From: Collinsella sp. zg1085
GTDB lineage: Bacteria; Actinomycetota; Coriobacteriia; Coriobacteriales; Coriobacteriaceae
Reading direction: 5' to 3'
DNA length: 64,000 nt
NCBI RefSeq assembly: GCF_018889955.1
Contig: NZ_CP076545.1
Coordinates: 620,001 to 684,000 of the forward strand
Made by a program: the position numbers and the translations under genes. Below are positions 1-64,000 of this stretch, piece by piece. The first letter of the stretch is position 1; each line of letters begins with the position of its first letter. The notes under the pieces were generated by a model. The model made no database searches and was not told the origin of the DNA. It saw only the letters and a list, made by a program, of their open reading frames with translations.

Positions 1-633
1 AGTCCACAGCTTGATATCCCCGGAAGGGGCTTCTCGTATCACGAGGACGCTCCCCTTGATATGCGAATGGACCCGGGTAATAACACCTTAAACGCAGCTG
101 AGGTCATCAACACCTATAACGCAGCCGACCTCACCCGGATCCTTCGTACGTATGGCGAGGAACGCTTTGCATCTGCAATTGCACGAGAGATTGTGCGGCG
201 CAGAAGCATTGCACCCATTCAGACAACTGGAGCTCTGGTTGACGCTATTAAGGCAGGAATTCCTGCAGCGGCGCGTCGCACAGGAGGACATCCTGCGAAG
301 CGTAGCTTTCAGGCGATTCGTATTGAGGTAAATCAAGAGCTTGAGGTGCTTGAGCGTGGACTAACCGCCGCGCTACGGTGGCTCAACCCCGGTGGCTATA
401 TCTGCGTGATTTCGTATCACTCGCTTGAGGATCGCATTGTTAAGCGTGTGTTTGCAGAACTGTCACGCGGCTGTGTATGTCCTCCCGATATTCCGGTGTG
501 TGTATGTGGTCAACAGCCGATACTCGATGTTATTACTAAGAAACCTCTGGTTGCAAGCAGTGATGAAGTTGCACGCAACCCACGCAGCCGGTCTGCCAAG
601 ATTCGTGTTGCCAAGCGCTTGAATGCGCACTAA
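1..633 (+). CDS. rsmH: 16S rRNA (cytosine(1402)-N(4))-methyltransferase RsmH, 5' end outside window
   Basis: RsmH methylates N4 of C1402 in 16S rRNA with S-adenosylmethionine. The reading frame is open from base 1 to the TAA at 631-633, so this is the C-terminal 210 residues of a protein usually near 310 aa. An RsmH-typical run (PQLDIPGRGFSYHEDAPLDM, then RMD) sits at the very start, upstream of the first in-frame ATG at 61, showing that ATG is internal. Other family marks are FQAIRIEVNQEL in the middle, YHSLEDRIVK, and the C-terminal NPRSRSAKIRVAKR. It is the first gene of the dcw cluster, followed 41 bases later by the FtsL-like gene. The missing N-terminus, with the SAM-binding loop, lies off the window. 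Confidence 0.95.
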   Translation, partial: SPQLDIPGRGFSYHEDAPLDMRMDPGNNTLNAAEVINTYNAADLTRILRTYGEERFASAIAREIVRRRSIAPIQTTGALVDAIKAGIPAAARRTGGHPAKRSFQAIRIEVNQELEVLERGLTAALRWLNPGGYICVISYHSLEDRIVKRVFAELSRGCVCPPDIPVCVCGQQPILDVITKKPLVASSDEVARNPRSRSAKIRVAKRLNAH

Positions 634-674
634 GCCAGAATGCTGATGCAAGTTTAGAAAGGAGCGTGCATATC

Positions 675-1151
675 ATGGGTTATTCCTCTGGAAACGCAGC
701 TTTTTCCTATGATATGCAGCCCGATTCGTACTATGTACATGGGAGCGTTGCTCCACAAATTGCTGCTCCCGAGCTCGTCGAGCGCCCGCGCTTTGATGTG
801 CTTCCTGGTGAGGGACGAGAAGCCGACCGAGCCGTTAGCCCAGCTTTTGTACAGGTAGTTAAAGTATTTTGTATTCTTGCTATTACATTTTGTGCAGTGG
901 GAGCTACGCGTGTTGCTCTAGCAAGCGCGACCGCCGCCTCACTTAATGCAAACGCAGCTATTGCAAACTCGCTTGAGGAGAGCGAAAAAACTTCAAGCGA
1001 CCTTGAGGTTATGCGCTCGGTGTATGGTTCAAGTACACGGATTCGTGAGTTTGCCAAGAGCATGCTTGGTATGGTTGATGGCAATGCAGCGCACGTTACC
1101 GTTGATGTACGTACACCCGCTGTGACATCTGATGGCTCCTCTCAAAATTAA
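675..1151 (+). CDS. FtsL-like cell division membrane protein
   Basis: Predicted bitopic division protein of about 158 residues in the FtsL position between rsmH and ftsI. It has an N-terminal cytoplasmic part of about 55 residues, one membrane segment (around VVKVFCILAITFCAVG), then an Ala/Glu/Ser-rich stretch likely to form a coiled coil, ending near a RIREFAKSMLGM motif like that of FtsL/DivIC proteins. FtsL in other bacteria joins FtsQ/DivIB and FtsB/DivIC to activate FtsW-FtsI. I start it at the ATG at 675, ten bases after GGAG at 661-664; the GTG at 666 is too close to that site. Sequence similarity in this family is weak, so the call rests on position and architecture. Confidence 0.75.
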   Translation: MGYSSGNAAFSYDMQPDSYYVHGSVAPQIAAPELVERPRFDVLPGEGREADRAVSPAFVQVVKVFCILAITFCAVGATRVALASATAASLNANAAIANSLEESEKTSSDLEVMRSVYGSSTRIREFAKSMLGMVDGNAAHVTVDVRTPAVTSDGSSQN

Positions 1152-1156
1152 CGCAT

Positions 1157-2998
1157 ATGTCTCGTCGAGATGATTATGACCGCACTCGTGGCAGCGATGC
1201 TCAACGCCGCGCTCGTTTGCGCCAAGCTGGTCTTGAGGCTCGCTCCATGCGCCGTGAGCGTGGGGTGGCTGAGCGTGGGGACACTGGTAAAAACTCGCGC
1301 ACACGTGACACGAGAGCAAGCCGAGAGACCGACGCAATCACCACGACGTTTCTAACGCGGCGCTCAGCTATTGCTGCTGTCTTTGGTATTACGGGCTTTG
1401 CTGCTGTTGTGCGTTTGCTTGACTACCAGCTTATGAATGCCGAGAAGTATCGCCAACAAGCTGATATTCGTCGTTTGTCTAATATCACGCTCTATGCAAA
1501 GCGCGGCACAATATATGACCGAAACGGTAATGTGCTTGCTGCCAGTGAAGAATGTCGCAATGTATACGTTAATCCCAAGCTGATAAAAAACAAGGATAAG
1601 GCTGTTGCCGCGCTTGTTGAGATTCTTGGTGAGGATGAAGCTCGGGTACGCGAGATTTGTAACAAAGAAACAACCTTTGCCTACATTCGCCGCCAAGTTG
1701 ATATGGACGACGCGCAAAAACTCGAGGATAAAGGCATTGCGGGCATTGAGTTTGAACAGGCTATGAAGCGTGTATATCCTTACGGAAAGCTCGCTTCACA
1801 GGTGTTGGGTGTGGTAAACCTCGATAATGAGGGCATCTCTGGGCTTGAGCACTATTATGACGACATTCTCAAAGGGACAAACGGCTCAATTGTGCGCGAG
1901 CGTGCGCGTGATGGCAGCTTTATAGCTGGTGGTGCATATAAAAAAGAGCCTGCGGTTGACGGAACGAATTTAATACTGAGTATTGATACCACCATTCAGG
2001 CGAGTGCTGAAGAGGCAATGGAGCTTGGCGTTGCTGAGGCGCAGGCAAAATATGGGTCTGCCGTGGTCTGTGATCCAACAACAGGGGAGATTTTAGCGGC
2101 TTGCTCCTATCCTACCTATGACCAGCAAGACCTTGCAAACGCGCGCTATGAAGATATGAATCTGCGCATTGTAACTGATGCATACGAGCCCGGGTCAGTT
2201 TTTAAAACCTTAGTTGCCGGTATGGGTTGTGACATGGAAGTTATCAATCCTGATACTAATTTCTACGTGCCTGCGGTGGTAAAAGCAGGCGATGACGATG
2301 TCCACGACGTGGACAATCGCGACTTTGGCATGGATATGACCTTGCGTGAGATTTTGCGCCGTTCATCTAACACCGGCATGATTTTGGTTGGTCAAACCAT
2401 TGGCGCCGATCACTTTGCAGAGTATCTCAAAGCTTATGGTATTGGAGAGCCAACCGGTATTGATTTTTCTGGTGAGTCAACCGGTATTGTGCGTGCTCGT
2501 GAGAATTATGATGGTGCAAGCGTGGCTGCTATGTCGTTTGGTCAAGCACTTGCGGTGTCCCCCGTTCAGATGCTGCGCGCCGAGACAGGTATTGCAAATA
2601 AGGGCATTATGAGCGTGCCACATTTTCTCAAGGCTCAAGCTGGTGAAGAAATTGACTGGTCAAAGTATCAAAAACGTGCCATATCCGAGGCGGCTGCCGA
2701 GCAGATTAGCTCAATGATGCAAACGGTGGTAGCCGAAGGTACGGGCGCTGCGGCACAGATTGAGGGCTATACCATAGCAGGTAAAACGGGTACGGCTCAG
2801 CGTGCAGGCGTTGGTGGCGGTTACGAAAAGGGTAATAACATGGCATCGTTTTTGGGCTTTGTATCGCCTGAAGACTCGCGTGCAATGGTGTATATCACCC
2901 TTGATGGCACGGCAAATATGTCGGCCTTTGCAATAAAGCCGTTTCGTACCATTATGCAATCAGCCATTGATGTGTTAGGTATTGAGCGCGATGCCTAA
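1157..2998 (+). CDS. ftsI: Class B penicillin-binding protein (septal transpeptidase FtsI/PBP3)
   Basis: Transpeptidase that cross-links septal peptidoglycan with the FtsW glycosyltransferase. The 613-aa protein has a basic Arg-rich cytoplasmic tail (residues 1-65), a membrane anchor at about 68-90, and a dimerisation region including RGTIYDRNGNVLA. The penicillin-binding domain contains the SxxK motif (SVFK, Ser347), SSN at 403-405 and KTG at 543-545. No PASTA repeats follow. It starts five bases after the FtsL-like gene. In most dcw clusters murE comes next; here 136 non-coding bases and then murF follow. Confidence 0.95.
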   Translation: MSRRDDYDRTRGSDAQRRARLRQAGLEARSMRRERGVAERGDTGKNSRTRDTRASRETDAITTTFLTRRSAIAAVFGITGFAAVVRLLDYQLMNAEKYRQQADIRRLSNITLYAKRGTIYDRNGNVLAASEECRNVYVNPKLIKNKDKAVAALVEILGEDEARVREICNKETTFAYIRRQVDMDDAQKLEDKGIAGIEFEQAMKRVYPYGKLASQVLGVVNLDNEGISGLEHYYDDILKGTNGSIVRERARDGSFIAGGAYKKEPAVDGTNLILSIDTTIQASAEEAMELGVAEAQAKYGSAVVCDPTTGEILAACSYPTYDQQDLANARYEDMNLRIVTDAYEPGSVFKTLVAGMGCDMEVINPDTNFYVPAVVKAGDDDVHDVDNRDFGMDMTLREILRRSSNTGMILVGQTIGADHFAEYLKAYGIGEPTGIDFSGESTGIVRARENYDGASVAAMSFGQALAVSPVQMLRAETGIANKGIMSVPHFLKAQAGEEIDWSKYQKRAISEAAAEQISSMMQTVVAEGTGAAAQIEGYTIAGKTGTAQRAGVGGGYEKGNNMASFLGFVSPEDSRAMVYITLDGTANMSAFAIKPFRTIMQSAIDVLGIERDA

Positions 2999-3134
2999 CG
3001 TGCGCGATGTTCTACGTGTTGGATACGATGACATGCGGTATTTGCGTGCTTTCGTGCAAATCAAAGAGTGTGGATACATTTAATTCTGGCAACACTACAA
3101 TGGTAGCTTGCTTACAGATTTCAAAGGATAGGTC

Positions 3135-4574
3135 ATGATTGAGATAGCCGTATCAGAGTTTGCGCGTCTCCCGCAGCTTGTGAAGCTGTGTGGTGAAGAT
3201 AGTATGCATCTCAAAGGGCTTACTATCGATTCGCGCCAGGTGATGGACGGGTCAATATTTGTAGCGTTTACCGGTGAGAATTTGGATGGAAACCAGTTTG
3301 CTCGGCCCGCACTTGAGGCAGGGGCGGGCGCTGTAGTGTTATCACGACAGCCTGATACTGAGCTCGTGAACTTTGCACAAAAGCAAGGTGCAGCACTTTT
3401 TTATTGTCCTAATCCGGAGAATTTGTTACTCAATCTTGCACATTGGTATCGTGAACAGCTTGCCTGTGTGGTAGTAGGTGTAACCGGCTCTATTGGTAAA
3501 ACCACAACAAAAGATAGCCTTGCTCATATCTTGTCTAAGCATTTTCGTGTACATGTAACGCAGGGAAATTTTAATAGCGTCATTGGTTTGCCACTTACGG
3601 TTTGCGCTGCTCCTCGTGGTACTGAGGTACTGATTTTAGAAATGGGCATGGATGGTTTTGGTCAGATTGAGCGATTATCGCGTTGTGCCTGTCCAAACTA
3701 TGCCATTATCACAAAGATTGGCACCTCACACGTTGGGCTGTTAGGCGGTCGCGAGCAGATTGCCCGTGCTAAGTCAGAAATTGTGGCAGGGATGCCTGCA
3801 TCGGCTCAGTCCGTTTTAGGACATAGCAGCCGACTGTTCCTATCAGGCGAAGATGACTTTAGCTCATATATTGTAGAGAGTGCTGCTGCACCTGCAGGTA
3901 TTGAGCCGCTATATTGTGGTATGGGTGCAAATAATGATGTGCGCGCATACGACATACGCCTCGATGAAGAGGGGCATCCTCATTTCAAGCTGCGCTTTGC
4001 TGATGGTGATACGGTGCCGGTACATCTATCTTTGACAGGACAGCAGTCGGTAATTAACGCCGTCTATGCTGCAGGAGTGGCTCATGAGCTTGGCATGTCA
4101 GCACAAGAGATTGCAGCTGCTATGTCAGACATTCAGCTCACAGGACACCGTCAGGAAATGCGAGTGAGTAAGCTCGGTGCGCGCATAATTGATGACTCCT
4201 ACAACGCGAGCCCCGAATCAATTGCGGCAGCACTTAAGCTCTTGCAACAGCTACCGTGCTCTGGCAAGCGCGTGGCTATTCTGGGTGAAATGGGGGAGTT
4301 AGGCGAGGAGGCCAGCCGCATGCATGGGCTCTGCGGTGCCTATGCTGCTGCTTCTCATCTTGATACGCTTATTGTTGTGGGCACAAGTGAGTGTGCAGCT
4401 GCACTTGTGGAGGCAGCAGGTCTTATGGGTATGCTGCCTGATAGCGTGGTTCGTGTTCCATCAGTTGACGAGCTCATGACACAGTTTGAAAATAGCTTTA
4501 CTACAGGTGACGTGGTGCTTATAAAGGCATCACGTTTTATGCAACTTGACCGTTTTGTTGAAAAGGTTTGTTAA
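3135..4574 (+). CDS. murF: UDP-N-acetylmuramoyl-tripeptide--D-alanyl-D-alanine ligase
   Basis: Adds D-Ala-D-Ala to the UDP-MurNAc tripeptide, the last cytoplasmic step of the stem peptide. The 479-aa protein has the Mur ligase order: N-terminal UDP-binding domain (LTIDSRQV), central ATPase domain with the P-loop GVTGSIGKTTTKD at about 112-124, the metal-site region LEMGMDGFGQI, and a C-terminal domain with DDSYNASPESI. The ATG at 3135 has AAAGGA about eight bases upstream. Its stop codon at 4572-4574 directly abuts the mraY ATG, so the two are probably translationally coupled. Confidence 0.96.
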   Translation: MIEIAVSEFARLPQLVKLCGEDSMHLKGLTIDSRQVMDGSIFVAFTGENLDGNQFARPALEAGAGAVVLSRQPDTELVNFAQKQGAALFYCPNPENLLLNLAHWYREQLACVVVGVTGSIGKTTTKDSLAHILSKHFRVHVTQGNFNSVIGLPLTVCAAPRGTEVLILEMGMDGFGQIERLSRCACPNYAIITKIGTSHVGLLGGREQIARAKSEIVAGMPASAQSVLGHSSRLFLSGEDDFSSYIVESAAAPAGIEPLYCGMGANNDVRAYDIRLDEEGHPHFKLRFADGDTVPVHLSLTGQQSVINAVYAAGVAHELGMSAQEIAAAMSDIQLTGHRQEMRVSKLGARIIDDSYNASPESIAAALKLLQQLPCSGKRVAILGEMGELGEEASRMHGLCGAYAAASHLDTLIVVGTSECAAALVEAAGLMGMLPDSVVRVPSVDELMTQFENSFTTGDVVLIKASRFMQLDRFVEKVC

Positions 4575-5606
4575 ATGTTCGGGAATCCATCCTACCCAAC
4601 CTACCAGGCATTTTTGGCACTTGGCATTGCAGCTGCAATTACACTTTTGCTCATGCCGCTTTGGATAAAGATTTTACGGTTTGAAGGAATAGGGCAGCAG
4701 GTACGTGCTGATGGACCTGAGCGCCATCTCATTAAACAAGGAACTCCCACTATGGGTGGCGTGGTTATTCTGCTTGGTATTGTGGGCTCTTGTTTCTTAA
4801 TGGGACAGATGAGCATGCAGATGCTTTTGGCGCTTGGTGCAACAATTGCAACCGGTGCCCTGGGTTTGTTCGACGATATTTCAAGCGTTGCTCATGGGCG
4901 CTCGCTTGGTTTAACGCCACTTGCCAAAATGCTTGGTCTCACAGCCATTGTGCTGATTTTCTTTGTGCTGGCAATTACGTATTGTGGCGTTCAGCCACGT
5001 ATTAGCTTTCCTGGCGGTTTTCAGATTGACCTTGGTATTTTGAGCACTGAGTTTATGCTGGGTGATACCCTTATTCGGATTCCGTGGCTCTACTTGGTCT
5101 TTGTTTTTTTGTTGCTTGCTGGTATGTCAAATGCTGTCAATTTAACGGATGGTTTAGATGGTCTTGCAGGCGGAACGTCCATGATGGCAATGCTTATCAT
5201 GGCGGCAATTTGCTTTTTGTCTCACGATGCAAACCTAGCTATTTTTTGTGCATCAGCAGCAGGAGCCTGCATTGGATTTTTGTGGTTTAACTCCTATCCA
5301 GCAAGCATCTTTATGGGTGATACTGGTTCATTGGCTCTTGGGGGAGGCTTTGCTGCGGTTGCTATTTTAACCAATACCGAGGTGGTATCGCTGGTAGTAG
5401 GCGGGATATTTATCATGGAGGCACTGTCTGTCATGATTCAAGTTATCAGCTTTAAGCGCACCGGCAAGCGGGTCTTCTTAATGGCGCCGCTTCATCATCA
5501 TTTTGAGAAACTTGGTTGGGCTGAAACCAAGGTTGTCATTCGCTTTTGGATTATCTCTGCTGCTTGCGGTGCGCTTGGCCTAGCTCTCTTTTTTCAGTTG
5601 GGATAG
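4575..5606 (+). CDS. mraY: Phospho-N-acetylmuramoyl-pentapeptide-transferase
   Basis: Membrane enzyme that transfers phospho-MurNAc-pentapeptide to undecaprenyl phosphate, making lipid I. The 343-aa protein is hydrophobic throughout, with about ten membrane segments. Family motifs are visible: the catalytic pair in LFDDISS, NAVNLTDGLDGLAGG, FMGDTGSLALGG and the late LHHHFEKLGW. Length is near the usual 320-360 aa. It begins immediately after the murF stop and is followed by murD. Confidence 0.97.
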   Translation: MFGNPSYPTYQAFLALGIAAAITLLLMPLWIKILRFEGIGQQVRADGPERHLIKQGTPTMGGVVILLGIVGSCFLMGQMSMQMLLALGATIATGALGLFDDISSVAHGRSLGLTPLAKMLGLTAIVLIFFVLAITYCGVQPRISFPGGFQIDLGILSTEFMLGDTLIRIPWLYLVFVFLLLAGMSNAVNLTDGLDGLAGGTSMMAMLIMAAICFLSHDANLAIFCASAAGACIGFLWFNSYPASIFMGDTGSLALGGGFAAVAILTNTEVVSLVVGGIFIMEALSVMIQVISFKRTGKRVFLMAPLHHHFEKLGWAETKVVIRFWIISAACGALGLALFFQLG

Positions 5607-5615
5607 TGATTGCCC

Positions 5616-7091
5616 ATGAAGCTTATCAATGCGCACTCCCTGCTAATTCTCGGTCTTGGTAGAACTGGCAAAGACTTAGCTCTTTGGGCACAAACAACAA
5701 AAGAGGCAAAGTTTGACCATATATGTATCTATGCTGGTGCTCAGACTGAGTCAACACAGGCTTCACGTGCACTTGAAGCAGCGGGTATTGAAATTGTGTA
5801 TGGTACAGAGCAGATACAAGGAAGTTTTGACCTGTGTGTTGCAAGTCCAGGCATCTCAGAACATAGTGCATTTTTTGCTGCTGCGCGTGCAGCGTCTCAA
5901 GAAATTATCGGCGAGCCTGAACTAGCATATCGCTGCTCACCTCAAAATTGGTGCACTATTACCGGAACAAATGGCAAGACAACCACCACCTCACTTATTC
6001 ATACCATAATGCAAGCAGCAGATAAGCCAAGCCAAGCGGTTGGCAATATTGGTAATGCATGCATTAGGGCAGTCGAGCATCGTAGTTCTGATTCATGGAT
6101 GGTTGCTGAGCTATCAAGTTATCAACTAGCTACAACGAGCGAACTTCACCCACACGTAGCAGTACTTCTCAATATTACGCCTGATCATGTGAGTTGGCAC
6201 GGCAGTATTGAGGCATATGCAGCTGCCAAGGCAAAGATGTTTGACCAGATGGGTGTGCATGATTTAGCGATTATTGATGTTGATGATGCAGGTATACAGC
6301 GCTATACCGAACTACTTGCGCGCAATGATTTACGCATATGCGAAGTATCACTAACCGATACCGGCGCTGAAAACGCGGCATTTGTGCGCAATGAAGCGCT
6401 TGTTGTGCGCCGCTCTGGTCACGAGATTAAGCTTGTTGCGTCTTCTGAGCTTAATATTGTTGGCACGCATAATATAATCAATGCCCTTGCTGCAAGTGCT
6501 GCCTCTCTTGAAATGGGCGCATCAGCTGAGGCTGTATGCACCGGTCTCCGCACATTTATGCCGCTTGAACATCGTATCCAGCTGGTGGGCGAGATTGCGG
6601 GGGTGCGCTACATCAACGACTCTAAAGCAACGAATACCGATGCGACCCTTAAAGCGCTCACGGCCTTTCCTAATACGGCTCTAACCTTGTTAATAGGGGG
6701 TCATGACAAGCATACGCCGCTTGAGGAGTTTGCTGGCGAAATTGTGAGAAAAACAGCTCATATCATTTGCTTTGGTGAGGCGGGGCCGCGCTTATATGAG
6801 GCGTGCTTAGAGGCACTTCACCAAGCATGCGACGCTGAGCAACAAAGCAATCATCGAGGAGTTGAGGGCACAAATTACGCTCAGCTGCATCAAGCAAAAC
6901 ATCTCAAAGATGCTCTTTGGTGTGCCGCAAAGCTTACGCAGCCGGACGGTGTTGTTTTGTTGTCGCCCGCGTGCTCATCATTTGATGAGTTTCATTCGTT
7001 TGAAGAGCGCGGGGCTGCCTTTTGCTCATATGTTGCTGAATTGTCACAGACAGCAGATGTCAGCGATATGAAGGTGCGCTATGGCGCGTGA
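5616..7091 (+). CDS. murD: UDP-N-acetylmuramoyl-L-alanine--D-glutamate ligase
   Basis: Adds D-glutamate to UDP-MurNAc-L-Ala. The protein of about 491 aa shows a Rossmann-like start (LLILGLGRTGKDLA), the ATP loop TITGTNGKTTTTS, NITPDHVSWHGS with the conserved DH pair, YINDSKATNTDAT and LSPACSSFDEF. Two starts are possible: TTG at 5610 and ATG at 5616. Neither has a clear ribosome site; I prefer the ATG. A 30-residue insert near the C-terminus (around EQQSNHRGVEG) makes it slightly longer than usual. Its end overlaps ftsW by 11 bases. Confidence 0.96.
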   Translation: MKLINAHSLLILGLGRTGKDLALWAQTTKEAKFDHICIYAGAQTESTQASRALEAAGIEIVYGTEQIQGSFDLCVASPGISEHSAFFAAARAASQEIIGEPELAYRCSPQNWCTITGTNGKTTTTSLIHTIMQAADKPSQAVGNIGNACIRAVEHRSSDSWMVAELSSYQLATTSELHPHVAVLLNITPDHVSWHGSIEAYAAAKAKMFDQMGVHDLAIIDVDDAGIQRYTELLARNDLRICEVSLTDTGAENAAFVRNEALVVRRSGHEIKLVASSELNIVGTHNIINALAASAASLEMGASAEAVCTGLRTFMPLEHRIQLVGEIAGVRYINDSKATNTDATLKALTAFPNTALTLLIGGHDKHTPLEEFAGEIVRKTAHIICFGEAGPRLYEACLEALHQACDAEQQSNHRGVEGTNYAQLHQAKHLKDALWCAAKLTQPDGVVLLSPACSSFDEFHSFEERGAAFCSYVAELSQTADVSDMKVRYGA

Positions 7092-8661
7092 AAAACAGCA
7101 ACATATTCCTGATGATGAAAGGTCTTCTGCACCTACACGCCCATCGCGCAGGTCAACACCGGAGCGCTCAGCCTATGGCATTATTCCGGAGCGCATGATT
7201 GCAGGTGTTCCGGCTCGCATTATGCGTCCGCGTCTTGTGTTTATCGCTTCACTTACGGCGCTGGTGCTCTTTGGCTTGGTCATGGTGTATTCGGCATCAT
7301 CGGTTGAGGCACTGCAAGAGACGGGAAACTCATATTACTACCTAATCAAGCAGGGCATATTTATAGGAATTGGTGTACTTGCCTGCACGATGGTGGCACT
7401 GGGAAAACCCTATACGCTTTTAGGCTATCGCCAAGGCGGTGCAAAAACGCTTATGATTTTTGTCCTTGTCTTGTTGCTAGCTGTGTTTGCGCTTGGTAGC
7501 GCAGCAGGCGGTGCCCGGCGTTGGATTAACCTTTTTGGCATCTTTACCTTGCAGCCCTCAGAACTTGCAAAGCCGGTTATTATTCTGCTTGCTGCAGATA
7601 TATTTGCTGCCTATTTTGAAGAGCGAAGTATGAACGGCATGCAGACCATAAAACAGCTCGGTATCATGCTGGGGCTCCCTTTGTTGCTCATTATTATTGA
7701 GCCAGATACTGGGTCAACGATTATCATCGTGCTAACGGTTGTAGTGATGGCGTTTTTGTCGGGGTACAGTCTGCGCATGTTAGGCATGTTGATAGCCGCT
7801 GCGGCTCTTGCTTTTGTGGTATTCGTATTAATTGAGCCCTATCGTTTGACGCGCTTTATGGTTTCCCTTGATCCGTGGGCTGACCCCTTTGGTACGGGCT
7901 ATCAAGCAACCTTGGCAATTATGGCCTTTGCATCAGGTGGTGTTTGGGGTCGCGGTATTGGAAACTCCACAATGAAATATAGCTATCTGCCCGAAGCCCA
8001 TAACGACTTCATCTTAGCTATTATTGGTGAAGAACTTGGTTTAGTGGGCACCACGGTGTTGATTGTGCTCTTCTTAGTAATGTTGTGGTCGGCTGCAGAA
8101 ATTGCACGTCAGTCGCCTCATCTGTCTGGCAAGCTCGTGGCTATAGGCGTCGCTATCATTTTTGGTGTTCAATTTTTTGTAAACGCCTTAGGCATCTTAG
8201 GCATTACACCTATGACGGGTAAGACCTTGCCGTTTATAAGCTACGGCGGATCATCAATTATCGCCTCACTCATTAGTGCTGGCTTGGTGCTGCGTGTTTC
8301 TATCGAGAGTCACAGCGCGAGTCCTTATGCTATCAAGCGTAGCCGCTTCCAGGTACACGAAGGTGTTGCAAGGGATGCATCGGACTATATAGAAAGGGAT
8401 GCTGTTGGTGCAGCAGGCGCTTCAACTTCTCAGCGCACTCGTGGTTTTGATGTTGTTGAAGGTCGTGCTCGCACGGCTCGTTCGTCTCGTAGTGCAGAGC
8501 GAGCTTCGCGGTCGCAGCGCGTATCGCAGCATTCGGGCGAGCGGCGTGCATATAAACGTATAAACTTGTCTCATGATGCCTCTGCGCGCTTGCGTCAATC
8601 TTCACAAGGCCCGCGCAGACGTGATGTTAGACATGAGGGAGGGTCCCGTGGGCGCTCATAA
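7081..8661 (+). CDS. ftsW: SEDS peptidoglycan glycosyltransferase FtsW
   Basis: Polymerises lipid II at the septum, partnered with FtsI. The 526-aa protein has a basic N-terminal tail of about 50 residues, about ten membrane helices, and SEDS signatures GGARRWINL, LQPSELAKP, YLPEAHNDFI and GKTLPFISYGGSS. The last 110 residues or so are a soluble Arg/Ser-rich tail without recognisable fold, longer than in most FtsW proteins. The start codon lies inside the end of murD (7081 versus stop at 7091), and its own end overlaps murG, indicating one tightly coupled operon. Confidence 0.95.
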   Translation: MAREKQQHIPDDERSSAPTRPSRRSTPERSAYGIIPERMIAGVPARIMRPRLVFIASLTALVLFGLVMVYSASSVEALQETGNSYYYLIKQGIFIGIGVLACTMVALGKPYTLLGYRQGGAKTLMIFVLVLLLAVFALGSAAGGARRWINLFGIFTLQPSELAKPVIILLAADIFAAYFEERSMNGMQTIKQLGIMLGLPLLLIIIEPDTGSTIIIVLTVVVMAFLSGYSLRMLGMLIAAAALAFVVFVLIEPYRLTRFMVSLDPWADPFGTGYQATLAIMAFASGGVWGRGIGNSTMKYSYLPEAHNDFILAIIGEELGLVGTTVLIVLFLVMLWSAAEIARQSPHLSGKLVAIGVAIIFGVQFFVNALGILGITPMTGKTLPFISYGGSSIIASLISAGLVLRVSIESHSASPYAIKRSRFQVHEGVARDASDYIERDAVGAAGASTSQRTRGFDVVEGRARTARSSRSAERASRSQRVSQHSGERRAYKRINLSHDASARLRQSSQGPRRRDVRHEGGSRGRS

Positions 8662-9775
8662 ATCCATTGCTATTGCAGCGGGCGGCACAGCAGGTCATAT
8701 CAACCCCGCGCTGGCGCTTGCAGAAGAGCTAACAGGTCGCGGCTATCAGGTTCGCTTTTATGGTGAAGAGCGCCGTTTAGAAGGAAAGCTGGTGCCTGAG
8801 CACGGCTTTGATTTTTTCCCCCTTACGGTACGAGGCTTTGATAGAAGTCGTCCGTGGACCTTGGTGGCGGCACTTGTACATGTGCTGCGTGAAAAGCGCC
8901 GTCTTGTGAGTGCTTTTCGCCAGAATCCTGAGCTTTGCCCCAATCTTGCTATTGGCTTTGGCGCCTACGTTGAGCTGCCGCTTATGCAAGCAGCAGCAAA
9001 ACTTGCTATTCCTATTGCTCTTCATGAGCAAAACTCCGTACCTGGTCTGGCCAATCGTTTAATGGCTCGTCGCGCTTCACTCATTGCTATATCGCAGCCA
9101 GAGGTACGTTCATGTTTTGTTCGTGCGCATGCAACACCAGATGTTATCCGTCATACGGGCAATCCGGTGCGCTCCTCGGTACTTGCTGGTACATGCGCTC
9201 ATGGTCGTGCGGCTCTTGGAATTCCTGATTCAGCAACGGTGTTGTTGGTATTTGGAGGGTCTCTCGGTGCGCGGCACATCAATGAGCGTTTGGTTGCCTT
9301 AAAAGACCAGTTGCTCAGCATTGAAAACCTCTATGTGGTGCACTCAACAGGTGCAGCTGATTTTGACGCAACGCGCTCAGCGCTCGCGCTTACCGACACT
9401 GAGGCCACGCGCTGGCATCTTTGTTCTTATATTGATGACATGGGCAATACACTTGCCGCTGCTGATATGGTGTTATCACGCTCAGGAGCCTCATCAATTG
9501 CCGAGATTGCAGCGCTTCATACGCCAGCAGTGTTGGTACCTTATCCTTATGCAACCGCCGATCATCAAACAAGTAACGCTCGCTATCTCGTTGATGCAGG
9601 CGCTGCTCTCATGTTTGCTGATACTGAGCTTGACAGCAAGCGCTTTAGTGACGAGCTCATCTCCTTGTTGCATGATGAGGCGCGCCGAGCTCAGATGCGC
9701 GCTTCTGCTGCCTCACTTGGACAAGAAAAGGCAGCATCAACGTTGGCTGATGAGCTTGAGAAGCTGCTCGATTAA
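8648..9775 (+). CDS. murG: UDP-N-acetylglucosamine--undecaprenyl-PP-MurNAc-pentapeptide GlcNAc transferase
   Basis: Converts lipid I to lipid II at the inner face of the membrane. From the chosen GTG the protein is 375 aa, the normal MurG length. Motifs: GGTAGHINPALALAEEL (acceptor loop), HEQNSVPGLANR, FGGSLGARHINE and the donor site LSRSGASSIAEI with PYPYATADHQ. The frame is open back to an ATG at 8573, but that start would overlap ftsW by 89 bases and add non-conserved residues. GTG at 8648 has GGAGG about five bases upstream and overlaps ftsW by only 14 bases. A 144-base gap to murC follows. Confidence 0.95.
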   Translation: MGAHKSIAIAAGGTAGHINPALALAEELTGRGYQVRFYGEERRLEGKLVPEHGFDFFPLTVRGFDRSRPWTLVAALVHVLREKRRLVSAFRQNPELCPNLAIGFGAYVELPLMQAAAKLAIPIALHEQNSVPGLANRLMARRASLIAISQPEVRSCFVRAHATPDVIRHTGNPVRSSVLAGTCAHGRAALGIPDSATVLLVFGGSLGARHINERLVALKDQLLSIENLYVVHSTGAADFDATRSALALTDTEATRWHLCSYIDDMGNTLAAADMVLSRSGASSIAEIAALHTPAVLVPYPYATADHQTSNARYLVDAGAALMFADTELDSKRFSDELISLLHDEARRAQMRASAASLGQEKAASTLADELEKLLD

Positions 9776-9919
9776 TGAGTGTCGCTGCCATAAGCGAATA
9801 AGTTACGTAAAAACCGAGCGCCAGCCGCTTATTGCGGGCATGCTCGTCCGCTTTTTGCGCTGAAGGTATTACAATTGAGAGCGTTTGTTGAAATGGTATA
9901 TACCTAGTGCGGAGGGTCT

Positions 9920-11359
9920 ATGGCTATCATGCCTATTCCAGAACAGAGTGAGCCAAGCTCATTTGAGCGCGTCCATTTTATTGGCATTGGTGGTGCGGGT
10001 ATGAGCGGCATTGCACTCGTTTTGCACGAGCGTGGCTATGCGGTAAGCGGCTCTGATCTAAAGACATCACGCTATATTCGTCAGCTAACACATGCAGGAT
10101 TGCCTATACATATTGGGCATGAAGCGCCAACCATTGATGAGGTACACCCTGACGTTGTGGTTGTATCAACTGCTATTCCTGATACTAATCCCGAGCTCGT
10201 GCGCGCGCGCGAGCTGGGTATTCCGGTGTGGCCCCGCGCAAAGATGCTTTCGGTGCTTTCTCAGGGGTCTAAAACAATTGCTATTGCAGGCACTCATGGC
10301 AAGACAACCACTTCATCCATGTGTGCCACGATGCTTGACCGTATGGGTAATGACCCAAGTTTTTTAATCGGCGGTATTGTTGAGGGCTACGATACCAACG
10401 GTCGCAATGGATCCAGTGAGTATTTTGTTTGTGAAGCAGATGAGTCGGATAGTTCCTTTTTATACCTTGACCCCGATGTTGTAGTAATCACCAATGTAGA
10501 GGCCGATCACCTCGATCATTACAGCTCGCTTGAAGAGATTGAGGAAACTTTTTGCACCTTCATGGGGCTAGTAGGAGAGACAGGTACGGTTATTGTCTGC
10601 GGTGATGATCAGCGTTTGCGTGAGCTTGCCGCGCGTACGGGACGTCGGGTTGTAAGCTATGGCTTTGCCGAGGATAACGATGTTGTTGTGCATGAGCACC
10701 CACATGAGGGTGGTCTAGCGAGCTACTTTGAGGTTGTCTTTGACAAGGACGAGCGCTACGAGCTTTCTATTAAGAGTAACCCTGGTCGTCATAACATGCT
10801 AAACGCTACAGCTTCGCTGGTGGTGGCCTCAGTGCTTGGCGTTGATGTACACGCAGCTGCTGTGGCACTTTCAAGCTTTGATGGCGTGCGCCGTCGTTTT
10901 ACTCAGGTTGGTGTTGTCGGCGGCATTACGGTTGTTGATGATTACGGGCATCATCCCACAGAGATACTCGCGACGCTTAAAGCCGCAAAGCGTTTGCCGT
11001 TTGAGCATGTCTGTGTGGTATTTCAGCCTCATCGCTATTCACGCTTAGAAGCGCTGTGCGATGATTTTGCTACCTCATTTATTGATGCTGACGAGCTTAT
11101 CTTGATTGATGTGTTTCCAGCGGGTGAGATACCTATTCCCGGGGTAACGTCAAAAATGCTCGCTGACTGTGTGCAAGCCTTGTATCCTCATAAGTCGGTG
11201 CGCTACGTTGCTGAGCGTGGACAACTTATGCAGGCTATTGCCGAGCACACGCATGCGGGAGACTTACTCATCACGATGGGTGCAGGTGACGTTACGACGG
11301 TAGGTCCTGAGTTTATTGAGTGGCTCGAGGAGTTGCATGGGCAGGGTGAGTTGCGCTAA
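9920..11359 (+). CDS. murC: UDP-N-acetylmuramate--L-alanine ligase
   Basis: First Mur ligase, joining L-alanine to UDP-MurNAc. The 479-aa protein carries the N-terminal loop FIGIGGAGMSGIAL, the P-loop AIAGTHGKTTTSS, NVEADHLDHY, DDYGHHPTEI and FQPHRYSRLE, all in the standard order. The ATG at 9920 follows GGAGGG at 9911-9916, a strong ribosome site suggesting efficient independent initiation after the 144-base gap. murB starts two bases after its stop. Confidence 0.97.
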   Translation: MAIMPIPEQSEPSSFERVHFIGIGGAGMSGIALVLHERGYAVSGSDLKTSRYIRQLTHAGLPIHIGHEAPTIDEVHPDVVVVSTAIPDTNPELVRARELGIPVWPRAKMLSVLSQGSKTIAIAGTHGKTTTSSMCATMLDRMGNDPSFLIGGIVEGYDTNGRNGSSEYFVCEADESDSSFLYLDPDVVVITNVEADHLDHYSSLEEIEETFCTFMGLVGETGTVIVCGDDQRLRELAARTGRRVVSYGFAEDNDVVVHEHPHEGGLASYFEVVFDKDERYELSIKSNPGRHNMLNATASLVVASVLGVDVHAAAVALSSFDGVRRRFTQVGVVGGITVVDDYGHHPTEILATLKAAKRLPFEHVCVVFQPHRYSRLEALCDDFATSFIDADELILIDVFPAGEIPIPGVTSKMLADCVQALYPHKSVRYVAERGQLMQAIAEHTHAGDLLITMGAGDVTTVGPEFIEWLEELHGQGELR

Positions 11360-11361
11360 CT

Positions 11362-12273
11362 ATGGGTCTTTTTAATGCGGCATATAGTTTATCGGGCCAA
11401 ATTGATACCGAGGTAGCAGAAGATGAGCGTCTAGCACGTCATACCTCGTATCGGATTGGTGGCCCGGCGCGCTTATTTGTAACCTGTCACAGTTATCATG
11501 CCCTGCGCCGCACGGTTGATGTGCTTACGCGCGAAGAGGTGCTTTGGGTTGTGTTGGGCAAGGGCTCAAATCTTTTGGTCTCGGATGAGGGTTATGAAGG
11601 GGCAGTTATTACGCTTGGTCGCGAGTTTTGTCGCTTTACACTTTCAGAAGACGGTGTAACGCTTACTGCCGGTGCAGGGGCTATGCTTGCACGGCTTGTG
11701 AATGAGGCGCTGACGCGTGGTTTAAGTGGCCTTGAGTATGCAATTGGTATTCCGGGCACGGTTGGCGGAGGCTTGTCTATGAATGCAGGTACACGCACTG
11801 ATTGGATTGGTACTCAAGTTGCCCATTTGGTGAGCTACAAGCCTGGCATGGGCTTAAAGCACTATCAACGCGATGACATTATATGGGGCTATCGAGCTTG
11901 CAACCTCGCGCATGACGAGATTATTCTTGAAGCGGCTTTTGAGCTAGAACAAGCTCCCAAGCAGGATATTCGCGAGCGCATTGAACGTCATTTGTCAAAA
12001 CGTCGCCGTTCTCAGCCACTCGGTCTTGCGTCATGTGGCTCAGTTTTTAAGAACCCTTCTGATTTAGATGTGGGTTCAATGATTGAAGCCTGTGGATTAC
12101 AGGGATTTTCGATAGGCGGGGCTGAGGTGTCACCGATGCACGCTAATTTTATTGTTAATAAGGGAACGGCGCGTGCACAAGATGTGCTTGAGGTGATGCG
12201 CCATATTATGGAACAGGTGAAGGAACGGTATGGCATTGAGCTTCAACCGGAAGTCAAATTCCTCGGCTTCTAA
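11362..12273 (+). CDS. murB: UDP-N-acetylenolpyruvoylglucosamine reductase
   Basis: FAD- and NADPH-dependent reductase producing UDP-MurNAc. The 303-aa protein shows RHTSYRIGGPARLFV (FAD domain), LGKGSNLLVSDEGY, IPGTVGGGLSMNAG, the catalytic-serine region LASCGSVFKNP and the C-terminal VSPMHANFIVN. Length is normal. It starts two bases after murC, and its last 44 bases overlap the start of ftsQ. Confidence 0.96.
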   Translation: MGLFNAAYSLSGQIDTEVAEDERLARHTSYRIGGPARLFVTCHSYHALRRTVDVLTREEVLWVVLGKGSNLLVSDEGYEGAVITLGREFCRFTLSEDGVTLTAGAGAMLARLVNEALTRGLSGLEYAIGIPGTVGGGLSMNAGTRTDWIGTQVAHLVSYKPGMGLKHYQRDDIIWGYRACNLAHDEIILEAAFELEQAPKQDIRERIERHLSKRRRSQPLGLASCGSVFKNPSDLDVGSMIEACGLQGFSIGGAEVSPMHANFIVNKGTARAQDVLEVMRHIMEQVKERYGIELQPEVKFLGF

Positions 12274-13879
12274 AGCTTCTAAGCCAACCTTTCGTCGTGC
12301 CCCACGTGTACCTGCACAGGCGCAAGCGTCGGCACCGGTAGCGCGGGAAACAGGTAGGCGAGTATCTGTGCCACTTGATGCGCCTATGCACGAGAGTTTG
12401 CCACACCCAGTTGCTGAGAAAGCCCCCAAGAGAGCTCCTAAGATTGCCCCCAAGGCTTCGTTGTCATCACAGAAAAAGCTTAGTGCTCCCACTCAGGCAG
12501 GAGTGCGACCGAGCGCTCGGTCTGTATCAAAACAAAACGCTAAGCTTATGGGTCCTGCGGTTCAGTCTGGCGCGCGGCAAGCTGTGGGGTCAGCTGCTCA
12601 CCTCACAGCTCAGGCAACTTTACTGAGCAAGAAAAAAGCTCAGGCACCTCGGAAACGCGTTGCCATGGGCTCAAATCCTGCGCAAGTAGAAAAATCCGTG
12701 CAACAGAATCGTGAGGCAGCAAGGGTAGTGTTGTCGCGCCAAGCTGTAGCGACAACGCGAAAAAAAGCTATGCCTACAAAGCGTGGGGTGCACGCAGCTG
12801 AGCAGTTGGCATCTGCTCAGGGGCGCGAAAAAAAGCTGGATTCTACAGCACAAAGCGCGGACGTTGCTGCAGTTACCTCGCGCGGTTCTGCAACTACGCA
12901 TACATCGTTTCGGCAGCGTTTGCCCAAACTATCTCTGTTCTCGCGGTTCGCTCGGGCAGGTGCGCGTATAGCTTCTCGCACCTCTAAGCAGCCTCTTCAA
13001 GCGTCTGTTGATGAGCATGTATCAGTATCACCTCAGAAAAAGTTTGCCTTTGCAAAGCCTCTGTTTCGGGTGCTTATGGTGCTCGTAGCATTAGCGCTTG
13101 TGGCACTCATTACCTTTGTGGTGCTTGCACAATCACCGCTGTTTGAAGTTAGTGAGCAGCAGCTGGTACCTACAGAGCATGTGAGTTCAGAGGACCTAAC
13201 AAGTCTTTTAGACATGCCAAAACATAGTTCGCTGCTTACCTTAAATGAATCTGCAATAAAAAACTCACTGATGCAGAGTCCTTGGATACGCGATGTTCGT
13301 ATTGAACGTCGTTTTCCACATACGCTTATCATTACGCCCAAAGAATATACGATTGCCGCAATTGCCTACATTGCAGCTGACGATGTTGCATGGGCAATAA
13401 GCAGCGATGGTACATGGATTGCTCCGCTTACGCTCGCTACAACGGTAGACGCAGAAGGCAAAATCATACAGGATATGTCTCAGGTTCCTGAGGGAACTGA
13501 GACCATACAAAAGACGGGGGCAGAGGCAGCGCAGCTCCTCGCGCAACAAGCTCATGCAGTCCTTTTTACCGATATTGCAACTGATGTTGCACCAAAAAGC
13601 GGACAATTGGTTGAGTCTGAGCTTGTGAAAGCCGGGTTAAGCTATGCCACTGGCTTTTCGTCTGAGTTCATAGCGCAGATTAAGAGCATGTCAATACGTT
13701 CAATTGAGGCAATTGCAGCTACGCTCGCCTCAGGCGTTGAGGTATCACTTGGTGTTCCAGAAAACATTACAACAAAAGAACGGGTTATACAGAAATTGCT
13801 GGCAGAACAGCAGGGCATAACCTATATCAATGTGCGCACACCAGATTCGTATACATTTAGAGCAGCGCCTACCTCGTAG
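12230..13879 (+). CDS. ftsQ: Cell division protein FtsQ/DivIB with long basic N-terminal extension
   Basis: Bitopic division protein bridging FtsL/FtsB-type partners to the septal synthase. At 549 aa it is about twice the usual FtsQ length. Residues 1 to about 275 are a Lys/Arg/Ala/Ser-rich, apparently disordered cytoplasmic region. One membrane helix follows (around LMVLVALALVALITFVVLAQ), then a POTRA domain (SPLFEVSEQQLV to FPHTLIITPKEY) and an FtsQ beta domain. The ATG at 12230 lies inside murB with AAGGA five bases upstream, so translational coupling is likely. A 12-bp-stem terminator follows at 13919. Confidence 0.9.
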   Translation: MALSFNRKSNSSASKASKPTFRRAPRVPAQAQASAPVARETGRRVSVPLDAPMHESLPHPVAEKAPKRAPKIAPKASLSSQKKLSAPTQAGVRPSARSVSKQNAKLMGPAVQSGARQAVGSAAHLTAQATLLSKKKAQAPRKRVAMGSNPAQVEKSVQQNREAARVVLSRQAVATTRKKAMPTKRGVHAAEQLASAQGREKKLDSTAQSADVAAVTSRGSATTHTSFRQRLPKLSLFSRFARAGARIASRTSKQPLQASVDEHVSVSPQKKFAFAKPLFRVLMVLVALALVALITFVVLAQSPLFEVSEQQLVPTEHVSSEDLTSLLDMPKHSSLLTLNESAIKNSLMQSPWIRDVRIERRFPHTLIITPKEYTIAAIAYIAADDVAWAISSDGTWIAPLTLATTVDAEGKIIQDMSQVPEGTETIQKTGAEAAQLLAQQAHAVLFTDIATDVAPKSGQLVESELVKAGLSYATGFSSEFIAQIKSMSIRSIEAIAATLASGVEVSLGVPENITTKERVIQKLLAEQQGITYINVRTPDSYTFRAAPTS

Positions 13880-13918
13880 AACAAGTTTTGAGTGCCTATG
13901 ATTGAAGTGCCACATCTT

Positions 13919-13951
13919 CTCCCACATAAGTTTCGCTTATGTGGGAGCTTT
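13919..13951 (+). terminator. Rho-independent terminator between ftsQ and ftsZ
   Basis: Perfect 12-bp stem CTCCCACATAAG / CTTATGTGGGAG at 13919-13930 and 13936-13947 with a five-base loop and a short T stretch. It ends the mur-fts operon, so ftsZ must have its own promoter in 13952-14148. I could not assign that promoter with confidence. Confidence 0.85.
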
Positions 13952-14148
13952 TACAAGGCATTTACTGGTTTTTCCTGCTTATTTGCCCCGTGTCTTCACA
14001 TTTTGGACGTAATCATTTGACTAAGCCCCTCTTCTTGTGCAAAGATACCGTGATTGACCTCGCTGTTTAATCTCTACTTGAAGGTTAACCTTGCGAGTTT
14101 TTCACGACATTCGTACCGGCGAAACCCCGACGTTCTAAGGATCGACAC

Positions 14149-15285
14149 ATGCATGAGAACGAGATTAACAACTATCTTGCTGTTATCAAGGTAGTAGGCG
14201 TTGGTGGCGGTGGTACAAACGCTGTTAACCGCATGATTGAAGAGGGCATTCGTGGTGTTGAGTTTGTGGCTATCAATACCGATGCACAGGCTCTTGCCAT
14301 CTCTGATGCCGATATCAAGGTGCATATTGGCACCGACCTTACCCGTGGTTTGGGCGCCGGTGCTAATCCTGAGGTGGGTCGCAAGGCGGCAGATGAGTCG
14401 CGTGACGATATTGCTGAGGCTCTAGCTGGTGCCGATATGGTTTTTATCACGGCTGGTGAGGGTGGTGGTACCGGTACCGGCGCTGCTCCAATCGTTGCTG
14501 ATATTGCTATGAACGAGGTAGGGGCGCTGACTGTTGCGGTGGTAACCAAGCCCTTTACCTTTGAGGGTCGCAAGCGTAAGGGCGCTGCAGAAGAAGGTAT
14601 CAAAACCTTGTCTGAGAGCGTTGACACGCTGATTGTTATTCCAAACGATAAACTGCTCGATATTGCCGAGAAAAAGACCTCTATGCTTGAGGCTTTCTCT
14701 ATGGCCGATGGCGTATTGTCACAGGGCACGCAAGGTATCACCGATTTGATTACCGTACCTGGTGTTATTAACCTTGACTTTGCTGATGTTAAGACCATCA
14801 TGCGTCAAGCTGGTACTGCTATGATGGGCATCGGTGTTGCTTCTGGCGATACACGTGCTGTCGATGCTGCTCAGCAGGCTATTTCAAGCCGTTTGCTTGA
14901 AAGCTCAATCGACGGTGCTACCCGCGTGCTGCTCTCTATTGCCGGCAGCAAGGATCTTGGTATTCAAGAGATTAACGATGCCGCAGATTTGGTAGCTAAC
15001 GCTGTAGACCCTGAGGCTAATATCATCTTTGGTACGGTGGTAGATGAATCTCTGGGCGATCAGGTACGTATCACCGTTATTGCAACCGGTTTTACTGATG
15101 CTAATGTGAGTCGTCAAGATGACCTCTTTGGACAGAGCCGTGGTACCCGTGGCTCTGAGACTCTCTCCGAGAGCAGCTCTGCCTCATCACGCGCAACTAC
15201 GAGCACAGGCTCATCAACTGCTTTGCCTAACTTTGGCAATGAGCAGTTTGAACTTCCTGACTTCTTAAAGCGTGGCAGCTTCTAA
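14149..15285 (+). CDS. ftsZ: Cell division GTPase FtsZ
   Basis: Tubulin homologue that forms the Z ring. The 378-aa protein has the nucleotide loop [16 protein letters not shown] at the N-terminus, the tubulin signature [10 protein letters not shown], the T7-loop region [11 protein letters not shown], a Ser/Thr-rich linker from about 325, and a conserved C-terminal peptide [11 protein letters not shown] for binding SepF and other partners. The ATG at 14149 has AAGGA about nine bases upstream. It is flanked by strong terminators, so it is a single-gene transcription unit here. Confidence 0.98.
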
Positions 15286-15312
15286 GCACGTATTTGTAAC
15301 GCGGTGATCTTA

Positions 15313-15342
15313 GGCCTCCGGAGTTATCTGGAGGCCTTTTTT
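15313..15342 (+). terminator. Rho-independent terminator after ftsZ
   Basis: GGCCTCC at 15313-15319 pairs with GGAGGCC at 15330-15336 and is followed by six T. Confidence 0.9.
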
Positions 15343-15489
15343 GTGAGCACTTAGCGATATGTGCGTGTTTTGCAGCATAAGGGGAATAGAAGATGCATAG
15401 AGGTTTTGAAGTGTCTGGTATGCGCTTCACTATGTTTGACGTGCTATTGAGAACATTGAGCACAGTACGTCTTAGCGAGGAGATGTTTG

Positions 15490-16281
15490 ATGCACATAAA
15501 ACGTCAAGAGCGCAATGGTGTGGTGCTATTAGGGGGTCAGGTAGGCCAAATTCGCTTTGGTTTTACGGAGCGTGGCGGTGGTGTATCAGAAGCTCCGTAT
15601 AGCTCGTTAAACCTAGCTACACATGTAGGCGATAATCCACGCGCAGTTGCTGAAAACCGGCGGCGTGCATTAGCGCTTCTGAGTGATAGCGCAAAGCTTG
15701 AGGATGTACTGGTACCCAATCAGGTTCATGGTTCCACGATAGTGGTGGTAAACAAAGAAACCGCTCAGAACCGCGCTCACCTGTGCCAGCAGCTTAGTCA
15801 AGGCGCTGATGCAGTTGTATGTAGCACTTCGCATGTTCCGGTGCTTCTTTGTTTTGCTGATTGCGTGCCGGTTATTTTGCTTGCGCCTGGCGGGTTTGCC
15901 GTCGTGCATTCAGGGTGGAAAGGCACCCTCGCGCGTATTAGTGCACGCGCAGCAACTGTGTTGGCAGAAGAAACACATGCTAGTCCATCAGATATTTGCG
16001 CCTATATTGGTCCTCATATCCAAGGTGATGAATATGAGGTCTCACCTGAGCTTATAGAGCAGTTTGCAGCAGAGTTTTATGCGGTTGAGCATACAGGGCA
16101 CAAGCCGTGCCTACTCAATCTTTCTGCGTGCATTAAAGAGGCGCTTATCGATTGCGGCGTGCCTAAAGAAGTTATAGTTGATACAGGGCTTTCAACCATG
16201 AAGCACAATGACCGCTTTTTCTCGTATCGTAGCGAGGCGGGAGAATGTGGACGCCATGGTGCGCTTGCCATACTTGAGTAA
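15490..16281 (+). CDS. pgeF: YfiH/PgeF family peptidoglycan editing factor (multicopper-oxidase-like purine nucleoside enzyme)
   Basis: Member of the YfiH/DUF152 family; characterised members act on purine nucleosides or remove mis-incorporated L-Ser from peptidoglycan precursors. The 263-aa protein has the family's metal/catalytic sites: PNQVHG, CFADCVPVIL and HSGWKGTLARI. ATG at 15490 has GAGGAG about seven bases upstream; a TTG just before it is less likely. The gene commonly sits after ftsZ in Gram-positive dcw clusters, as here, and yggS follows 56 bases later. Confidence 0.9.
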   Translation: MHIKRQERNGVVLLGGQVGQIRFGFTERGGGVSEAPYSSLNLATHVGDNPRAVAENRRRALALLSDSAKLEDVLVPNQVHGSTIVVVNKETAQNRAHLCQQLSQGADAVVCSTSHVPVLLCFADCVPVILLAPGGFAVVHSGWKGTLARISARAATVLAEETHASPSDICAYIGPHIQGDEYEVSPELIEQFAAEFYAVEHTGHKPCLLNLSACIKEALIDCGVPKEVIVDTGLSTMKHNDRFFSYRSEAGECGRHGALAILE

Positions 16282-16337
16282 AGAGCACATCGCAGGTATG
16301 CTCAGAGCTGCCATCCGGTTCATGGGAAGGATTTGAC

Positions 16338-17069
16338 ATGGATAGTCACTATCTTGAGCGTGTGATTGAGCGGCGCGTGGAACTTCTTCAACGCATGAGA
16401 GAAGCCGCCCGTGATGCTCATCGCTCGGTGACGGATGTTCAATTAGTTGCAGTGTCAAAAACCGTTAGCACGAGCGAGCTGCTTGCTGCTGTTGCCGCAG
16501 GTTATCGACACTTTGCAGAGAACCGCCCGCAAATGCTCAACGAAAAACTCACCAATCTCGCCGCCTATCCTGAGTTACCGCAGTTGCGCTTTGATTTAAT
16601 AGGCAACTTGCAAACAAATAAAATCAACGCCGTGCTGTCAAAAGTTCAGCTTATTCACTCCATCAGTTCTGTGCATTTAGCAGAAGCGGTGTCAAAGCGC
16701 GCACAGAAGCACGCCCACATGAGTAGCCCACAAGATATTTTGCTTGAGGTGAATATTTCAGGCGAAGCGACAAAATCAGGATTTGAGCCGCATGAACTAC
16801 GTGCATCTATGGACACACTGTGCACGTTACCTGGAATTCGTATGCGTGGACTTATGACTATGGCACCACGAGGCTCAGCTTCTGCTGCTGCAAAAACTTT
16901 TGAAGGACTGCGTCTTTTGCGCGATGAACTGGTCGTAGCATATCCGCATCTTGACCTCTATGAACTTTCCTGTGGCATGAGTGAAGACTTTGAAGTAGCT
17001 ATTCGCGAAGGTTCTACGATGATTAGGCTTGGTAGAGTAGTGTTTGACCCTGCGTTTGCGCTAAAATAA
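16338..17069 (+). CDS. PLP-binding homeostasis protein (YggS/YlmE/PROSC family)
   Basis: Single-domain TIM-barrel protein carrying pyridoxal phosphate, involved in PLP and amino/keto acid homeostasis. At 243 aa it is near family length. The PLP lysine is Lys41 in LVAVSKTVS; HFAENRPQ, IGNLQTNKI, LEVNISGEATKSGF, MRGLMTMAP and LSCGMSEDFEVAIREGSTMIR follow in the usual order. AAGGA lies a few bases before the ATG. It is the ylmE of Gram-positive clusters, directly upstream of sepF. Confidence 0.93.
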   Translation: MDSHYLERVIERRVELLQRMREAARDAHRSVTDVQLVAVSKTVSTSELLAAVAAGYRHFAENRPQMLNEKLTNLAAYPELPQLRFDLIGNLQTNKINAVLSKVQLIHSISSVHLAEAVSKRAQKHAHMSSPQDILLEVNISGEATKSGFEPHELRASMDTLCTLPGIRMRGLMTMAPRGSASAAAKTFEGLRLLRDELVVAYPHLDLYELSCGMSEDFEVAIREGSTMIRLGRVVFDPAFALK

Positions 17070-17131
17070 GCAAATGGCGTTGTGTTCTAACCTGCATGAA
17101 TAGCACAAACACAGTATAGAGAGGCGGGACT

Positions 17132-17839
17132 ATGGGATTTTTAGACGATATCAAATCTAAACTGCCCTTCAATCTCAATCGTGATGCAACATCCTATGGT
17201 ACCGAGGACACCTATGATGATGGTTATTACGATGAGGCTCAGGGCGGCTATGATGATGGCTATCAAGGTGATGCCTATGCTGCAGGCTACGGTTACCAAG
17301 AACCATCAAACGGCGTTTTGGGTCAAACACGTCGCGGTGAGGCAGAAAGCATTGCTGTGTATACACGCTCGGGTGAGCTGGTAGGAGATGCCGATCGACA
17401 TGCGGCAACCTTTAATCCGCCTGCCCGCAGCCAAGAGTCGAGTTATCGCCCTGGCGCATATGACACGCCGTCCACCTATGCCGAGACGCTCAGAAGCGCG
17501 CCTGCACCTGCAGCTCCCGATACAAACGCTACACGCATGAGTGCGGTGGTAGGGGCAACACCACAGTTGCCTGCTTATGTCTTGAGGCCTGAGAGCTACG
17601 ATGATGTTGAAACGGTTGTGCGCCGTGTGCGCACCAAGCAACCGGTGGCGCTTGTGTTTGTAGGTGTGCGCACCGAGCTTGCGAAGCGTGTGCTCGACTT
17701 TAGTTATGGCTTTGCCTGTGGTCTTGGGGCGGCTGTTCGTGAGGTGGGTGACCGTGTGTTTATGGTTGTTCCCGCTGGTTGTGAAGTTAAAGAGTCTGAT
17801 TTGGCAAAACTGCGCCAAGAGGGCTATCTCAAGAAATAG
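17132..17839 (+). CDS. sepF: Cell division protein SepF
   Basis: SepF tethers FtsZ filaments to the membrane and replaces FtsA in actinobacteria. The 235-aa protein begins with a short amphipathic-type segment (MGFLDDIKSKL). A Tyr/Asp/Gly-rich low-complexity stretch follows at about 25-60, with repeated YDDGY-like units, then a flexible linker, then the conserved SepF domain from about 148 (YVLRPESYDDVETVVRRVR to VFMVVPAGCEV). Length exceeds many SepF proteins because of the acidic Tyr-rich region. AGAGAGGCGGG precedes the ATG. Confidence 0.93.
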   Translation: MGFLDDIKSKLPFNLNRDATSYGTEDTYDDGYYDEAQGGYDDGYQGDAYAAGYGYQEPSNGVLGQTRRGEAESIAVYTRSGELVGDADRHAATFNPPARSQESSYRPGAYDTPSTYAETLRSAPAPAAPDTNATRMSAVVGATPQLPAYVLRPESYDDVETVVRRVRTKQPVALVFVGVRTELAKRVLDFSYGFACGLGAAVREVGDRVFMVVPAGCEVKESDLAKLRQEGYLKK

Positions 17840-17850
17840 GTGGCTGTTTC

Positions 17851-18120
17851 GTGCTCAATGTTGTATCGCTCATAGATTCTGTATTTAGTTTTTACACCAT
17901 GCTTGTGGTGGTGTATTGCATTATGTCGTGGATTCCTGTGAGCAACCAGCTTGTTGGTGACTTGCGCGGTGCTCTCCATACCATTGTGCATCCGTATCTC
18001 GGTATATTTCAGCGTTTTATGCCGCCCTTGTCTGGTGTAGATTTTTCACCAGTTATCGCAATTCTTGCGTTGAATTTCCTCAAACGGACCATTCTCAATA
18101 TAATGGTCTCTATGCTTTGA
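17851..18120 (+). CDS. YggT family membrane protein
   Basis: Small 89-aa integral membrane protein with two hydrophobic helices, family motif IVHPYLGIFQRFMPPLSGVDFSPVIAILAL. YggT/YlmG proteins occur between sepF and divIVA in many Gram-positive genomes; their biochemical role is not settled. The GTG at 17851 begins 11 bases after the sepF stop. Confidence 0.88.
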   Translation: MLNVVSLIDSVFSFYTMLVVVYCIMSWIPVSNQLVGDLRGALHTIVHPYLGIFQRFMPPLSGVDFSPVIAILALNFLKRTILNIMVSML

Positions 18121-18168
18121 TGCCGGCCTGAGTGTGTTTGCACTCTTGCATCGAAAGGATTGATTTTT

Positions 18169-18804
18169 ATGGCTATCACCCCCGCAGACATCCAAGCCCA
18201 ACAGTTCTCTAAGGCAGAGCCGGGCTACGATCCCACCGAAGTTGATATTTTTCTCGAGCAACTGGCATCTGAGGTTGATGCTATGTTGGCAAAAATTGTT
18301 GATCTTAAGAATCGCCTGACTGTTGCTGAGCAGCAGCTTGCCGATGCAAAAAACAATACACAGCTTGCAGCCCCGGTACTTGCTGAGCCTCAGAAATCTG
18401 GTGCAACTGAGCGCCAGATTTCTGCTGCGTTGATTGCTGCTCAGCAAACTGCTGACGCGATTGTGGGTGAGGCGCACGAAAACGCTGAGCGTATTCGCAA
18501 TGAGGCAGATGCTAAGGCGCGCGAGGTTATTCGTCAGGCACTTGCCGAGAAGCAGACTGAGATTGAAGAGATTGATCGCTTGAAGGCATCTCGTGAGGAG
18601 TTCAAGAGTCAGTATCTCAAGCTCATTCAGCACTTTATGGACGATGCTCAAAATTCCTTTCCAGCAAGTCTCATGACGAGCGTTCCTACAGGTTCACATA
18701 CACCAAGCACTCCGGTTGCAGCTCCGGTGCAAGAGCTTCCCGTTACACCTGTTGTTGACCCTTTTGCTCCGCAGGCAAATTTCGAGGTTGATGACCTCGA
18801 CTAA
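18169..18804 (+). CDS. divIVA: DivIVA-domain cell division/polar scaffold protein
   Basis: Coiled-coil scaffold that recognises negatively curved membrane at poles and septa. The 211-aa protein starts with the DivIVA lipid-binding module (ITPADIQAQQFSKAEPGYDPTEVDIFLEQL), then has two coiled-coil stretches (about 30-65 and 85-155) and a Pro/Val-rich C-terminal tail. ATG at 18169 has AAAGGA about nine bases upstream; the TTG at 18160 would place the start too close. It is the last gene of the cluster and is followed by a strong terminator. Confidence 0.92.
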   Translation: MAITPADIQAQQFSKAEPGYDPTEVDIFLEQLASEVDAMLAKIVDLKNRLTVAEQQLADAKNNTQLAAPVLAEPQKSGATERQISAALIAAQQTADAIVGEAHENAERIRNEADAKAREVIRQALAEKQTEIEEIDRLKASREEFKSQYLKLIQHFMDDAQNSFPASLMTSVPTGSHTPSTPVAAPVQELPVTPVVDPFAPQANFEVDDLD

Positions 18805-18826
18805 GCTATTGCGCGAAAGCGTGTGC

Positions 18827-18856
18827 AAAACCCCGCAGCACTATGCGGGGTTTTCT
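18827..18856 (+). terminator. Rho-independent terminator after divIVA
   Basis: AAAACCCCGCA at 18827-18837 pairs perfectly with TGCGGGGTTTT at 18844-18854. The flanking A and T runs mean it could work in both directions. Confidence 0.9.
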
Positions 18857-19053
18857 CTGTAAGGCTATACGTATGTCGGCATTTGTGTGCGCGTGCATGC
18901 GTGAGCAAAAGCCTATCCACGCTACATGCGCTCTCAAGTTTATTGAAAACTTGCGGGTAGACAAGCACAAGAAACCTGTTAAGCTTCTATATGCCCGATG
19001 ATACTGGTTGAATTCTTGAACGTGTCCGTCTCACGAGAGGAATAAGATTTACC

Positions 19054-20103
19054 TTGGATGTATCGCTCGAGTACTTTGTACAGCAGGTGACCTCGTCACC
19101 AGTACTAGCTATTTCGGTCGCCCTTACCTTGGGCGTTATTTTTGTCAATGGGTGGACCGACGCCCCTAATGCAATTGCCACCTGTGTTACCACGCGTTGT
19201 ATGCGTGTGCGCCCTGCTATCATCATGAGCGCAATTTTTAATTTCTTAGGCGTGCTCATCATGACGCATTTCAATGCCAGTGTTGCTTCAACAATCTCAA
19301 ATATGGTTGATTTTGGTAGCGATACGCACATGGCAATTATTGCGCTCTGTGCAGCGTTGTTTTCCATTGTGGTATATAGCGTTGCTGCCGCGCGTTTGGG
19401 TATCCCCACATCTGAGAGCCATAGCCTAATCGCTGGATTAACCGGCGCTGCAATTGCGCTTGGCGGCGCTGAGGGTGTTAACATGGCTGAGTGGGCAAAA
19501 GTTGCCTATGGTCTGGTCTTGTCGCTGGTTGGCGGCTTTGTATTTGGATACGTGGTTTGCAAAGCTGTTACTCTTTTGTTTGCCTATGCTGATAGGCGAC
19601 CAGCGAATGTCTTTTTTAAGTATGCACAGATTTTTGGCGCAGCAGCTATGAGCTTCATGCACGGTGCTCAAGATGGTCAAAAGTTTATCGGCGTACTCTT
19701 TTTGGGTATGGCCTTTGCAAATGGACAGTCAAGCGTTGAGGGTATTGTCATTCCTATTTGGCTGATGATGCTTTGTTCGGTGATGATGGGTGTCGGAACT
19801 TCGGTTGGCGGCGAAAATATCATCAAGTCGGTGGGTATGGACATGGTAAAACTCGAGAAGTACCAAGGTTTTTCTGCCGATCTTTCAAGCTCGCTTTCCT
19901 TGTTTGTCATGACACTCTTGGGTATTCCTGTTTCAACAACTCATGTAAAAACGAGTGCAATTATGGGCGTTGGAGCTGTTAAACGCCTATCTGCCATCAA
20001 TTTTTCAGTGGTAAAAGATATGATGCTGACCTGGGTATTTACTTTTCCAGGCTGTGGTCTTATCAGCTTTTTAATGGCTAAGTTATTCATCATGGTTTTG
20101 TAG
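19054..20103 (+). CDS. Inorganic phosphate transporter, PiT family
   Basis: Low-affinity phosphate symporter. The 349-aa protein has about ten membrane helices and the duplicated PiT signature: GWTDAPNAIATCVTTR in the N-half and STTHVKTSAIMGVG in the C-half, plus TSESHSLIAGLTGAA. The N-half signature has Thr where many members have Asn-Asp (GANDVANA type). The TTG at 19054 is the only in-frame start after GAGAGGA (19036-19042). The DUF47 gene downstream supports the PiT call. No obvious phosphate-regulon box is visible upstream. Confidence 0.92.
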   Translation: MDVSLEYFVQQVTSSPVLAISVALTLGVIFVNGWTDAPNAIATCVTTRCMRVRPAIIMSAIFNFLGVLIMTHFNASVASTISNMVDFGSDTHMAIIALCAALFSIVVYSVAAARLGIPTSESHSLIAGLTGAAIALGGAEGVNMAEWAKVAYGLVLSLVGGFVFGYVVCKAVTLLFAYADRRPANVFFKYAQIFGAAAMSFMHGAQDGQKFIGVLFLGMAFANGQSSVEGIVIPIWLMMLCSVMMGVGTSVGGENIIKSVGMDMVKLEKYQGFSADLSSSLSLFVMTLLGIPVSTTHVKTSAIMGVGAVKRLSAINFSVVKDMMLTWVFTFPGCGLISFLMAKLFIMVL

Positions 20104-20147
20104 TGGTGGGTTTGCTGTTTTACAGTTGCCTTTAGAGAGGAATGCTC

Positions 20148-20774
20148 ATGGCAAAGAAAAAAGACGAGTTTTATTTCAATAACTTTATTGCATGTGCCGA
20201 TGTTGCTCGCCGTGCTGCGCACTTGCTTGTGGGGTGCATGGAGAATTTTGACCCAGAAAAGATTGATTTAGCACTGGCTCAGATGCATGAGATTGAGAAT
20301 GAGGGCGATGAATGCAATCACGAGATTTCTGATGCGCTGGTTTCGGCATTTATTACCCCTATGGAGCGCGAAGATATTGCCTTGCTAAGTGAGCGTCTTG
20401 ATTCGGTGACCGACCACCTTGAGGGTGTTTTGCACCGAATTTATTTTTGCAATATTCAAGAAATACGGGCAAGCGCATTGAAGATGGCACATAAAATCCT
20501 TGAAGCCTGCGATAGCATGAAGCTTTTGGTAGGGGAGCTGCCTGAGTTTAAGCGCTCGAAAAAGCTTCGTGAGCAGGTTGTGACCATCAATACCATTGAG
20601 GGTCAGTGTGACGAGTTGTATATTGAGTCGATGCGTGAGTTGCATACCGACATGAGCTTAGACCCTCTGACCGTCATCGCATGGCGCGATGTGTACACCT
20701 TCCTTGAGATTACAGCCGACAGCGTAGAAGATGTTGCTGAGACGGTTGAAAATGTGGTGATGAAAAACAGCTAA
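20148..20774 (+). CDS. DUF47 / PhoU-like accessory protein of PiT transporter
   Basis: Alpha-helical protein of 208 aa of the DUF47 family (distant PhoU relatives), encoded directly after PiT genes in many bacteria and thought to modulate them. Visible family features are DEFYFNNFIACADVARRAA at the start, the acidic MHEIENEGDECNHEISDAL, and PMEREDIALLSERLDSVTDHLEGV. ATG at 20148 fits the GAGAGG site better than the ATG at 20142. No strong terminator follows; a weak CGCCT/AGGCG hairpin lies at about 20779-20801. Confidence 0.9.
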   Translation: MAKKKDEFYFNNFIACADVARRAAHLLVGCMENFDPEKIDLALAQMHEIENEGDECNHEISDALVSAFITPMEREDIALLSERLDSVTDHLEGVLHRIYFCNIQEIRASALKMAHKILEACDSMKLLVGELPEFKRSKKLREQVVTINTIEGQCDELYIESMRELHTDMSLDPLTVIAWRDVYTFLEITADSVEDVAETVENVVMKNS

Positions 20775-20839
20775 TACGCGCCTGCTTGTTTCCTGTAGGC
20801 GGGGTGTGGGGTGAGCTAGTCTTGCATTTGCCGATTGAT

Positions 20840-21411
20840 TCGCAAACCTATGGGGTGGCATAGTCTTTTCGCTTAATCAATTGGGCAAATAGCTCGCAAG
20901 CTTATGGGGTGGCATAGTCTTTTCACGGGAACTGCGCTTCGCGAAAGTTCCCTTAGAAAAGCTATGCCACCCTTTTGCTGTAGTTCTATCTCAATTGAAC
21001 GAATGATTGTGTTCTACGAATGTGTTTCGCAGAATTCTCCGAGCACAATCATTCGTTCTCTTCTAAAGGTAAATGCCAAATGATATACAGCGGTCAGCCT
21101 GCCCCACACTTCGTCATGCACAAGCAGGGCGTATGGGACGAAAAGGGTTAGTTGTAACTCTTACACAACTAGAGAGAAGTCCCACTTCAAGGGCTTTTCT
21201 GCCCGATAGACTTCCTTGAAACGTGTAATCCGCAAAACTGCTTGCTTTTCAAGTCTAAATCGACCAAGGTATTGCATTCTCCGAATGTGCTTCGCAGAAT
21301 TCTCCGAATACAATACCTTGGTCTTACGTCTGCCTTTCGTGCTGGAGGCAAACGAACATTCCAATAAAGCTGTGTCCCGCGAACACTTTTCTGAAAAAGC
21401 AGCTTGTTTTT
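20840..21411. other. Gene-free array of nested hairpins, candidate structured RNA or palindromic repeat cluster
   Basis: No plausible gene, but dense inverted repeats. A 31-bp direct repeat with two mismatches lies at 20840-20870 and 20894-20924. Hairpin A (20907-20972) has GGGTGGCATAG and GGGAACT arms. Hairpin B (20997-21011 with 21044-21058) has a perfect 15-bp stem. Hairpin D is nested, TGGGAC/GTCCCA around TAGTTGT/ACAACTA (21134-21184). TAGACTT/AAGTCTA lies at 21207-21257. Hairpin C (21262-21274 with 21311-21323) has a perfect 13-bp stem. A possible three-way junction at 21367-21405 is followed by five T. B and C have unrelated arms but nearly identical 32-base loops. Confidence 0.6.
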
Positions 21412-21457
21412 CTCCTGCACAGACAGATTTCAAAACACCGCTAACTTGTATAAGCTG

Positions 21458-21623
21458 TTTTGACAGAAATGGGCAATTTGGCACTAAATTCTGACAAAAA
21501 GGGCCAATGTGGCAATAAACCCCCTGTAGCATGAAAAACTGCACCTCATCTACCTGCAGGTTTAGAAAATAACGAATAACCCTCGGGTGTTATTTACTGC
21601 CAAATTGCCCGTTTCTGTCAAAA
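21458..21623. repeat. Inverted-repeat-bounded element, copy 1 (about 166 bp)
   Basis: Bounded by 26-bp inverted repeats (21458-21483 and 21598-21623) with one mismatch. The left arm is repeated once in tandem with a 31-base period. Inside are CTCATCTACCTGCAG at 21545-21559 and a small AATAAC...GTTATT hairpin at 21575-21594. A diverged copy with the same layout lies at 30027-30189. No coding capacity. It may be a MITE-like repeat or a structured non-coding element. Confidence 0.65.
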
Positions 21624-22692
21624 AGGGTTGGACTACCATTGCCTTCAAACTCGAAGACTAGGGTAGAGAACTAAAGCGAAGCACTGAGTGCGCGTGATGA
21701 GATTCCCTCCTCGATAAACGTGCACACTTAACGCCTTGCCAAAGCATGCAATAAATGGGTATGCGGTACGTTCTTAGGTAGTATTCGAGAGTCCTAAGCT
21801 GGTACGTTACGCCTTGGAGGATAAGTTCATGTTATTCGTAGCTAATTAACAAGAGATGACGTGTTTGTTTCGTGTTTAGCATTACGAAAAGCTGAGATTG
21901 AAGGTAAACAACACCAAGCTCCGGCTCAGGGCGCATGTACTTGCTTGCGTCATGCGGGAAAGAATAACACTGCGTGGGTGGTAAGCTAAATGTATCTCGG
22001 TAATAATGGGCAGTTGCATCTTGTAGGGAGATTGTTGTTTGTAGGTCTTTGGCTAAAGGATGGCTCCAGATACGCTTTAGCCTGTTAATAATAAACATAC
22101 AGAGCAACTGTTTCGCTAGATAAGCTACGAAAAGTGTATATTGTTTAATATAAGTTAACGAAGCTATATCGAAGTAGAGCAGATGAGGAACTATCTTGCG
22201 CATGTTGGCACTCGTGGCAGCATGATGATTTTGCAGGGTGGAGCGTTTGCAACTGCAAGAGGCCATACTAGATGCTTGTGATACAAGAACAACAATCCAA
22301 TAAAAATGAGTGCTTTAGAATCCTCTTCTAAGCACATGAGTAAGTATTATAAAGAATAATACTTATAAAATTTAATACTATAAAATTTTAAGAAAAGAGA
22401 GAACTGCATAATATTATGTATAATTTGAATATAATAACCTAGGAGTTGTATTTTGAACTATGAGGGGGATTATTATCATCCAAGAAAATAGAGCAGATAT
22501 TACCAGTAGTAATATAAGAAAACCTCTCAACTAGACCTAATATCGACCCAGAATCTTGCTTAAACGTGAATAGGTAGATGCATTCTAGTTATGTATTTTT
22601 TAGAGTATTAGTTCTTGAATATTTTATGAGCTTTTCAAGCTTTAATACCATATAGTTTAATTTTATTTTCGTTTATAACTTAAGGAGCATAG
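21624..22692. other. AT-rich intergenic region without a supported gene
   Basis: The part from about 22260 is strongly AT-rich compared with the rest of the window. An open frame of 144 codons on the minus strand (21832-22266) has no ribosome site and no family I recognise; it could be a decayed gene. GGAGG followed by ATG near 21829 opens a frame of only a few codons. The last 100 bases presumably carry the promoter of the surface-protein gene, but I could not fix -35/-10 boxes. Low G+C next to a surface protein suggests acquired DNA. Confidence 0.4.
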
Positions 22693-24846
22693 ATGAACGA
22701 CGATACATATATTTCAAAACATATATTCAAAAAGCTTGCGTACATCGTCCTTGCATTTGCCGTATGCGTGGCAGTCATACCGGTAGGCGTGCTGTCAAGC
22801 TTTGGTCTTAATGCAGCGCTGTCCCAGCGGTCTGCTACAGGTCAATCGCAGACAAGCTCTAAGCCACTTCCTCAGGATAATGTCGTTGATGCTGCTACGG
22901 CACAGGCTGCGGGCTTTGCGGCTCAGCCGGTACACGCGAACCCCGATTCTCGCTATCTTGTGCACAATCAGTTCTTTGCAGAGGGAGACGCAGCTCAGCT
23001 TTCTGAAACAAATCCCATGCTCAAGACAGATACGCTTCCTGGCTGGGAGATTGTTCCGAGTGCCACGAATGATAGCGAAGTCGTACTGTTTTATGACGTG
23101 CTTACAGCCAAGGATGCAAGGACTGTGTCTGGCGGTCTTGTGAGTGGTAGTGTACGTTTGGGCGGCTTTTACGATCAGCATGCAAACGGTCGCGACCTTC
23201 CGTGGCTTACCGCCTATGTAAAGTCTGCAGGGGCGCGCCCCGGTTGGGGACAGATGGTTCCTTCTAAAGACGTACGCTTGCTGTACCTTAAGGCGGGTCA
23301 GGGTATTTCTCAGGCCTGTGATGTTGTACCTGGTCAGCATTTTGCGGTTGAAACCATCGCTATCAGCTCTAACGCAGCAGGCCCCAATGGTATCAGAATA
23401 AGATTCTATGATGCAGATACGGGACATGAACTTACCAACTATGGTGCAGGAAGCAATAATCAGGCGCGCAGCTATCCCACAAGTTGGGGTGCGGTGTCAT
23501 CGCGAGTTGAGGCGGTTCCACAAGCTATCAAGCGTATTCGCTACGTTATTACAAGTGAGGGAGTAGCAACGCTCATCGGACCGGTTGACGTGCGGGGCGG
23601 GGCGCAGCTATGTGTTTACAAAGATATTGTTGAGGCAGAGCGCATTGATAGCACGGCTTTGAGCCATAACAACGACGCAGCCTATGATGGCGGTAAAGAG
23701 CTTCGCCAAGACGGTGTCGTGACAGTTGCTCTGGTAGTGCAAAATGAAGGACAAGGTATTACCAGAGGTGACATCACGGTAAAAGATAGTATTCCCGAGG
23801 GTTTTGCATATGTTTCAGACTCGGTGCGTGTGTATGCAGCCAATGGTAAGGATATTACTGACAAAGTGATAGGTCCAAAGCGCCATGCTTCGGGAAAGAT
23901 TAAATCAGAATATATCAAGGTTGACTACGACGATTTCTTTTCCATAACAGGCTCTGATATACGTATCAAACCTGCGGCTAAAGGAGGTCATTCAGGCGTA
24001 TATCCCATGCGAAGTTTCCAAGGGCCATTTTATGGTATGGGCTTTCAGGGTTTCGACTCGTATCGAAATGAAAAAGACGGTGTAGGTATTGGAACCAATC
24101 CTGCATCCTCGCTCAAAGTTACTTATAAGCTTAAGGCAGTGGCTACACGTGAGACAATAGGTAGTGACAAGCAAGGTAAACCTCGCGACCTTTGTTCAGC
24201 GTTTACACAGCCCTCGGTGAGTTTTGTGAATCTCTGGGAGGGCGTTGCTGCCACCCGAACAAACTATGGTCCCGTGGTACGTATGTCGGTGGGAACCAAC
24301 TCGGTTCCTGAGTTAACACTTAAGCAGACATCGGCAACTATTCACACGGGTGATCCGCATGCACGCGAACAGCTCCAAGCACTTGCTGCTCAAGAGAATG
24401 TAGTGACACGTGACTATGAGGACGATATTCGCTCATATAATACCCAGCGTGAGCTCATTCAGGTAACAAAAGACGGTATAGAGCTTAGTTACAATCCTGT
24501 TGACTTATCGTCGCTGCTTATGCAGGCAGGAACCTATGAGCTTAGATATAGGGCTTGCGATGCAGATGGTAATTTCTCAAATATCGAACGCGCTACGCTT
24601 ACGGTTGTGAGAGACATTGCTCCTGAACCTCCTCATGACCCAAGCAGCCCGACAACTGACCCTAAGCGACAAATGAACGATATAGCTTCTAAGCAGATAA
24701 ATCATAAGCTTATGCCGAAGCGAGTTAAGCAGACTATCCTGCCAAAGACAGGTGATGTAGGGGTAATAGCTGCTGTGGGTGCTGTTTTTGCTGCTGGCTG
24801 TGTTCTTATGGGTGCAGATATGCGGTGGAAGAATAAGAGTAGATAG
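22693..24846 (+). CDS. LPXTG-anchored surface protein with DUF11-like domain
   Basis: Predicted cell-wall-anchored adhesin-type protein, 717 aa. It has an N-terminal signal peptide (Lys-rich start, then KLAYIVLAFAVCVAVIPVGV) and a large extracellular body. A segment around 330-390 resembles DUF11-type repeat domains (VTVALVVQNEGQG, VKDSIPEGFAYVSDSVRVY). The end is a sortase signal LPKTG (683-687), a hydrophobic helix and a basic tail. The ATG follows AAGGAG. No sortase or pilin gene is next to it. The ligand is unknown; the body is not one I recognise beyond the repeat-like segment. Confidence 0.85.
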   Translation: MNDDTYISKHIFKKLAYIVLAFAVCVAVIPVGVLSSFGLNAALSQRSATGQSQTSSKPLPQDNVVDAATAQAAGFAAQPVHANPDSRYLVHNQFFAEGDAAQLSETNPMLKTDTLPGWEIVPSATNDSEVVLFYDVLTAKDARTVSGGLVSGSVRLGGFYDQHANGRDLPWLTAYVKSAGARPGWGQMVPSKDVRLLYLKAGQGISQACDVVPGQHFAVETIAISSNAAGPNGIRIRFYDADTGHELTNYGAGSNNQARSYPTSWGAVSSRVEAVPQAIKRIRYVITSEGVATLIGPVDVRGGAQLCVYKDIVEAERIDSTALSHNNDAAYDGGKELRQDGVVTVALVVQNEGQGITRGDITVKDSIPEGFAYVSDSVRVYAANGKDITDKVIGPKRHASGKIKSEYIKVDYDDFFSITGSDIRIKPAAKGGHSGVYPMRSFQGPFYGMGFQGFDSYRNEKDGVGIGTNPASSLKVTYKLKAVATRETIGSDKQGKPRDLCSAFTQPSVSFVNLWEGVAATRTNYGPVVRMSVGTNSVPELTLKQTSATIHTGDPHAREQLQALAAQENVVTRDYEDDIRSYNTQRELIQVTKDGIELSYNPVDLSSLLMQAGTYELRYRACDADGNFSNIERATLTVVRDIAPEPPHDPSSPTTDPKRQMNDIASKQINHKLMPKRVKQTILPKTGDVGVIAAVGAVFAAGCVLMGADMRWKNKSR

Positions 24847-24972
24847 GGAAGTGTATACCTCAGGTAGATAGCGGGTTAAACTGAGGCTACAACGGGGTTT
24901 TGGTGTGTTCTTGCGCAGAGCCTACTGTTGTTTTGATGCCTTATCAAGCTCTTTAAGAAAGGCATTACCAAA

Positions 24973-25004
24973 AAAAGCCAGCGGGCATAAGCTCACTGGC
25001 TTTT
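24973..25004. terminator. Bidirectional terminator between surface protein gene and gpmA
   Basis: AAAAGCCAG at 24973-24981 pairs with CTGGCTTTT at 24996-25004, with an inner GGGC/GCTC stem. A and T runs on both sides suit both convergent genes. Confidence 0.85.
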
Positions 25005-25076
25005 AAGGTTTTGCGCGATGTGGTGCACTCGTGCTAAAGATTTAGCTTATCTCAAGCAAAATCCTCTGGCGCCCGC

Positions 25077-25835
25077 TTATTTTGCCTTGCCCTGATTAGC
25101 CACTGCATCAATCTTGGCAGCGATGGTCTCAGGGTCACCAATGTAGCGCTTATCCAGCACGTTGAGATTAGCGTCAAAGGTATATACCAGTGGCACACCG
25201 GTGGGGATATTAACTTCAAGAATCTGCTCTGGAGTCATTTTCTCAAACTTCATAACAAGCGAGCGCAGCGAGTTGCCGTGTGCTGCAATCAAAACACGCT
25301 TACCGGCCTTCATATCAGGAAGAATAGTCTCCTCAAAATAAGGCCATGCGCGCGCAATACAGTCTTTCAGGCACTCGGTAAAAGGCAGCTCATCGCTGGG
25401 AATGTCACGATACATTTCCTGCGTGTGTGGATCGCGCTCATCGCCTGGGGTGAGTGCCGGCGGCTGCACATCAAAGCTTCGACGCCAAATCTTTACCTGC
25501 TCATCGCCGTGCTCAGCGGCTGCATCAGCTTTGTTAAGACCCTGCAGTGCACCGTAGTGGCGCTCGTTGAGTTTCCAGCTCTTGATAACAGGGAGCCACT
25601 CGCGGTCAAGCTCGTTCAGCACGATGTTGAGGGTGTGGATAGCGCGCTTGAGCTGTGAGGTATAGCAAACATCAAAGTCAAAACCTTCGGCTTTGAGTGC
25701 CTTACCACCGGCGGCTGCCTCAGCGCGACCGGTCTCGGTAAGCTCAACGTCAGTCCAGCCGGTAAAGAGATTGAGCTTGTTCCACTCGCTCTCGCCGTGG
25801 CGGACAATAACCAGTTGCATGGTATCTTGCGACAT
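25077..25835 (-). CDS. gpmA: 2,3-bisphosphoglycerate-dependent phosphoglycerate mutase
   Basis: Glycolytic interconversion of 3- and 2-phosphoglycerate through a phosphohistidine. The 252-aa protein shows [10 protein letters not shown] with the catalytic His, [27 protein letters not shown] with the catalytic Glu region, and [13 protein letters not shown] with the second His. AAAGGA lies a few bases before the ATG. Length matches dPGM proteins. It is a monocistronic minus-strand gene ending at a shared bidirectional terminator. Confidence 0.97.
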
Positions 25836-26052
25836 GCGATTCCTTTCCCTCGGATGATGTGTTCATTCCAAACGCTCTTTATTGTCCCACGCACGTTACT
25901 GCTTTGTCGAGTGCGTTTTTAGTGATACACAACAGACCTCGCCACCCCTTATGGCATTGCACGGGATATATGCTGCTTAGCGCGTCAATTGATGGTGCGT
26001 GCGGGTATACTGGTGTATGCCGATTGATGAAGCTAGAGAGTTCGAGGTTTGT

Positions 26053-26541
26053 ATGTCAGAAACCGACACCCAGGCATTGAGCGCTGTTGAGCGCGAAGAG
26101 CTGCAAGCGCTTCGGGAAGAAAAAGCGCGGCGTGAACGTGAGGCAGCGCATGCGGCAGAGCGCCGCGAACTTGAGTTGCTACGTGCTGAGCAGGCGGCAG
26201 TTGATGCGGAGATTTTAGCGGCACGCCAGGCTGAGCTTGCTGCTCAAACACTGGTGCAAGGTCAAGCACACACTGCGTCAAAAGCAGCTCAGGTTCCCAC
26301 ATCCTCGGCAGCTGTCAAATCAGTGCCTGAGCAGACAGTGTCAACGACTGCAGCCACAGCTGCAGCCACAGCTTCTGCCGCCGCTCATGATGAGCATTTG
26401 AGTTTTGGTCAAAAGATGGTTATGACCCCGGCAGAAACCGATGACGATGGTATTCCGCACATGGCTCCTGCTCAAAAAATCATACTTATTCTCGCACTTC
26501 TGGTTACCCTTGCAATAGCTGTCCGTATCCTCTTTTTCTAG
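26053..26541 (+). CDS. Coiled-coil protein with C-terminal membrane anchor, function unknown
   Basis: Predicted 162-aa protein I cannot assign to a named family. Residues 8-70 are Glu/Arg/Ala-rich and strongly coiled-coil-like (REEKARREREAAHAAERREL). A low-complexity Ala/Thr/Ser linker follows at about 80-118, then a short segment LSFGQKMVMTPAETDDDGIP, and a single C-terminal membrane helix (KIILILALLVTLAIAVRILFF) ending the protein, as in tail-anchored proteins. The ATG at 26053 has GAGG five bases upstream; the frame is open further but without a ribosome site. It is 25 bases upstream of pncB. Confidence 0.7.
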   Translation: MSETDTQALSAVEREELQALREEKARREREAAHAAERRELELLRAEQAAVDAEILAARQAELAAQTLVQGQAHTASKAAQVPTSSAAVKSVPEQTVSTTAATAAATASAAAHDEHLSFGQKMVMTPAETDDDGIPHMAPAQKIILILALLVTLAIAVRILFF

Positions 26542-26566
26542 CGAGTTTCGTGAAAGGAGGGCGCAT

Positions 26567-28081
26567 ATGGCGCTCACCGATCCCAGTCGTCCAACCGACG
26601 TTGCCCTGCTTACCGATCTCTATGAGATAACGATGGCGCAAGGCCTCTGGGAGCAGGGGAAAGCTCAAGAGCAAACCAGCTACACAGCCTTTTTCCGCGA
26701 TAATCCCTTTGGTAGTGGTTTTACTATTATGTGTGGCTCGGCAGAAATTGCTGAGCTTGTTGAGCATATTCGCTTTGATGATGAGGATATTGCTTATCTT
26801 CAAGCTTTGTCTGCCCCCCTAGGTGGGCCTTTGTTTAATCCAGACTTTTTGAACTACCTGCGTCATTTTAGAATGACGATTGATATAGATGCAGTACCTG
26901 AGGGCGAGCTGGTGTTTCCTCGTGAGCCACTCGTGCGTATTACAGGGCCGGCGCTTGATTGTCAGCTGCTTGAGACGGCGCTTTTGAATACCGTTGGGTT
27001 TCAAACGCTGGTAGCTACAAAAACAGCGCGCGTGGTACAAGCTGCTCAGGGTCGCCCAGTTGCCGAGTTTGGATTACGGCGTGCGCAAGGCCCTGATGGC
27101 GGTATGAGTGTGGCGCGTGCCAGCTATATAGCGGGCGCTGCGAGTACATCAAATGTCTTAGCTGGTAAACGCTACGGTATTCCGGTTTCTGGAACCCATG
27201 CTCACAGCTGGGTTATGAGTTTTGATACGGAGCTTGAAGCGTTTCGTACCTATGCCGCAAGCATGCCTAAAAATTGCACCTTGCTCATTGATACCTATGA
27301 TGTTCATGAGGGCATTGAAAACGCTATTATTGTTGCAAAAGAAATGGAAGCAGCAGGCGAGCGTCTGAGCGGTGTGCGCATTGATTCAGGTGACTTAGCT
27401 AAGCTGTCTTCGTATGCACGTGCACGCTTTGATGCGGCGGGGCTACATTACGTGAAGATTGTTGTTTCAAATGATTTAGACGAATACACCATACAGTCAC
27501 TGCTTAATCAGGGGGCGCCAGTTGATAGTTTTGGAGTAGGAACTAAGTTGGTAACCTGCTTTGATCAGCCGGCACTGGGCTTGGTGTATAAGATGGCGGC
27601 TCGCCGTAAAACAGCACGTGATTCATGGACGCCCGTGGTAAAGCTATCAGAGCAACCTTACAAGCGCACAATTCCTGGCATTCAGGAACTTCGTCGCTAT
27701 TATGATGAGGCGCTCTCTCCTGTTTGTGACATGATTTTTGATGCAGACCATATGCAGGGGGAGGGCAATACGCTGGTAGCGGTAAGTGATGCTGCACTTA
27801 CTATCAATGTTGAGCACTTGAGCTATAAGCAGCTTCTTAAACCATGTGTACGCGCTGGTAAAGCGGTTGAACCGCGTGAAAATCTTGATTGTGCACGTGA
27901 GCGCTGTGCGGCATCGCTGGCGGCGCTTGATGCTGCGTATAAGCGTTTTTTGTATCCGCAGACCTATATGGTTGGCATGGAAGTTGGTTTAGCTGAGTTG
28001 CGCAACCAGTTGGTGCGTGAGCATTTAGCAGCGGTATCAAGCAATCAACCTTGGCGTGTTAAGAGTGAAACACTACACTAA
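26567..28081 (+). CDS. pncB: Nicotinate phosphoribosyltransferase
   Basis: First step of NAD salvage: nicotinate plus PRPP to nicotinate mononucleotide. The 504-aa protein matches the longer NAPRTase class: LLTDLYEITMAQGLWEQG at the start, FFRDNPFGSGF, PVAEFGLRRAQGPDGG, GIPVSGTHAHSWVMSF, LLIDTYDVHEGI, GVRIDSGDLAKLS and DSFGVGTKLVT. AAAGGAGG sits just upstream of the ATG. The gene may be cotranscribed with the preceding membrane protein gene and is followed by proB 55 bases later. Confidence 0.96.
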   Translation: MALTDPSRPTDVALLTDLYEITMAQGLWEQGKAQEQTSYTAFFRDNPFGSGFTIMCGSAEIAELVEHIRFDDEDIAYLQALSAPLGGPLFNPDFLNYLRHFRMTIDIDAVPEGELVFPREPLVRITGPALDCQLLETALLNTVGFQTLVATKTARVVQAAQGRPVAEFGLRRAQGPDGGMSVARASYIAGAASTSNVLAGKRYGIPVSGTHAHSWVMSFDTELEAFRTYAASMPKNCTLLIDTYDVHEGIENAIIVAKEMEAAGERLSGVRIDSGDLAKLSSYARARFDAAGLHYVKIVVSNDLDEYTIQSLLNQGAPVDSFGVGTKLVTCFDQPALGLVYKMAARRKTARDSWTPVVKLSEQPYKRTIPGIQELRRYYDEALSPVCDMIFDADHMQGEGNTLVAVSDAALTINVEHLSYKQLLKPCVRAGKAVEPRENLDCARERCAASLAALDAAYKRFLYPQTYMVGMEVGLAELRNQLVREHLAAVSSNQPWRVKSETLH

Positions 28082-28136
28082 GCACTCAGACGTGTGATGG
28101 CGCTATATAAGTTTAGAGCTTTGCGAAGGGTGGCAC

Positions 28137-29258
28137 ATGAGGGCTTCCTATAAAACAATGGTCGTAAAGATTGGTTCTTCCACCTTGGTGGAAGAGGGTC
28201 TGCTCCGACGTGATTTCATTGCAAGTCTAGCTACTCAGGCACAAGAGTTGCAGCAGCTGGGTTGGCGCTTGGTAATTGTGAGCTCAGGTGCCATTGCATG
28301 CGGAATACCTGAGCTTGGTTTAGACCACCGCCCAAGCGATATGCCCAGTCTTCAGGCCTGTGCCTCAGTGGGTCAGTGTGTGCTTGCAGCGGCATATGAT
28401 GAGGAGTTTCGGCGCTGTAATCTCTTAAGTTCGCTTGTATTGCTCACGCGCCACGACACCGCCCGTCGTTCTTCATATTTGCATGCCCGCGATGCCCTGA
28501 CCCGTCTTGTAGCGTTAGGTGTAACGCCGGTTGTTAATGAAAATGATACGGTTGTTGTTGACCAAATTAAGTTTGGCGACAACGATACCTTAGCGGCGCT
28601 CGTGAGCTGTCTAGTTGAGGCAGACCTTTGTGTAATTTTGTCTGATATTGATGGCTTGTATACTGATAATCCCATGCTGGTGCGCGATGCCCGTTTTATC
28701 CCAGAGGTTTCGGCTATCGATGCATCCATTATTGCCTCAGCAGGAGATTCAAGCAGCTCAGTGGGCACGGGTGGCATGATTACCAAGATTCGTGCCGCAC
28801 GTATTCTCATGACAGCTGGCATCAAGAGCGTTATTTGTTCAGGTGCTTCTGAGCGTCCGTTGGTACGGCTCGCGCAAGGAGAAGCTCTGGGTACGCGTTT
28901 TGTATCACCAAACCCTCATGTTGACATTGCTCCTCGAAAGCTATGGATTGCTCTTGGAGACACCGTGCATGGTAGCCTGACGGTGGACGAGGGGGCTGCA
29001 GCTGCAATTATTAAACGAGGGTCGTCGCTGTTACCGGTGGGGATTCGTGCGGTGAGTGGGCATTTTCAGGCAGGTGACATGCTTGAGATACAAGACCTTA
29101 CCGGGCATGTGATTGCACGAGGTATTGCAGGAGCCGCTTCTGACGTACTGGAGCTTGCGGCAGGACGGCGACAAGAGGATATTGCACAGAATAGTCTCAT
29201 TGCCGAGCTTGCACACAAAGCAGCAATTCATCGTGACGACATGATTGTGTTCTCCTGA
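28137..29258 (+). CDS. proB: Glutamate 5-kinase with PUA domain
   Basis: Phosphorylates L-glutamate at the start of proline synthesis. The 373-aa protein has an amino-acid kinase domain (VVKIGSSTLVEEG, VSSGAIACGIPELG, VVNENDTVVVDQIKFGDNDTLAALV, LSDIDGLYTDNP, VGTGGMITKIRAARI) and a C-terminal PUA domain from about 280 (DEGAAAAIIKRGSSLLPVGI). proA is not adjacent, unlike in many genomes. AAGGG precedes the ATG. Confidence 0.95.
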   Translation: MRASYKTMVVKIGSSTLVEEGLLRRDFIASLATQAQELQQLGWRLVIVSSGAIACGIPELGLDHRPSDMPSLQACASVGQCVLAAAYDEEFRRCNLLSSLVLLTRHDTARRSSYLHARDALTRLVALGVTPVVNENDTVVVDQIKFGDNDTLAALVSCLVEADLCVILSDIDGLYTDNPMLVRDARFIPEVSAIDASIIASAGDSSSSVGTGGMITKIRAARILMTAGIKSVICSGASERPLVRLAQGEALGTRFVSPNPHVDIAPRKLWIALGDTVHGSLTVDEGAAAAIIKRGSSLLPVGIRAVSGHFQAGDMLEIQDLTGHVIARGIAGAASDVLELAAGRRQEDIAQNSLIAELAHKAAIHRDDMIVFS

Positions 29259-29353
29259 GGTGGGCGGGGCTGTGTGACTTTGCTTGAACTTAGACTAAAC
29301 TTTAGTCTTGCGTGTGTAGGCATAGCCTTGTATGGATTGCATATAAGAGAGAT

Positions 29354-29380
29354 GAAAAAAGCCCAGATAGATTCTGGGCT
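29354..29380 (-). terminator. Terminator of the tRNA-Gly/tRNA-Cys unit
   Basis: On the minus strand AGCCCAG pairs with CTGGGCT (29374-29380 and 29360-29366) and is followed by six T. Confidence 0.9.
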
Positions 29381-29391
29381 ACAACTAATAA

Positions 29392-29465
29392 TGGAGGCGA
29401 CGCCCGGATTCGAACCGGGGGTAAAAGCTTTGCAGGCTTCTGCCTTACCGCTTGGCCACGTCGCC
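29392..29465 (-). tRNA. tRNA-Cys(GCA)
   Basis: Complete cloverleaf on the minus strand with acceptor stem GGCGACG/CGTCGCC, T-loop GGTTCGAATCC, anticodon GCA in the loop between AAGCC and AGCTTT, discriminator T and encoded CCA. Confidence 0.95.
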
Positions 29466-29506
29466 GATGAAAAAGGCCGATCTTTCAACCGGCCCCTCAT
29501 AAACGA

Positions 29507-29582
29507 TGGAGCGGACAACGGGGCTCGAACCCGCGACCCCAACCTTGGCAAGGTTGTGCTCTACCAACTGAGCCATGTCCGC
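29507..29582 (-). tRNA. tRNA-Gly(GCC)
   Basis: Complete cloverleaf on the minus strand with acceptor stem GCGGACA/TGTCCGC, anticodon arm AACCT-TGCCAAG-GTT with anticodon GCC, T-loop GGTTCGAGCCC, discriminator T and encoded CCA. It lies upstream of tRNA-Cys in one transcript. Confidence 0.95.
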
Positions 29583-29594
29583 TTGCGAGAAAGT

Positions 29595-29623
29595 AATATA
29601 CGCGATTGTGTGCGGCTGTGCAA
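29595..29623 (-). promoter_or_regulatory. Promoter of tRNA-Gly/tRNA-Cys
   Basis: Minus strand: TTGCAC (29618-29623), 17-base spacer, TATATT (29595-29600), ending 12 bases before the tRNA-Gly 5' end. Confidence 0.7.
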
Positions 29624-29731
29624 GCATCATTTCAAAAAAACTTTTGCAAAGTAATAATTCGCAGGTAAACCGCATCGTTTGCACTCATAGCAATTTTATG
29701 AGCACTGAGGTCAAATTCATCTAAATTGCTC

Positions 29732-29761
29732 TTTACAACTAAGTGCTCAATCGGGTATAGT
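29732..29761 (+). promoter_or_regulatory. Promoter of tRNA-Val
   Basis: TTTACA (29732-29737), 18-base spacer, TATAGT (29756-29761), about 31 bases before the tRNA-Val 5' end. Confidence 0.65.
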
Positions 29762-29792
29762 TACCACCGCACTTCACATAAGTGCTGCTGCT

Positions 29793-29868
29793 GGGCGTTT
29801 AGCTCAGGGGGACGAGCGCTTCCCTGACACGGAAGAGGTCACAAGTTCAAATCTTGTAACGCCCACCA
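29793..29868 (+). tRNA. tRNA-Val(GAC)
   Basis: Acceptor stem GGGCGTT/AACGCCC, anticodon arm CTTCC-CTGACAC-GGAAG with anticodon GAC, T-loop AGTTCAAATCT and encoded CCA. Complete 76-base gene. Confidence 0.95.
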
Positions 29869-29879
29869 GCACATATCTA

Positions 29880-29909
29880 AGCCACCTGGTATATCGGGTG
29901 GCTTTTTTT
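29880..29909 (+). terminator. Terminator after tRNA-Val
   Basis: AGCCACC (29880-29886) pairs with GGTGGCT (29897-29903), followed by a run of seven T. Confidence 0.9.
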
Positions 29910-30026
29910 GTTGCGCTTTTTGGTGAGATGCGCGGCTTATGCCTTGTATAAGGACTTATAGGCTTATGGGGTAAAACCCTTGTTAGCCGACGGGCTTTTC
30001 CGCACAACAACGCCTCTGTCCTGCGG

Positions 30027-30189
30027 TTTGGCAAAAATGACTAATTTGACGCAAAAAACTGTCATTTTTGACTAATTTGGCATAAAGTGACAGCTGTTAT
30101 TTTACTTGCAACTCATCTACCTGCAGCTTTGTAATTCAAAAATAAACCCGCTGGGTTATATAGAGTGCAAATTCGTCAGTTTTGCCAAA
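30027..30189. repeat. Inverted-repeat-bounded element, copy 2 (about 163 bp)
   Basis: Same layout as the element at 21458-21623. Terminal inverted repeats lie at 30027-30048 and 30168-30189 (20 of 22 positions pair), with a second arm-like unit about 32 bases on. CTCATCTACCTGCAG is conserved at 30112-30126, almost the same internal offset as in copy 1 (85 versus 87), followed by an AT-rich AAACCC/GGGTT hairpin. At four arm positions the two copies differ but remain paired. Confidence 0.65.
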
Positions 30190-30304
30190 GCGACAGCTGT
30201 AGTTTATCGGGGGAGAGAGTGCTGCCGGTGTATATCGCACATCATATGGTTGGCAACGCTCTTGTACTTTGACCATGAATTGATTACAGACATGGTTAAG
30301 GCGC

Positions 30305-30336
30305 AAAACAAAGTGCCAATGATTTCTCATTGGCAC
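30305..30336 (-). terminator. Terminator of the sugar transport operon
   Basis: On the minus strand GTGCCAATGA (30327-30336) pairs perfectly with TCATTGGCAC (30313-30322) across a four-base loop, followed by TTTGTTTTG. Confidence 0.85.
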
Positions 30337-30360
30337 CATCAAAATAAGCTTTGAATACGG

Positions 30361-31389
30361 TTAGGTATGCTGCTTGCGCAAACGTCGCAAGGCATACCAC
30401 TCTTTTATGCGAGGACCGGCGATTTGAATAAGGATTACGATAATTAAGATTGCGCCCTTTATTGAATCGTTAATAAGCGAGTCCATCTTAAGTGCAATAA
30501 TAATCTTGTCTATAACGGTATATGACATGGCTCCAAACAACACACCCAAGAGTTTTCCACGCCCGCCTGACATTGATATGCCGCCTAAAACAACCGCTGC
30601 TATGGCATACATCTCATAGCTTTTTCCTGTGGTAGCAGGGTCGGCAGAACCGTTCATTGCAATCCATAAGAAGGCAGCAAAACCAACAAGAGCTCCTGCA
30701 ATTGCAAAGACACTTAGTTTAATGAGGCTCGTGTTAATACCTGCAAGGCGTGCAGCTTTTTCATTTGAGCCAACGGCATAAATCTTTTTGCCATACTTAG
30801 TCGATGTAGTGATATAGACAAATAGTGCCGTCACAATAATCAACACAAGACCAACCAGGGGCAATATGGAAGCTATTTTGCCATTTCCAAAAGAGTAGAG
30901 ACTTGAGTACTGTTCTAAGCTTGAGTCCATGCGGTAGACGCTGGAACCATTGCCAATAAGATTTCGAGGTAGTTTTTGACATACATATTGAGAAATGGAT
31001 CTGAACATAAGCATAGAAGCTAAACTTGCAATGAAGGCGGGCATCTTAATATAGCCAACCAAAAAGCCATTGAATATCCCGCAAAGAAGGCCTGAAGCAA
31101 CTGCAAATATAAAGGTCACGATAATTGAATGGCTCATATTAAAGATAACAACCGAAAAACCAGCCACAAAGGTAAGCATCGATCCTACAGAAAGATCGAT
31201 TTCGCCGGTAAGACATATGGCACCCATACCAAGTGCAATAATGCCAATAACCGCGCTGTGACGTAAGACATTCATTATGGCATCGAGGCTTAGACCACCG
31301 GATACCATTGCAAAGTACATATAAATTACTATAAAGACCGCTACAAAGCTGTAGTGCTTTAAGGTCTGAAGGCTTGCTTTGATATTCAT
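30361..31389 (-). CDS. Sugar ABC transporter permease (RbsC-like)
   Basis: Membrane subunit of a carbohydrate uptake (CUT2) ABC importer. The 342-aa protein has eight to ten hydrophobic helices and the family run IIALGMGAICLTGEIDLSVGSML, the FNGFLVGYIKMPAFIASLASM region and VLGGISMSGGRGKLLGVLFG. It is the last gene of a five-gene minus-strand operon and starts 12 bases after the ATPase gene. The exact sugar cannot be read from the permease. Confidence 0.92.
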   Translation of the reverse strand: MNIKASLQTLKHYSFVAVFIVIYMYFAMVSGGLSLDAIMNVLRHSAVIGIIALGMGAICLTGEIDLSVGSMLTFVAGFSVVIFNMSHSIIVTFIFAVASGLLCGIFNGFLVGYIKMPAFIASLASMLMFRSISQYVCQKLPRNLIGNGSSVYRMDSSLEQYSSLYSFGNGKIASILPLVGLVLIIVTALFVYITTSTKYGKKIYAVGSNEKAARLAGINTSLIKLSVFAIAGALVGFAAFLWIAMNGSADPATTGKSYEMYAIAAVVLGGISMSGGRGKLLGVLFGAMSYTVIDKIIIALKMDSLINDSIKGAILIIVILIQIAGPRIKEWYALRRLRKQHT

Positions 31390-31401
31390 GGTAAATCTCC
31401 C

Positions 31402-32892
31402 TTAAGCCTGAGCTACTGATTGTGTTGAATACTGCATGACGTTTCGCTCATCAATCTCATCATGAGTAAGCTCAGCCGCAACTGAACCCTCATAAAAGAC
31501 GAGGCAGCTATCGGCGACCTCTCTTAATTCTGCAATTTCAAGGGTATTGATTAAAATGGTCTTTCCTTGAGTAGCGAGCTCCAAAATCAAACGATAGATT
31601 TCCGCTTTAGCACCAACGTCAATGCCTTGTGTTGGGTTATCAAGCAACAGAATATCTGCCTCAGTGTTTAACCAACGTGCGAGAAATACTTTTTGCTGGT
31701 TGCCACCTGAGAGTGAGGTTATGGCAGCGTCAGGGCTCTCAGCTTTTAGGTTTAACACTGTTTTTAGGTGATGGTACTTTTTCACCTCAGCGCGCTTGTT
31801 TATTGTGAAGTGCTTTGCCGATAAGACATGCTCGCTTATATATTGGTTTTCAAGAATTGAAACGTCTGCAATGACAGAGTTATCTTTTCTGTTAGATGCT
31901 AAATACGCAAGACCAGCCTGCATAGAAGCTTGGATACTGCTCGGTGTAAAAGCTTTGCCCTTGAGTTTAATCGTTCCCTCCCAGCTTTGGATTGCTCCAA
32001 ACAATCCCTGCATAAATTCTGACGCTCCAGAACCTTGTAGACCGGTAAGACCTAGTATTTGACCCTTTTTAATCGAAAGTGAAACCCAGCTAAAACCCAC
32101 ACCCGAAAAGTTATGAACACATAAAACTTCACTGCCTAAGCTTCTAGCTACGTAGAGCTCTTTACCGGAGAGCGCGCTACCCACCATAGCATCAGTAATC
32201 TCAGCAGGTGAAACATCTGAAAACTTGCCGCTTTGGATAAAGTGACCGTTTCTCATAACGGTATACGAATCGCAGATTTGAAAAACTTCCGGCATCTTAT
32301 GACTAATAAAGATAAAACTAATGCCTGCTTTAAGAAGGTCTTTTATGATTGAAAAGAGATGTTGAACCTCTTGAGTATTCAAAGCTGTTGTTGGTTCATC
32401 TAAAACGAGGAGTTTTGCATCGAAAAATAGAGATTTAGCAATCTCTAAGAGCTGACGCTCACTGGGACGCAGGTCTGATACCTGAGCTGTTGGATCAATT
32501 GATACGCCAAGCCGCTCAAAGAGTGAACGAGCGCGTTTGAGCATTTCTTTTTTATTGAGGCGGCCAAACGACCCAACAATTTCATGACCGATAAAAATAT
32601 TGTCAACCACTGACATGTCGTTAAATACATTCAGTTCCTGATGAACAAACGCAATGCCCGCTGTTTCCGTGGCTTTAATACTGGCACCAAAAATATCTTT
32701 ACCGTCCAAATTCACGCTGCCAGCATCGGCTAAAAGCGATCCAGTTAAAATATTCATGAGTGTTGACTTGCCGGCACCATTTTCGCCTAATAAGGCATGT
32801 GCGCTGCCTTTTTCAACAATCAATTCTGCATCGTGGAGCACCTGTACTGCTCCAAAGCTCATTTGTATGCCGCGCATCTCCAGAAGCGCCAT
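31402..32892 (-). CDS. Sugar ABC transporter ATP-binding protein, two ABC domains (RbsA/MglA-like)
   Basis: Energising subunit of the CUT2 importer, 496 aa with two fused nucleotide-binding domains as in RbsA/MglA. The first has Walker A GENGAGKSTLMNIL, the signature region RPSERQLLEIAKSL and Walker B LLVLDEPTTAL. The second, as usual in this family, has a degenerate Walker A (GLTGLQGSGASEF) but an intact signature LSGGNQQKVFLARWL and Walker B ILLLDNPTQGIDVG, with Asn at the catalytic Glu position. Confidence 0.94.
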   Translation of the reverse strand: MALLEMRGIQMSFGAVQVLHDAELIVEKGSAHALLGENGAGKSTLMNILTGSLLADAGSVNLDGKDIFGASIKATETAGIAFVHQELNVFNDMSVVDNIFIGHEIVGSFGRLNKKEMLKRARSLFERLGVSIDPTAQVSDLRPSERQLLEIAKSLFFDAKLLVLDEPTTALNTQEVQHLFSIIKDLLKAGISFIFISHKMPEVFQICDSYTVMRNGHFIQSGKFSDVSPAEITDAMVGSALSGKELYVARSLGSEVLCVHNFSGVGFSWVSLSIKKGQILGLTGLQGSGASEFMQGLFGAIQSWEGTIKLKGKAFTPSSIQASMQAGLAYLASNRKDNSVIADVSILENQYISEHVLSAKHFTINKRAEVKKYHHLKTVLNLKAESPDAAITSLSGGNQQKVFLARWLNTEADILLLDNPTQGIDVGAKAEIYRLILELATQGKTILINTLEIAELREVADSCLVFYEGSVAAELTHDEIDERNVMQYSTQSVAQA

Positions 32893-32926
32893 AACACAAC
32901 CCCCAATGCATGCAATAAAAAGAAGT

Positions 32927-32953
32927 AGGGTAGCGACAAGTTATCACCACCCT
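32927..32953 (-). promoter_or_regulatory. Hairpin between binding-protein and ATPase genes
   Basis: Minus strand AGGGT...ACCCT hairpin followed by ACTTCTTTTT. It probably acts as a partial terminator or 3' stabiliser, letting the binding-protein message exceed the downstream ATPase and permease. Confidence 0.5.
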
Positions 32954-32973
32954 GCTCAAACAGAACAATTCCC

Positions 32974-34074
32974 TTACTTAAAGGACTCAAACTCAGCTAC
33001 ATTGTCTGCGGTGACGTTTTGGCACGTGATAACATGGTCTTGTACAACAGTCTTGTTATCCAGATGGTCAACGAGGTCTTGAATAGCAAGTTGAATCATA
33101 GAGGGGCTGTATGTGACGCTCATAAGTCCGCCAAGCTGAGCTAGCATCTCTCGATGCGTATTGCCGCGAAGAATTTCATAGAGTTCATCTAAGCCGCCAC
33201 AACCGGTAATATAGGGCTTATGAGCGAGGAAGCTTTCTTTGCTGCTATCAGCAATACCGCCGCCTTCGAGCGCCTCAATGATACCCATGGCTAGCTCATC
33301 GTCTTCTGCATAAAACCACTTAATATCAGTATTAGCGGCATCACCCATGAGTGATTCAAACGCTGTTTTGGTATCAGAGCGACTCCAGTTCATAGCTCCA
33401 GAGTATGTAATGGACGCAAGGTCATCTTCTGTCCACTTGAGGCTCTCATCAATTTTGGCACCATCAAACGCGAGCTTACCGCATAGATAATCAACAAAGC
33501 CTTGGTTGCGCAGGGTGGTAACCGAAGAAGTGTCTCCTTCAAAAACGTAAACCTTGTCTTTAGGCTTCAATCCGTGAGCTACAAAGTACGAGGCGCAGCC
33601 AGCACCAATGCCTGCGTTATCGCCTTTAACGTTTGAAACGGCAGCTGGTGCAACAGCGTCAATAATACGGTCGAAAGCAACGTAGGGAATATTTGCATCA
33701 ACGACAGATTGGATAGCAGATTGTACCGTGTCATCCATGGGCTGAATTACGATACCCGCAATATGTTCTTTGTTACCAGCTAAAATGTCCTCAAGTTCGC
33801 TTATTTGTTTAGCGGCAGAATCTGCTGTTTGAAGCTCTGCTTTATACGTGGCAGTAGCATTCACATCTGCAATTTTTGCCTTTGCAAAGGTTGCCACCGA
33901 GCCAGTCCAGCCGTGGTCCTCAGAGGGCGTTAAAACATAGATGCTTTTAGCTGAGCCCTCTGCTGTGGGAGCATCAGCAGAACCTTGTGTTTTGCCACAA
34001 GCTGTTAGAAGACCTGCCATAACAGCTGCTGCTCCGGTACCTGCAATAAACGAACGCCTGCTGAGATTTTTCAT
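32974..34074 (-). CDS. Sugar ABC transporter substrate-binding lipoprotein
   Basis: Periplasmic-binding-protein-1 fold (RbsB-like) lipoprotein of 366 aa that captures the substrate outside the membrane. The signal peptide has a twin-arginine-like SRRSF at residues 5-9 and the lipobox LTAC with Cys26. The body starts IYVLTPSEDHGWTGSVATFAKA and includes GIVIQPMDDTVQSAIQSV and IPYVAFDR. The ATG at 34074 has GGAGG five bases upstream; the open frame extends 16 codons further without a site. The ligand is not identifiable from sequence alone. Confidence 0.92.
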   Translation of the reverse strand: MKNLSRRSFIAGTGAAAVMAGLLTACGKTQGSADAPTAEGSAKSIYVLTPSEDHGWTGSVATFAKAKIADVNATATYKAELQTADSAAKQISELEDILAGNKEHIAGIVIQPMDDTVQSAIQSVVDANIPYVAFDRIIDAVAPAAVSNVKGDNAGIGAGCASYFVAHGLKPKDKVYVFEGDTSSVTTLRNQGFVDYLCGKLAFDGAKIDESLKWTEDDLASITYSGAMNWSRSDTKTAFESLMGDAANTDIKWFYAEDDELAMGIIEALEGGGIADSSKESFLAHKPYITGCGGLDELYEILRGNTHREMLAQLGGLMSVTYSPSMIQLAIQDLVDHLDNKTVVQDHVITCQNVTADNVAEFESFK

Positions 34075-34134
34075 GGTATCCTCCATTTCCTGCTTTGTAT
34101 TTGACTGTTTTATACAAAGCAAAACACCAATAAC

Positions 34135-35055
34135 CTAGGATATGAACGGGGAAAGATATCTATAGCTTTGCTTAATCGAGTCAATAACCCGCTCTTTTGA
34201 ACCTTCAAACGACTTGTCTTCAACTTCAAGCACCACAGGACCGGTATACGCCACATCGGTTAGAGCCGAGATAAAGTGACCCCAATTAACATCGCCAAGC
34301 CCAGGAATTTTCGGAAGCATGTAATCAAGGGGATATGCCATAGTACCTACACGGCTCAGCTTATCGCGTCTGAGCTTGATATCTTTTAGGTGAATATGAA
34401 ATAGCTTGTCCGCAAACTCATAGACGGCACCAACATAATCGAGCTGCTGCCAAACAAAGTGGCTCGGATCAAAATTTAGTCCCAAGTAATCGCTATCGAG
34501 TATGTCAAAAACCTTATGCCACAGAGCGGGCGTGCTCATAATATTTTGCCCACCAGGCCATTGCTCAGGCCCAAACAGCATAGGGCAATTCTCAATGCCA
34601 ATTTTTACATCAGCGTCTTTTGCGCAGTCTAAAAGATGTGGCCATACCGTTTTAACGAGAGCTAAATTCTCTTCAACAGTTCCAAACTGATCTCGCCCAA
34701 TAAACGTAGTAACCAGCCCAATGCCAAGCTTGGCGCTTGCTTGTATAACTAGCTCAAGATGCTCCAAAGCTGCTTGACGTTTTTCGAGTTGTCTATCAAG
34801 CGGATTTGGATAATAAGCGAGGCTTGAGATGCTCATTTTGTTTTTTGCAAGCGTTTCTTGCATGTAAGCGACGTATTCTGTGTCATATAAGACGCGCTTA
34901 ACATCTATATGGGATACGCCTGCATACCTGCGCTCTGCTGTACCTTTTGGCCAAGCAGCTAATTCCATGGTTGTAAAACCAATTGAGGAGGCAAGTTCTA
35001 CCGACTCTTCAAAAGTCCAGCCGTCTAAAATCGCACTTAGTAAACCAAATTGCAT
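34135..35055 (-). CDS. Sugar phosphate isomerase/epimerase-like TIM-barrel protein
   Basis: Xylose-isomerase-like TIM barrel, 306 aa, of the family that includes sugar epimerases, inosose dehydratases and hydroxypyruvate isomerases. Likely metal ligands are in GIENCPM (Glu), LNFDPSHFVWQ (Asp, His), FHIHLKD (His) and VVLEVED (Glu). Between the dehydrogenase and binding-protein genes it probably acts on the imported sugar or the oxidised product of its neighbour. It starts nine bases after the dehydrogenase gene. Confidence 0.85.
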   Translation of the reverse strand: MQFGLLSAILDGWTFEESVELASSIGFTTMELAAWPKGTAERRYAGVSHIDVKRVLYDTEYVAYMQETLAKNKMSISSLAYYPNPLDRQLEKRQAALEHLELVIQASAKLGIGLVTTFIGRDQFGTVEENLALVKTVWPHLLDCAKDADVKIGIENCPMLFGPEQWPGGQNIMSTPALWHKVFDILDSDYLGLNFDPSHFVWQQLDYVGAVYEFADKLFHIHLKDIKLRRDKLSRVGTMAYPLDYMLPKIPGLGDVNWGHFISALTDVAYTGPVVLEVEDKSFEGSKERVIDSIKQSYRYLSPFIS

Positions 35056-35064
35056 ACGTATTGC

Positions 35065-36102
35065 CTACCTTTTTACTTCAACCCATTGTGCGTTTGCATT
35101 TGAAACTATGCAGGCATCAACAACTCGCATAGCTGAGAGTACGGATGCCCCTGGTATGGGCACCTTTGTTCCGGCGATGAGCGCATCAACAAACGCGTCA
35201 ATTACCCCGCTTTTAGTTTGATTATCGTTTGTTTGAATGCTTTCAAGTTCCATGAGGGTGCGCGTGCCATCTGCCATTTCAAGCACGATGCTGTAGGCAG
35301 GATTCTCATAAATTTTAAGAATGCCTTTGGTGCCAAAAATTGTTGTTGCATTTTGTTCAGAACCATAGTTGGTCCAACTTGCTGTGAGACTTCCAAGAGC
35401 ACCTTTTGCTGTTTGCATAAGGCACAGAGCATTATCATCAACCTGTACCAGCTCACCGTTACTGTAGCGTTTGTCGAGCGTTGCTAAGCGGGCACATACG
35501 CTGGTAATCTCGTCGTCTAAAATATATTGGATAAGGTCAATTTTGTGCACGCCTAAATCTCCCAGCGCTCCCATAGCAGCCTGAGATTTATCAAAAAACC
35601 AGCTACCGGTACCAGGGTCAACGCTCCACGTTTCAGGGCCACCGTGAGCAAAGCATGTTCTAAAACTTAAAACCTCACCAATTGCCCCTGTCAAAATAAG
35701 CTCTTTTGCCTTCTGGTGTGCTTGTGTTAAACGCTGGTTTTGGTCAATCATGAGTTGCTTTGTAGCGGCTTGAGCTGCAGCAACCATCGCCTCACATTCA
35801 ACAGCGGTGCTTGCCATGGGCTTTTCACACAAAACATGTTTGCCAGCCTGCAGGGCAGCGATGGTGTGCTTTGCGTGAGCGATATTTGCCGTGCAGATAC
35901 TTACTGCATCAATGTCTGTTAGAGACAACAGTTCGTCTATTGTTTTACAGGCTTTTGCTCCATACAAAGCTGCAAGTTCTGTGGCCCGCTCGCTGTTAAG
36001 GTCGAAGAGTGCAACAATCTTCACGTTTGGATGCGCTGCGTATTCTGGTATATGACGCACTTGTGCAATCTTGCCACAGCCAATAATTCCAATTCCAATC
36101 AT
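35065..36102 (-). CDS. Gfo/Idh/MocA family NAD(P)-dependent oxidoreductase
   Basis: Sugar or polyol dehydrogenase of 345 aa. It has an N-terminal Rossmann fold (GIGIIGCGKIAQVRHIPEY) and the family motif HVLCEKPMA with the catalytic Lys; LGDLGVHKIDLIQYIL carries the conserved Asp/His site. First gene of the operon, divergent from lacI. AAGGAG lies a few bases before the ATG. An operator-like palindrome (36117-36135) sits directly upstream of that ribosome site. Confidence 0.9.
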   Translation of the reverse strand: MIGIGIIGCGKIAQVRHIPEYAAHPNVKIVALFDLNSERATELAALYGAKACKTIDELLSLTDIDAVSICTANIAHAKHTIAALQAGKHVLCEKPMASTAVECEAMVAAAQAATKQLMIDQNQRLTQAHQKAKELILTGAIGEVLSFRTCFAHGGPETWSVDPGTGSWFFDKSQAAMGALGDLGVHKIDLIQYILDDEITSVCARLATLDKRYSNGELVQVDDNALCLMQTAKGALGSLTASWTNYGSEQNATTIFGTKGILKIYENPAYSIVLEMADGTRTLMELESIQTNDNQTKSGVIDAFVDALIAGTKVPIPGASVLSAMRVVDACIVSNANAQWVEVKR

Positions 36103-36116
36103 GCCTACTCCTTCTC

Positions 36117-36135
36117 ATATGAAAAGATTTCATAT
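36117..36135. promoter_or_regulatory. Operator-like palindrome O1
   Basis: ATATGAAAAGATTTCATAT, arms ATATGAAA/TTTCATAT around AGA. Its core ATGAAAAGATTTCAT recurs at O2 and O3. It lies just upstream of the dehydrogenase ribosome site, where a bound LacI-family repressor would block transcription. Confidence 0.65.
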
Positions 36136-36289
36136 ATTTTTTGTAATCTTTTCATTCTTAAAGTACCACCAACTTTGCTGACCTTTGAAGAGAGAATTAG
36201 GTGAACGGTATAAAAATACTTGTTAACGGTAGTCTAGTATTTTGTCTTTGTTGATACTCTTATGTTTATGCTAATCTAAAAGAATGATG

Positions 36290-36312
36290 TGTTATGAAAA
36301 TTTTTCATAACA
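36290..36312. promoter_or_regulatory. Operator-like palindrome O2
   Basis: Perfect 11-bp arms TGTTATGAAAA/TTTTCATAACA around one central T; core ATGAAAATTTTTCAT at 36294-36308. Central in the divergent intergenic region. Confidence 0.7.
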
Positions 36313-36344
36313 TGTTTTATTTTTCATATTTATTTATCAGCCTC

Positions 36345-36359
36345 ATGAAAATAATTCAT
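36345..36359. promoter_or_regulatory. Operator-like palindrome O3
   Basis: ATGAAAATAATTCAT, half-sites ATGAA/TTCAT, 57 bases before the lacI GTG; likely the autoregulatory site. Confidence 0.6.
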
Positions 36360-36416
36360 AATCTGTATTAGGATACAGTAACAATTTTTAGCATCCTGTA
36401 GCATACGGAGGACTAC

Positions 36417-37439
36417 GTGAAAGCTAAGGTAACTATTGAGCAAATTGCTACAGCTGCTGGCGTGTCTTCTGCGACCGTTTCACGTGCAATCAATCATCCA
36501 GAACTTGTTAACAGCGCAACGAGAACGCTTATTTCAACCACTATGCAGGAGTTCAAATATGAGCCTCCAAGCACCGCACGAAGACAAAGCTATGGAACTT
36601 CAAAAGGACTTATCGCTATAGAGATTCCTTGGCTTGATAATCCATTTTATGCAGAAATTATTCGCGGCATGCAAGTTGCAGCGCGCTCAAAAGGATATGA
36701 TACCTGCATTATCTGGTCACGCCTTGAGCAAGAGGGGTCAGATTCGCTCTATAACCAGCTTTCCTATCTAGGTGTTTCTGGCATTTTGGTAGTTTCTCCT
36801 CTTGATGCGCAGACACTTGAACGACTGAAAAGCATTGCTCCTGTTGTGCAGTGCTGTGAGTTTAATCCAGACAGCTCAGTTCCGTACGTCTCAATTGATG
36901 ACTTTGCATCTGCCGCTAAAGCAACTGAGCACTTGATTGCTTGCGGCTGCACAAGTTTAGGTATCTTGCGCGGACCTTCTTCTTTTAAGTATGCTCGCGA
37001 ACGTTATCGCGCTTTTAAGCAAGTTCTTGAACAAAATGGCATTGAGATTCACCCAGAATGGATTAGAAAAATTCCTGATAACTCTTTTGGTCTTGCCTAT
37101 GCTGAGGCGTGTAATCTTTTTGCATCAAAACACATTCCTGAAGGTATTTTTTGCTGTTCAGATGTCTTTGGTGCCGCAGTGCTTGGCGCTGCTCACAAGT
37201 ATCACATTATGGTGCCCGACGACCTTATGATTATTGGCTTTGATAACGTGAGCATGTCGGAGATGGTTACCCCACCGCTTACCACTGTTAATCAGCCACG
37301 ATATCGTATGGGCGCAACTGCCTGCTCGATGGTTATTGAACAAATAAAAGGTAAGCACTCAAGTGGTAGTGTTGTGCTTGATACTGAGCTTATTGTCCGT
37401 GAAACCACCCTTGCAAGAAAAAGCACGCGTAGCGAGTAG
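36417..37439 (+). CDS. LacI family transcriptional regulator
   Basis: Sugar-responsive repressor of 340 aa. It has an N-terminal helix-turn-helix VTIEQIATAAGVSSATVSRA with the hinge region following, and a periplasmic-binding-protein-like effector domain from about 60 (LIAIEIPWLDNPFYAEIIRG, GILVVSPLDAQTL, DDLMIIGFDNVSMSEMVTPPL). GTG start with CGGAGGA upstream. Divergent from the sugar operon and presumably its regulator through O1-O3. Confidence 0.93.
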   Translation: MKAKVTIEQIATAAGVSSATVSRAINHPELVNSATRTLISTTMQEFKYEPPSTARRQSYGTSKGLIAIEIPWLDNPFYAEIIRGMQVAARSKGYDTCIIWSRLEQEGSDSLYNQLSYLGVSGILVVSPLDAQTLERLKSIAPVVQCCEFNPDSSVPYVSIDDFASAAKATEHLIACGCTSLGILRGPSSFKYARERYRAFKQVLEQNGIEIHPEWIRKIPDNSFGLAYAEACNLFASKHIPEGIFCCSDVFGAAVLGAAHKYHIMVPDDLMIIGFDNVSMSEMVTPPLTTVNQPRYRMGATACSMVIEQIKGKHSSGSVVLDTELIVRETTLARKSTRSE

Positions 37440-37575
37440 ACCGCTTGGATTAGGTGATTATGCCTAGTGACCAGCCACATAAAACTCAATCTTTGCCACA
37501 GGTGGTAGCACTTGAAGTTTTTTATTTGGCATCTGGCATTTGACAGAGCAGATAGCTGCAAGCATTGAACTATTC

Positions 37576-38304
37576 TTAGTCCAGCAGCTTTATAAGCCGA
37601 CAGCAGGTTCCCGTTTCGGCATCACGGCGGCGGCGAATTTCTACGCTGTCCATAAGCATACGCATGAGACGAATGCCGCGTCCTCGCTCTTCTCGTGCTG
37701 CAGGGCATACATCGGGCGCAATTTCAAAACCAGTGCCACAGTCTTTGACCTCTATTACCACGCGATCGGCATATGCCATCATATAGAGGGTACAACCACT
37801 GCCATTGCTATGGTCAAGGGCGTTTGAGAGTGCCTCACCTGCGGCAAGTGCTGTGTCAAAGCGGTCAGCTTCCGAGAGTGCAAGCTGCTCTAAAAGCTCG
37901 CTCACGCGGCGGCGCGCGTCAGGCAAGTGTTCAATTCCAGCGTTCACTGCAAGGCTTTTGCTCCACGTGGGCATAGCGCCAGGTGTTAAAACAGGCAGTG
38001 GTTCACGCTGCGCTGGTCGTACATGCAAAACATCTATGACCTGTACAATTTGTAAAAAGCGCGTGAGGGCGGGGGAGGTATCCGCAAGGGAGAGCAAGCC
38101 TCCGAGTTGATGTGCTCGCCGCGCGCGGCTGAGCAGGAGCGCCAGACCGCTCGAATCGATAAAGGTCACACTCTTACAACTGACGAGAATCCGGCGTGCT
38201 CCACTTTCGAGGAGCGCGTCGAGCTGCTCGCGTAAAATTGCAACCGTTGAGAGGTCAATATCGGCTGCAGGGGCGATGAGTGCTATGTCTGTCCATTCAT
38301 GCAT
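37576..38304 (-). CDS. Fused STAS (anti-anti-sigma) and HATPase (anti-sigma kinase) protein
   Basis: 242-aa protein joining two partner-switching modules usually found as separate proteins. Residues 1-95 are a STAS domain with the phosphorylatable serine region FIDSSGLALLL (Ser51/Ser52). Residues 115-240 are an RsbW/SpoIIAB-type ATPase: N-box EALSNALDHS (Glu157, Asn161), G1 box DCGTGF (188-193) and G2 box GRGI (208-211). No sigma factor gene is nearby. The SpoIIE-type phosphatase gene upstream could dephosphorylate the STAS serine. The two genes are probably cotranscribed (81-base gap). Confidence 0.85.
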   Translation of the reverse strand: MHEWTDIALIAPAADIDLSTVAILREQLDALLESGARRILVSCKSVTFIDSSGLALLLSRARRAHQLGGLLSLADTSPALTRFLQIVQVIDVLHVRPAQREPLPVLTPGAMPTWSKSLAVNAGIEHLPDARRRVSELLEQLALSEADRFDTALAAGEALSNALDHSNGSGCTLYMMAYADRVVIEVKDCGTGFEIAPDVCPAAREERGRGIRLMRMLMDSVEIRRRRDAETGTCCRLIKLLD

Positions 38305-38385
38305 GGGGCTATACTACCCCGTATATCGCTTGATAAAACCGTCAAGGCGGCGAGTGGAAAAACCCATCGGTGAACGGTTGCGTGC

Positions 38386-40707
38386 TTATGCCTCATCGTT
38401 CAAGCTCAACGCCACCATAGCAACATCGTCATCAAGACCAGAGCCGGTAAAGCGATCCAAGTTGTCGAGTACCTGATGACAAAGCCCTGACACGCCAAGC
38501 GCGCTTAAGCCGCGTATAGTCTCTTGTAAGCGTTCTTCACCGTAAAAATCCCCATCAGGATTTCGTGCTTCGATTGCGCCATCGGTATACATGAAGAGGA
38601 TGTCGCCTGCTTCAAGCTCTATGAACCCTTCTTTGTATTGCATGGTGTCAAAAGCACCCACTACGCCAGACTGTACCGTCAAAAACTCGGCCTCACCATT
38701 AGCGCGTGCCAACATTGTTGGTGGATTACCTGCTGAGCAATACCTCAAAACACCTGTTGCAATATCAATTTTTGCAACAAAAACCGTCACAAAGGTTTCA
38801 ACGCGCGAAAACGCCGTGAGCATACGGTTAAGGGCACGCACCATGGCAACCGGCTGCATGCCTTCCCAAGCATAGGCTGTTAGCGCTGTTTTAACCATTG
38901 CCGACATCGATGCAGCTTCAATACCCTTGCCTGAAACATCACCCAAAATCATGACAGCACGCTTATCAGGCAAGCGTACCAGTGTATAAAAGTCGCCACC
39001 AACAAGCGCTTGTTTGGTTGCGCTCGAATAGAGTGCGTCAGTTATTAGCCCTGGCACATGGGCTAAGCGGCTTTGCATACCCAACTGCAAGGCTTGCGAA
39101 ATAAGCTGCTCGTGCTTGCGCTCACGCTCACCAATATCTATACGCTTAAATTCGCGAGTCATACGTTCAAGATAGTCATATTCCACGTCATCGATGGGCT
39201 CTTGTGTTGCATCGCGCAAGAACAAAACCATGCGACTGCGCCTAATGCGCCCCGCTCGGTCAAGTGCTGTGACCGGAGAGCTTGTAGTTGTAGACACCTC
39301 TTCCTGCGCCGTCAGGGCAAGTGTGAGCTCTTGTCCAAAGTCAACAAATACTCCCTGGCAAGGCAGGCCATGGCGCTGTAGCCACATTCCAAGCGATGAG
39401 CTCATCTCAACGCGTACTACACGCGGTGCTACATCAGCATCTGCTTCATATGGCATAAAGCCGCCTGAGGCAATGGTGCGCGCAGGCGAGGCGACAGGCA
39501 GAGTTGTTGAGAAAAATAAGTCTTCGATGCTACCTGGTAGCACGCGTCGCGACCCTCCGTCAAAATCAACATAGTACTGGTTATGCACGGAATCAGGAAT
39601 CACAGTGCAAACATGACAGCTCAGCATATGACGAATTTCTGTCATAAGAACCTGCCACGCATGACGGGCATCCGATTTTGCCTGAAAGAGGGCATCGCGC
39701 ACATGATTCATTGAGCGCGTGAGCTCAGCGGTTCTCTGAGCTCGTAGATTGCTCACCAGTTCCACCAGCTCAATAGAGAGATAGTCGCAAATAATTTCGA
39801 GAACATGCACGTCATGCTTGCGCGGCGTGGTAGGGCGCAGCCAGCCAAGTTCTATAACTCCGAGTACCTGTGTACCAAAAAAGACCGGCACGGCAATTAA
39901 GGCCTTAAACGGTGGGGTGTCTTGCATCTGTAGCGGTTTAGACACGCGTTTATCAAGGTCGTAGAGCATGCCTGCATGTGCGCTTTTAGATACAGGTGCA
40001 ATCACTGAAAAGCGACAGGCGCTTCCGGCGTGTAGCACATAGGTTCCAACACCTGCACCTAAGGGTACATACGACGGCACATAGCCCACCTTCTCAATGA
40101 GTTGTTGGGAGGTGCCTCGCAACTTAAAGCCTCCAGCCTCAGCAAAATAAATGGTTGCACCATCAGCATCTAAGGTGTCTACCAAGCGATTCAAAACCGT
40201 ATCTATAAGCTCGGTCACGTCTTTTGACCCAGCGGTTGCCATAATAATATCGAGCGTCCCTGAGAGGCGCTTATTAGCTGAGCTCAAGCGCGCGAGTAAG
40301 CGCTTGGTTTTGCGGTCATGCGCAAGCTCGGTCTCAAGGCTTTTCAATACCACCAAAATACGCTTATGGCGGCGCTCGCCGAGGGCAAAGCGGGCAGGAG
40401 TGAGGGGTAAGGCGCGTACGCGCACCGGAATAAAGGAGCCGTCAGAAAGTTTGAGCATCTGTGTATTGTCGGCGCCGTCAATGCTAAAGGGAAGTGCATG
40501 TTCTGACGCGCGCTCAAAGTTTGCGCTAAAGAGCAAATCTTTTACATCATGTCCAACAATGCGCTCACGGCTACTTTGCAAAACTTGCACCGTCTGCTGA
40601 TTAACATGAAGCACGGTACCGTCTAGTGCACACAGAATGACTGCATCGCTCGTTATCTCAACGATGTGGGCAACCTCAGCGAGTTCTCGCTCACTCATGG
40701 CTTCCAT
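38386..40707 (-). CDS. PAS-GAF-SpoIIE serine phosphatase (RsbU-like)
   Basis: Sensor phosphatase of 773 aa. N-terminal PAS domain about 10-110 (EITSDAVILCALDGTVLHVN), GAF domain about 150-315 (IMATAGSKDVTELIDTVLNRL, LIAVPVFFGTQVLGVIELG), a less defined middle, and a C-terminal SpoIIE/PP2C phosphatase from about 550 with metal-binding aspartates in ALVGGDFYT, LGDVSGKGIEA and LFMYTDGAIEAR. The start at 40707 has AAGGAGG five bases upstream. It likely dephosphorylates the STAS domain encoded downstream in response to a ligand or redox cue. Confidence 0.88.
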   Translation of the reverse strand: MEAMSERELAEVAHIVEITSDAVILCALDGTVLHVNQQTVQVLQSSRERIVGHDVKDLLFSANFERASEHALPFSIDGADNTQMLKLSDGSFIPVRVRALPLTPARFALGERRHKRILVVLKSLETELAHDRKTKRLLARLSSANKRLSGTLDIIMATAGSKDVTELIDTVLNRLVDTLDADGATIYFAEAGGFKLRGTSQQLIEKVGYVPSYVPLGAGVGTYVLHAGSACRFSVIAPVSKSAHAGMLYDLDKRVSKPLQMQDTPPFKALIAVPVFFGTQVLGVIELGWLRPTTPRKHDVHVLEIICDYLSIELVELVSNLRAQRTAELTRSMNHVRDALFQAKSDARHAWQVLMTEIRHMLSCHVCTVIPDSVHNQYYVDFDGGSRRVLPGSIEDLFFSTTLPVASPARTIASGGFMPYEADADVAPRVVRVEMSSSLGMWLQRHGLPCQGVFVDFGQELTLALTAQEEVSTTTSSPVTALDRAGRIRRSRMVLFLRDATQEPIDDVEYDYLERMTREFKRIDIGERERKHEQLISQALQLGMQSRLAHVPGLITDALYSSATKQALVGGDFYTLVRLPDKRAVMILGDVSGKGIEAASMSAMVKTALTAYAWEGMQPVAMVRALNRMLTAFSRVETFVTVFVAKIDIATGVLRYCSAGNPPTMLARANGEAEFLTVQSGVVGAFDTMQYKEGFIELEAGDILFMYTDGAIEARNPDGDFYGEERLQETIRGLSALGVSGLCHQVLDNLDRFTGSGLDDDVAMVALSLNDEA

Positions 40708-40746
40708 GCGAGCCTCCTTTATGCTGGTCACAGTCTTGATCGCTAC

Positions 40747-40768
40747 AAAAAAAGCCTCCTTGGGAGGC
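40747..40768 (-). terminator. Terminator after tRNA-Leu
   Basis: Minus strand GCCTCC/GGAGGC stem (40754-40759 and 40763-40768) followed by seven T. It isolates tRNA-Leu from the phosphatase gene downstream. Confidence 0.85.
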
Positions 40769-40804
40769 CTTCAATCCAAGGCGTTGAGCCCGGGTGCGAT
40801 GCAA

Positions 40805-40894
40805 TGGTGTCGGAGGCGGGACTTGAACCCGCATGTCCTAGGTTTGGACACTAGCACCTCAAGCTAGCGCGTCTGCCAATTCCGCCACTCCGAC
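40805..40894 (-). tRNA. tRNA-Leu(GAG)
   Basis: Class II tRNA with acceptor stem GTCGGAG/CTCCGAC, anticodon arm CTAGC-TTGAGGT-GCTAG with anticodon GAG, long variable arm, T-loop GGTTCAAGTCC and encoded CCA. Confidence 0.95.
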
Positions 40895-40912
40895 GTGGTT
40901 TCAGCAAAAAGA

Positions 40913-40942
40913 AGTCTACCCCAAGGTGTATTAGATATGCAA
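40913..40942 (-). promoter_or_regulatory. Promoter of tRNA-Leu
   Basis: Minus strand TTGCAT (40937-40942), 18-base spacer, TAGACT (40913-40918), 19 bases before the tRNA. Confidence 0.6.
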
Positions 40943-41063
40943 GAGATTTCTTTTGCAATTTAGAAAAGATATTTTGCAGGTGCGGAACTCTTAGTAAATA
41001 AGCAGCTTGTGAGATGGATAAGTGGGTATATCTTTCAAGCTTAAACCATATGAGAGGAGTATC

Positions 41064-42872
41064 GTGAGCCAGCACACATCATCACAACATAAGAAAAATT
41101 CCGTTACCAAGCGCACTCTTTACTATTATGGACGAGTAACGCGCCTTCAATTGCCTATGTTTCTTGCAAATGTGCTTGTCACCTTGGGCTATGTTTATTT
41201 TCTCACCTTTGCAAGTCCGCAGGTTGTTGCGTGGATTGTAGATAAGGTGGGGGAAGGAGGCATTGGTCCTGACCAAGTCTTTTCTACTTTTGGTCCAGCT
41301 ATTGTTCTTCTGATTGCTGTTAACGTTATTGGGCAGGTATGCTCAAAGTTGCAGGACTATACTGCGGCGCGCCTAAAGATTGGTGCAGGATATGAGTTGG
41401 GGCGCTGGGCTTTCGATGCGCTTTCTAATCAGTCGATGACCTTTCATGCAAATCGCTTTGGCGGTGCGCTGGTAAGTTCAACTCAAAAGTTTATTGCTGC
41501 CTATAACCAGCTTGTTTCAAACGTTGTCTATCTTGCCATGCCGACTATTTTTTCGGCATTGTTGACCATCAGTTTGCTGGCACCTTTGGTACCTGTTTAT
41601 GTGCTTATCCTTGCACTCATTATGGTTGCCTATGCCTTTATTGTCTTTTTCCAGTATCGCAAGGTATTGCCCTATAACGCAGCTGCCAGCTCAGCTCAAA
41701 ATAAACTTTCAGGCGAGCTTTCTGATTCCATTACCAATATCTTGGCAGTAAAAACCTCTGGGCGCGAGGACTTTGAGCGCTCTTTGTTTGAGCAGGCAAA
41801 TAACGAGGTAAAGCGCGCTGACTCTGCCCGCATGATTCGTACCGTAAAAACTGGTGCCACCATGAGTTCAATGCTGGTGGTCATGATGGCACTCGTTGCC
41901 ATTTTTATTGCAGGCGGCAACGCGTGGTTTGGGATTTCTGCTGGTACGCTTGTTATGATGTTTAGCTATACCAATGCGCTTACCTCGCGTATGAATTTGC
42001 TTGCCATGACCTTTGAGCAGATTAACACCGCTCTTGGTGAGGCACATGACCTCACGGTGGCGCTTGATGAACCGCGTCTTGTAGATGATATTCCGGGAGC
42101 GGCTGAGCTTCAGGTTCCTCATGGTGCGCTTGAGTTTTCGCATGTGGACTTTAGCTATGCCGATGCACGCGCGGGCGATGTGGTGTTCAAGGACTTTTCG
42201 CTTGCTATTCCCGCTGGTCAGCGCGTTGGCTTGGTTGGTCGTTCAGGTTCTGGAAAAACAACCCTAACTACTTTGCTGCTGCGCCTTGCAGATCTTGTTG
42301 GCGGTTCTATTTCAATAGATGGCATGAATATCGCTGAGGTAAGCCAGGTGAGTTTGCGAAAGCATATTGCCTATGTGCCACAAGAGCCCCTACTCTTTCA
42401 TCGCAGTATTCGAGAGAATATTGCCTATGGCAAACCTGGGGCGAGTGAGGAAGAAATTATAGAAGCGGCGCGGCGTGCTAATGCACTCGAGTTTATTGAG
42501 AAACTGCCCGATGGGTTTGAGACACAGGTGGGAGAGCGCGGCGTTAAGCTTTCTGGTGGTCAGCGCCAGCGTATAGCTATTGCTCGTGCCATGCTTACTG
42601 ATGCGCCTATTCTGGTGCTTGACGAGGCAACGAGTGCACTCGACTCTGAAAGCGAGAAGCTTATTCAAGATGCGCTCGGTGAGCTTATGCGCAACCGCAC
42701 TGCCATTGTGGTAGCACATCGTTTGTCAACGGTGGCTGAGCTTGACCGTATTGTTGTTATTCGTGATGGTAAGATTGTTGAAGATGGTCCGCATCACGAG
42801 TTAATGCATGCTGGCGGTGAATACGAAAAACTCTGGAGTCGACAATCGGGCTCATTCTTGTCAAACGAGTAA
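41064..42872 (+). CDS. ABC exporter, fused membrane and ATPase domains
   Basis: Half-transporter of 602 aa that likely works as a homodimer: six-helix exporter domain (residues about 25-325), then the nucleotide-binding domain with Walker A GRSGSGKTT, Q-loop YVPQEPLLFH, signature KLSGGQRQR, Walker B LVLDEATSALD and H-loop VVAHRLSTV, all intact. The GTG at 41064 follows AGGAG; the frame opens 14 codons earlier without a site. Substrate unknown. It is a monocistronic gene followed by a 12-bp hairpin. Confidence 0.9.
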   Translation: MSQHTSSQHKKNSVTKRTLYYYGRVTRLQLPMFLANVLVTLGYVYFLTFASPQVVAWIVDKVGEGGIGPDQVFSTFGPAIVLLIAVNVIGQVCSKLQDYTAARLKIGAGYELGRWAFDALSNQSMTFHANRFGGALVSSTQKFIAAYNQLVSNVVYLAMPTIFSALLTISLLAPLVPVYVLILALIMVAYAFIVFFQYRKVLPYNAAASSAQNKLSGELSDSITNILAVKTSGREDFERSLFEQANNEVKRADSARMIRTVKTGATMSSMLVVMMALVAIFIAGGNAWFGISAGTLVMMFSYTNALTSRMNLLAMTFEQINTALGEAHDLTVALDEPRLVDDIPGAAELQVPHGALEFSHVDFSYADARAGDVVFKDFSLAIPAGQRVGLVGRSGSGKTTLTTLLLRLADLVGGSISIDGMNIAEVSQVSLRKHIAYVPQEPLLFHRSIRENIAYGKPGASEEEIIEAARRANALEFIEKLPDGFETQVGERGVKLSGGQRQRIAIARAMLTDAPILVLDEATSALDSESEKLIQDALGELMRNRTAIVVAHRLSTVAELDRIVVIRDGKIVEDGPHHELMHAGGEYEKLWSRQSGSFLSNE

Positions 42873-42935
42873 GGACGCTAACAAGGTGGATTAAGAGCCA
42901 TTTCAAGTTATTGACTATAAACATAGAACGGTACG

Positions 42936-42964
42936 CAACGAGGTAGCTTATGGCTACCTCGTTG
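42936..42964 (+). terminator. Hairpin after ABC exporter gene
   Basis: CAACGAGGTAGC pairs perfectly with GCTACCTCGTTG (12 bp, five-base loop). The T tract after it is poor, so it may terminate weakly or protect the 3' end. Confidence 0.55.
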
Positions 42965-43280
42965 TTGTATATGGCTGCTTGAATGCGATAGGGGCGCACA
43001 TGGTATTAGACATGGGTTTCGATGAGTGATTGTTCACTGCATGCGGCCATCTTGTACATCTAACATGTGCTTGTGGATACCTTCTTTCTAAATAGTAACG
43101 CCTCCAAAGTCCTACAAGGAAGCACAGACGTCAAAAGTGAGCGCACAAAGCCATCACATGTTTTTTGGGAAACCCCAGAAACGATCCAGGTTGTTTACAG
43201 AAACGTGTATCCCTAAACGTACATAGAGCTACAGTTTGTATCTTCTTATAAAAATTTTAATCATATGATGAGCTGCAAAA
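42965..43280. other. Intergenic region upstream of nrdD
   Basis: No coding sequence recognised. The last part (about 43230-43280) is AT-rich and probably carries promoter elements for nrdD next to the NrdR box. I looked for a cobalamin riboswitch box and saw none. Confidence 0.4.
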
Positions 43281-43296
43281 ACACAATATATTGTGT
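43281..43296. promoter_or_regulatory. NrdR box upstream of nrdD
   Basis: ACACAATATATTGTGT is a perfect 16-bp palindrome matching the known NrdR consensus (ACACwATATmTwGTGT). NrdR is the ATP/dATP-sensing repressor of ribonucleotide reductase genes. It lies 230 bases before the nrdD start. Confidence 0.8.
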
Positions 43297-43311
43297 TCAT
43301 AATCTAAGAAA

Positions 43312-43327
43312 TACATCTATATAGTGC
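43312..43327. promoter_or_regulatory. Degenerate second NrdR half-site
   Basis: TACATCTATATAGTGC keeps the TATAT.GTG half of the box and lies 31 bases (about three helical turns) from the first, a spacing seen for paired NrdR boxes. It overlaps a possible -10 TATAGT at 43320-43325. Confidence 0.45.
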
Positions 43328-43357
43328 CTAAACTGTATTACACTTGAGTACCACTTG

Positions 43358-43376
43358 ATTGCACATCATGTGCAAT
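43358..43376. promoter_or_regulatory. Perfect palindrome in nrdD leader
   Basis: ATTGCACAT C ATGTGCAAT, nine-base arms, extendable by CCAC/GTGG. It differs from the NrdR box. It may be a second regulator site or an RNA hairpin in the leader. Confidence 0.45.
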
Positions 43377-43525
43377 GTGGGGCTTTGTTTCATTTGACTT
43401 GTTCTTTTACCAAGCTCAGGTCACACCACGTGAGTATGCACTGTATGTAAGACATAGGCCAAGCGCTTGGAGCGCCTGCTTTGTTTTGCGTGCAGTGTCG
43501 CAGCCATATTGAAGGAGTGTTTGCG

Positions 43526-45748
43526 GTGAAAATCATCAAACGAAGCGGCGCTGAGGTCTCATTTGATATTGAGAAGATTATCAATGCCATTAAAGGTGCC
43601 AATGCAGAAGTTGCGCCTGACCTTCGTTTGAAGGAGCGAGAGATTGATTTTGCGGCGCAAAACGTGGCAGAGAATTGCGAGCGGGCAGGGCACACGGTAT
43701 CGGTTGAAGAGATTCAAGACCTTGTTGAAAACGAGATTATGAAGCTTGGTCGGTATGAAGTGGCGCGTCGCTATATTATTTATCGCTATCTGCAAAGCCT
43801 TAAGCGCACCAAAAACACCACTGATGACAAAATTCTATCGCTCATTGAGTGCAATAACGAAGAGGTTAAGCAGGAAAACTCAAACAAAAACCCTACGGTC
43901 AACTCGGTACAGCGTGACTATATGGCTGGCGAGGTTTCAAAAGACCTGACGCAGCGTGTACTTTTGCCGCAAGAGATTGTTGAGGCTCATAACGAGGGCA
44001 TTATTCATTTCCACGATTCAGATTATTTTGCCCAGCATATGCATAACTGTGACCTCGTTAATCTTGAAGATATGCTACAAAATGGCACCGTTATTTCAGG
44101 TACGCTTATTGAGCGTCCGCATAGCTTTTCTACGGCCTGCAATATTGCAACACAAATTATTGCTCAGGTGGCATCGTGTCAGTATGGCGGACAATCTATC
44201 TCTCTTACGCACCTTGCACCTTTTGTTGATGTAAGCCGTAAGAAAATCCGCCGTTTGGTTGAGGCTGAACTTGCCGATTTGGGCGTTGTAGCCGATACAG
44301 AAAAGATTGCAGAGCTTGTTGAGACGCGTCTGCGCGATGAGATTCGCCGTGGTGTACAAACCATTCAATATCAGGTGGTAACACTCATGACCACCAATGG
44401 TCAAGCACCATTTGTAACGGTATTTATGTACCTTAACGAAGCACGCTCTGAGCAAGAAAAGCATGACCTTGCCATGATTATTGAAGAAACACTGCGCCAG
44501 CGCTACGAGGGCGTTAAAAATGAAGCGGGTGTTTGGGTGACACCGGCGTTTCCTAAACTCATTTATGTACTTGAAGAAGATAACGTTACCGAAGGAACTC
44601 CGTACTTTTATCTTACGGAGCTTGCAGCAAAATGTACAGCTAGGCGCATGGTGCCTGACTACATCTCTGAGAAAAAGATGCGTGAGCTCAAGCTTTCAAA
44701 AGGGGAAAAGCCGGGTCAAGGCGACACCTATACCTGCATGGGTTGCCGGAGCTTCTTGACTCCCGATCGCTCAGGTAATGGCTATGATAATGTGGCACGT
44801 GCGGGCAACTATGAGCCGGATAAACCTAAGTATTATGGTCGTTTTAATCAAGGGGTTGTCACTATTAACTTGCCTGACGTTGCTTTGTCTTCAAAGGGCG
44901 ATATGGAGCGTTTTTGGGAGATTTTTGATGAGCGCTTGGCACTGTGCCATCGCGCTTTGCGCTGCCGTCATGAGCGCCTTTTGGGTACCTTGTCTGACGC
45001 AGCTCCTATTTTGTGGCAATATGGCGCCCTTGCGCGCCTCAATAAGGGTGAGAAAATTGATAAGCTTTTGTATGGCGGCTACTCAACTATGAGTCTTGGT
45101 TATGCTGGGCTTTATGAGTGCGTTAAATATATGACCGGCGCTTCGCATACCGACCCAGCAGGTACCCCTTTTGCGATGCACGTGATGCAGCATATGAATG
45201 ACCTTTGCAACGAGTGGAAGGCTGCAGAGAATATTGACTATTCGCTGTATGGCACTCCGCTTGAGTCAACAACCTATAAGTTTGCTAAAGCACTTCAGCG
45301 TCGCTTTGGCATTGTTTCTGGTGTTACTGACCGTGGCTATATAACCAATAGCTATCACGTGCATGTTGCAGAAGAAATTGATGCCTTTGATAAGCTTAAG
45401 TTTGAAAGCCAGTTCCAGCCTTTGTCTCCAGGCGGTGCCATCTCGTATGTTGAGGTTCCTAACATGCAGGATAACCTCAAGGCAGTTTTGCGTGTTATGC
45501 AATACATCTACGACAACATTATGTATGCCGAGCTCAACACTAAGAGCGATTATTGCCAGTTATGCGGCTACGATGGTGAAATTCAGATTGTTGAAGACGA
45601 GGGCAAACTGGTATGGGAGTGCCCCAACTGCAAAAACCGCGATCAGGAGAAGCTAAACGTTGCCCGCCGTACCTGTGGATACATTGGTACTCAATTTTGG
45701 AACCAGGGTCGTACAGAAGAGATTAAAGACCGCGTATTGCATCTTTAG
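43526..45748 (+). CDS. nrdD: Anaerobic ribonucleoside-triphosphate reductase
   Basis: Class III glycyl-radical ribonucleotide reductase making dNTPs without oxygen. The 740-aa protein has an N-terminal ATP-cone (KIIKRSGAEVSFDIEKI to about 90), FHDSDYFAQHMHNCDLVNLEDML, the catalytic region SCQYGGQS, and a C-terminal zinc site (CQLCGY, CPNCKN). The radical loop RRTCGYIG has Gly718 as the likely radical site. GTG at 43526 has AAGGAG eight bases upstream. nrdG follows. An NrdR box upstream suggests dNTP-responsive repression. Confidence 0.97.
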   Translation: MKIIKRSGAEVSFDIEKIINAIKGANAEVAPDLRLKEREIDFAAQNVAENCERAGHTVSVEEIQDLVENEIMKLGRYEVARRYIIYRYLQSLKRTKNTTDDKILSLIECNNEEVKQENSNKNPTVNSVQRDYMAGEVSKDLTQRVLLPQEIVEAHNEGIIHFHDSDYFAQHMHNCDLVNLEDMLQNGTVISGTLIERPHSFSTACNIATQIIAQVASCQYGGQSISLTHLAPFVDVSRKKIRRLVEAELADLGVVADTEKIAELVETRLRDEIRRGVQTIQYQVVTLMTTNGQAPFVTVFMYLNEARSEQEKHDLAMIIEETLRQRYEGVKNEAGVWVTPAFPKLIYVLEEDNVTEGTPYFYLTELAAKCTARRMVPDYISEKKMRELKLSKGEKPGQGDTYTCMGCRSFLTPDRSGNGYDNVARAGNYEPDKPKYYGRFNQGVVTINLPDVALSSKGDMERFWEIFDERLALCHRALRCRHERLLGTLSDAAPILWQYGALARLNKGEKIDKLLYGGYSTMSLGYAGLYECVKYMTGASHTDPAGTPFAMHVMQHMNDLCNEWKAAENIDYSLYGTPLESTTYKFAKALQRRFGIVSGVTDRGYITNSYHVHVAEEIDAFDKLKFESQFQPLSPGGAISYVEVPNMQDNLKAVLRVMQYIYDNIMYAELNTKSDYCQLCGYDGEIQIVEDEGKLVWECPNCKNRDQEKLNVARRTCGYIGTQFWNQGRTEEIKDRVLHL

Positions 45749-45773
45749 AGAGCAGCTGTGAGTGGGATAGCCG

Positions 45774-46367
45774 GTGAACTTTGCAACGATAAAATATGCC
45801 GATATAGCCAATGGCGAGGGTATTCGTACGTCGCTCTTTGTATCGGGTTGTCGGCGGGGCTGTCCGTTTTGCTTTAATGAAGCAGCGTGGAACTTCAAGG
45901 CGGGCAAGCCGTTTACCACAGCCGTTGAAGATGATATTTTGAAGAGCCTTGAGCCAAGTTATGTGGATGGCTTGACGGTTTTGGGCGGCGAGCCTATGGA
46001 GCCTGAGAACCAAGTGGGACTGGTCAATTTCTTGGAACGGGTACGGATGCGCTATCCACCTTCAACAGGAAAGACCATTTGGATTTATACCGGCGACACC
46101 TATCATCAGGAGCTTGTGCCAGGTGGTTCTCACTACACGGCAGTGACTGACCGTATCTTGCAAGTATGCGATGTATTGGTTGATGGTCCTTTTGTGCAGG
46201 AGCTCTATGACATCAGTTTGCGCTTTCGTGGTTCATCGAATCAGCGCCTGATTGACCTTAATGCAACACGTGAGCAGCTCAAAGCAGGAGTATCTCCTGT
46301 GGATGCTGTGCGTCTTTGGAGTGATAGCTCGCTTTATCAATCGCATCAGTTGAGTAGTCGCTTGTAG
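45774..46367 (+). CDS. nrdG: Anaerobic ribonucleotide reductase activating protein
   Basis: Radical-SAM activase that installs the glycyl radical on NrdD. The 197-aa protein has the CX3CX2C iron-sulfur motif (Cys26, Cys30, Cys33 in SGCRRGCPFC), TVLGGEPMEPENQ and KTIWIYTGDTY. GTG start 25 bases after nrdD with only a weak ribosome site, so expression is probably coupled. A 15-bp hairpin follows. Confidence 0.95.
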   Translation: MNFATIKYADIANGEGIRTSLFVSGCRRGCPFCFNEAAWNFKAGKPFTTAVEDDILKSLEPSYVDGLTVLGGEPMEPENQVGLVNFLERVRMRYPPSTGKTIWIYTGDTYHQELVPGGSHYTAVTDRILQVCDVLVDGPFVQELYDISLRFRGSSNQRLIDLNATREQLKAGVSPVDAVRLWSDSSLYQSHQLSSRL

Positions 46368-46409
46368 CTGCTATATTGAGTGCCTGCTATATCAAGCAGT
46401 CGCTTAACA

Positions 46410-46444
46410 AAGATGGCACAAGAAAACTGTTCTTGTGCCATCTT
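46410..46444. terminator. Terminator-like hairpin between nrdG and the APC permease gene
   Basis: Perfect 15-bp stem AAGATGGCACAAGAA / TTCTTGTGCCATCTT with a five-base loop. It lies between convergent genes and could serve both; T runs are short. Confidence 0.7.
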
Positions 46445-46519
46445 GCTCTATGGTGCAGTGGGTTTATTCGTGATGTATATTTCAATTCTGCTGCACGCAC
46501 AATTGTGTAAACGAAGCCT

Positions 46520-48025
46520 CTATACTAACGTCGCAATGCCTGTGAGCTGGAGATATATTGAGATGACTGCCAAGATTACAATAGAGGCAGCGATAATCTT
46601 ATCCCATATGAGCGGCAGAATCTTCTTCTTACGCCCATGTTCTCCGAGTGCATAAACCACAAGCCCAGGAGCAAAGGTGACTGTTGTAACCATGACACCT
46701 GCAAGTCCTGTGGTGTAGACCAAAAAGAGTGTATAGATAAAGGCGAGTGTGCCAAAGAGCATAACACTGGTGCGATTTGGTGCTAAAGGACTATCTAGGT
46801 GCTGGTTCTTGATACCAATAATCATATAATAGGCAGCAGAGCAGACATAGGGAATCAAAATGGTATTAACGGCGCAGGTATAGAAGAATTGATAGGTGCC
46901 AGCGGATACAACTGCCAAAATAAGGAAAAGCTGCATGATGGCGGCGCTGACATAAATGGTTACCACTGGTGCGCCATGTTTGTTGGTTTGGGCAAAAAAT
47001 TTAGGGAAGGTGCCTTGCACAGCGGCTTCATAGGGAGTTTCGGCGGCAATAACCACATAACCAATGAGTGCGCCAGCAAGTGAGAGTACGACACCAAAGT
47101 TTACGATACTCGCGCCAATTGGTCCTATAGCAGCCTCAAGGATACCTGCCATAGAAGGTGCTGCAAGCTCAGCCATGGCTGCACGTGGTACAACACCCAT
47201 GCTAAGAATTGAAATAAAAAGATAGAGGATAAAGACTGAGATAAAACCAAGGGCGGTTGCGCGTCCAACATCGCGCACATATTTTGCCTTACCCGAAATG
47301 ACGACCGCACCCTCAATACCGGTAAAGACCCAAACAAGCGCAATCATGGTGGAGACGAATTGCGTCCAGAAATCAGGCCCTGCGGCTTCGCCCCAGAAAT
47401 TGGTAAAGAAAACCTCAGGATTAAACTTGCCTAAGAGCGTGATAGCAACCACAAAAAGTGCAAGCGGCACAAGCTTTGCTATGGTGACTACGGTGTTGAG
47501 GCTGACGGCTTCTTTTACGCCACGAGAAACCAAAAACGAGCAGCCCCAAATGGCAATGGATGCACAGATAAACGAGACAAGGTTATTCCCTGCGCCAAAA
47601 ATAGGGAAGAAATAACCAAGTGACCCAAAGAGCAAAATGGCAAAGCTTACGTTAGAAAAACATGCGCTAATCCAGTAGCCCCAAGCAGAATTAAAGCCAA
47701 TAAAGTCGCCAAAACCTGCGGCTGCATAGGCATAGATACCGCCGGTTAAATCGGGACGCGCTTGAGATAGTCCGCGAAAGGCACTCATGAGGGTAAAGAC
47801 GCCAATAAAGCAAACAAGCCAGCCAACAAGAACTGCGCCGGTGTTTGCTCCGCCGGCAGCTAGGTCACCGCATAGAGAGAAAATACCGGCGCATATGGTG
47901 GACGTGATAACCATCATGGTGAGTTGTAAGACATTAAGACCGCCTGGATTGATTATGGCCTCTTCATGTGTGGATTGAGGCGTGTCTTGAGAACTTGGCG
48001 CGGGTGTGGTGTGAACATCATTCAT
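46520..48025 (-). CDS. APC family amino acid antiporter (basic amino acid/polyamine type)
   Basis: Membrane transporter of 501 aa with about 12-13 helices. The start MMVITSTICAGIFSLCGDLAAGG and RPDLTGGIYAYAAAGFGDFIGF match the basic amino acid/polyamine antiporter (ArcD/YdgI-like) branch of the APC superfamily, and VFTGIEGAVVISGKAKY is typical. GAGGAA lies five bases before the ATG. It is downstream of the dimethylargininase gene in the same direction, so it probably imports arginine or methylarginines in exchange for citrulline, ornithine or a related amino acid. Exact substrates are inference. Confidence 0.85.
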   Translation of the reverse strand: MNDVHTTPAPSSQDTPQSTHEEAIINPGGLNVLQLTMMVITSTICAGIFSLCGDLAAGGANTGAVLVGWLVCFIGVFTLMSAFRGLSQARPDLTGGIYAYAAAGFGDFIGFNSAWGYWISACFSNVSFAILLFGSLGYFFPIFGAGNNLVSFICASIAIWGCSFLVSRGVKEAVSLNTVVTIAKLVPLALFVVAITLLGKFNPEVFFTNFWGEAAGPDFWTQFVSTMIALVWVFTGIEGAVVISGKAKYVRDVGRATALGFISVFILYLFISILSMGVVPRAAMAELAAPSMAGILEAAIGPIGASIVNFGVVLSLAGALIGYVVIAAETPYEAAVQGTFPKFFAQTNKHGAPVVTIYVSAAIMQLFLILAVVSAGTYQFFYTCAVNTILIPYVCSAAYYMIIGIKNQHLDSPLAPNRTSVMLFGTLAFIYTLFLVYTTGLAGVMVTTVTFAPGLVVYALGEHGRKKKILPLIWDKIIAASIVILAVISIYLQLTGIATLV

Positions 48026-48044
48026 ATATTCCTCGTTTCAGAAA

Positions 48045-48073
48045 CGGCGCCTTACTAATTAAGGAAGGCGCCG
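48045..48073 (-). promoter_or_regulatory. Hairpin in the leader of the APC permease gene
   Basis: CGGCGCCTT at 48045-48053 pairs perfectly with AAGGCGCCG at 48065-48073. It lies between the dimethylargininase stop and the permease start with no T tract, so an mRNA processing or stabilising element is more likely than a full terminator. Confidence 0.45.
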
Positions 48074-48194
48074 CAAGGAGTTGAACTATGAAGTGGTGTA
48101 CGCACGGGTGCATAACTATGACAGTCACCGTTTTGGCACTGAACAGCCGATATTTTGTCAGCCCGTGCGTGCTATGCGTGTTTTTGCCGTGCAC

Positions 48195-48971
48195 TTAGAA
48201 ACGTAGTGACATGCAGGACAGACCGCCATCAAGTTTGCGATACTCGCTGGTATCAACCACAATCGTCTTATACCCGGCATCTTGAACGGCTTTTAGCACA
48301 GTGGGGTAGCCCTCGGCAACAATGACGGTATCGTTGACCCAGATGCAGTTGGCACCATAGGCTTCGTCTTCTGGAACAACAATCTTGGTGTAATCGGCAA
48401 AGTCTGGCTTCTCAATAAACTCACCAGAAACAAGCATAATGTTGTTTTCGATGTAGTTGACTCCCGTCTTGAGGTGAAGCACCAGCTCAAGAGGCACCTC
48501 AGAACCAGAGAGCCCCCAACCTTTTAAAATGCTAAAGAATTGACGGATACCCTCTTCGTTGGTGCGTGCTGAGCGGCCAACATAGAAGTGGTCGCCTACC
48601 ATCATGACGTCACCGCCGTCGAGCGTTCCGGGAGCTTCGATGTGCTTGATGTGCTCATCGTCAAAGAAGCGGTGGAGTACCGGCTCAATCTCATCCTTTT
48701 CACCGTTGCGCGAATCAGCACCTGGGTTGGTAATAATGGCACCACAACGGGTAATGACTGCGGGGTCTTCAACAAAAACGCTATCGGGATACTGCTCAAG
48801 GGGAGGCAAGACCGTAACATCTACACCGCATGCAAGCAGTGCATCGATATAGGTGTTGTGCTGCTTAATGGCAAGTTCAAAATCAGGCTTGCCAAGTTCA
48901 GGCGCGCTGGTGATGCCATCAACAAGGGATCGAGAAGGACGACGGACAATCGTGTGAGTAAATGCGGTCAT
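48195..48971 (-). CDS. Dimethylargininase (NG,NG-dimethylarginine dimethylaminohydrolase)
   Basis: Guanidino-modifying enzyme that hydrolyses methylated arginines to citrulline and methylamines. At 258 aa it is the DDAH length, far shorter than arginine deiminase (about 400 aa). Key residues: substrate loop PDSVFVEDPAV, GTLDGGDVM, catalytic His166 in LVLHLKTGV, and nucleophile Cys253 in the C-terminal DGGLSCMSLRF, as in Pseudomonas DDAH. AAAGGAAG precedes the ATG. Cotranscribed with the APC antiporter; the divergent GntR regulator may control both. Confidence 0.88.
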   Translation of the reverse strand: MTAFTHTIVRRPSRSLVDGITSAPELGKPDFELAIKQHNTYIDALLACGVDVTVLPPLEQYPDSVFVEDPAVITRCGAIITNPGADSRNGEKDEIEPVLHRFFDDEHIKHIEAPGTLDGGDVMMVGDHFYVGRSARTNEEGIRQFFSILKGWGLSGSEVPLELVLHLKTGVNYIENNIMLVSGEFIEKPDFADYTKIVVPEDEAYGANCIWVNDTVIVAEGYPTVLKAVQDAGYKTIVVDTSEYRKLDGGLSCMSLRF

Positions 48972-49037
48972 AGTGCTTCCTTTCTCAAGACACAGGCAAA
49001 CTTCGGTTGTCTGCCTTTGTCTCAGTCTAATAGTATT

Positions 49038-49047
49038 TCGTATACGA
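49038..49047. promoter_or_regulatory. GntR-type operator candidate, TCGTATACGA site
   Basis: Perfect palindrome TCGTATACGA in the ddah-gntR intergenic region. Related sequences TCGTATACAT (49154-49163) and TTGTATACGA (49308-49317, inside the start of gntR) give three copies in 280 bases. FadR/GntR-family operators often have a GT...AC core like this. Confidence 0.5.
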
Positions 49048-49255
49048 TTTTGGGAATGAAGCTATGACTTCGTGAATAATCCACAAGATTGAGACATATA
49101 ACAGTGAGGATAAAGAACTTATTTTATAGCAAGTTATATAGGTAAAACTATATTCGTATACATTGTACATAAATACTGTACTGCTTGTGTAGCATGGGGT
49201 AGAGGTGTTGCGTTGTGATACAATATGTACGTAAAAATATGCAAAGAGCATCTGT

Positions 49256-49927
49256 ATGAAGGTAGCTCCCATGGTGACACTTGGTTCATATCGACCACTT
49301 AAAGACCTTGTATACGATTATATTTCACGCAAGATTGCTCAAGACGAGCTTTCAGTTGGAGACCGTGTGCCCGAGCCTATGATTTGTGAAGCGCTCGGTG
49401 TATCACGCACCCCTGTTCGCGAGGCGTTAATTCAGCTTGCAAGTGAGGGCTATCTTGAGAATATTCCTCGTCGAGGCTTTCGGGTGCGCGGCATTTCGGA
49501 CGAATCTGCTCGAGAGTTATATGAAATAATCGGCCCTTTGGACGGACATGCGGCAGCACTTGCTTGCCCGCATCTAACGCCTGATGATTTACACCACATG
49601 CAGTTCTTGTGGGATTCTATGAATCTTGCTATCAATAGTCATATGTTTGAGCGCTATGACGGCTTTCAAAAAGAATTTCATCGCATCTACCAGCAACGTT
49701 GTGGAAATAAGCGACTGCTGAAACTTTTAGAAGCACAAGATCGTGCCTTCATGAAGCCAGGCTATGGTGAGCTCAACTCTGAGGCAATTTATGAGTTGCT
49801 CGCCAAAGCAAATCGGGAGCACGCTCATATTTTGGAGCTCTTTCAAGCAGGTGCTGCAGCTGAGGTGGAAAACTATATTCGCGACGTTCACTGGAGCACA
49901 GAAAACGCGCGATATAACGCCTGGTAA
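49256..49927 (+). CDS. GntR family (FadR subfamily) transcriptional regulator
   Basis: DNA-binding regulator of 223 aa. N-terminal winged helix-turn-helix (VYDYISRKIAQDELSVGDRV, ALGVSRTPVREALIQLASEGYL, RGFRV) and an all-helical FCD effector domain from about 85 (ARELYEIIGPLDGHAAALA to the C-terminus). Divergent from the dimethylargininase and antiporter genes, making it their likely regulator with an amino-acid-derived effector. The ATG at 49256 has AAAGAG upstream; the second in-frame ATG at 49271 is an alternative. Confidence 0.9.
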   Translation: MKVAPMVTLGSYRPLKDLVYDYISRKIAQDELSVGDRVPEPMICEALGVSRTPVREALIQLASEGYLENIPRRGFRVRGISDESARELYEIIGPLDGHAAALACPHLTPDDLHHMQFLWDSMNLAINSHMFERYDGFQKEFHRIYQQRCGNKRLLKLLEAQDRAFMKPGYGELNSEAIYELLAKANREHAHILELFQAGAAAEVENYIRDVHWSTENARYNAW

Positions 49928-50006
49928 ATAGCTGGTTCTGATACCAAGGCGTCTATCGCGCGTGAATATGCGCGGCGTATTGCAAACATTAAGGGATTAA
50001 AGCGCG

Positions 50007-51293
50007 TTAATCCTCAATCCACATACGCAAAACTCCAGTAAGGCTTGGCTCGGTCTTGAGCGCAGCTACTGCCGCCTCAAGCGCACTATCGCATGTCTGA
50101 GCAATACGGAGTGCAAGGTTGTGCTCGTTACAGATGTGCACGTCATCAATAACAAGCCCTGATGCAGTAAGCACCTCGCATACACGAGCTTTCTCCTCAG
50201 ATGCGTGTCCGCCACAGCTCACTCTCAGGTATGCAGGACCTTCATGAACATTGCTTGATAAGACAGGCACAACTGCTCGAACTACTGGTGGCTCAGGGCG
50301 CACATTCTCGCCCTGGCTCAAAGGGGCAGCAATGCTCAAAATATCTCCCACAACAGCACTTGCAGTGGGGAAGGAGCCAGCGCCAGCCCCATAGAACATG
50401 GTTTCGCCCACAGCGTCGCCTACCACATAGATGGCGTTCATGGCTTCAGAGACTTGCGCAAGCTGATGCTGCTTTGAGATAAGAGTTGGTTGCACGCGCG
50501 CTGTAATGCCTGATTGTGTGCGCTCAGCAATACCTAGAAGCTTAATGGTGTAACCCCACGCGACAGCACACTCAAAATCAAGGGAGCTAACTGAGCGGAT
50601 TCCTTCAGTGATTACTTGTTCTGAGTTTACGCGGCTCCTAAATCCAAGGCTTGCAAGTAGCGCTGTTTTGCTTGCAGCATCAAAACCATCTACGTCGGCA
50701 GAAGGGTTGGCCTCGGCGTAGCCAAGCGCCTGTGCATCGCGCAAGACAGTTCCAAAATCGGCGCCTTCGCGCTCCATGCGGGTCAAAATATAGTTAGTGG
50801 TGCCATTCAAAATGCCGGCAATGCGCGTGATATTATTGGCAATAAGTGCCTGTTCAAGGGTGCAAATGATAGGGATTCCACCGCCTACTGCCGCCTCATA
50901 GCAAAGACGAACCCCGCTCTCGTGCGCCTGTTCGCTCAAGAGTTCATGGCGCTTGCCAAGGAGAGCTTTGTTAGCAGTAACCACATGTTTTCCGGCAGCA
51001 AGGGCTGCCTCTATAATGTCTTGTGCCGGATGCTCGCCGCCAATAAGCTCAACAATGATATCGATGGCGGGGTCATGAATGAGCTCATGCCAATCAGCGC
51101 AAAAACGCGCATCATCAAGGCCACATGCACGTGCTTCATCGATACTACGTGCACAAGCTTTTATAATTGAGACGTCAATATTGTGTTGAGCGCGGTAGTT
51201 GTCGCGATGGCTTTCTATAACGCGAACAACACCACCACCCACTGTTCCAAGACCAATAATGCCCACGCCAACAGAGCGAAGTGTTGCTTGCAT
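50007..51293 (-). CDS. hom: Homoserine dehydrogenase
   Basis: Reduces aspartate semialdehyde to homoserine for threonine and methionine synthesis. The 428-aa protein has a Rossmann N-terminus (GVGIIGLGTVGGGVV), the catalytic domain (VTANKALL, AAVGGGIPIICTLEQAL, GILNGTTNYILTRM, LGYAEANPSADVDGFDAASK) and a C-terminal ACT domain from about 345, likely for threonine feedback. ATG at 51293 follows AAAGGAG; a TTG five codons upstream overlaps that site. thrB, thrC and lysC are not adjacent. Confidence 0.95.
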   Translation of the reverse strand: MQATLRSVGVGIIGLGTVGGGVVRVIESHRDNYRAQHNIDVSIIKACARSIDEARACGLDDARFCADWHELIHDPAIDIIVELIGGEHPAQDIIEAALAAGKHVVTANKALLGKRHELLSEQAHESGVRLCYEAAVGGGIPIICTLEQALIANNITRIAGILNGTTNYILTRMEREGADFGTVLRDAQALGYAEANPSADVDGFDAASKTALLASLGFRSRVNSEQVITEGIRSVSSLDFECAVAWGYTIKLLGIAERTQSGITARVQPTLISKQHQLAQVSEAMNAIYVVGDAVGETMFYGAGAGSFPTASAVVGDILSIAAPLSQGENVRPEPPVVRAVVPVLSSNVHEGPAYLRVSCGGHASEEKARVCEVLTASGLVIDDVHICNEHNLALRIAQTCDSALEAAVAALKTEPSLTGVLRMWIED

Positions 51294-51625
51294 ACCTGCT
51301 CCTTTCAAGAGAGCCTAAGAGAGCCTGCTGGCATTGTACCCAAGCCTGCTCAGAGTTTGAAACAGAGTATTAACACTGAGAAGTATCCATGGTGGTGCCG
51401 AAAAATTAAGCCATGAACTGCGGTGAAATTGAACAGAAACATGAGAAAAATGCCGTTTATCGAAGAAAATAGGCTTGTTGACCGAAAATAACTCGCTTCT
51501 TGCACGCAAATCAAGTAGCCTATTGCGCACGTTCTTATTGCTTTTCGTTCGACGGAAATATGCATAAAGAGCGACGTTTTATTCATCGCCAGCGTCGCCT
51601 GGTGAGCATCCGAAGGGAGAACCGC

Positions 51626-52822
51626 ATGTCAAACAACATGAATCCTGCCGTAAACCGCAGGGCATTCATTACCGGTGTTGCAGGTCTGGGGGCAGCGGGC
51701 ATTCTCGCTGGTTGTTCAGGCAATCAAGCAGCTAAGCCTGCTGCTGGCTCTGCTGCTGCAAGTACCACATCAAATGAGAGCGGTTTTAAGATTGGTAGCT
51801 TAGGTCCTCTGACCGGTCCTGCCGCATCGTATGGTATCTCGGTTACGAATGGTGCTGAGCTGGGCTGCAAGCACTTTGCCGACAAAGAGGTGCAGCTCGT
51901 CTTTAAGAAGGAAGATACCCAGGCCAATCCTGAGACGGCAGTTAATGCATACAATACCCTCGCCGACTGGGGTATGCATGCGCTCGTTGGTCCAACGGTT
52001 ACCGGTTGCTCGGTATCAGTTGCCGATTCTTGCAATAATGACCGCACTCTTATGGTTACTCCATCCGCTTCTTCTAAGGATGTAACCAATGGTAAAGACT
52101 GCGTTTTCCAAGTTTGCTTTACCGACCCTCGTTTGGGCAAAAACGCCGCACTCTATGTTGCTGAAAAATTTCCTAACGAGAAGATTGCTGTAATCTATAA
52201 CTCCGGCGATGCATATTCTACCGGTGTTTACGAGGCCTTTAAGGCACAGGCTGAGGAGTCAAAGCTTACCATCGTGAGCGAAGAGGCGTTTAAGGAGGAG
52301 AGCCAGTCGAGCTTTAACAACCAGCTCACTAAGGCTCAGGCTGCTGGCGCTACTCTCATCTTTGCTCCTATCTATTACACACCTGCTTCTGTGCTTTTGA
52401 GCAATGCGCACGACATGGGCTACAAGGCAACGTTTATGGGCTGCGACGGTATGGACGGTATTCTGGGCGTTGAGGGCTTTGATACCAGCTTTGCCGAGGG
52501 TCTGTATCTGGTAACTCCATTCTCTGCTGATGAGCCAAAGAACGCCAAGTTTGTTGATGCATACAAAGAAGCATATGGTGAGGTTCCCGATCAGTTTGCT
52601 GCTGACGCATATGATGGTGTTCACGCTGTTGTAGAAGCCATTAAAAAGGCTGGCGTAACTGCTGATCAGTCTCCTGCAGATGTATGCGATAAGCTTGCAG
52701 ATGCTATGCGCAGCATTACGGTTGAGGGTCTTACCGGCACGCTTACTTGGAACGATAAGGGCGAGGTAGAAAAAGAGCCTTTGGTCTATGTCATCAAGGA
52801 CGGAAAATACGTCTCAGCATAG
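51626..52822 (+). CDS. Branched-chain amino acid-type ABC transporter substrate-binding lipoprotein
   Basis: Extracellular binding protein of the LIV/HAAT importer, 398 aa. The signal peptide has a twin-arginine-like NRRAF and the lipobox LAGC with Cys30, then an Ala/Ser linker. The mature part begins FKIGSLGPLTGPAASYGISV, typical of Leu/Ile/Val-binding proteins, and includes VALVGPTVTGC-like and FAEGLYLVTPFS motifs. The ATG at 51626 has AAGGGA upstream; the frame is open 42 codons further without support. First gene of a five-gene transporter operon. Confidence 0.92.
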   Translation: MSNNMNPAVNRRAFITGVAGLGAAGILAGCSGNQAAKPAAGSAAASTTSNESGFKIGSLGPLTGPAASYGISVTNGAELGCKHFADKEVQLVFKKEDTQANPETAVNAYNTLADWGMHALVGPTVTGCSVSVADSCNNDRTLMVTPSASSKDVTNGKDCVFQVCFTDPRLGKNAALYVAEKFPNEKIAVIYNSGDAYSTGVYEAFKAQAEESKLTIVSEEAFKEESQSSFNNQLTKAQAAGATLIFAPIYYTPASVLLSNAHDMGYKATFMGCDGMDGILGVEGFDTSFAEGLYLVTPFSADEPKNAKFVDAYKEAYGEVPDQFAADAYDGVHAVVEAIKKAGVTADQSPADVCDKLADAMRSITVEGLTGTLTWNDKGEVEKEPLVYVIKDGKYVSA

Positions 52823-52853
52823 TCCAAACCAACAATCATAGGTTTGTCTTGAC

Positions 52854-52888
52854 GGCAGGGGCGGTAGCGTAACCGTTCCTGCCTTTTT
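52854..52888 (+). terminator. Intra-operon terminator after the LIV binding-protein gene
   Basis: GGCAGG (52854-52859) pairs with CCTGCC (52878-52883), with an inner CGGT/ACCG stem, followed by five T. It probably allows partial readthrough into the permease genes, giving more binding protein than transporter. Confidence 0.75.
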
Positions 52889-52919
52889 GTTCATGTATTG
52901 AGGAAAGAGAGGTGCACAC

Positions 52920-53801
52920 ATGACAGTCTTTTTGCAGTATCTGGCAAATGGTTTATCTATGGGAAGCGTGTATGCGCTCATTGCGCTCGGCTACACCATG
53001 GTGTATGGCATTGCTAAGATGCTTAATTTTGCGCACGGTGATGTCATCATGGTTGGTGCCTATATTTCGTTTAGCGCTACGAGTTATTTGGGTTTGCCCG
53101 CACCTGTTGCAGTATTGCTGTCAGTATTAGTGTGCACCACGCTTGGAATTGTTATTGAAGGCCTTGCGTATAAACCACTTCGCCAGGCTGGATCGTTGGC
53201 AGTGTTGATTACCGCAATTGGCGTATCGTATCTGCTTCAGAATGCGGCGCAGCTGGTATGGGGAGCAACGCCCAAAAACTTTTCTGCCATTTTGAGTTTT
53301 CCGGTTCCTGAGCCCTTAGCCTCACTTAATGTATCGGCGGTAAGCATTGCAACTATTGTGGCTTGCTTGGTTATTATGGCGGTACTGATGTGGTTTACCA
53401 GCTATACCAAACTTGGCAAGGCGATGCGTGCTTGCTCTGAGGATAAAGAAGCGGCGCAGCTCATGGGCATACATGTTAACCGCACCATCTCTATGACTTT
53501 TGCTATTGGTTCGGCACTTGCGGCAATTGCAGGTGTGTTGATGTGCAGCTATGCTCCGGTTCTGCAGCCCACAACAGGTGCTATGCCGGGCATCAAAGCT
53601 TTTACCGCTGCAGTATTTGGCGGCATTGGCTCAATTCCTGGTGCGTTTGTTGGTGGTATTTTGCTGGGCATTATTGAGGCGATGGCACAAGCCTATATTT
53701 CTTCAAGCCTAGCTAACTCTATTGTGTTTGGCGTGCTCATTGTTATTTTGCTGGTAAAGCCTGCGGGTTTGTTGGGCAAGTATGTGCCCGAGAAGGTGTA
53801 G
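52920..53801 (+). CDS. livH: Branched-chain amino acid ABC transporter permease LivH-type
   Basis: First membrane subunit of the importer, 293 aa with about eight helices. The family start LANGLSMGSVYALIALGYTMVYGIAKMLNFAHGDVIMVGAY, EDKEAAQLMGIHVNRTI (ATPase contact loop) and GGIGSIPGAFVGGILLGIIE are clear. AAGAGAGG precedes the ATG. livM starts one base after its stop. Substrate specificity, leucine/isoleucine/valine or another compound such as urea or short amides, is set by the binding protein. Confidence 0.93.
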   Translation: MTVFLQYLANGLSMGSVYALIALGYTMVYGIAKMLNFAHGDVIMVGAYISFSATSYLGLPAPVAVLLSVLVCTTLGIVIEGLAYKPLRQAGSLAVLITAIGVSYLLQNAAQLVWGATPKNFSAILSFPVPEPLASLNVSAVSIATIVACLVIMAVLMWFTSYTKLGKAMRACSEDKEAAQLMGIHVNRTISMTFAIGSALAAIAGVLMCSYAPVLQPTTGAMPGIKAFTAAVFGGIGSIPGAFVGGILLGIIEAMAQAYISSSLANSIVFGVLIVILLVKPAGLLGKYVPEKV

Positions 53802-54881
53802 GTGAATACCATGAAATTTGCTATGAAAAAAGATATTCGCCAAGACCTGATTACGTATGGCATGGTAGTTTTGGCAAGTATTGTTGTGCTTGGCTTACAG
53901 ATGCAAGGTGTCATTCCACGTTCGCTCCAAGGACAGCTTGTGCCGGTGACCTGCTATATTGTTATGGCACTCTCGCTTAACTTAGTGGTTGGTGTGGCAG
54001 GTGATTTGTCGCTTGGGCACGCAGGTTTTATGAGTGTGGGCGCATTTACGGGTGTGGTATGTGCTATGGGTTTGAGCGAGCTTATACCTGACCCTATTAT
54101 CCGTTTGGTTTTGTCTATGCTTGTTGGCGCGCTATTTGCAGCGATTTCAGGCATTCTTATAGGTATTCCGGTATTGCGTCTGCGCGGCGATTATCTAGCA
54201 ATTGTCACCTTGGCTTTTGGTGAGATTATTAAAGAGATTGTCAACTCTTTGCTGGTAGGTGTTGATGCCAAGGGTTTGCATGTTCTCTTTAATTTGCGTG
54301 GTGATAAAACCCTTGAAGACTTGCATCTTATGGAAGGCGGCATAGCCATCATTAAGGGAGCTCAGGGCGCTTCAGGCACCACAAAGATTGCAAGCTTTGT
54401 GATAGGTATAGCGCTTGTGCTCATTACGCTCGCCATTTGTCTTAACTTGGTGCGAAGCCGTGCGGGTCGCGCAATTATGGCAGTGCGTGATAATCGTATT
54501 GCCGCTGAGAGTGTGGGCTTGTCACCGGCAAAGTATCGCCTCATTGCCTTTGCCGTATCAGCAGCACTAGCAGGAGCTGCAGGCGCTCTGTACGCAGCAA
54601 ACTTCTCACAGCTGTCTCCGGCAAAGTTTGACTTTAATACCTCAATTTTAGTCTTGGTATTTGTAGTATTGGGCGGTCTGGGCAATATGCGTGGTTCCAT
54701 TATTGCGGCGGCCTTGCTAACCATTTTGCCTGAGGCGCTGCGCGGTTTTTCAGACTACCGCATGCTTGTCTATGCGATCGTGCTCATTCTTGTCATGCTC
54801 TTTACCAGCTCTCCGCAGCTTAAACAGCTCATGCGAAGATTGTTGCCTCAACGTAAGGAAGAGGTGTCTGATGCCCAATAA
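53802..54881 (+). CDS. livM: Branched-chain amino acid ABC transporter permease LivM-type
   Basis: Second membrane subunit, 359 aa with nine to ten helices. Family marks: LVVGVAGDLSLGHAGFMSVGAF, LRLRGDYLAIVTLAFGEII, MAVRDNRIAAESVGLS (coupling loop) and VVLGGLGNMRGSI. It starts at GTG 53802 directly after livH; an ATG at 53811 is nearly as good. The last 11 bases overlap livG. Confidence 0.93.
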   Translation: MNTMKFAMKKDIRQDLITYGMVVLASIVVLGLQMQGVIPRSLQGQLVPVTCYIVMALSLNLVVGVAGDLSLGHAGFMSVGAFTGVVCAMGLSELIPDPIIRLVLSMLVGALFAAISGILIGIPVLRLRGDYLAIVTLAFGEIIKEIVNSLLVGVDAKGLHVLFNLRGDKTLEDLHLMEGGIAIIKGAQGASGTTKIASFVIGIALVLITLAICLNLVRSRAGRAIMAVRDNRIAAESVGLSPAKYRLIAFAVSAALAGAAGALYAANFSQLSPAKFDFNTSILVLVFVVLGGLGNMRGSIIAAALLTILPEALRGFSDYRMLVYAIVLILVMLFTSSPQLKQLMRRLLPQRKEEVSDAQ

Positions 54882-55725
54882 ATTTGATTTCAAAAAGGCC
54901 ATTATGGTGCCGGTGCCAAGCCGCGCCATTGTGCCTGAGCGCGATATTGAGCATACGCCTGCACTTGAGTGTATTCACTTAGGCATTGAATTTGGCGGCT
55001 TAAAAGCGGTTGATGACTTTAACCTTACGATTGGTCGTACCGAGATTGCGGGCTTAATTGGTCCAAATGGTGCTGGTAAAACCACGGTTTTTAATCTGCT
55101 TACTAAGGTATATCAGCCAAGCTCGGGTACGGTGCTGGTTGGTGGGCAAGACACAAGCGGTAAAAGCGTATCGCAGGTTAATCGTTTGGGTGTGGCGCGT
55201 ACCTTTCAGAATATTCGTTTGTTTAATACGATGAGCGTACTTGATAACGTTAAGGTTGGCCTGCATAATCAGGTTCCTTATTCGGCTGCAGAAGGTATTG
55301 TGCGCGCACCTCGTTTTTGGTCGCGCGAGCGTGAGTTTGAACATCGTGCACATGAGCTTCTCGATATTTTTGACATGGGCAAGTTGGCTCAGGAAAAGGC
55401 TGGGTCTTTGCCCTACGGTGCTCAGCGCCGTCTTGAGATTGTTCGTGCACTGGCAACTAACCCACGTTTGTTGCTGCTCGATGAGCCTGCTGCTGGTATG
55501 AATCCTTCCGAGACACAAGAGCTCATGGAGAACATCGTCAAAATTCGCGATACCTTCAATATCGCCATTATGCTTATCGAGCATGATATGAACCTTGTTA
55601 TGAATATCTGTGAGGGTATTTGTGTGTTGAACTTTGGCAAGGTTATTGCGAAGGGTACTGCTGCAGAAATTCAGCGTAACGAAGCTGTTATCGAAGCATA
55701 TCTGGGAAAGCAGACGGGGGAGTAG
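54871..55725 (+). CDS. livG: Branched-chain amino acid ABC transporter ATP-binding protein LivG-type
   Basis: ATPase subunit of 284 aa: Walker A GPNGAGKTT, Q-loop VARTFQNIRLF, signature LPYGAQRRLEIVRAL (in place of LSGGQ, normal for LivG), Walker B LLLLDEPAAGMNPSE and the H-loop LIEHDMNLVM. ATG at 54871 lies inside the end of livM. The first 35 residues extend beyond the usual LivG start. Confidence 0.94.
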   Translation: MPNKFDFKKAIMVPVPSRAIVPERDIEHTPALECIHLGIEFGGLKAVDDFNLTIGRTEIAGLIGPNGAGKTTVFNLLTKVYQPSSGTVLVGGQDTSGKSVSQVNRLGVARTFQNIRLFNTMSVLDNVKVGLHNQVPYSAAEGIVRAPRFWSREREFEHRAHELLDIFDMGKLAQEKAGSLPYGAQRRLEIVRALATNPRLLLLDEPAAGMNPSETQELMENIVKIRDTFNIAIMLIEHDMNLVMNICEGICVLNFGKVIAKGTAAEIQRNEAVIEAYLGKQTGE

Positions 55726-55728
55726 GCC

Positions 55729-56448
55729 ATGGCAGCACAATCAGCAATGCTTTCGGTATACAACATTAATGTGTGGTATGGCGCGATTCACGCCATCAAA
55801 AATGTGTCATTTGACGTGCAAGAGGGTGAGATTGTTGCCTTAATTGGTGCCAATGGTGCGGGCAAATCTACCACGCTCAAGACCGTCTCAGGGCTGCTGC
55901 GCAGCCAAAGCGGGTCCATCAACTTTTTGGGCGAGAACATCATGCATACGCCAGCAGAAAAGTTGGTGAGCCGTGGTTTGGCACAGGTGCCGGAGGGTCG
56001 TCGTATTTTTCTTGAGATGACCGTTGAGGAAAACCTTGAAATGGGAGCGTATACACAGCCCAAGACAAGCGTTGAACCGGGTCTTGCACGTGTATATGAT
56101 GCATTTCCACGCCTCAAGGAACGTCGCCGTCAGATTGCAGGAACTCTCTCGGGCGGCGAGCAACAGATGTTAGCGATGGGGCGTGCACTAATGAGCAACC
56201 CAAAGCTTCTTATGCTGGATGAGCCTTCGATGGGTCTTGCCCCTATTTTGATTGCTCAGATTTTTGAAATTATCGAAGAGCTTAACCGAGCAGGAGTAAC
56301 TATTTTGCTTGTTGAGCAAAATGCTCAGATGGCTCTCTCGATTGCATCGCGCGGCTATGTTCTTGAAACTGGCAATGTAATATTGACGGGCACGGGTCAA
56401 GAATTGCTAGTAAATGATGATGTGCGCAAAGCATATCTTGGTGGCTAG
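55729..56448 (+). CDS. livF: Branched-chain amino acid ABC transporter ATP-binding protein LivF-type
   Basis: Second ATPase subunit, 239 aa: Walker A GANGAGKSTTLK, Q-loop LAQVPEGRRIFLEMTV, signature LSGGEQQMLAMGRAL, Walker B LLMLDEPSMGLAP and H-loop LLVEQNAQMAL. Starts three bases after livG and completes the operon. Confidence 0.95.
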   Translation: MAAQSAMLSVYNINVWYGAIHAIKNVSFDVQEGEIVALIGANGAGKSTTLKTVSGLLRSQSGSINFLGENIMHTPAEKLVSRGLAQVPEGRRIFLEMTVEENLEMGAYTQPKTSVEPGLARVYDAFPRLKERRRQIAGTLSGGEQQMLAMGRALMSNPKLLMLDEPSMGLAPILIAQIFEIIEELNRAGVTILLVEQNAQMALSIASRGYVLETGNVILTGTGQELLVNDDVRKAYLGG

Positions 56449-56761
56449 GAATTATAAGCTGGATTAGGTGCACGGATACATACTCTGAGTGGGGTACTGC
56501 TGTGGGGCTGGCGGCATGTGCGCAGGGTTTATGGTAGGCGGTGATGGCGCTGGCGTTGAGTTTGAAATTGTTGCCACGTGAGGCTGTGTCGTTGCGTCTA
56601 GGCACTCCAGCTTGATTTTATGTTGCATGGGAGCGCGGCTAAAAAGCCGTGCTCTTTTTGCTAGAGGCCGCATGAAGCGTATGCTTTCCTCCATAGTCTA
56701 GCGGCGGTATGAATCGTGCTATGCTTTATCTCGATTGTTTGCTAGCTCATCAGAAGGATTT
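56449..56761. other. Intergenic region between livF and the heterodimeric exporter
   Basis: Holds the livF terminator at 56631-56659 and, presumably, the promoter of the exporter genes. A minus-strand open frame (56464-56694) with a Pro-rich end runs through the terminator stem and lacks a ribosome site, so I do not call it. Confidence 0.5.
56631..56659 (+). terminator. Terminator downstream of livF
   Basis: GAGCGCGGCT (56631-56640) pairs with AGCCGTGCTC (56645-56654, one G-T pair) across AAAA, then five T. Confidence 0.85.
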
Positions 56762-58558
56762 ATGCTCTACATTCTTAAACATTTTGGACACCATCACATA
56801 AAGCAGCTCGTTTTGGGCCCTGTATTCAAGGTTATTGAAGTTATCTTTGACCTGTTCACACCTCTTATTATTGCTCGCATGATCGATCAGGGTATTCGTC
56901 TTAATAATATCGAGATTATCTTTCAGCTTGGTTTGCTGCTTGCTTTTATGGCGCTCGTAGGCATGCTTGCCACGACAGTTTGCCAGCGTATGGCAGCCGC
57001 TACCTCACAAGGCATGGGAACTATCCTGCGCAGTGCACTCTACCAGCACATCAATCGTCTTTCTGCCCTTGAGCTTAACCAGTTTGGCACGCCGACGCTT
57101 ATTACTCGTCTCACCAACGACATTAACCAAATTCAGCTTGCTGTTGCTCTGGGTATTCGCCAACTCATCCGCTGGCCTTTTCTAGCAGTAGGTTCGGTTA
57201 TCGCCGCGCTTTCCATCAATCGTTCGCTTGGACTGATTGTTTTAATAGCAACCCCGCTGATTGTTCTTGTTTTTTGGCTGGTGATGAGAGCGAGCATCCC
57301 GCTTTTTCAGCGCATGCAGCAACAGCTCGATTGTATGGGTCTTATGACACGTGAATCACTTGCAGGGGTTCGTGCTATCCGTGCGTTTGTGTGCGAAGAT
57401 TATGAACGCGCACGTTTTCAGGTGGCAGCAAAAGCTCAAGCTAAACTTGCGACCACTGCCGGCATACTCAGCTCGGTGCTTAACCCCGCGAGCTTTTTGA
57501 TTATGAATCTTGCGATTTGCGCTATCTTGTGGCAAGGCAGTATCAAAATTAATCTTGGTGAGCTTACGCAAGGCGAGGTTATAGCCTTCGTAAATTATAT
57601 GATGCAGACGTTAATTTCGGTTGTCTATGTGGCTAACCTTGTGATTGTTTTTACCCGTGCTCATGCGAGCGCTACGCGCGTGCGCGAGGTGCTTGACTGC
57701 GCGCCTTCAATTACGAGTCCCGCACATGGCATTACAGAGGCGACGCTTGTTAAGAGCGATGCAGCTCAATCTGTTCAAGCAGTACCAGTGGTTGCTTGTA
57801 GCTTTAATCGAGTGAGTTTTAGTTTTAGCTCCGCTGCCCAATCTGCTGTGTCAGATATTTCTTTTAGCTTGCAGTCTGGTTATAGCCTAGGCATTATTGG
57901 CGGCACTGGCTCAGGAAAATCTACCCTCGTTTCGCTTTTGTTGCGCTTATATGATGCAAACAAGGGCGAGGTCTTAGTTGCCGGTCATCGGGTTAAGACG
58001 TGGGATGTAGCTGCTTTGCGCCACTATATTAGCTATGTCCCGCAGCGTGCAGTGCTTATGTCAGGCAGTATTCGCACTAACCTCTGTTGGCGCAAATCTG
58101 ATGCAAGTGATGAGGAGCTGTGGCAGGCGCTTAATAGGGCGCAAGCAGCAGATTTTGTACATCAGCTTCCGGAGGGCCTTGATGCGCCGGTTGAAGCAGG
58201 GGGCAATAACTTCTCCGGCGGTCAGCGTCAGCGTCTCACCATTGCCCGCGCCTTGGTAGATGCTCCGCAGATACTAATACTTGACGACGCGTCTTCTGCC
58301 TTAGACGCAAAGACTGATGCTGCGCTTCGGGAAGCTATTCGAGAGCTTGGCATTACAACCATATGGGTATCGCAGCGGGTGTCCGCCGTGCGACATGCAA
58401 ATACTATCTGCGTCATGCGTCGCGGGCGTGCTGTGGGCATTGGTACCCACGAGCAGCTTGTTACAAGTTGTGCGGTTTACCAAGAGATTTGTACGTCGCA
58501 AGGTATTCAAGTTCCCAATGTCTCTTTGTGCGACGCGGCACTTGAGGGGGATATGTAA
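56762..58558 (+). CDS. Heterodimeric ABC exporter subunit with degenerate catalytic site
   Basis: Exporter half of 598 aa, six membrane helices then ATPase domain. Walker A is GGTGSGKSTL and the signature NFSGGQRQR is canonical. Walker B is LILDD with Asp509 where the catalytic Glu should be, and the H-loop is VSQR with Gln538 instead of His. This is the pattern of the non-catalytic half of asymmetric exporters such as BmrC or TM287. ATG 56762 has AAGGA just upstream. Its stop overlaps the next start (TAATG), so both halves are made together. Confidence 0.9.
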   Translation: MLYILKHFGHHHIKQLVLGPVFKVIEVIFDLFTPLIIARMIDQGIRLNNIEIIFQLGLLLAFMALVGMLATTVCQRMAAATSQGMGTILRSALYQHINRLSALELNQFGTPTLITRLTNDINQIQLAVALGIRQLIRWPFLAVGSVIAALSINRSLGLIVLIATPLIVLVFWLVMRASIPLFQRMQQQLDCMGLMTRESLAGVRAIRAFVCEDYERARFQVAAKAQAKLATTAGILSSVLNPASFLIMNLAICAILWQGSIKINLGELTQGEVIAFVNYMMQTLISVVYVANLVIVFTRAHASATRVREVLDCAPSITSPAHGITEATLVKSDAAQSVQAVPVVACSFNRVSFSFSSAAQSAVSDISFSLQSGYSLGIIGGTGSGKSTLVSLLLRLYDANKGEVLVAGHRVKTWDVAALRHYISYVPQRAVLMSGSIRTNLCWRKSDASDEELWQALNRAQAADFVHQLPEGLDAPVEAGGNNFSGGQRQRLTIARALVDAPQILILDDASSALDAKTDAALREAIRELGITTIWVSQRVSAVRHANTICVMRRGRAVGIGTHEQLVTSCAVYQEICTSQGIQVPNVSLCDAALEGDM

Positions 58559-60396
58559 TGAAATCTTCTCAAGCAGCTACACCAATTCTTACACACAAGA
58601 CACAGGTGCAGCACGTGCCCCCATCAAGTGCGACAAGCCATCATCGCAGTGCATTTCAGGTTTTGTGCGATTTACTACCCTGGATTGCACCGCATGCCAG
58701 CTGGGGTGTTGCAGCACTTATATCAGCTATGGCCTCAGTTTTTCTGCAGCTTTTGGTTCCCATTTTAGTAGGCCGTGCAATTGACTGTATGCTGGGTCAA
58801 AATCAGGTCAATAGCTCACGTCTCATAACGCTGTTACTCGAGCTTGCCCTCTGTGTTGTATGCGCGGCATTAACCCAGTGGATTCAGGGTGTTTGCACCA
58901 CCAAGCTCACGTATAAAACAAGCGCCAGTCTTCGGGTTGCAACATCGAACAAGCTGAGTAGTTTTCCTTTATCGTATCTTGATAGCCACTCCCATGGAGA
59001 CCTTATTTCGCACGTCATCAATGATGTTGATTTGGTAACTGACGGAATGCTGCAGGGGAGTACGCAGTTGCTGGTAGGTGTAGCTACCATTGTTGGCACG
59101 CTTGTCTGGATGCTGACAGTATCGCCTCCAATGGCACTTGTTGTAGTTGTTCTTACACCGCTTTCTATGCTGGCAGCAAGTTTGATTGCGCGCTTGTCTG
59201 AGCGTAGTTTTAGCGAGCAGCAGGCACAACTTGGTCGAATCAGCGCGCATATCGAGGAGTATGTGGGCGAACAGGTACTCGTAAATGCTTTGGCATATAC
59301 CAACCAGGCAGAGCAGACCTTTGACCGTCTTAACCAAGAACTCAAAACGGTTGGAGAGCGTGCTCAATTTATTAGCTCTCTTTCTAATCCAGGCACGCGT
59401 TTTGTCAACAACATTATCTATATGGTTGTCGCTGTGGTGGGCTGTATGTGCGTTATAACGGGTATGCCGGCTTCACTAACGGTAGGTGGTGTGCAAATAT
59501 TTTTGGCATATGCCAATCAGTATACAAAGCCTTTTAACGAGGTGAGCAGTGTAATTACACAGGTACAGACTGCGTTTGCAAGTGCTCGTCGCCTGCTTGA
59601 GCTGTTTGATGAGCCAGAGCTTACGCCCGATGCCCCGTGGGCGCAACACCTTGAAGAAGTCTCTGGGGCAGTTGATTTTGAGCAGGTTAACTTTTCATAT
59701 AGTCCTCAGCATCAGGTGATTTATGACCTTTCGATTCATGCGACCCCAGGCTTGCGTGTCGCCTTGGTGGGACCTACAGGCTGCGGTAAAACCACGCTTA
59801 TCAATCTGCTTTTACGGTTTTACGAGCTTGATAGCGGGAGTATTCAGCTCGATGGGCATGATATTCGCGTGCTAACACGGACAAGCCTGCGCCGTCACTT
59901 TGGTATGGTGTTACAAGAAAGCTGGCTTTTTGCAGGTAGTGTTTATGACAATATTGCATATGGCAAGCCAGGTGCTACGCGTGATGATGTTATTGCTGCT
60001 GCGCGCGCAGTTCATGCTGACGGCTTTATCGAGGCGCTGCCGCAAGGCTACGATACACTGTTGCCTGAGGGCGGTGGTAGCCTCTCGCAGGGCGAGCGAC
60101 AACTGTTGTGTATTGCGCGTGTCATGCTTACCAATCCAGCGGTTCTGTTGTTGGATGAGGCGACAAGCTCTATTGATACACGAACAGAGCTGCAGGTACA
60201 AGCTGCATTTGATACTTTGATGCAAGGACGCACTAGTTTTGTGGTGGCTCATCGGCTGTCAACGATTCGCTCAGCAGACTTAATTTTGGTGATGAAAGAG
60301 GGACGGATAATCGAGCAGGGCACACATGAAGAGTTGCTTGTGGCAGATGGTTTTTATGCCGAGTTGGTGCGGGCACATCACGACGCTGTTGAATAA
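58558..60396 (+). CDS. Heterodimeric ABC exporter subunit with intact catalytic site
   Basis: Partner half, 612 aa, with a 40-residue soluble start, six helices and an ATPase domain: Walker A GPTGCGKTT, Walker B LLLDEATSS with catalytic Glu534, H-loop VVAHRLST with His565. Its signature is non-canonical (SLSQGERQLL). With the preceding subunit this gives one competent and one degenerate ATP site. The ATG shares one base with the preceding stop. Substrate unknown; such pairs often export drugs, peptides or lipids. Confidence 0.9.
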   Translation: MKSSQAATPILTHKTQVQHVPPSSATSHHRSAFQVLCDLLPWIAPHASWGVAALISAMASVFLQLLVPILVGRAIDCMLGQNQVNSSRLITLLLELALCVVCAALTQWIQGVCTTKLTYKTSASLRVATSNKLSSFPLSYLDSHSHGDLISHVINDVDLVTDGMLQGSTQLLVGVATIVGTLVWMLTVSPPMALVVVVLTPLSMLAASLIARLSERSFSEQQAQLGRISAHIEEYVGEQVLVNALAYTNQAEQTFDRLNQELKTVGERAQFISSLSNPGTRFVNNIIYMVVAVVGCMCVITGMPASLTVGGVQIFLAYANQYTKPFNEVSSVITQVQTAFASARRLLELFDEPELTPDAPWAQHLEEVSGAVDFEQVNFSYSPQHQVIYDLSIHATPGLRVALVGPTGCGKTTLINLLLRFYELDSGSIQLDGHDIRVLTRTSLRRHFGMVLQESWLFAGSVYDNIAYGKPGATRDDVIAAARAVHADGFIEALPQGYDTLLPEGGGSLSQGERQLLCIARVMLTNPAVLLLDEATSSIDTRTELQVQAAFDTLMQGRTSFVVAHRLSTIRSADLILVMKEGRIIEQGTHEELLVADGFYAELVRAHHDAVE

Positions 60397-60620
60397 TTTG
60401 CTCTGTTGTTTGTGTTTATGAGCGCAATATTGGTTTTGGAAAGAAGCAACGCATCTGCATCGTTTGTCGTTCTTCGACCAGATGGAGTGAGGTTGAACTG
60501 TGGGAATACTATCTTGCAATAGGGGGGGGTACATGTTCTATATACGTCCAGACAGCTGTAGGTATTTAGGAGAAGAATGGCGTCGCCCTAAGAATTGTTT
60601 TATTTTCAGTGAATATAGGG

Positions 60621-60626
60621 TACAAT
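60621..60626 (+). promoter_or_regulatory. -10 box of candidate antitoxin RNA
   Basis: TACAAT at 60621-60626. The -35 is weak: TTGTTT at 60595-60600 has a 20-base spacer, TTTTAT at 60598 a 17-base one. Predicted start about 60632. Confidence 0.45.
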
Positions 60627-60631
60627 GGCAT

Positions 60632-60706
60632 CGACGGCAGCCCACGTTGTGAGTAGCTGGGCAGCGCCGTTATGTTGGTTAACCGCCGCGCTAACGGCGG
60701 TTTTTC
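60632..60706 (+). ncRNA. Candidate antisense regulatory RNA opposing the small toxin-like gene
   Basis: Predicted RNA of about 75 nt made of two hairpins. The first pairs ACGGC-A-GCCCA with TGGGC-AGC-GCCGT. The second, AACCGCCG (60681-60688) with CGGCGGTT (60695-60702) followed by TTTC, is an intrinsic terminator. The RNA is antisense to the last codons and 3' end of the minus-strand toxin-like gene. Its first hairpin contains GCTGGGCAGCGCC (60656-60668), identical to a segment of that gene's leader, so its 5' half could pair with the leader in trans. Boundaries are inferred. Confidence 0.45.
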
Positions 60707-60816
60707 TTTACCTTACAACGGGACTGACCCCGCGCTTTGGTATGAAGTTTCATCAAAGCTGCTGCTAGTCCAACTAACGCTGTAGCTAGCTTGAGCAATT
60801 CAATCAATAACTCCAT
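60691..60816 (-). CDS. Small hydrophobic/basic peptide, type I toxin-like
   Basis: Short gene of 41 codons (43 from ATG 60822). The product starts MELLIELLKLATALVGLAAA, one hydrophobic helix of about 20 residues, then a strongly basic tail ending KVKKNRR. This resembles Fst/Ldr-type membrane toxins in architecture, not detectably in sequence. AGGGGG lies eight bases before the ATG at 60816 and only two before 60822, so I prefer 60816. A CTCT/AGAG hairpin overlaps the ribosome site. Predicted mRNA start is near 60893 from an extended -10 (TGCTACAAT). I do not recognise a named family. Confidence 0.5.
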   Translation of the reverse strand: MELLIELLKLATALVGLAAALMKLHTKARGQSRCKVKKNRR

Positions 60817-60899
60817 GAGCATCACCCCCTCTCAAAAGAGCAGGCGCTGCCCAGCACGTGGTTACCTACTTAAAGGTTGCTGCGTCTTTGCCGGTAATT

Positions 60900-60908
60900 A
60901 TTGTAGCA
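60900..60908 (-). promoter_or_regulatory. Extended -10 of the toxin-like gene
   Basis: Minus strand TGCTACAAT, a TGn extended -10, with no good -35. It would give a leader of about 70 bases before the start codon. Confidence 0.45.
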
Positions 60909-60963
60909 AAGAACTGGGATATTATTTTCTCATACATAATTGGCTTATTTTAGAGGAAGACAC

Positions 60964-61054
60964 TGGCGGAGAGCTGGGGATTCGAACCCCAGATTCCCTT
61001 TTGGGGAATACTCGCTTAGCAGGCGAGCACCTTCGGCCTCTCGGTCAGCTCTCC
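60964..61054 (-). tRNA. tRNA-Ser(GCT)
   Basis: Class II tRNA: acceptor GGAGAGC/GCTCTCC, anticodon arm CTCGC-CTGCTAA-GCGAG with anticodon GCT, long variable arm with CCCC/GGGG-type pairing, T-loop GGTTCGAATCC, discriminator G and encoded CCA. Confidence 0.95.
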
Positions 61055-61068
61055 GTAACAGCTCATGC

Positions 61069-61098
61069 ATTCTAACGCAGAAAGCCCCACTTACACAA
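61069..61098 (-). promoter_or_regulatory. Promoter of tRNA-Ser
   Basis: Minus strand TTGTGT (61093-61098), 18-base spacer, TAGAAT (61069-61074), 14 bases before the tRNA. A GAAAGCCCC/GGGGCTTTC inverted repeat (61080-61134) overlaps it and may end the upstream TPR gene. Confidence 0.55.
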
Positions 61099-61221
61099 GT
61101 CCATATTTGAACTCACGAAATCATCGGGGCTTTCAACACACTAGGCTTCAGCGTGTGACGCTTTTGATGGATAAAATTCGGGCACGTTGAGCAGCGTATA
61201 TCATCACGCCCGCACCTGTTT

Positions 61222-63663
61222 CTATGCCGATGCCCAGTTTAGTGACCGGCTCATCACGCCTGCAACATCATGTCCATTAACGCGCCAAAGGTCATAGATA
61301 CAGCGTGCACCCAAGAAATAGAAACCTGCATCAACAAGTTGTACTGCCGCATCGGCTAAGAAGTCGCATACCTCATCGGTTGGCCCATCAGGAACCTGAG
61401 CCCGCTCCAAAGTCTTTCGCATCTCCTGATTGTTTGGAAGCTCATGGATGCCCATTTCTCGCATAAGGTCTTCCATTTCTTCGCGTGCACGTTGCGTTAA
61501 ACTGGGATCTAGCCCTATTACCTCTCGATAACAGGCGAGCGCCAAATCATGTTCGCCGGTATTCCAATATGCAAAGGCAAGACGATAGTACAGGTAGCTG
61601 GCATCGTCGCGTTCGCTGCAAATGCTGAGACCATGACGTGCAACTTCGATAATCTCTTCATAGCGATCAAGCTGTGAAAGCGCCAAAATCATGCCAAAGT
61701 GCGCAGATGGCGAGGTGGGTGCCATGTCAAGGCATTTGCGCGCCTCAACAATTGCTTCTTCAAACTGTCCAGCTCCCATATACATTTGTGCAAGTCCTAA
61801 CTGAGCATCAAAGAGCGCATCGGGCAATCTCAGAACCCGCCGCTGTTTGTTTTCTTCATGCAGACCAAGCAGTAAACGTGCAACATAGTTTTGACAATAG
61901 CGCACAACAACAGGTGTTTCTGCTAGTAGCTCCTCGGCGGCAACCCGCGATTGCAACTCTTCAATAATATTTGCAAGCTCACGCGCAGTTTCATGTGGCT
62001 CTCGCGTTTCGTCATCTTTAAGCTCTTGGACGCGCTTTTCATATGGGTCGTCAGGGTCTTCCATCACTTCAAGTTCAGCAGCTGTATCAGCGAGCAACAT
62101 ATCTCGTAAGCCTTGAGGCAGCGCGCGCGCATCGTCGCGCGGCATATAGCCCTCAGGGCGTAACTCTAAAAGCTCACTCATAAGGGGGTCATCGTGCTGT
62201 AGGGCATGGTTATCTAAGAGTTTATTGGTTTGCTGGTCAAGTAATTTGCTGCCAGCCATGACTTGAGTAAGCTGAACTGTCTTTGCTAAAAATTCCGTCC
62301 GCTCAAATTTGAAGTGCAAGCTAGCATTTTCAGGAGCCATGGGATGCGTACTCACCACAACAGTCTTGACGCGTTGACCGGCGGAAAAGCATGCAGCAGC
62401 ATAGATAAGCGCCATACGAGCGGTAAACTCTTTTGCCATAATTACGCGCTCGTCGTCAGAGTATGCAGTCCAGCGTTTATCTGTTTTTGACATGTATTCA
62501 TACGGCATGGCATCAGAGCTGGCGGGAATAAACTCAAGAACAATTCGTTGAGCGTCGGCGTCATAGCGGTATACATAGCTCAGGCGATAGATGATATTGA
62601 GACGTTCACACAAATCGGCGATACGCGTCATAATGTCCCAAGCGCCACCTGTTTGACAGCGCACGCTACCAGGTACCATCCAGGGATTTGGTGCTTCAGT
62701 TTGATTAATAATTTCACGAGCTGTGCCGACGATACTTCTTAGGTCAGTGAGGTCGTGTAGGGCGCAATAATATGCTGAGGGAGATTCACGTGCGGGTGAT
62801 AGTCCGCAACCGATATGCGTCAGAATGCGTGAGATACGATTTAAGACCGTTTCAACTCCGTGTAAGAAATAAATCTCAGCCTCATCGAGCTCGCTGTGGT
62901 TGTAGTTGAGATAGAACATGTGCACATGCTCAATGCGCGCTACATGAATCTCGGCACGTTCGTTGATGTTACGCAGTCTCTCAAGGTCGATATGCGAGAG
63001 TAGATGCTCGGCAAACTCTTCAAGCCCTGATACAACGTCTTTATCGCGAATACGATAGAGCGCGCCATCTATGGCATCAGGCAAGGGTAGAGAATGAAAG
63101 TTCTCAAAAATTTCAACGGGTTCTTCAAGGGGAATAAATGCATATTCATTAGGTTCTGCCTCAATATCGCCCCCGATGCCTCTAAATACGAAATAGCGTA
63201 GATACATAACATAAACAAATTCTTCAATTTCATATTTAGCGATGGCATATTCGGGTTCAAGGGGAATCTCAGTGACCATATTGTTTTGATCGGGGCCTAT
63301 GAAGCGCGATACACGCAAGTTTTTGCCATCTTCTCCTGCGCCATGCAGGACAACCATACCGTCGATGCCTTCTTCATTCCATTCGTTGTGCTCATCAAGA
63401 TATACGCCAAGAGCTGGCTCTTCATCAGGAATTGTCTTTATCGGTTCAAAAACGGTATAGGCTTTTCCGCCTTTGGCTATGAGCGCGAGATAGCGGATAT
63501 GTTCTTCGTCAACCAGTTCGGCAAGGTAACCCCAACTTCCGCGCGGCTTTGTCACACCACGCTCAACTAAAACATACACTTTTCCATGCATCTGTCCTGT
63601 ATATCGGGGGAGTTTCTTATACTTCATGCGCTTGGTGATGGCGACAATGCGCGAGTTAGACAT
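61222..63663 (-). CDS. Large TPR-containing protein of unknown function
   Basis: Soluble protein of 813 aa that I cannot assign to a named family. The N-terminal half (1-400) has no domain I recognise. TPR-like helical repeats occur at about 620-740 (ALFDAQLGLAQMYMGAGQFEEAIVEARKCL, AHFGMILALSQLDRYEEIIEVA, YYRLAFAYWNTGEHDLALACY). No signal peptide or membrane helix is evident. The ATG at 63663 has GGAG upstream; a frame extension of five codons lacks a site. It stands alone between tRNA-Ser and tRNA-Arg; TPRs suggest a protein-interaction role. Confidence 0.8.
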   Translation of the reverse strand: MSNSRIVAITKRMKYKKLPRYTGQMHGKVYVLVERGVTKPRGSWGYLAELVDEEHIRYLALIAKGGKAYTVFEPIKTIPDEEPALGVYLDEHNEWNEEGIDGMVVLHGAGEDGKNLRVSRFIGPDQNNMVTEIPLEPEYAIAKYEIEEFVYVMYLRYFVFRGIGGDIEAEPNEYAFIPLEEPVEIFENFHSLPLPDAIDGALYRIRDKDVVSGLEEFAEHLLSHIDLERLRNINERAEIHVARIEHVHMFYLNYNHSELDEAEIYFLHGVETVLNRISRILTHIGCGLSPARESPSAYYCALHDLTDLRSIVGTAREIINQTEAPNPWMVPGSVRCQTGGAWDIMTRIADLCERLNIIYRLSYVYRYDADAQRIVLEFIPASSDAMPYEYMSKTDKRWTAYSDDERVIMAKEFTARMALIYAAACFSAGQRVKTVVVSTHPMAPENASLHFKFERTEFLAKTVQLTQVMAGSKLLDQQTNKLLDNHALQHDDPLMSELLELRPEGYMPRDDARALPQGLRDMLLADTAAELEVMEDPDDPYEKRVQELKDDETREPHETARELANIIEELQSRVAAEELLAETPVVVRYCQNYVARLLLGLHEENKQRRVLRLPDALFDAQLGLAQMYMGAGQFEEAIVEARKCLDMAPTSPSAHFGMILALSQLDRYEEIIEVARHGLSICSERDDASYLYYRLAFAYWNTGEHDLALACYREVIGLDPSLTQRAREEMEDLMREMGIHELPNNQEMRKTLERAQVPDGPTDEVCDFLADAAVQLVDAGFYFLGARCIYDLWRVNGHDVAGVMSRSLNWASA

Positions 63664-63783
63664 ACAAGCTCCAATCAAAACGAAATGAGTGGTTCTATTG
63701 TCTCGTATTTACACAAGAACGGAGTCTAAAAACGCTGCTTATTCGCGCGTCACAAACTTTTTTAACAAATTTCAAATTTCTAC

Positions 63784-63815
63784 TTGACGAGTGCGGGGTT
63801 GAGTGACATTATAGT
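63784..63815 (+). promoter_or_regulatory. Promoter of tRNA-Arg
   Basis: TTGACG (63784-63789) with either CATTAT at 63807 (17-base spacer) or TATAGT at 63810-63815 (20-base spacer). Confidence 0.5.
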
Positions 63816-63824
63816 TCGTGCGTT

Positions 63825-63901
63825 GCGGCGTTACCTCAGCTGGATAGAGGGTCTGACTACGAATCAGAACGTCAGAGGTTCGAATCCTCTACGCCGCACC
63901 A
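63825..63901 (+). tRNA. tRNA-Arg(ACG)
   Basis: Acceptor GCGGCGT/ACGCCGC, anticodon arm TCTGA-CTACGAA-TCAGA with anticodon ACG (A34 normally edited to inosine by TadA), T-loop GGTTCGAATCC, encoded CCA. Confidence 0.96.
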
Positions 63902-63912
63902 GTTGAACTTTG

Positions 63913-63938
63913 AACCGGGTCTTGTGCCCGGTTTTCTT
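63913..63938 (+). terminator. Terminator after tRNA-Arg
   Basis: AACCGGG (63913-63919) pairs with CCCGGTT (63927-63933), followed by TTTTCTTTT. Confidence 0.9.
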
Positions 63939-64000
63939 TTACGTATCCGAATTTGCATGGTGGTGTTTGAGAGATTTGGTCTTTCGCCGTTCAGCTTCTC

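Follow-up and report, generated by a model that had tools for sequence, protein, structure and literature searches.

The window, a stretch of 64,000 nt from Collinsella sp. zg1085 (contig NZ_CP076545.1, positions 620,001 to 684,000), contains a 572-nt block of hairpins at 20840-21411. The gene upstream of the block encodes a DUF47/PhoU-like protein and stands next to what we take to be a phosphate-permease-like gene at 19054-20103. The block lies within the left half of a composite repeat, and the repeat's outer arm E begins at 20774, on the final base of the upstream gene's stop codon. The following features were identified (the covariance models R1 and R2 are described below).

20142..20774, + strand: upstream gene, DUF47/PhoU-like protein (Pfam match, PF01865)
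20774..21646, + strand: window copy of the composite repeat, left half (hairpin module X and module y0); 78% identity over 913 columns to the reference copy G000:C1:160344-162420
20774..20818, + strand: E, outer arm of an inverted repeat of about 45 bp, placed by the copy edges
20840..20906, + strand: degenerate direct repeat of about 54 nt with an extra left arm of hairpin A; 94% identity at a spacing of 54
20907..20972, + strand: hairpin A, conserved tip and AC/TTA interior loop; 97.3% identity in 17 copies, matched by R2
20997..21058, + strand: hairpin B, conserved tip and 3x3 interior loop; 87.6% identity, part of model R1
21092..21134, - strand: E', inner inverted copy of E, placed by sequence and by RNAalifold, which pairs columns 35-45 with 554-564
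21135..21183, + strand: hairpin D; outer 5 pairs and inner 7 pairs scored across copies
21207..21257, + strand: TAGACTT/AAGTCTA inverted repeat; kept in 0 of 16 other copies
21262..21323, + strand: hairpin C, tip as in B on a different stem; 91.4% identity, matched by R2
21367..21411, + strand: terminator-like hairpin AAGCTG/CAGCTT followed by TTTTT; kept in 2 of 16 other copies
21458..21623, + strand: module y0, repeat of about 170 bp with 32-bp terminal inverted repeats, found by repeat searches; solo copies elsewhere
30009..30207, + strand: solo copy of module y1 of the composite repeat; 82% identity to reference positions of about 893-1094

All six inverted repeats reported for 20840-21411 by the first-pass annotation were found where it had placed them, and the block does fold beyond chance, as it had claimed. 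The minimum free energy was -201.7 kcal/mol on the + strand and -207.6 kcal/mol on the - strand (z -8.15 and -8.50, respectively), and none of 100 dinucleotide shuffles folded as low on either strand. Hairpins A and B are enclosed between E and E'; the arms of the last hairpin span 21367-21405, with the TTTTT behind them. ORFs of 59, 92, 77 and 127 aa traverse the hairpins, and the assignment of the block as non-coding rests on ORF length, overlap and repetitive context. Promoter-like sites in the block numbered 4, compared with 4.3 in shuffled sequences, and a simple terminator scan of the + strand gave 2 sites against 2.0 expected, the hairpin at 21367-21411 not being among them.

The search against Rfam that had been suggested for this block revealed six tRNAs elsewhere in the 64-kb window and nothing on the hairpins at gathering score. 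At E values up to 10, the best match in 20774-21700 was to a microRNA family (E 0.1), and no convincing match was detected. A known Rfam RNA was rejected, as no family besides tRNA reached gathering score in the window and at 20 loci of the related hairpins described below. Further downstream, at 22693-24846, the window encodes a surface-type protein of 717 aa without a Pfam match at E 0.001, which presumably ends in an LPKTGD-like sorting signal.

A composite repeat at 23 loci of the genome

A search with the 572 nt against its own genome (one contig, 1.72 Mb) revealed 86 matches on both strands, several of them near full length with 69-78% identity. The full unit is a composite of about 2.1 kb, represented by the reference copy, with the fixed order E-A-B-E'-C, y0, y1, z and an inverted E-A-B-E'-C; beyond 21646, the next match to the reference copy in the window lies only at 30009. 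Altogether 28 A and 44 B/C hairpins were counted in the genome. They group into 23 clusters, six of which have both halves, and one of these six copies is interrupted by a 197-aa hexapeptide-repeat ORF. The composite repeat makes up 34.2 kb of the 351 kb of own-genome sequence examined, and modules y0, y1 and z also occur solo. Independent scattering of each hairpin, which the first-pass annotation had named as evidence against a single RNA, was found for hairpin A, nearly alone at one locus (1598869), whereas the other 22 loci carry the set in fixed order.

A covariance model of hairpins B and C (R1) detected 44 hairpins of at least 59 bits in the genome, besides a few with lower scores; the 42 other genus genomes gave no match. 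DNA searches revealed nothing in 38 relatives, 23 of them congeners.

We scored E in 26 hits; 19 passed the threshold of 9 mismatches, and all of these were outer ends. For 12 of these ends a same-strand stop codon is found within -3 to +9 nt, compared with 0.97% of random positions. Of the other seven, which are directed at a gene's 5' side, two lie 7-16 nt from the start of a gene reading away and four at 59-138 nt; around the seventh, the nearest 400 nt contain no called gene. Orthologues of the DUF47 gene were present in all 42 genus genomes, and the composite was found at none of 23 congener loci corresponding to its site in the window. At 10 of these 23 sites its place is taken by a single long, perfect hairpin whose constant tip is a different one. 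This second tip type gave 19 matches in 18 of the 42 genomes, all at the DUF47 site and with a tandem pair in one genome; as a single orthologous site it was rejected as a dispersed family. The hairpins 3' of the congener DUF47 genes (L217-L227) are very long and perfect, with minimum free energies down to -111.7 kcal/mol for 130 nt; most share the second tip TCACTCCGGCTGC-N-GCAGAGTCG on stems that vary by species.

Conservation within the composite is uneven. The mean pairwise identity over 17 aligned copies was 97.3% for A, 87.6% for B and 91.4% for C, compared with 78-79% for E and E' and 61.7-72.0% for the spacers. Counting an arm as kept when all but at most one arm pair were retained, the arms of A were kept in 16, of B in 9 and of C in 14 of the other 16 copies. 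For D this was true of the outer 5 pairs in 11/16 and of the inner 7 pairs in 4/16, for TAGACTT in 0/16 and for AAGCTG/CAGCTT in 2/16. Hairpins A, B, C and partly D are therefore common to the copies, and the TAGACTT/AAGTCTA and AAGCTG/CAGCTT hairpins are peculiar to the window copy.

Covariation in the aligned copies, for which the first-pass annotation had asked, gave no support for one RNA fold: the covariation term of the consensus fold of 17 copies was slightly unfavourable (+0.72), and both-side changes occurred at 6 of 74 pairs. When B and C were pooled, both-side differences were found at 10 of 18 stem pairs, mostly reflecting one B-versus-C split; the number of double-changed pairs was not above that in shuffles (109 of 500 reached 10), whereas the number of cells was. 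The stems scarcely covary within this genome, so what maintains its palindromes is conservation of the sequence or homogenisation. Mismatches on the sense strand were more often A.C than G.T, both in B (30 to 14) and in C (23 to 10; 53 to 24 pooled). This excess leans towards the complementary strand, but in the f5 hairpins described below the numbers are 16 to 11, and a mutational bias could do likewise.

Several copies show rearranged hairpins. At four loci (G000:C1 260250, 1275511, 1297448 and 1649040) the left arm of B is fused to the right arm of C, with the junction within the shared tip, which shows recombination at the tip. Among the A hairpins at G000:C1 1598869-1598934 and 1275624-1275689, one has a left arm that is the complement of its right arm and the other is inverted relative to its neighbours; both may be signs of arm-to-arm correction or inversion within the hairpin. 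Between E and A (alignment A1, columns 55-262) the number of direct repeats of about 54 nt varies among copies, each carrying a degenerate left arm of A. Modules y0 (21458-21623) and y1 (30009-30207) are repeats of 170-190 bp with terminal inverted repeats, present solo at many places of the genome, and y0 has a subterminal 31-nt direct repeat; both look like non-autonomous mobile elements.

Hairpins with the same tip in the order

An order-wide hairpin family stands behind the repeat, which the first-pass annotation had not foreseen. When the order was searched with R1, three genomes belonging to another family (f5) gave weak matches, and a DNA search of 346 other genomes of the order detected only short matches to the tip of A, in 10 genomes of genus g13. 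Both sets of matches are long stems unrelated to those of A, B and C that carry the same tip, with the consensus G-YGC-TNC-GCR-RA. The exact pattern AAGTGYGCTNCGCRGAACTT was found in 25 of 140 f5 genomes (23 of the 31 genomes of g13 and two of genus g65) with 96 matches in all, and its reversal gave no match in the 140 genomes. Genomes with any exact 20-mer have between 1 and 14 of them.

Thirty f5 hairpins, one or two per genome, were aligned. Compensatory changes were found at 19 of 25 pairs, including all 15 pairs of the outer stem, and the number of both-side cells was 127, compared with 39.9 in shuffled alignments, a value that none of 500 shuffles reached. As the inner pairs are fixed by the search pattern, the outer stem is the real test of covariation. 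Three of the 30 hairpins (L118, L122 and L123) have the AC/TTA loop of hairpin A, and most others have the TNC/TNC loop of B and C. As the f5 set holds both loop types, A and B/C appear to represent two variants of a single hairpin family.

A second covariance model (R2), built from these 30 hairpins without any sequence of the own genome, matched A (49.1 bits, E 1e-10) and C (35.5 bits, E 5e-7), which establishes their homology with the f5 hairpins; these were its only matches in the 64-kb window at E values up to 1, and hairpin B was not detected at this threshold. In 380 kb of one genome (G081), R2 gave 11 matches, corresponding to 6 places. With an E value limit of 0.001, 66 of the order's 347 genomes had matches; they belong to 8 of 116 genera and include 18 further species of the own genus. 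Hits outside g13 might simply be long hairpins: when 27 of them, from 12 genomes, were checked, 19 had the exact tip on one strand and eight did not, so that 66 of 347 is an upper bound for the strict family.

The tip pattern of B and C gave four single matches in GTDB contigs of unrelated taxa, about as many as the 3.7 estimated for a random 18-letter match; R2 scored two of these loci at 17.2 and 15.6 bits (E 0.083 and 0.24) and gave nothing at the other two. Searches of plasmids, phages and viral contigs revealed no match to the window DNA or to this pattern, and an origin from any of these was rejected. Searches of the open-access literature, by word match and without the organism name, did not retrieve any paper devoted to the hairpin family. 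At L196-L198 (genomes G039, G018 and G042), long hairpins with the tip GAAGTGGGCTTCGCGAACTTC occur in inverted pairs, separated by about 190 nt. Their neighbours are presumably a phosphoketolase-like gene and a gene for a 312-aa membrane-transporter-like protein.

From 60 f5 loci, after removal of two without the exact tip and 13 duplicates, 45 distinct hairpins were obtained, all among the best-scoring or pattern-selected ones. In 40 of these 45 a same-strand stop codon precedes the tip, at 41-63 nt in 39 and at 92 nt in one; of the other five, two have only an antisense gene end and three neither. Single cases may be wrong, because the genes were called by GC3 and not taken from an annotation. 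Among the 10 nt that follow the stem, T accounts for 34%, compared with 16% before the stem, in the 27 of 30 aligned hairpins whose stem is clear; in the own genome, T after the stem amounts to 50% for B, 40% for C and 44% for A. The f5 hairpins thus show one feature of intrinsic terminators, a stable hairpin with a T-rich tract in sense direction behind a gene. The genes upstream of 20 f5 hairpins are diverse and many are of housekeeping type, among them genes for ribosomal proteins L24 and S10, pyruvate kinase, IMPDH, a chaperonin, PNPase, a class I tRNA ligase and several ABC transporters. A regulon was rejected, as the 20 genes have no common function.

Interpretation of the repeat and its hairpins

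The block is most probably, with a probability of about 0.55, half of a composite non-coding dispersed repeat that contains constant-tip, free-stem hairpins of the 3'-end (terminator-like) type. A, B and C would be the working parts of this repeat. They would belong to a hairpin family of the order in which the tip is fixed, the stem need only pair, and an interior loop, either AC/TTA or TNC/TNC, lies a few pairs beneath the tip. The single f5 hairpins, which stand in sense direction behind a stop codon with a T-rich tail, would form message 3' ends in the manner of intrinsic terminators. The 3'-end reading follows from this direction, the fixed distance, the T-rich tail and the covarying stems; we infer from them that the hairpin is transcribed and acts as RNA, as a transcript-ending or 3'-end-protecting structure. 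The ancestral set E-A-B-E'-C may have been duplicated together with its neighbours y0, y1 and z and spread behind genes. Half-copies that point inward from both flanking genes would give each gene several hairpins in a row, and a partner would probably read the tip.

Some observations speak against the 3'-end reading. The stems scarcely covary in the own genome, the A.C excess fits the other strand better, and the + strand terminator scan stayed at chance level. Hairpins A, B and C of the window lie more than 100 nt after the stop codon at 20774, outside the 41-63 nt seen in f5, although the module as a whole adjoins the stop codon. R2 misses B, 7 of 19 outer ends are directed at a gene's 5' side, and two of three hairpins of the congener G039 are antisense relative to the neighbouring genes; moreover, the 45 f5 hairpins are a selected set with GC3-based gene calls. 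The constant tip is not explained by a terminator role; it may reflect a factor that reads the tip in RNA or a role of the complementary strand as DNA. We propose tentatively, and with more doubt than confidence, that the hairpins are a new 3'-end signal of the order, with fixed tip, fixed stop distance and free stem, at which a dedicated factor ends, trims or protects messages, and which in one species has been multiplied into 2-kb composites behind genes.

The first-pass annotation had also suggested a cluster of palindromic mobile repeats. Its repeated and palindromic nature is borne out by the 23 loci, so the repeat reading is supported; mobility is another matter. The composite could be a nest of non-autonomous mobile elements, in which E and E' would be MITE-like termini around A and B, y0, y1 and z further units, the palindromes ends or transposase sites, and the tip the recognition site of the mobilising enzyme; the abutment on stop codons would then be a target preference for gene ends. 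The inverted repeats of 45 bp (E/E') and 32 bp (y0), the solo copies of y0, y1 and z, the position of copies on both strands at 23 loci, and the absence of the composite from 42 congeners and from the orthologous site in 23 congener loci are consistent with this. However, inspection of the complete copies by eye revealed no target duplication, and a search for Y1_Tnp (PF01797), the one transposase family searched, gave no match in the own genome (as a control, 5 of 14 known genomes were positive). Spacers of 62-72% identity beside hairpins of 88-97% are not what neutral decay of dead elements would yield, nothing related was found in plasmids, phages and viral contigs, and the f5 hairpins are single with locus-specific stems. 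We therefore regard this explanation as unlikely, if the nearest competitor of the 3'-end hairpin reading.

Less probable still is an element acting at the DNA level, in which the antisense strand would form a mini-hairpin of the d(GCGNAGC) type with a GNA loop, read in single-stranded or cruciform DNA during replication, recombination or nucleoid binding. At the unpaired middle position of the tip all four bases occur in the 42 B/C positions, and the T and C next to it are almost fixed. The complement is thus GNA in a GC stem with N free, and d(GC-GNA-GC) is described in one paper as an extraordinarily stable DNA mini-hairpin (PMC4686876). The higher number of A.C than G.T mismatches on the sense strand of B and C and the four B/C fusions at the tip also agree with a DNA element. 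The sense direction of 40 of 45 f5 hairpins and their fixed stop distance are hard to explain without a message. A single large, structured non-coding RNA, about 0.5-0.6 kb long and equipped with a promoter and a terminator of its own, has the strong folding energy in its favour and corresponds to one of the two readings offered by the first-pass annotation; it can be set aside as very improbable, since the block is half of a dispersed repeat with spacers of 62-72% identity, no covariation was found over 17 copies, three of six hairpins including the terminal one are wholly or partly lost in other copies, promoter-like sites are at shuffled level and Rfam gave no match at gathering score.

As tip and interior loop are kept across several genera while the stem pairs covary (19 of 25), something probably reads the tip. 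The composite repeat illustrates how such a signal can multiply to form a large intergenic block that appears to be selfish or insulating. The set of hairpins with constant tip and free stem offers a clean sample for deciding between RNA and DNA hairpin as the working form.

Comparison with known systems

REP and BIME elements are palindromes outside genes, frequently close to gene ends, that are arranged in ordered mosaics with alternating direction; roles in termination and mRNA stability have been proposed for them (PMC3733652, PMC2817692, PMC12306157). The composite resembles them, as its palindromes are also extragenic, ordered, alternating in direction and near gene ends. In REP sequences a GTAG or CGTC tag stands at the foot of the palindrome (as described in PMC3733652). 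REP palindromes have 20-40 bp, whereas the hairpins of the composite have 62-66 nt, a constant tip and interior loops. Their number is 28 A and 44 B/C hairpins, compared with more than 100 REP units, and they are parts of a 2-kb unit. A REP/RAYT system was rejected, as no Y1 transposase (Y1_Tnp) matched in the genome.

The hairpins share with intrinsic terminators the position near behind a stop codon, the T-rich tail and the occurrence in clusters. Terminators are taken as generic, in that any GC-rich stem with a T tail suffices, and ordinary terminators are not known to share a tip sequence; here, in contrast, tip and interior loop are common to unrelated genes and species. Hairpin clusters behind stop codons have been described as termination units in PMC8355165, which reports that the sequences close to the stop codon and surrounding the hairpins showed no conservation.

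DNA uptake signals of Neisseria and Pasteurellaceae form terminator stems and number about 1000 or more per genome, according to the passage on them in PMC1852404. The likeness lies in one short conserved sequence that recurs in the terminators of many genes. The hairpins described here differ in their constant tip and in their number, about 6 places in 380 kb of G081, and an uptake signal was rejected because this copy number, with 1-14 20-mers per genome, is too low. The g13 tip AAGTGCGCT is one letter off the Pasteurellaceae uptake signal AAGTGCGGT as quoted in PMC1852404, probably by chance.

The composite further resembles MITEs, as it is non-coding, dispersed and nested and has terminal inverted repeats (about 45 bp in E/E', 32 bp in y0). 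It differs from them in that its hairpins are far better kept than the rest and homologous single hairpins with unrelated stems exist in other genera; target duplications were not recognised by eye at the copy edges inspected. The best reading is a hairpin family of terminator-like type with constant tip and free stem, multiplied in this genome within a composite repeat whose architecture is BIME/MITE-like.
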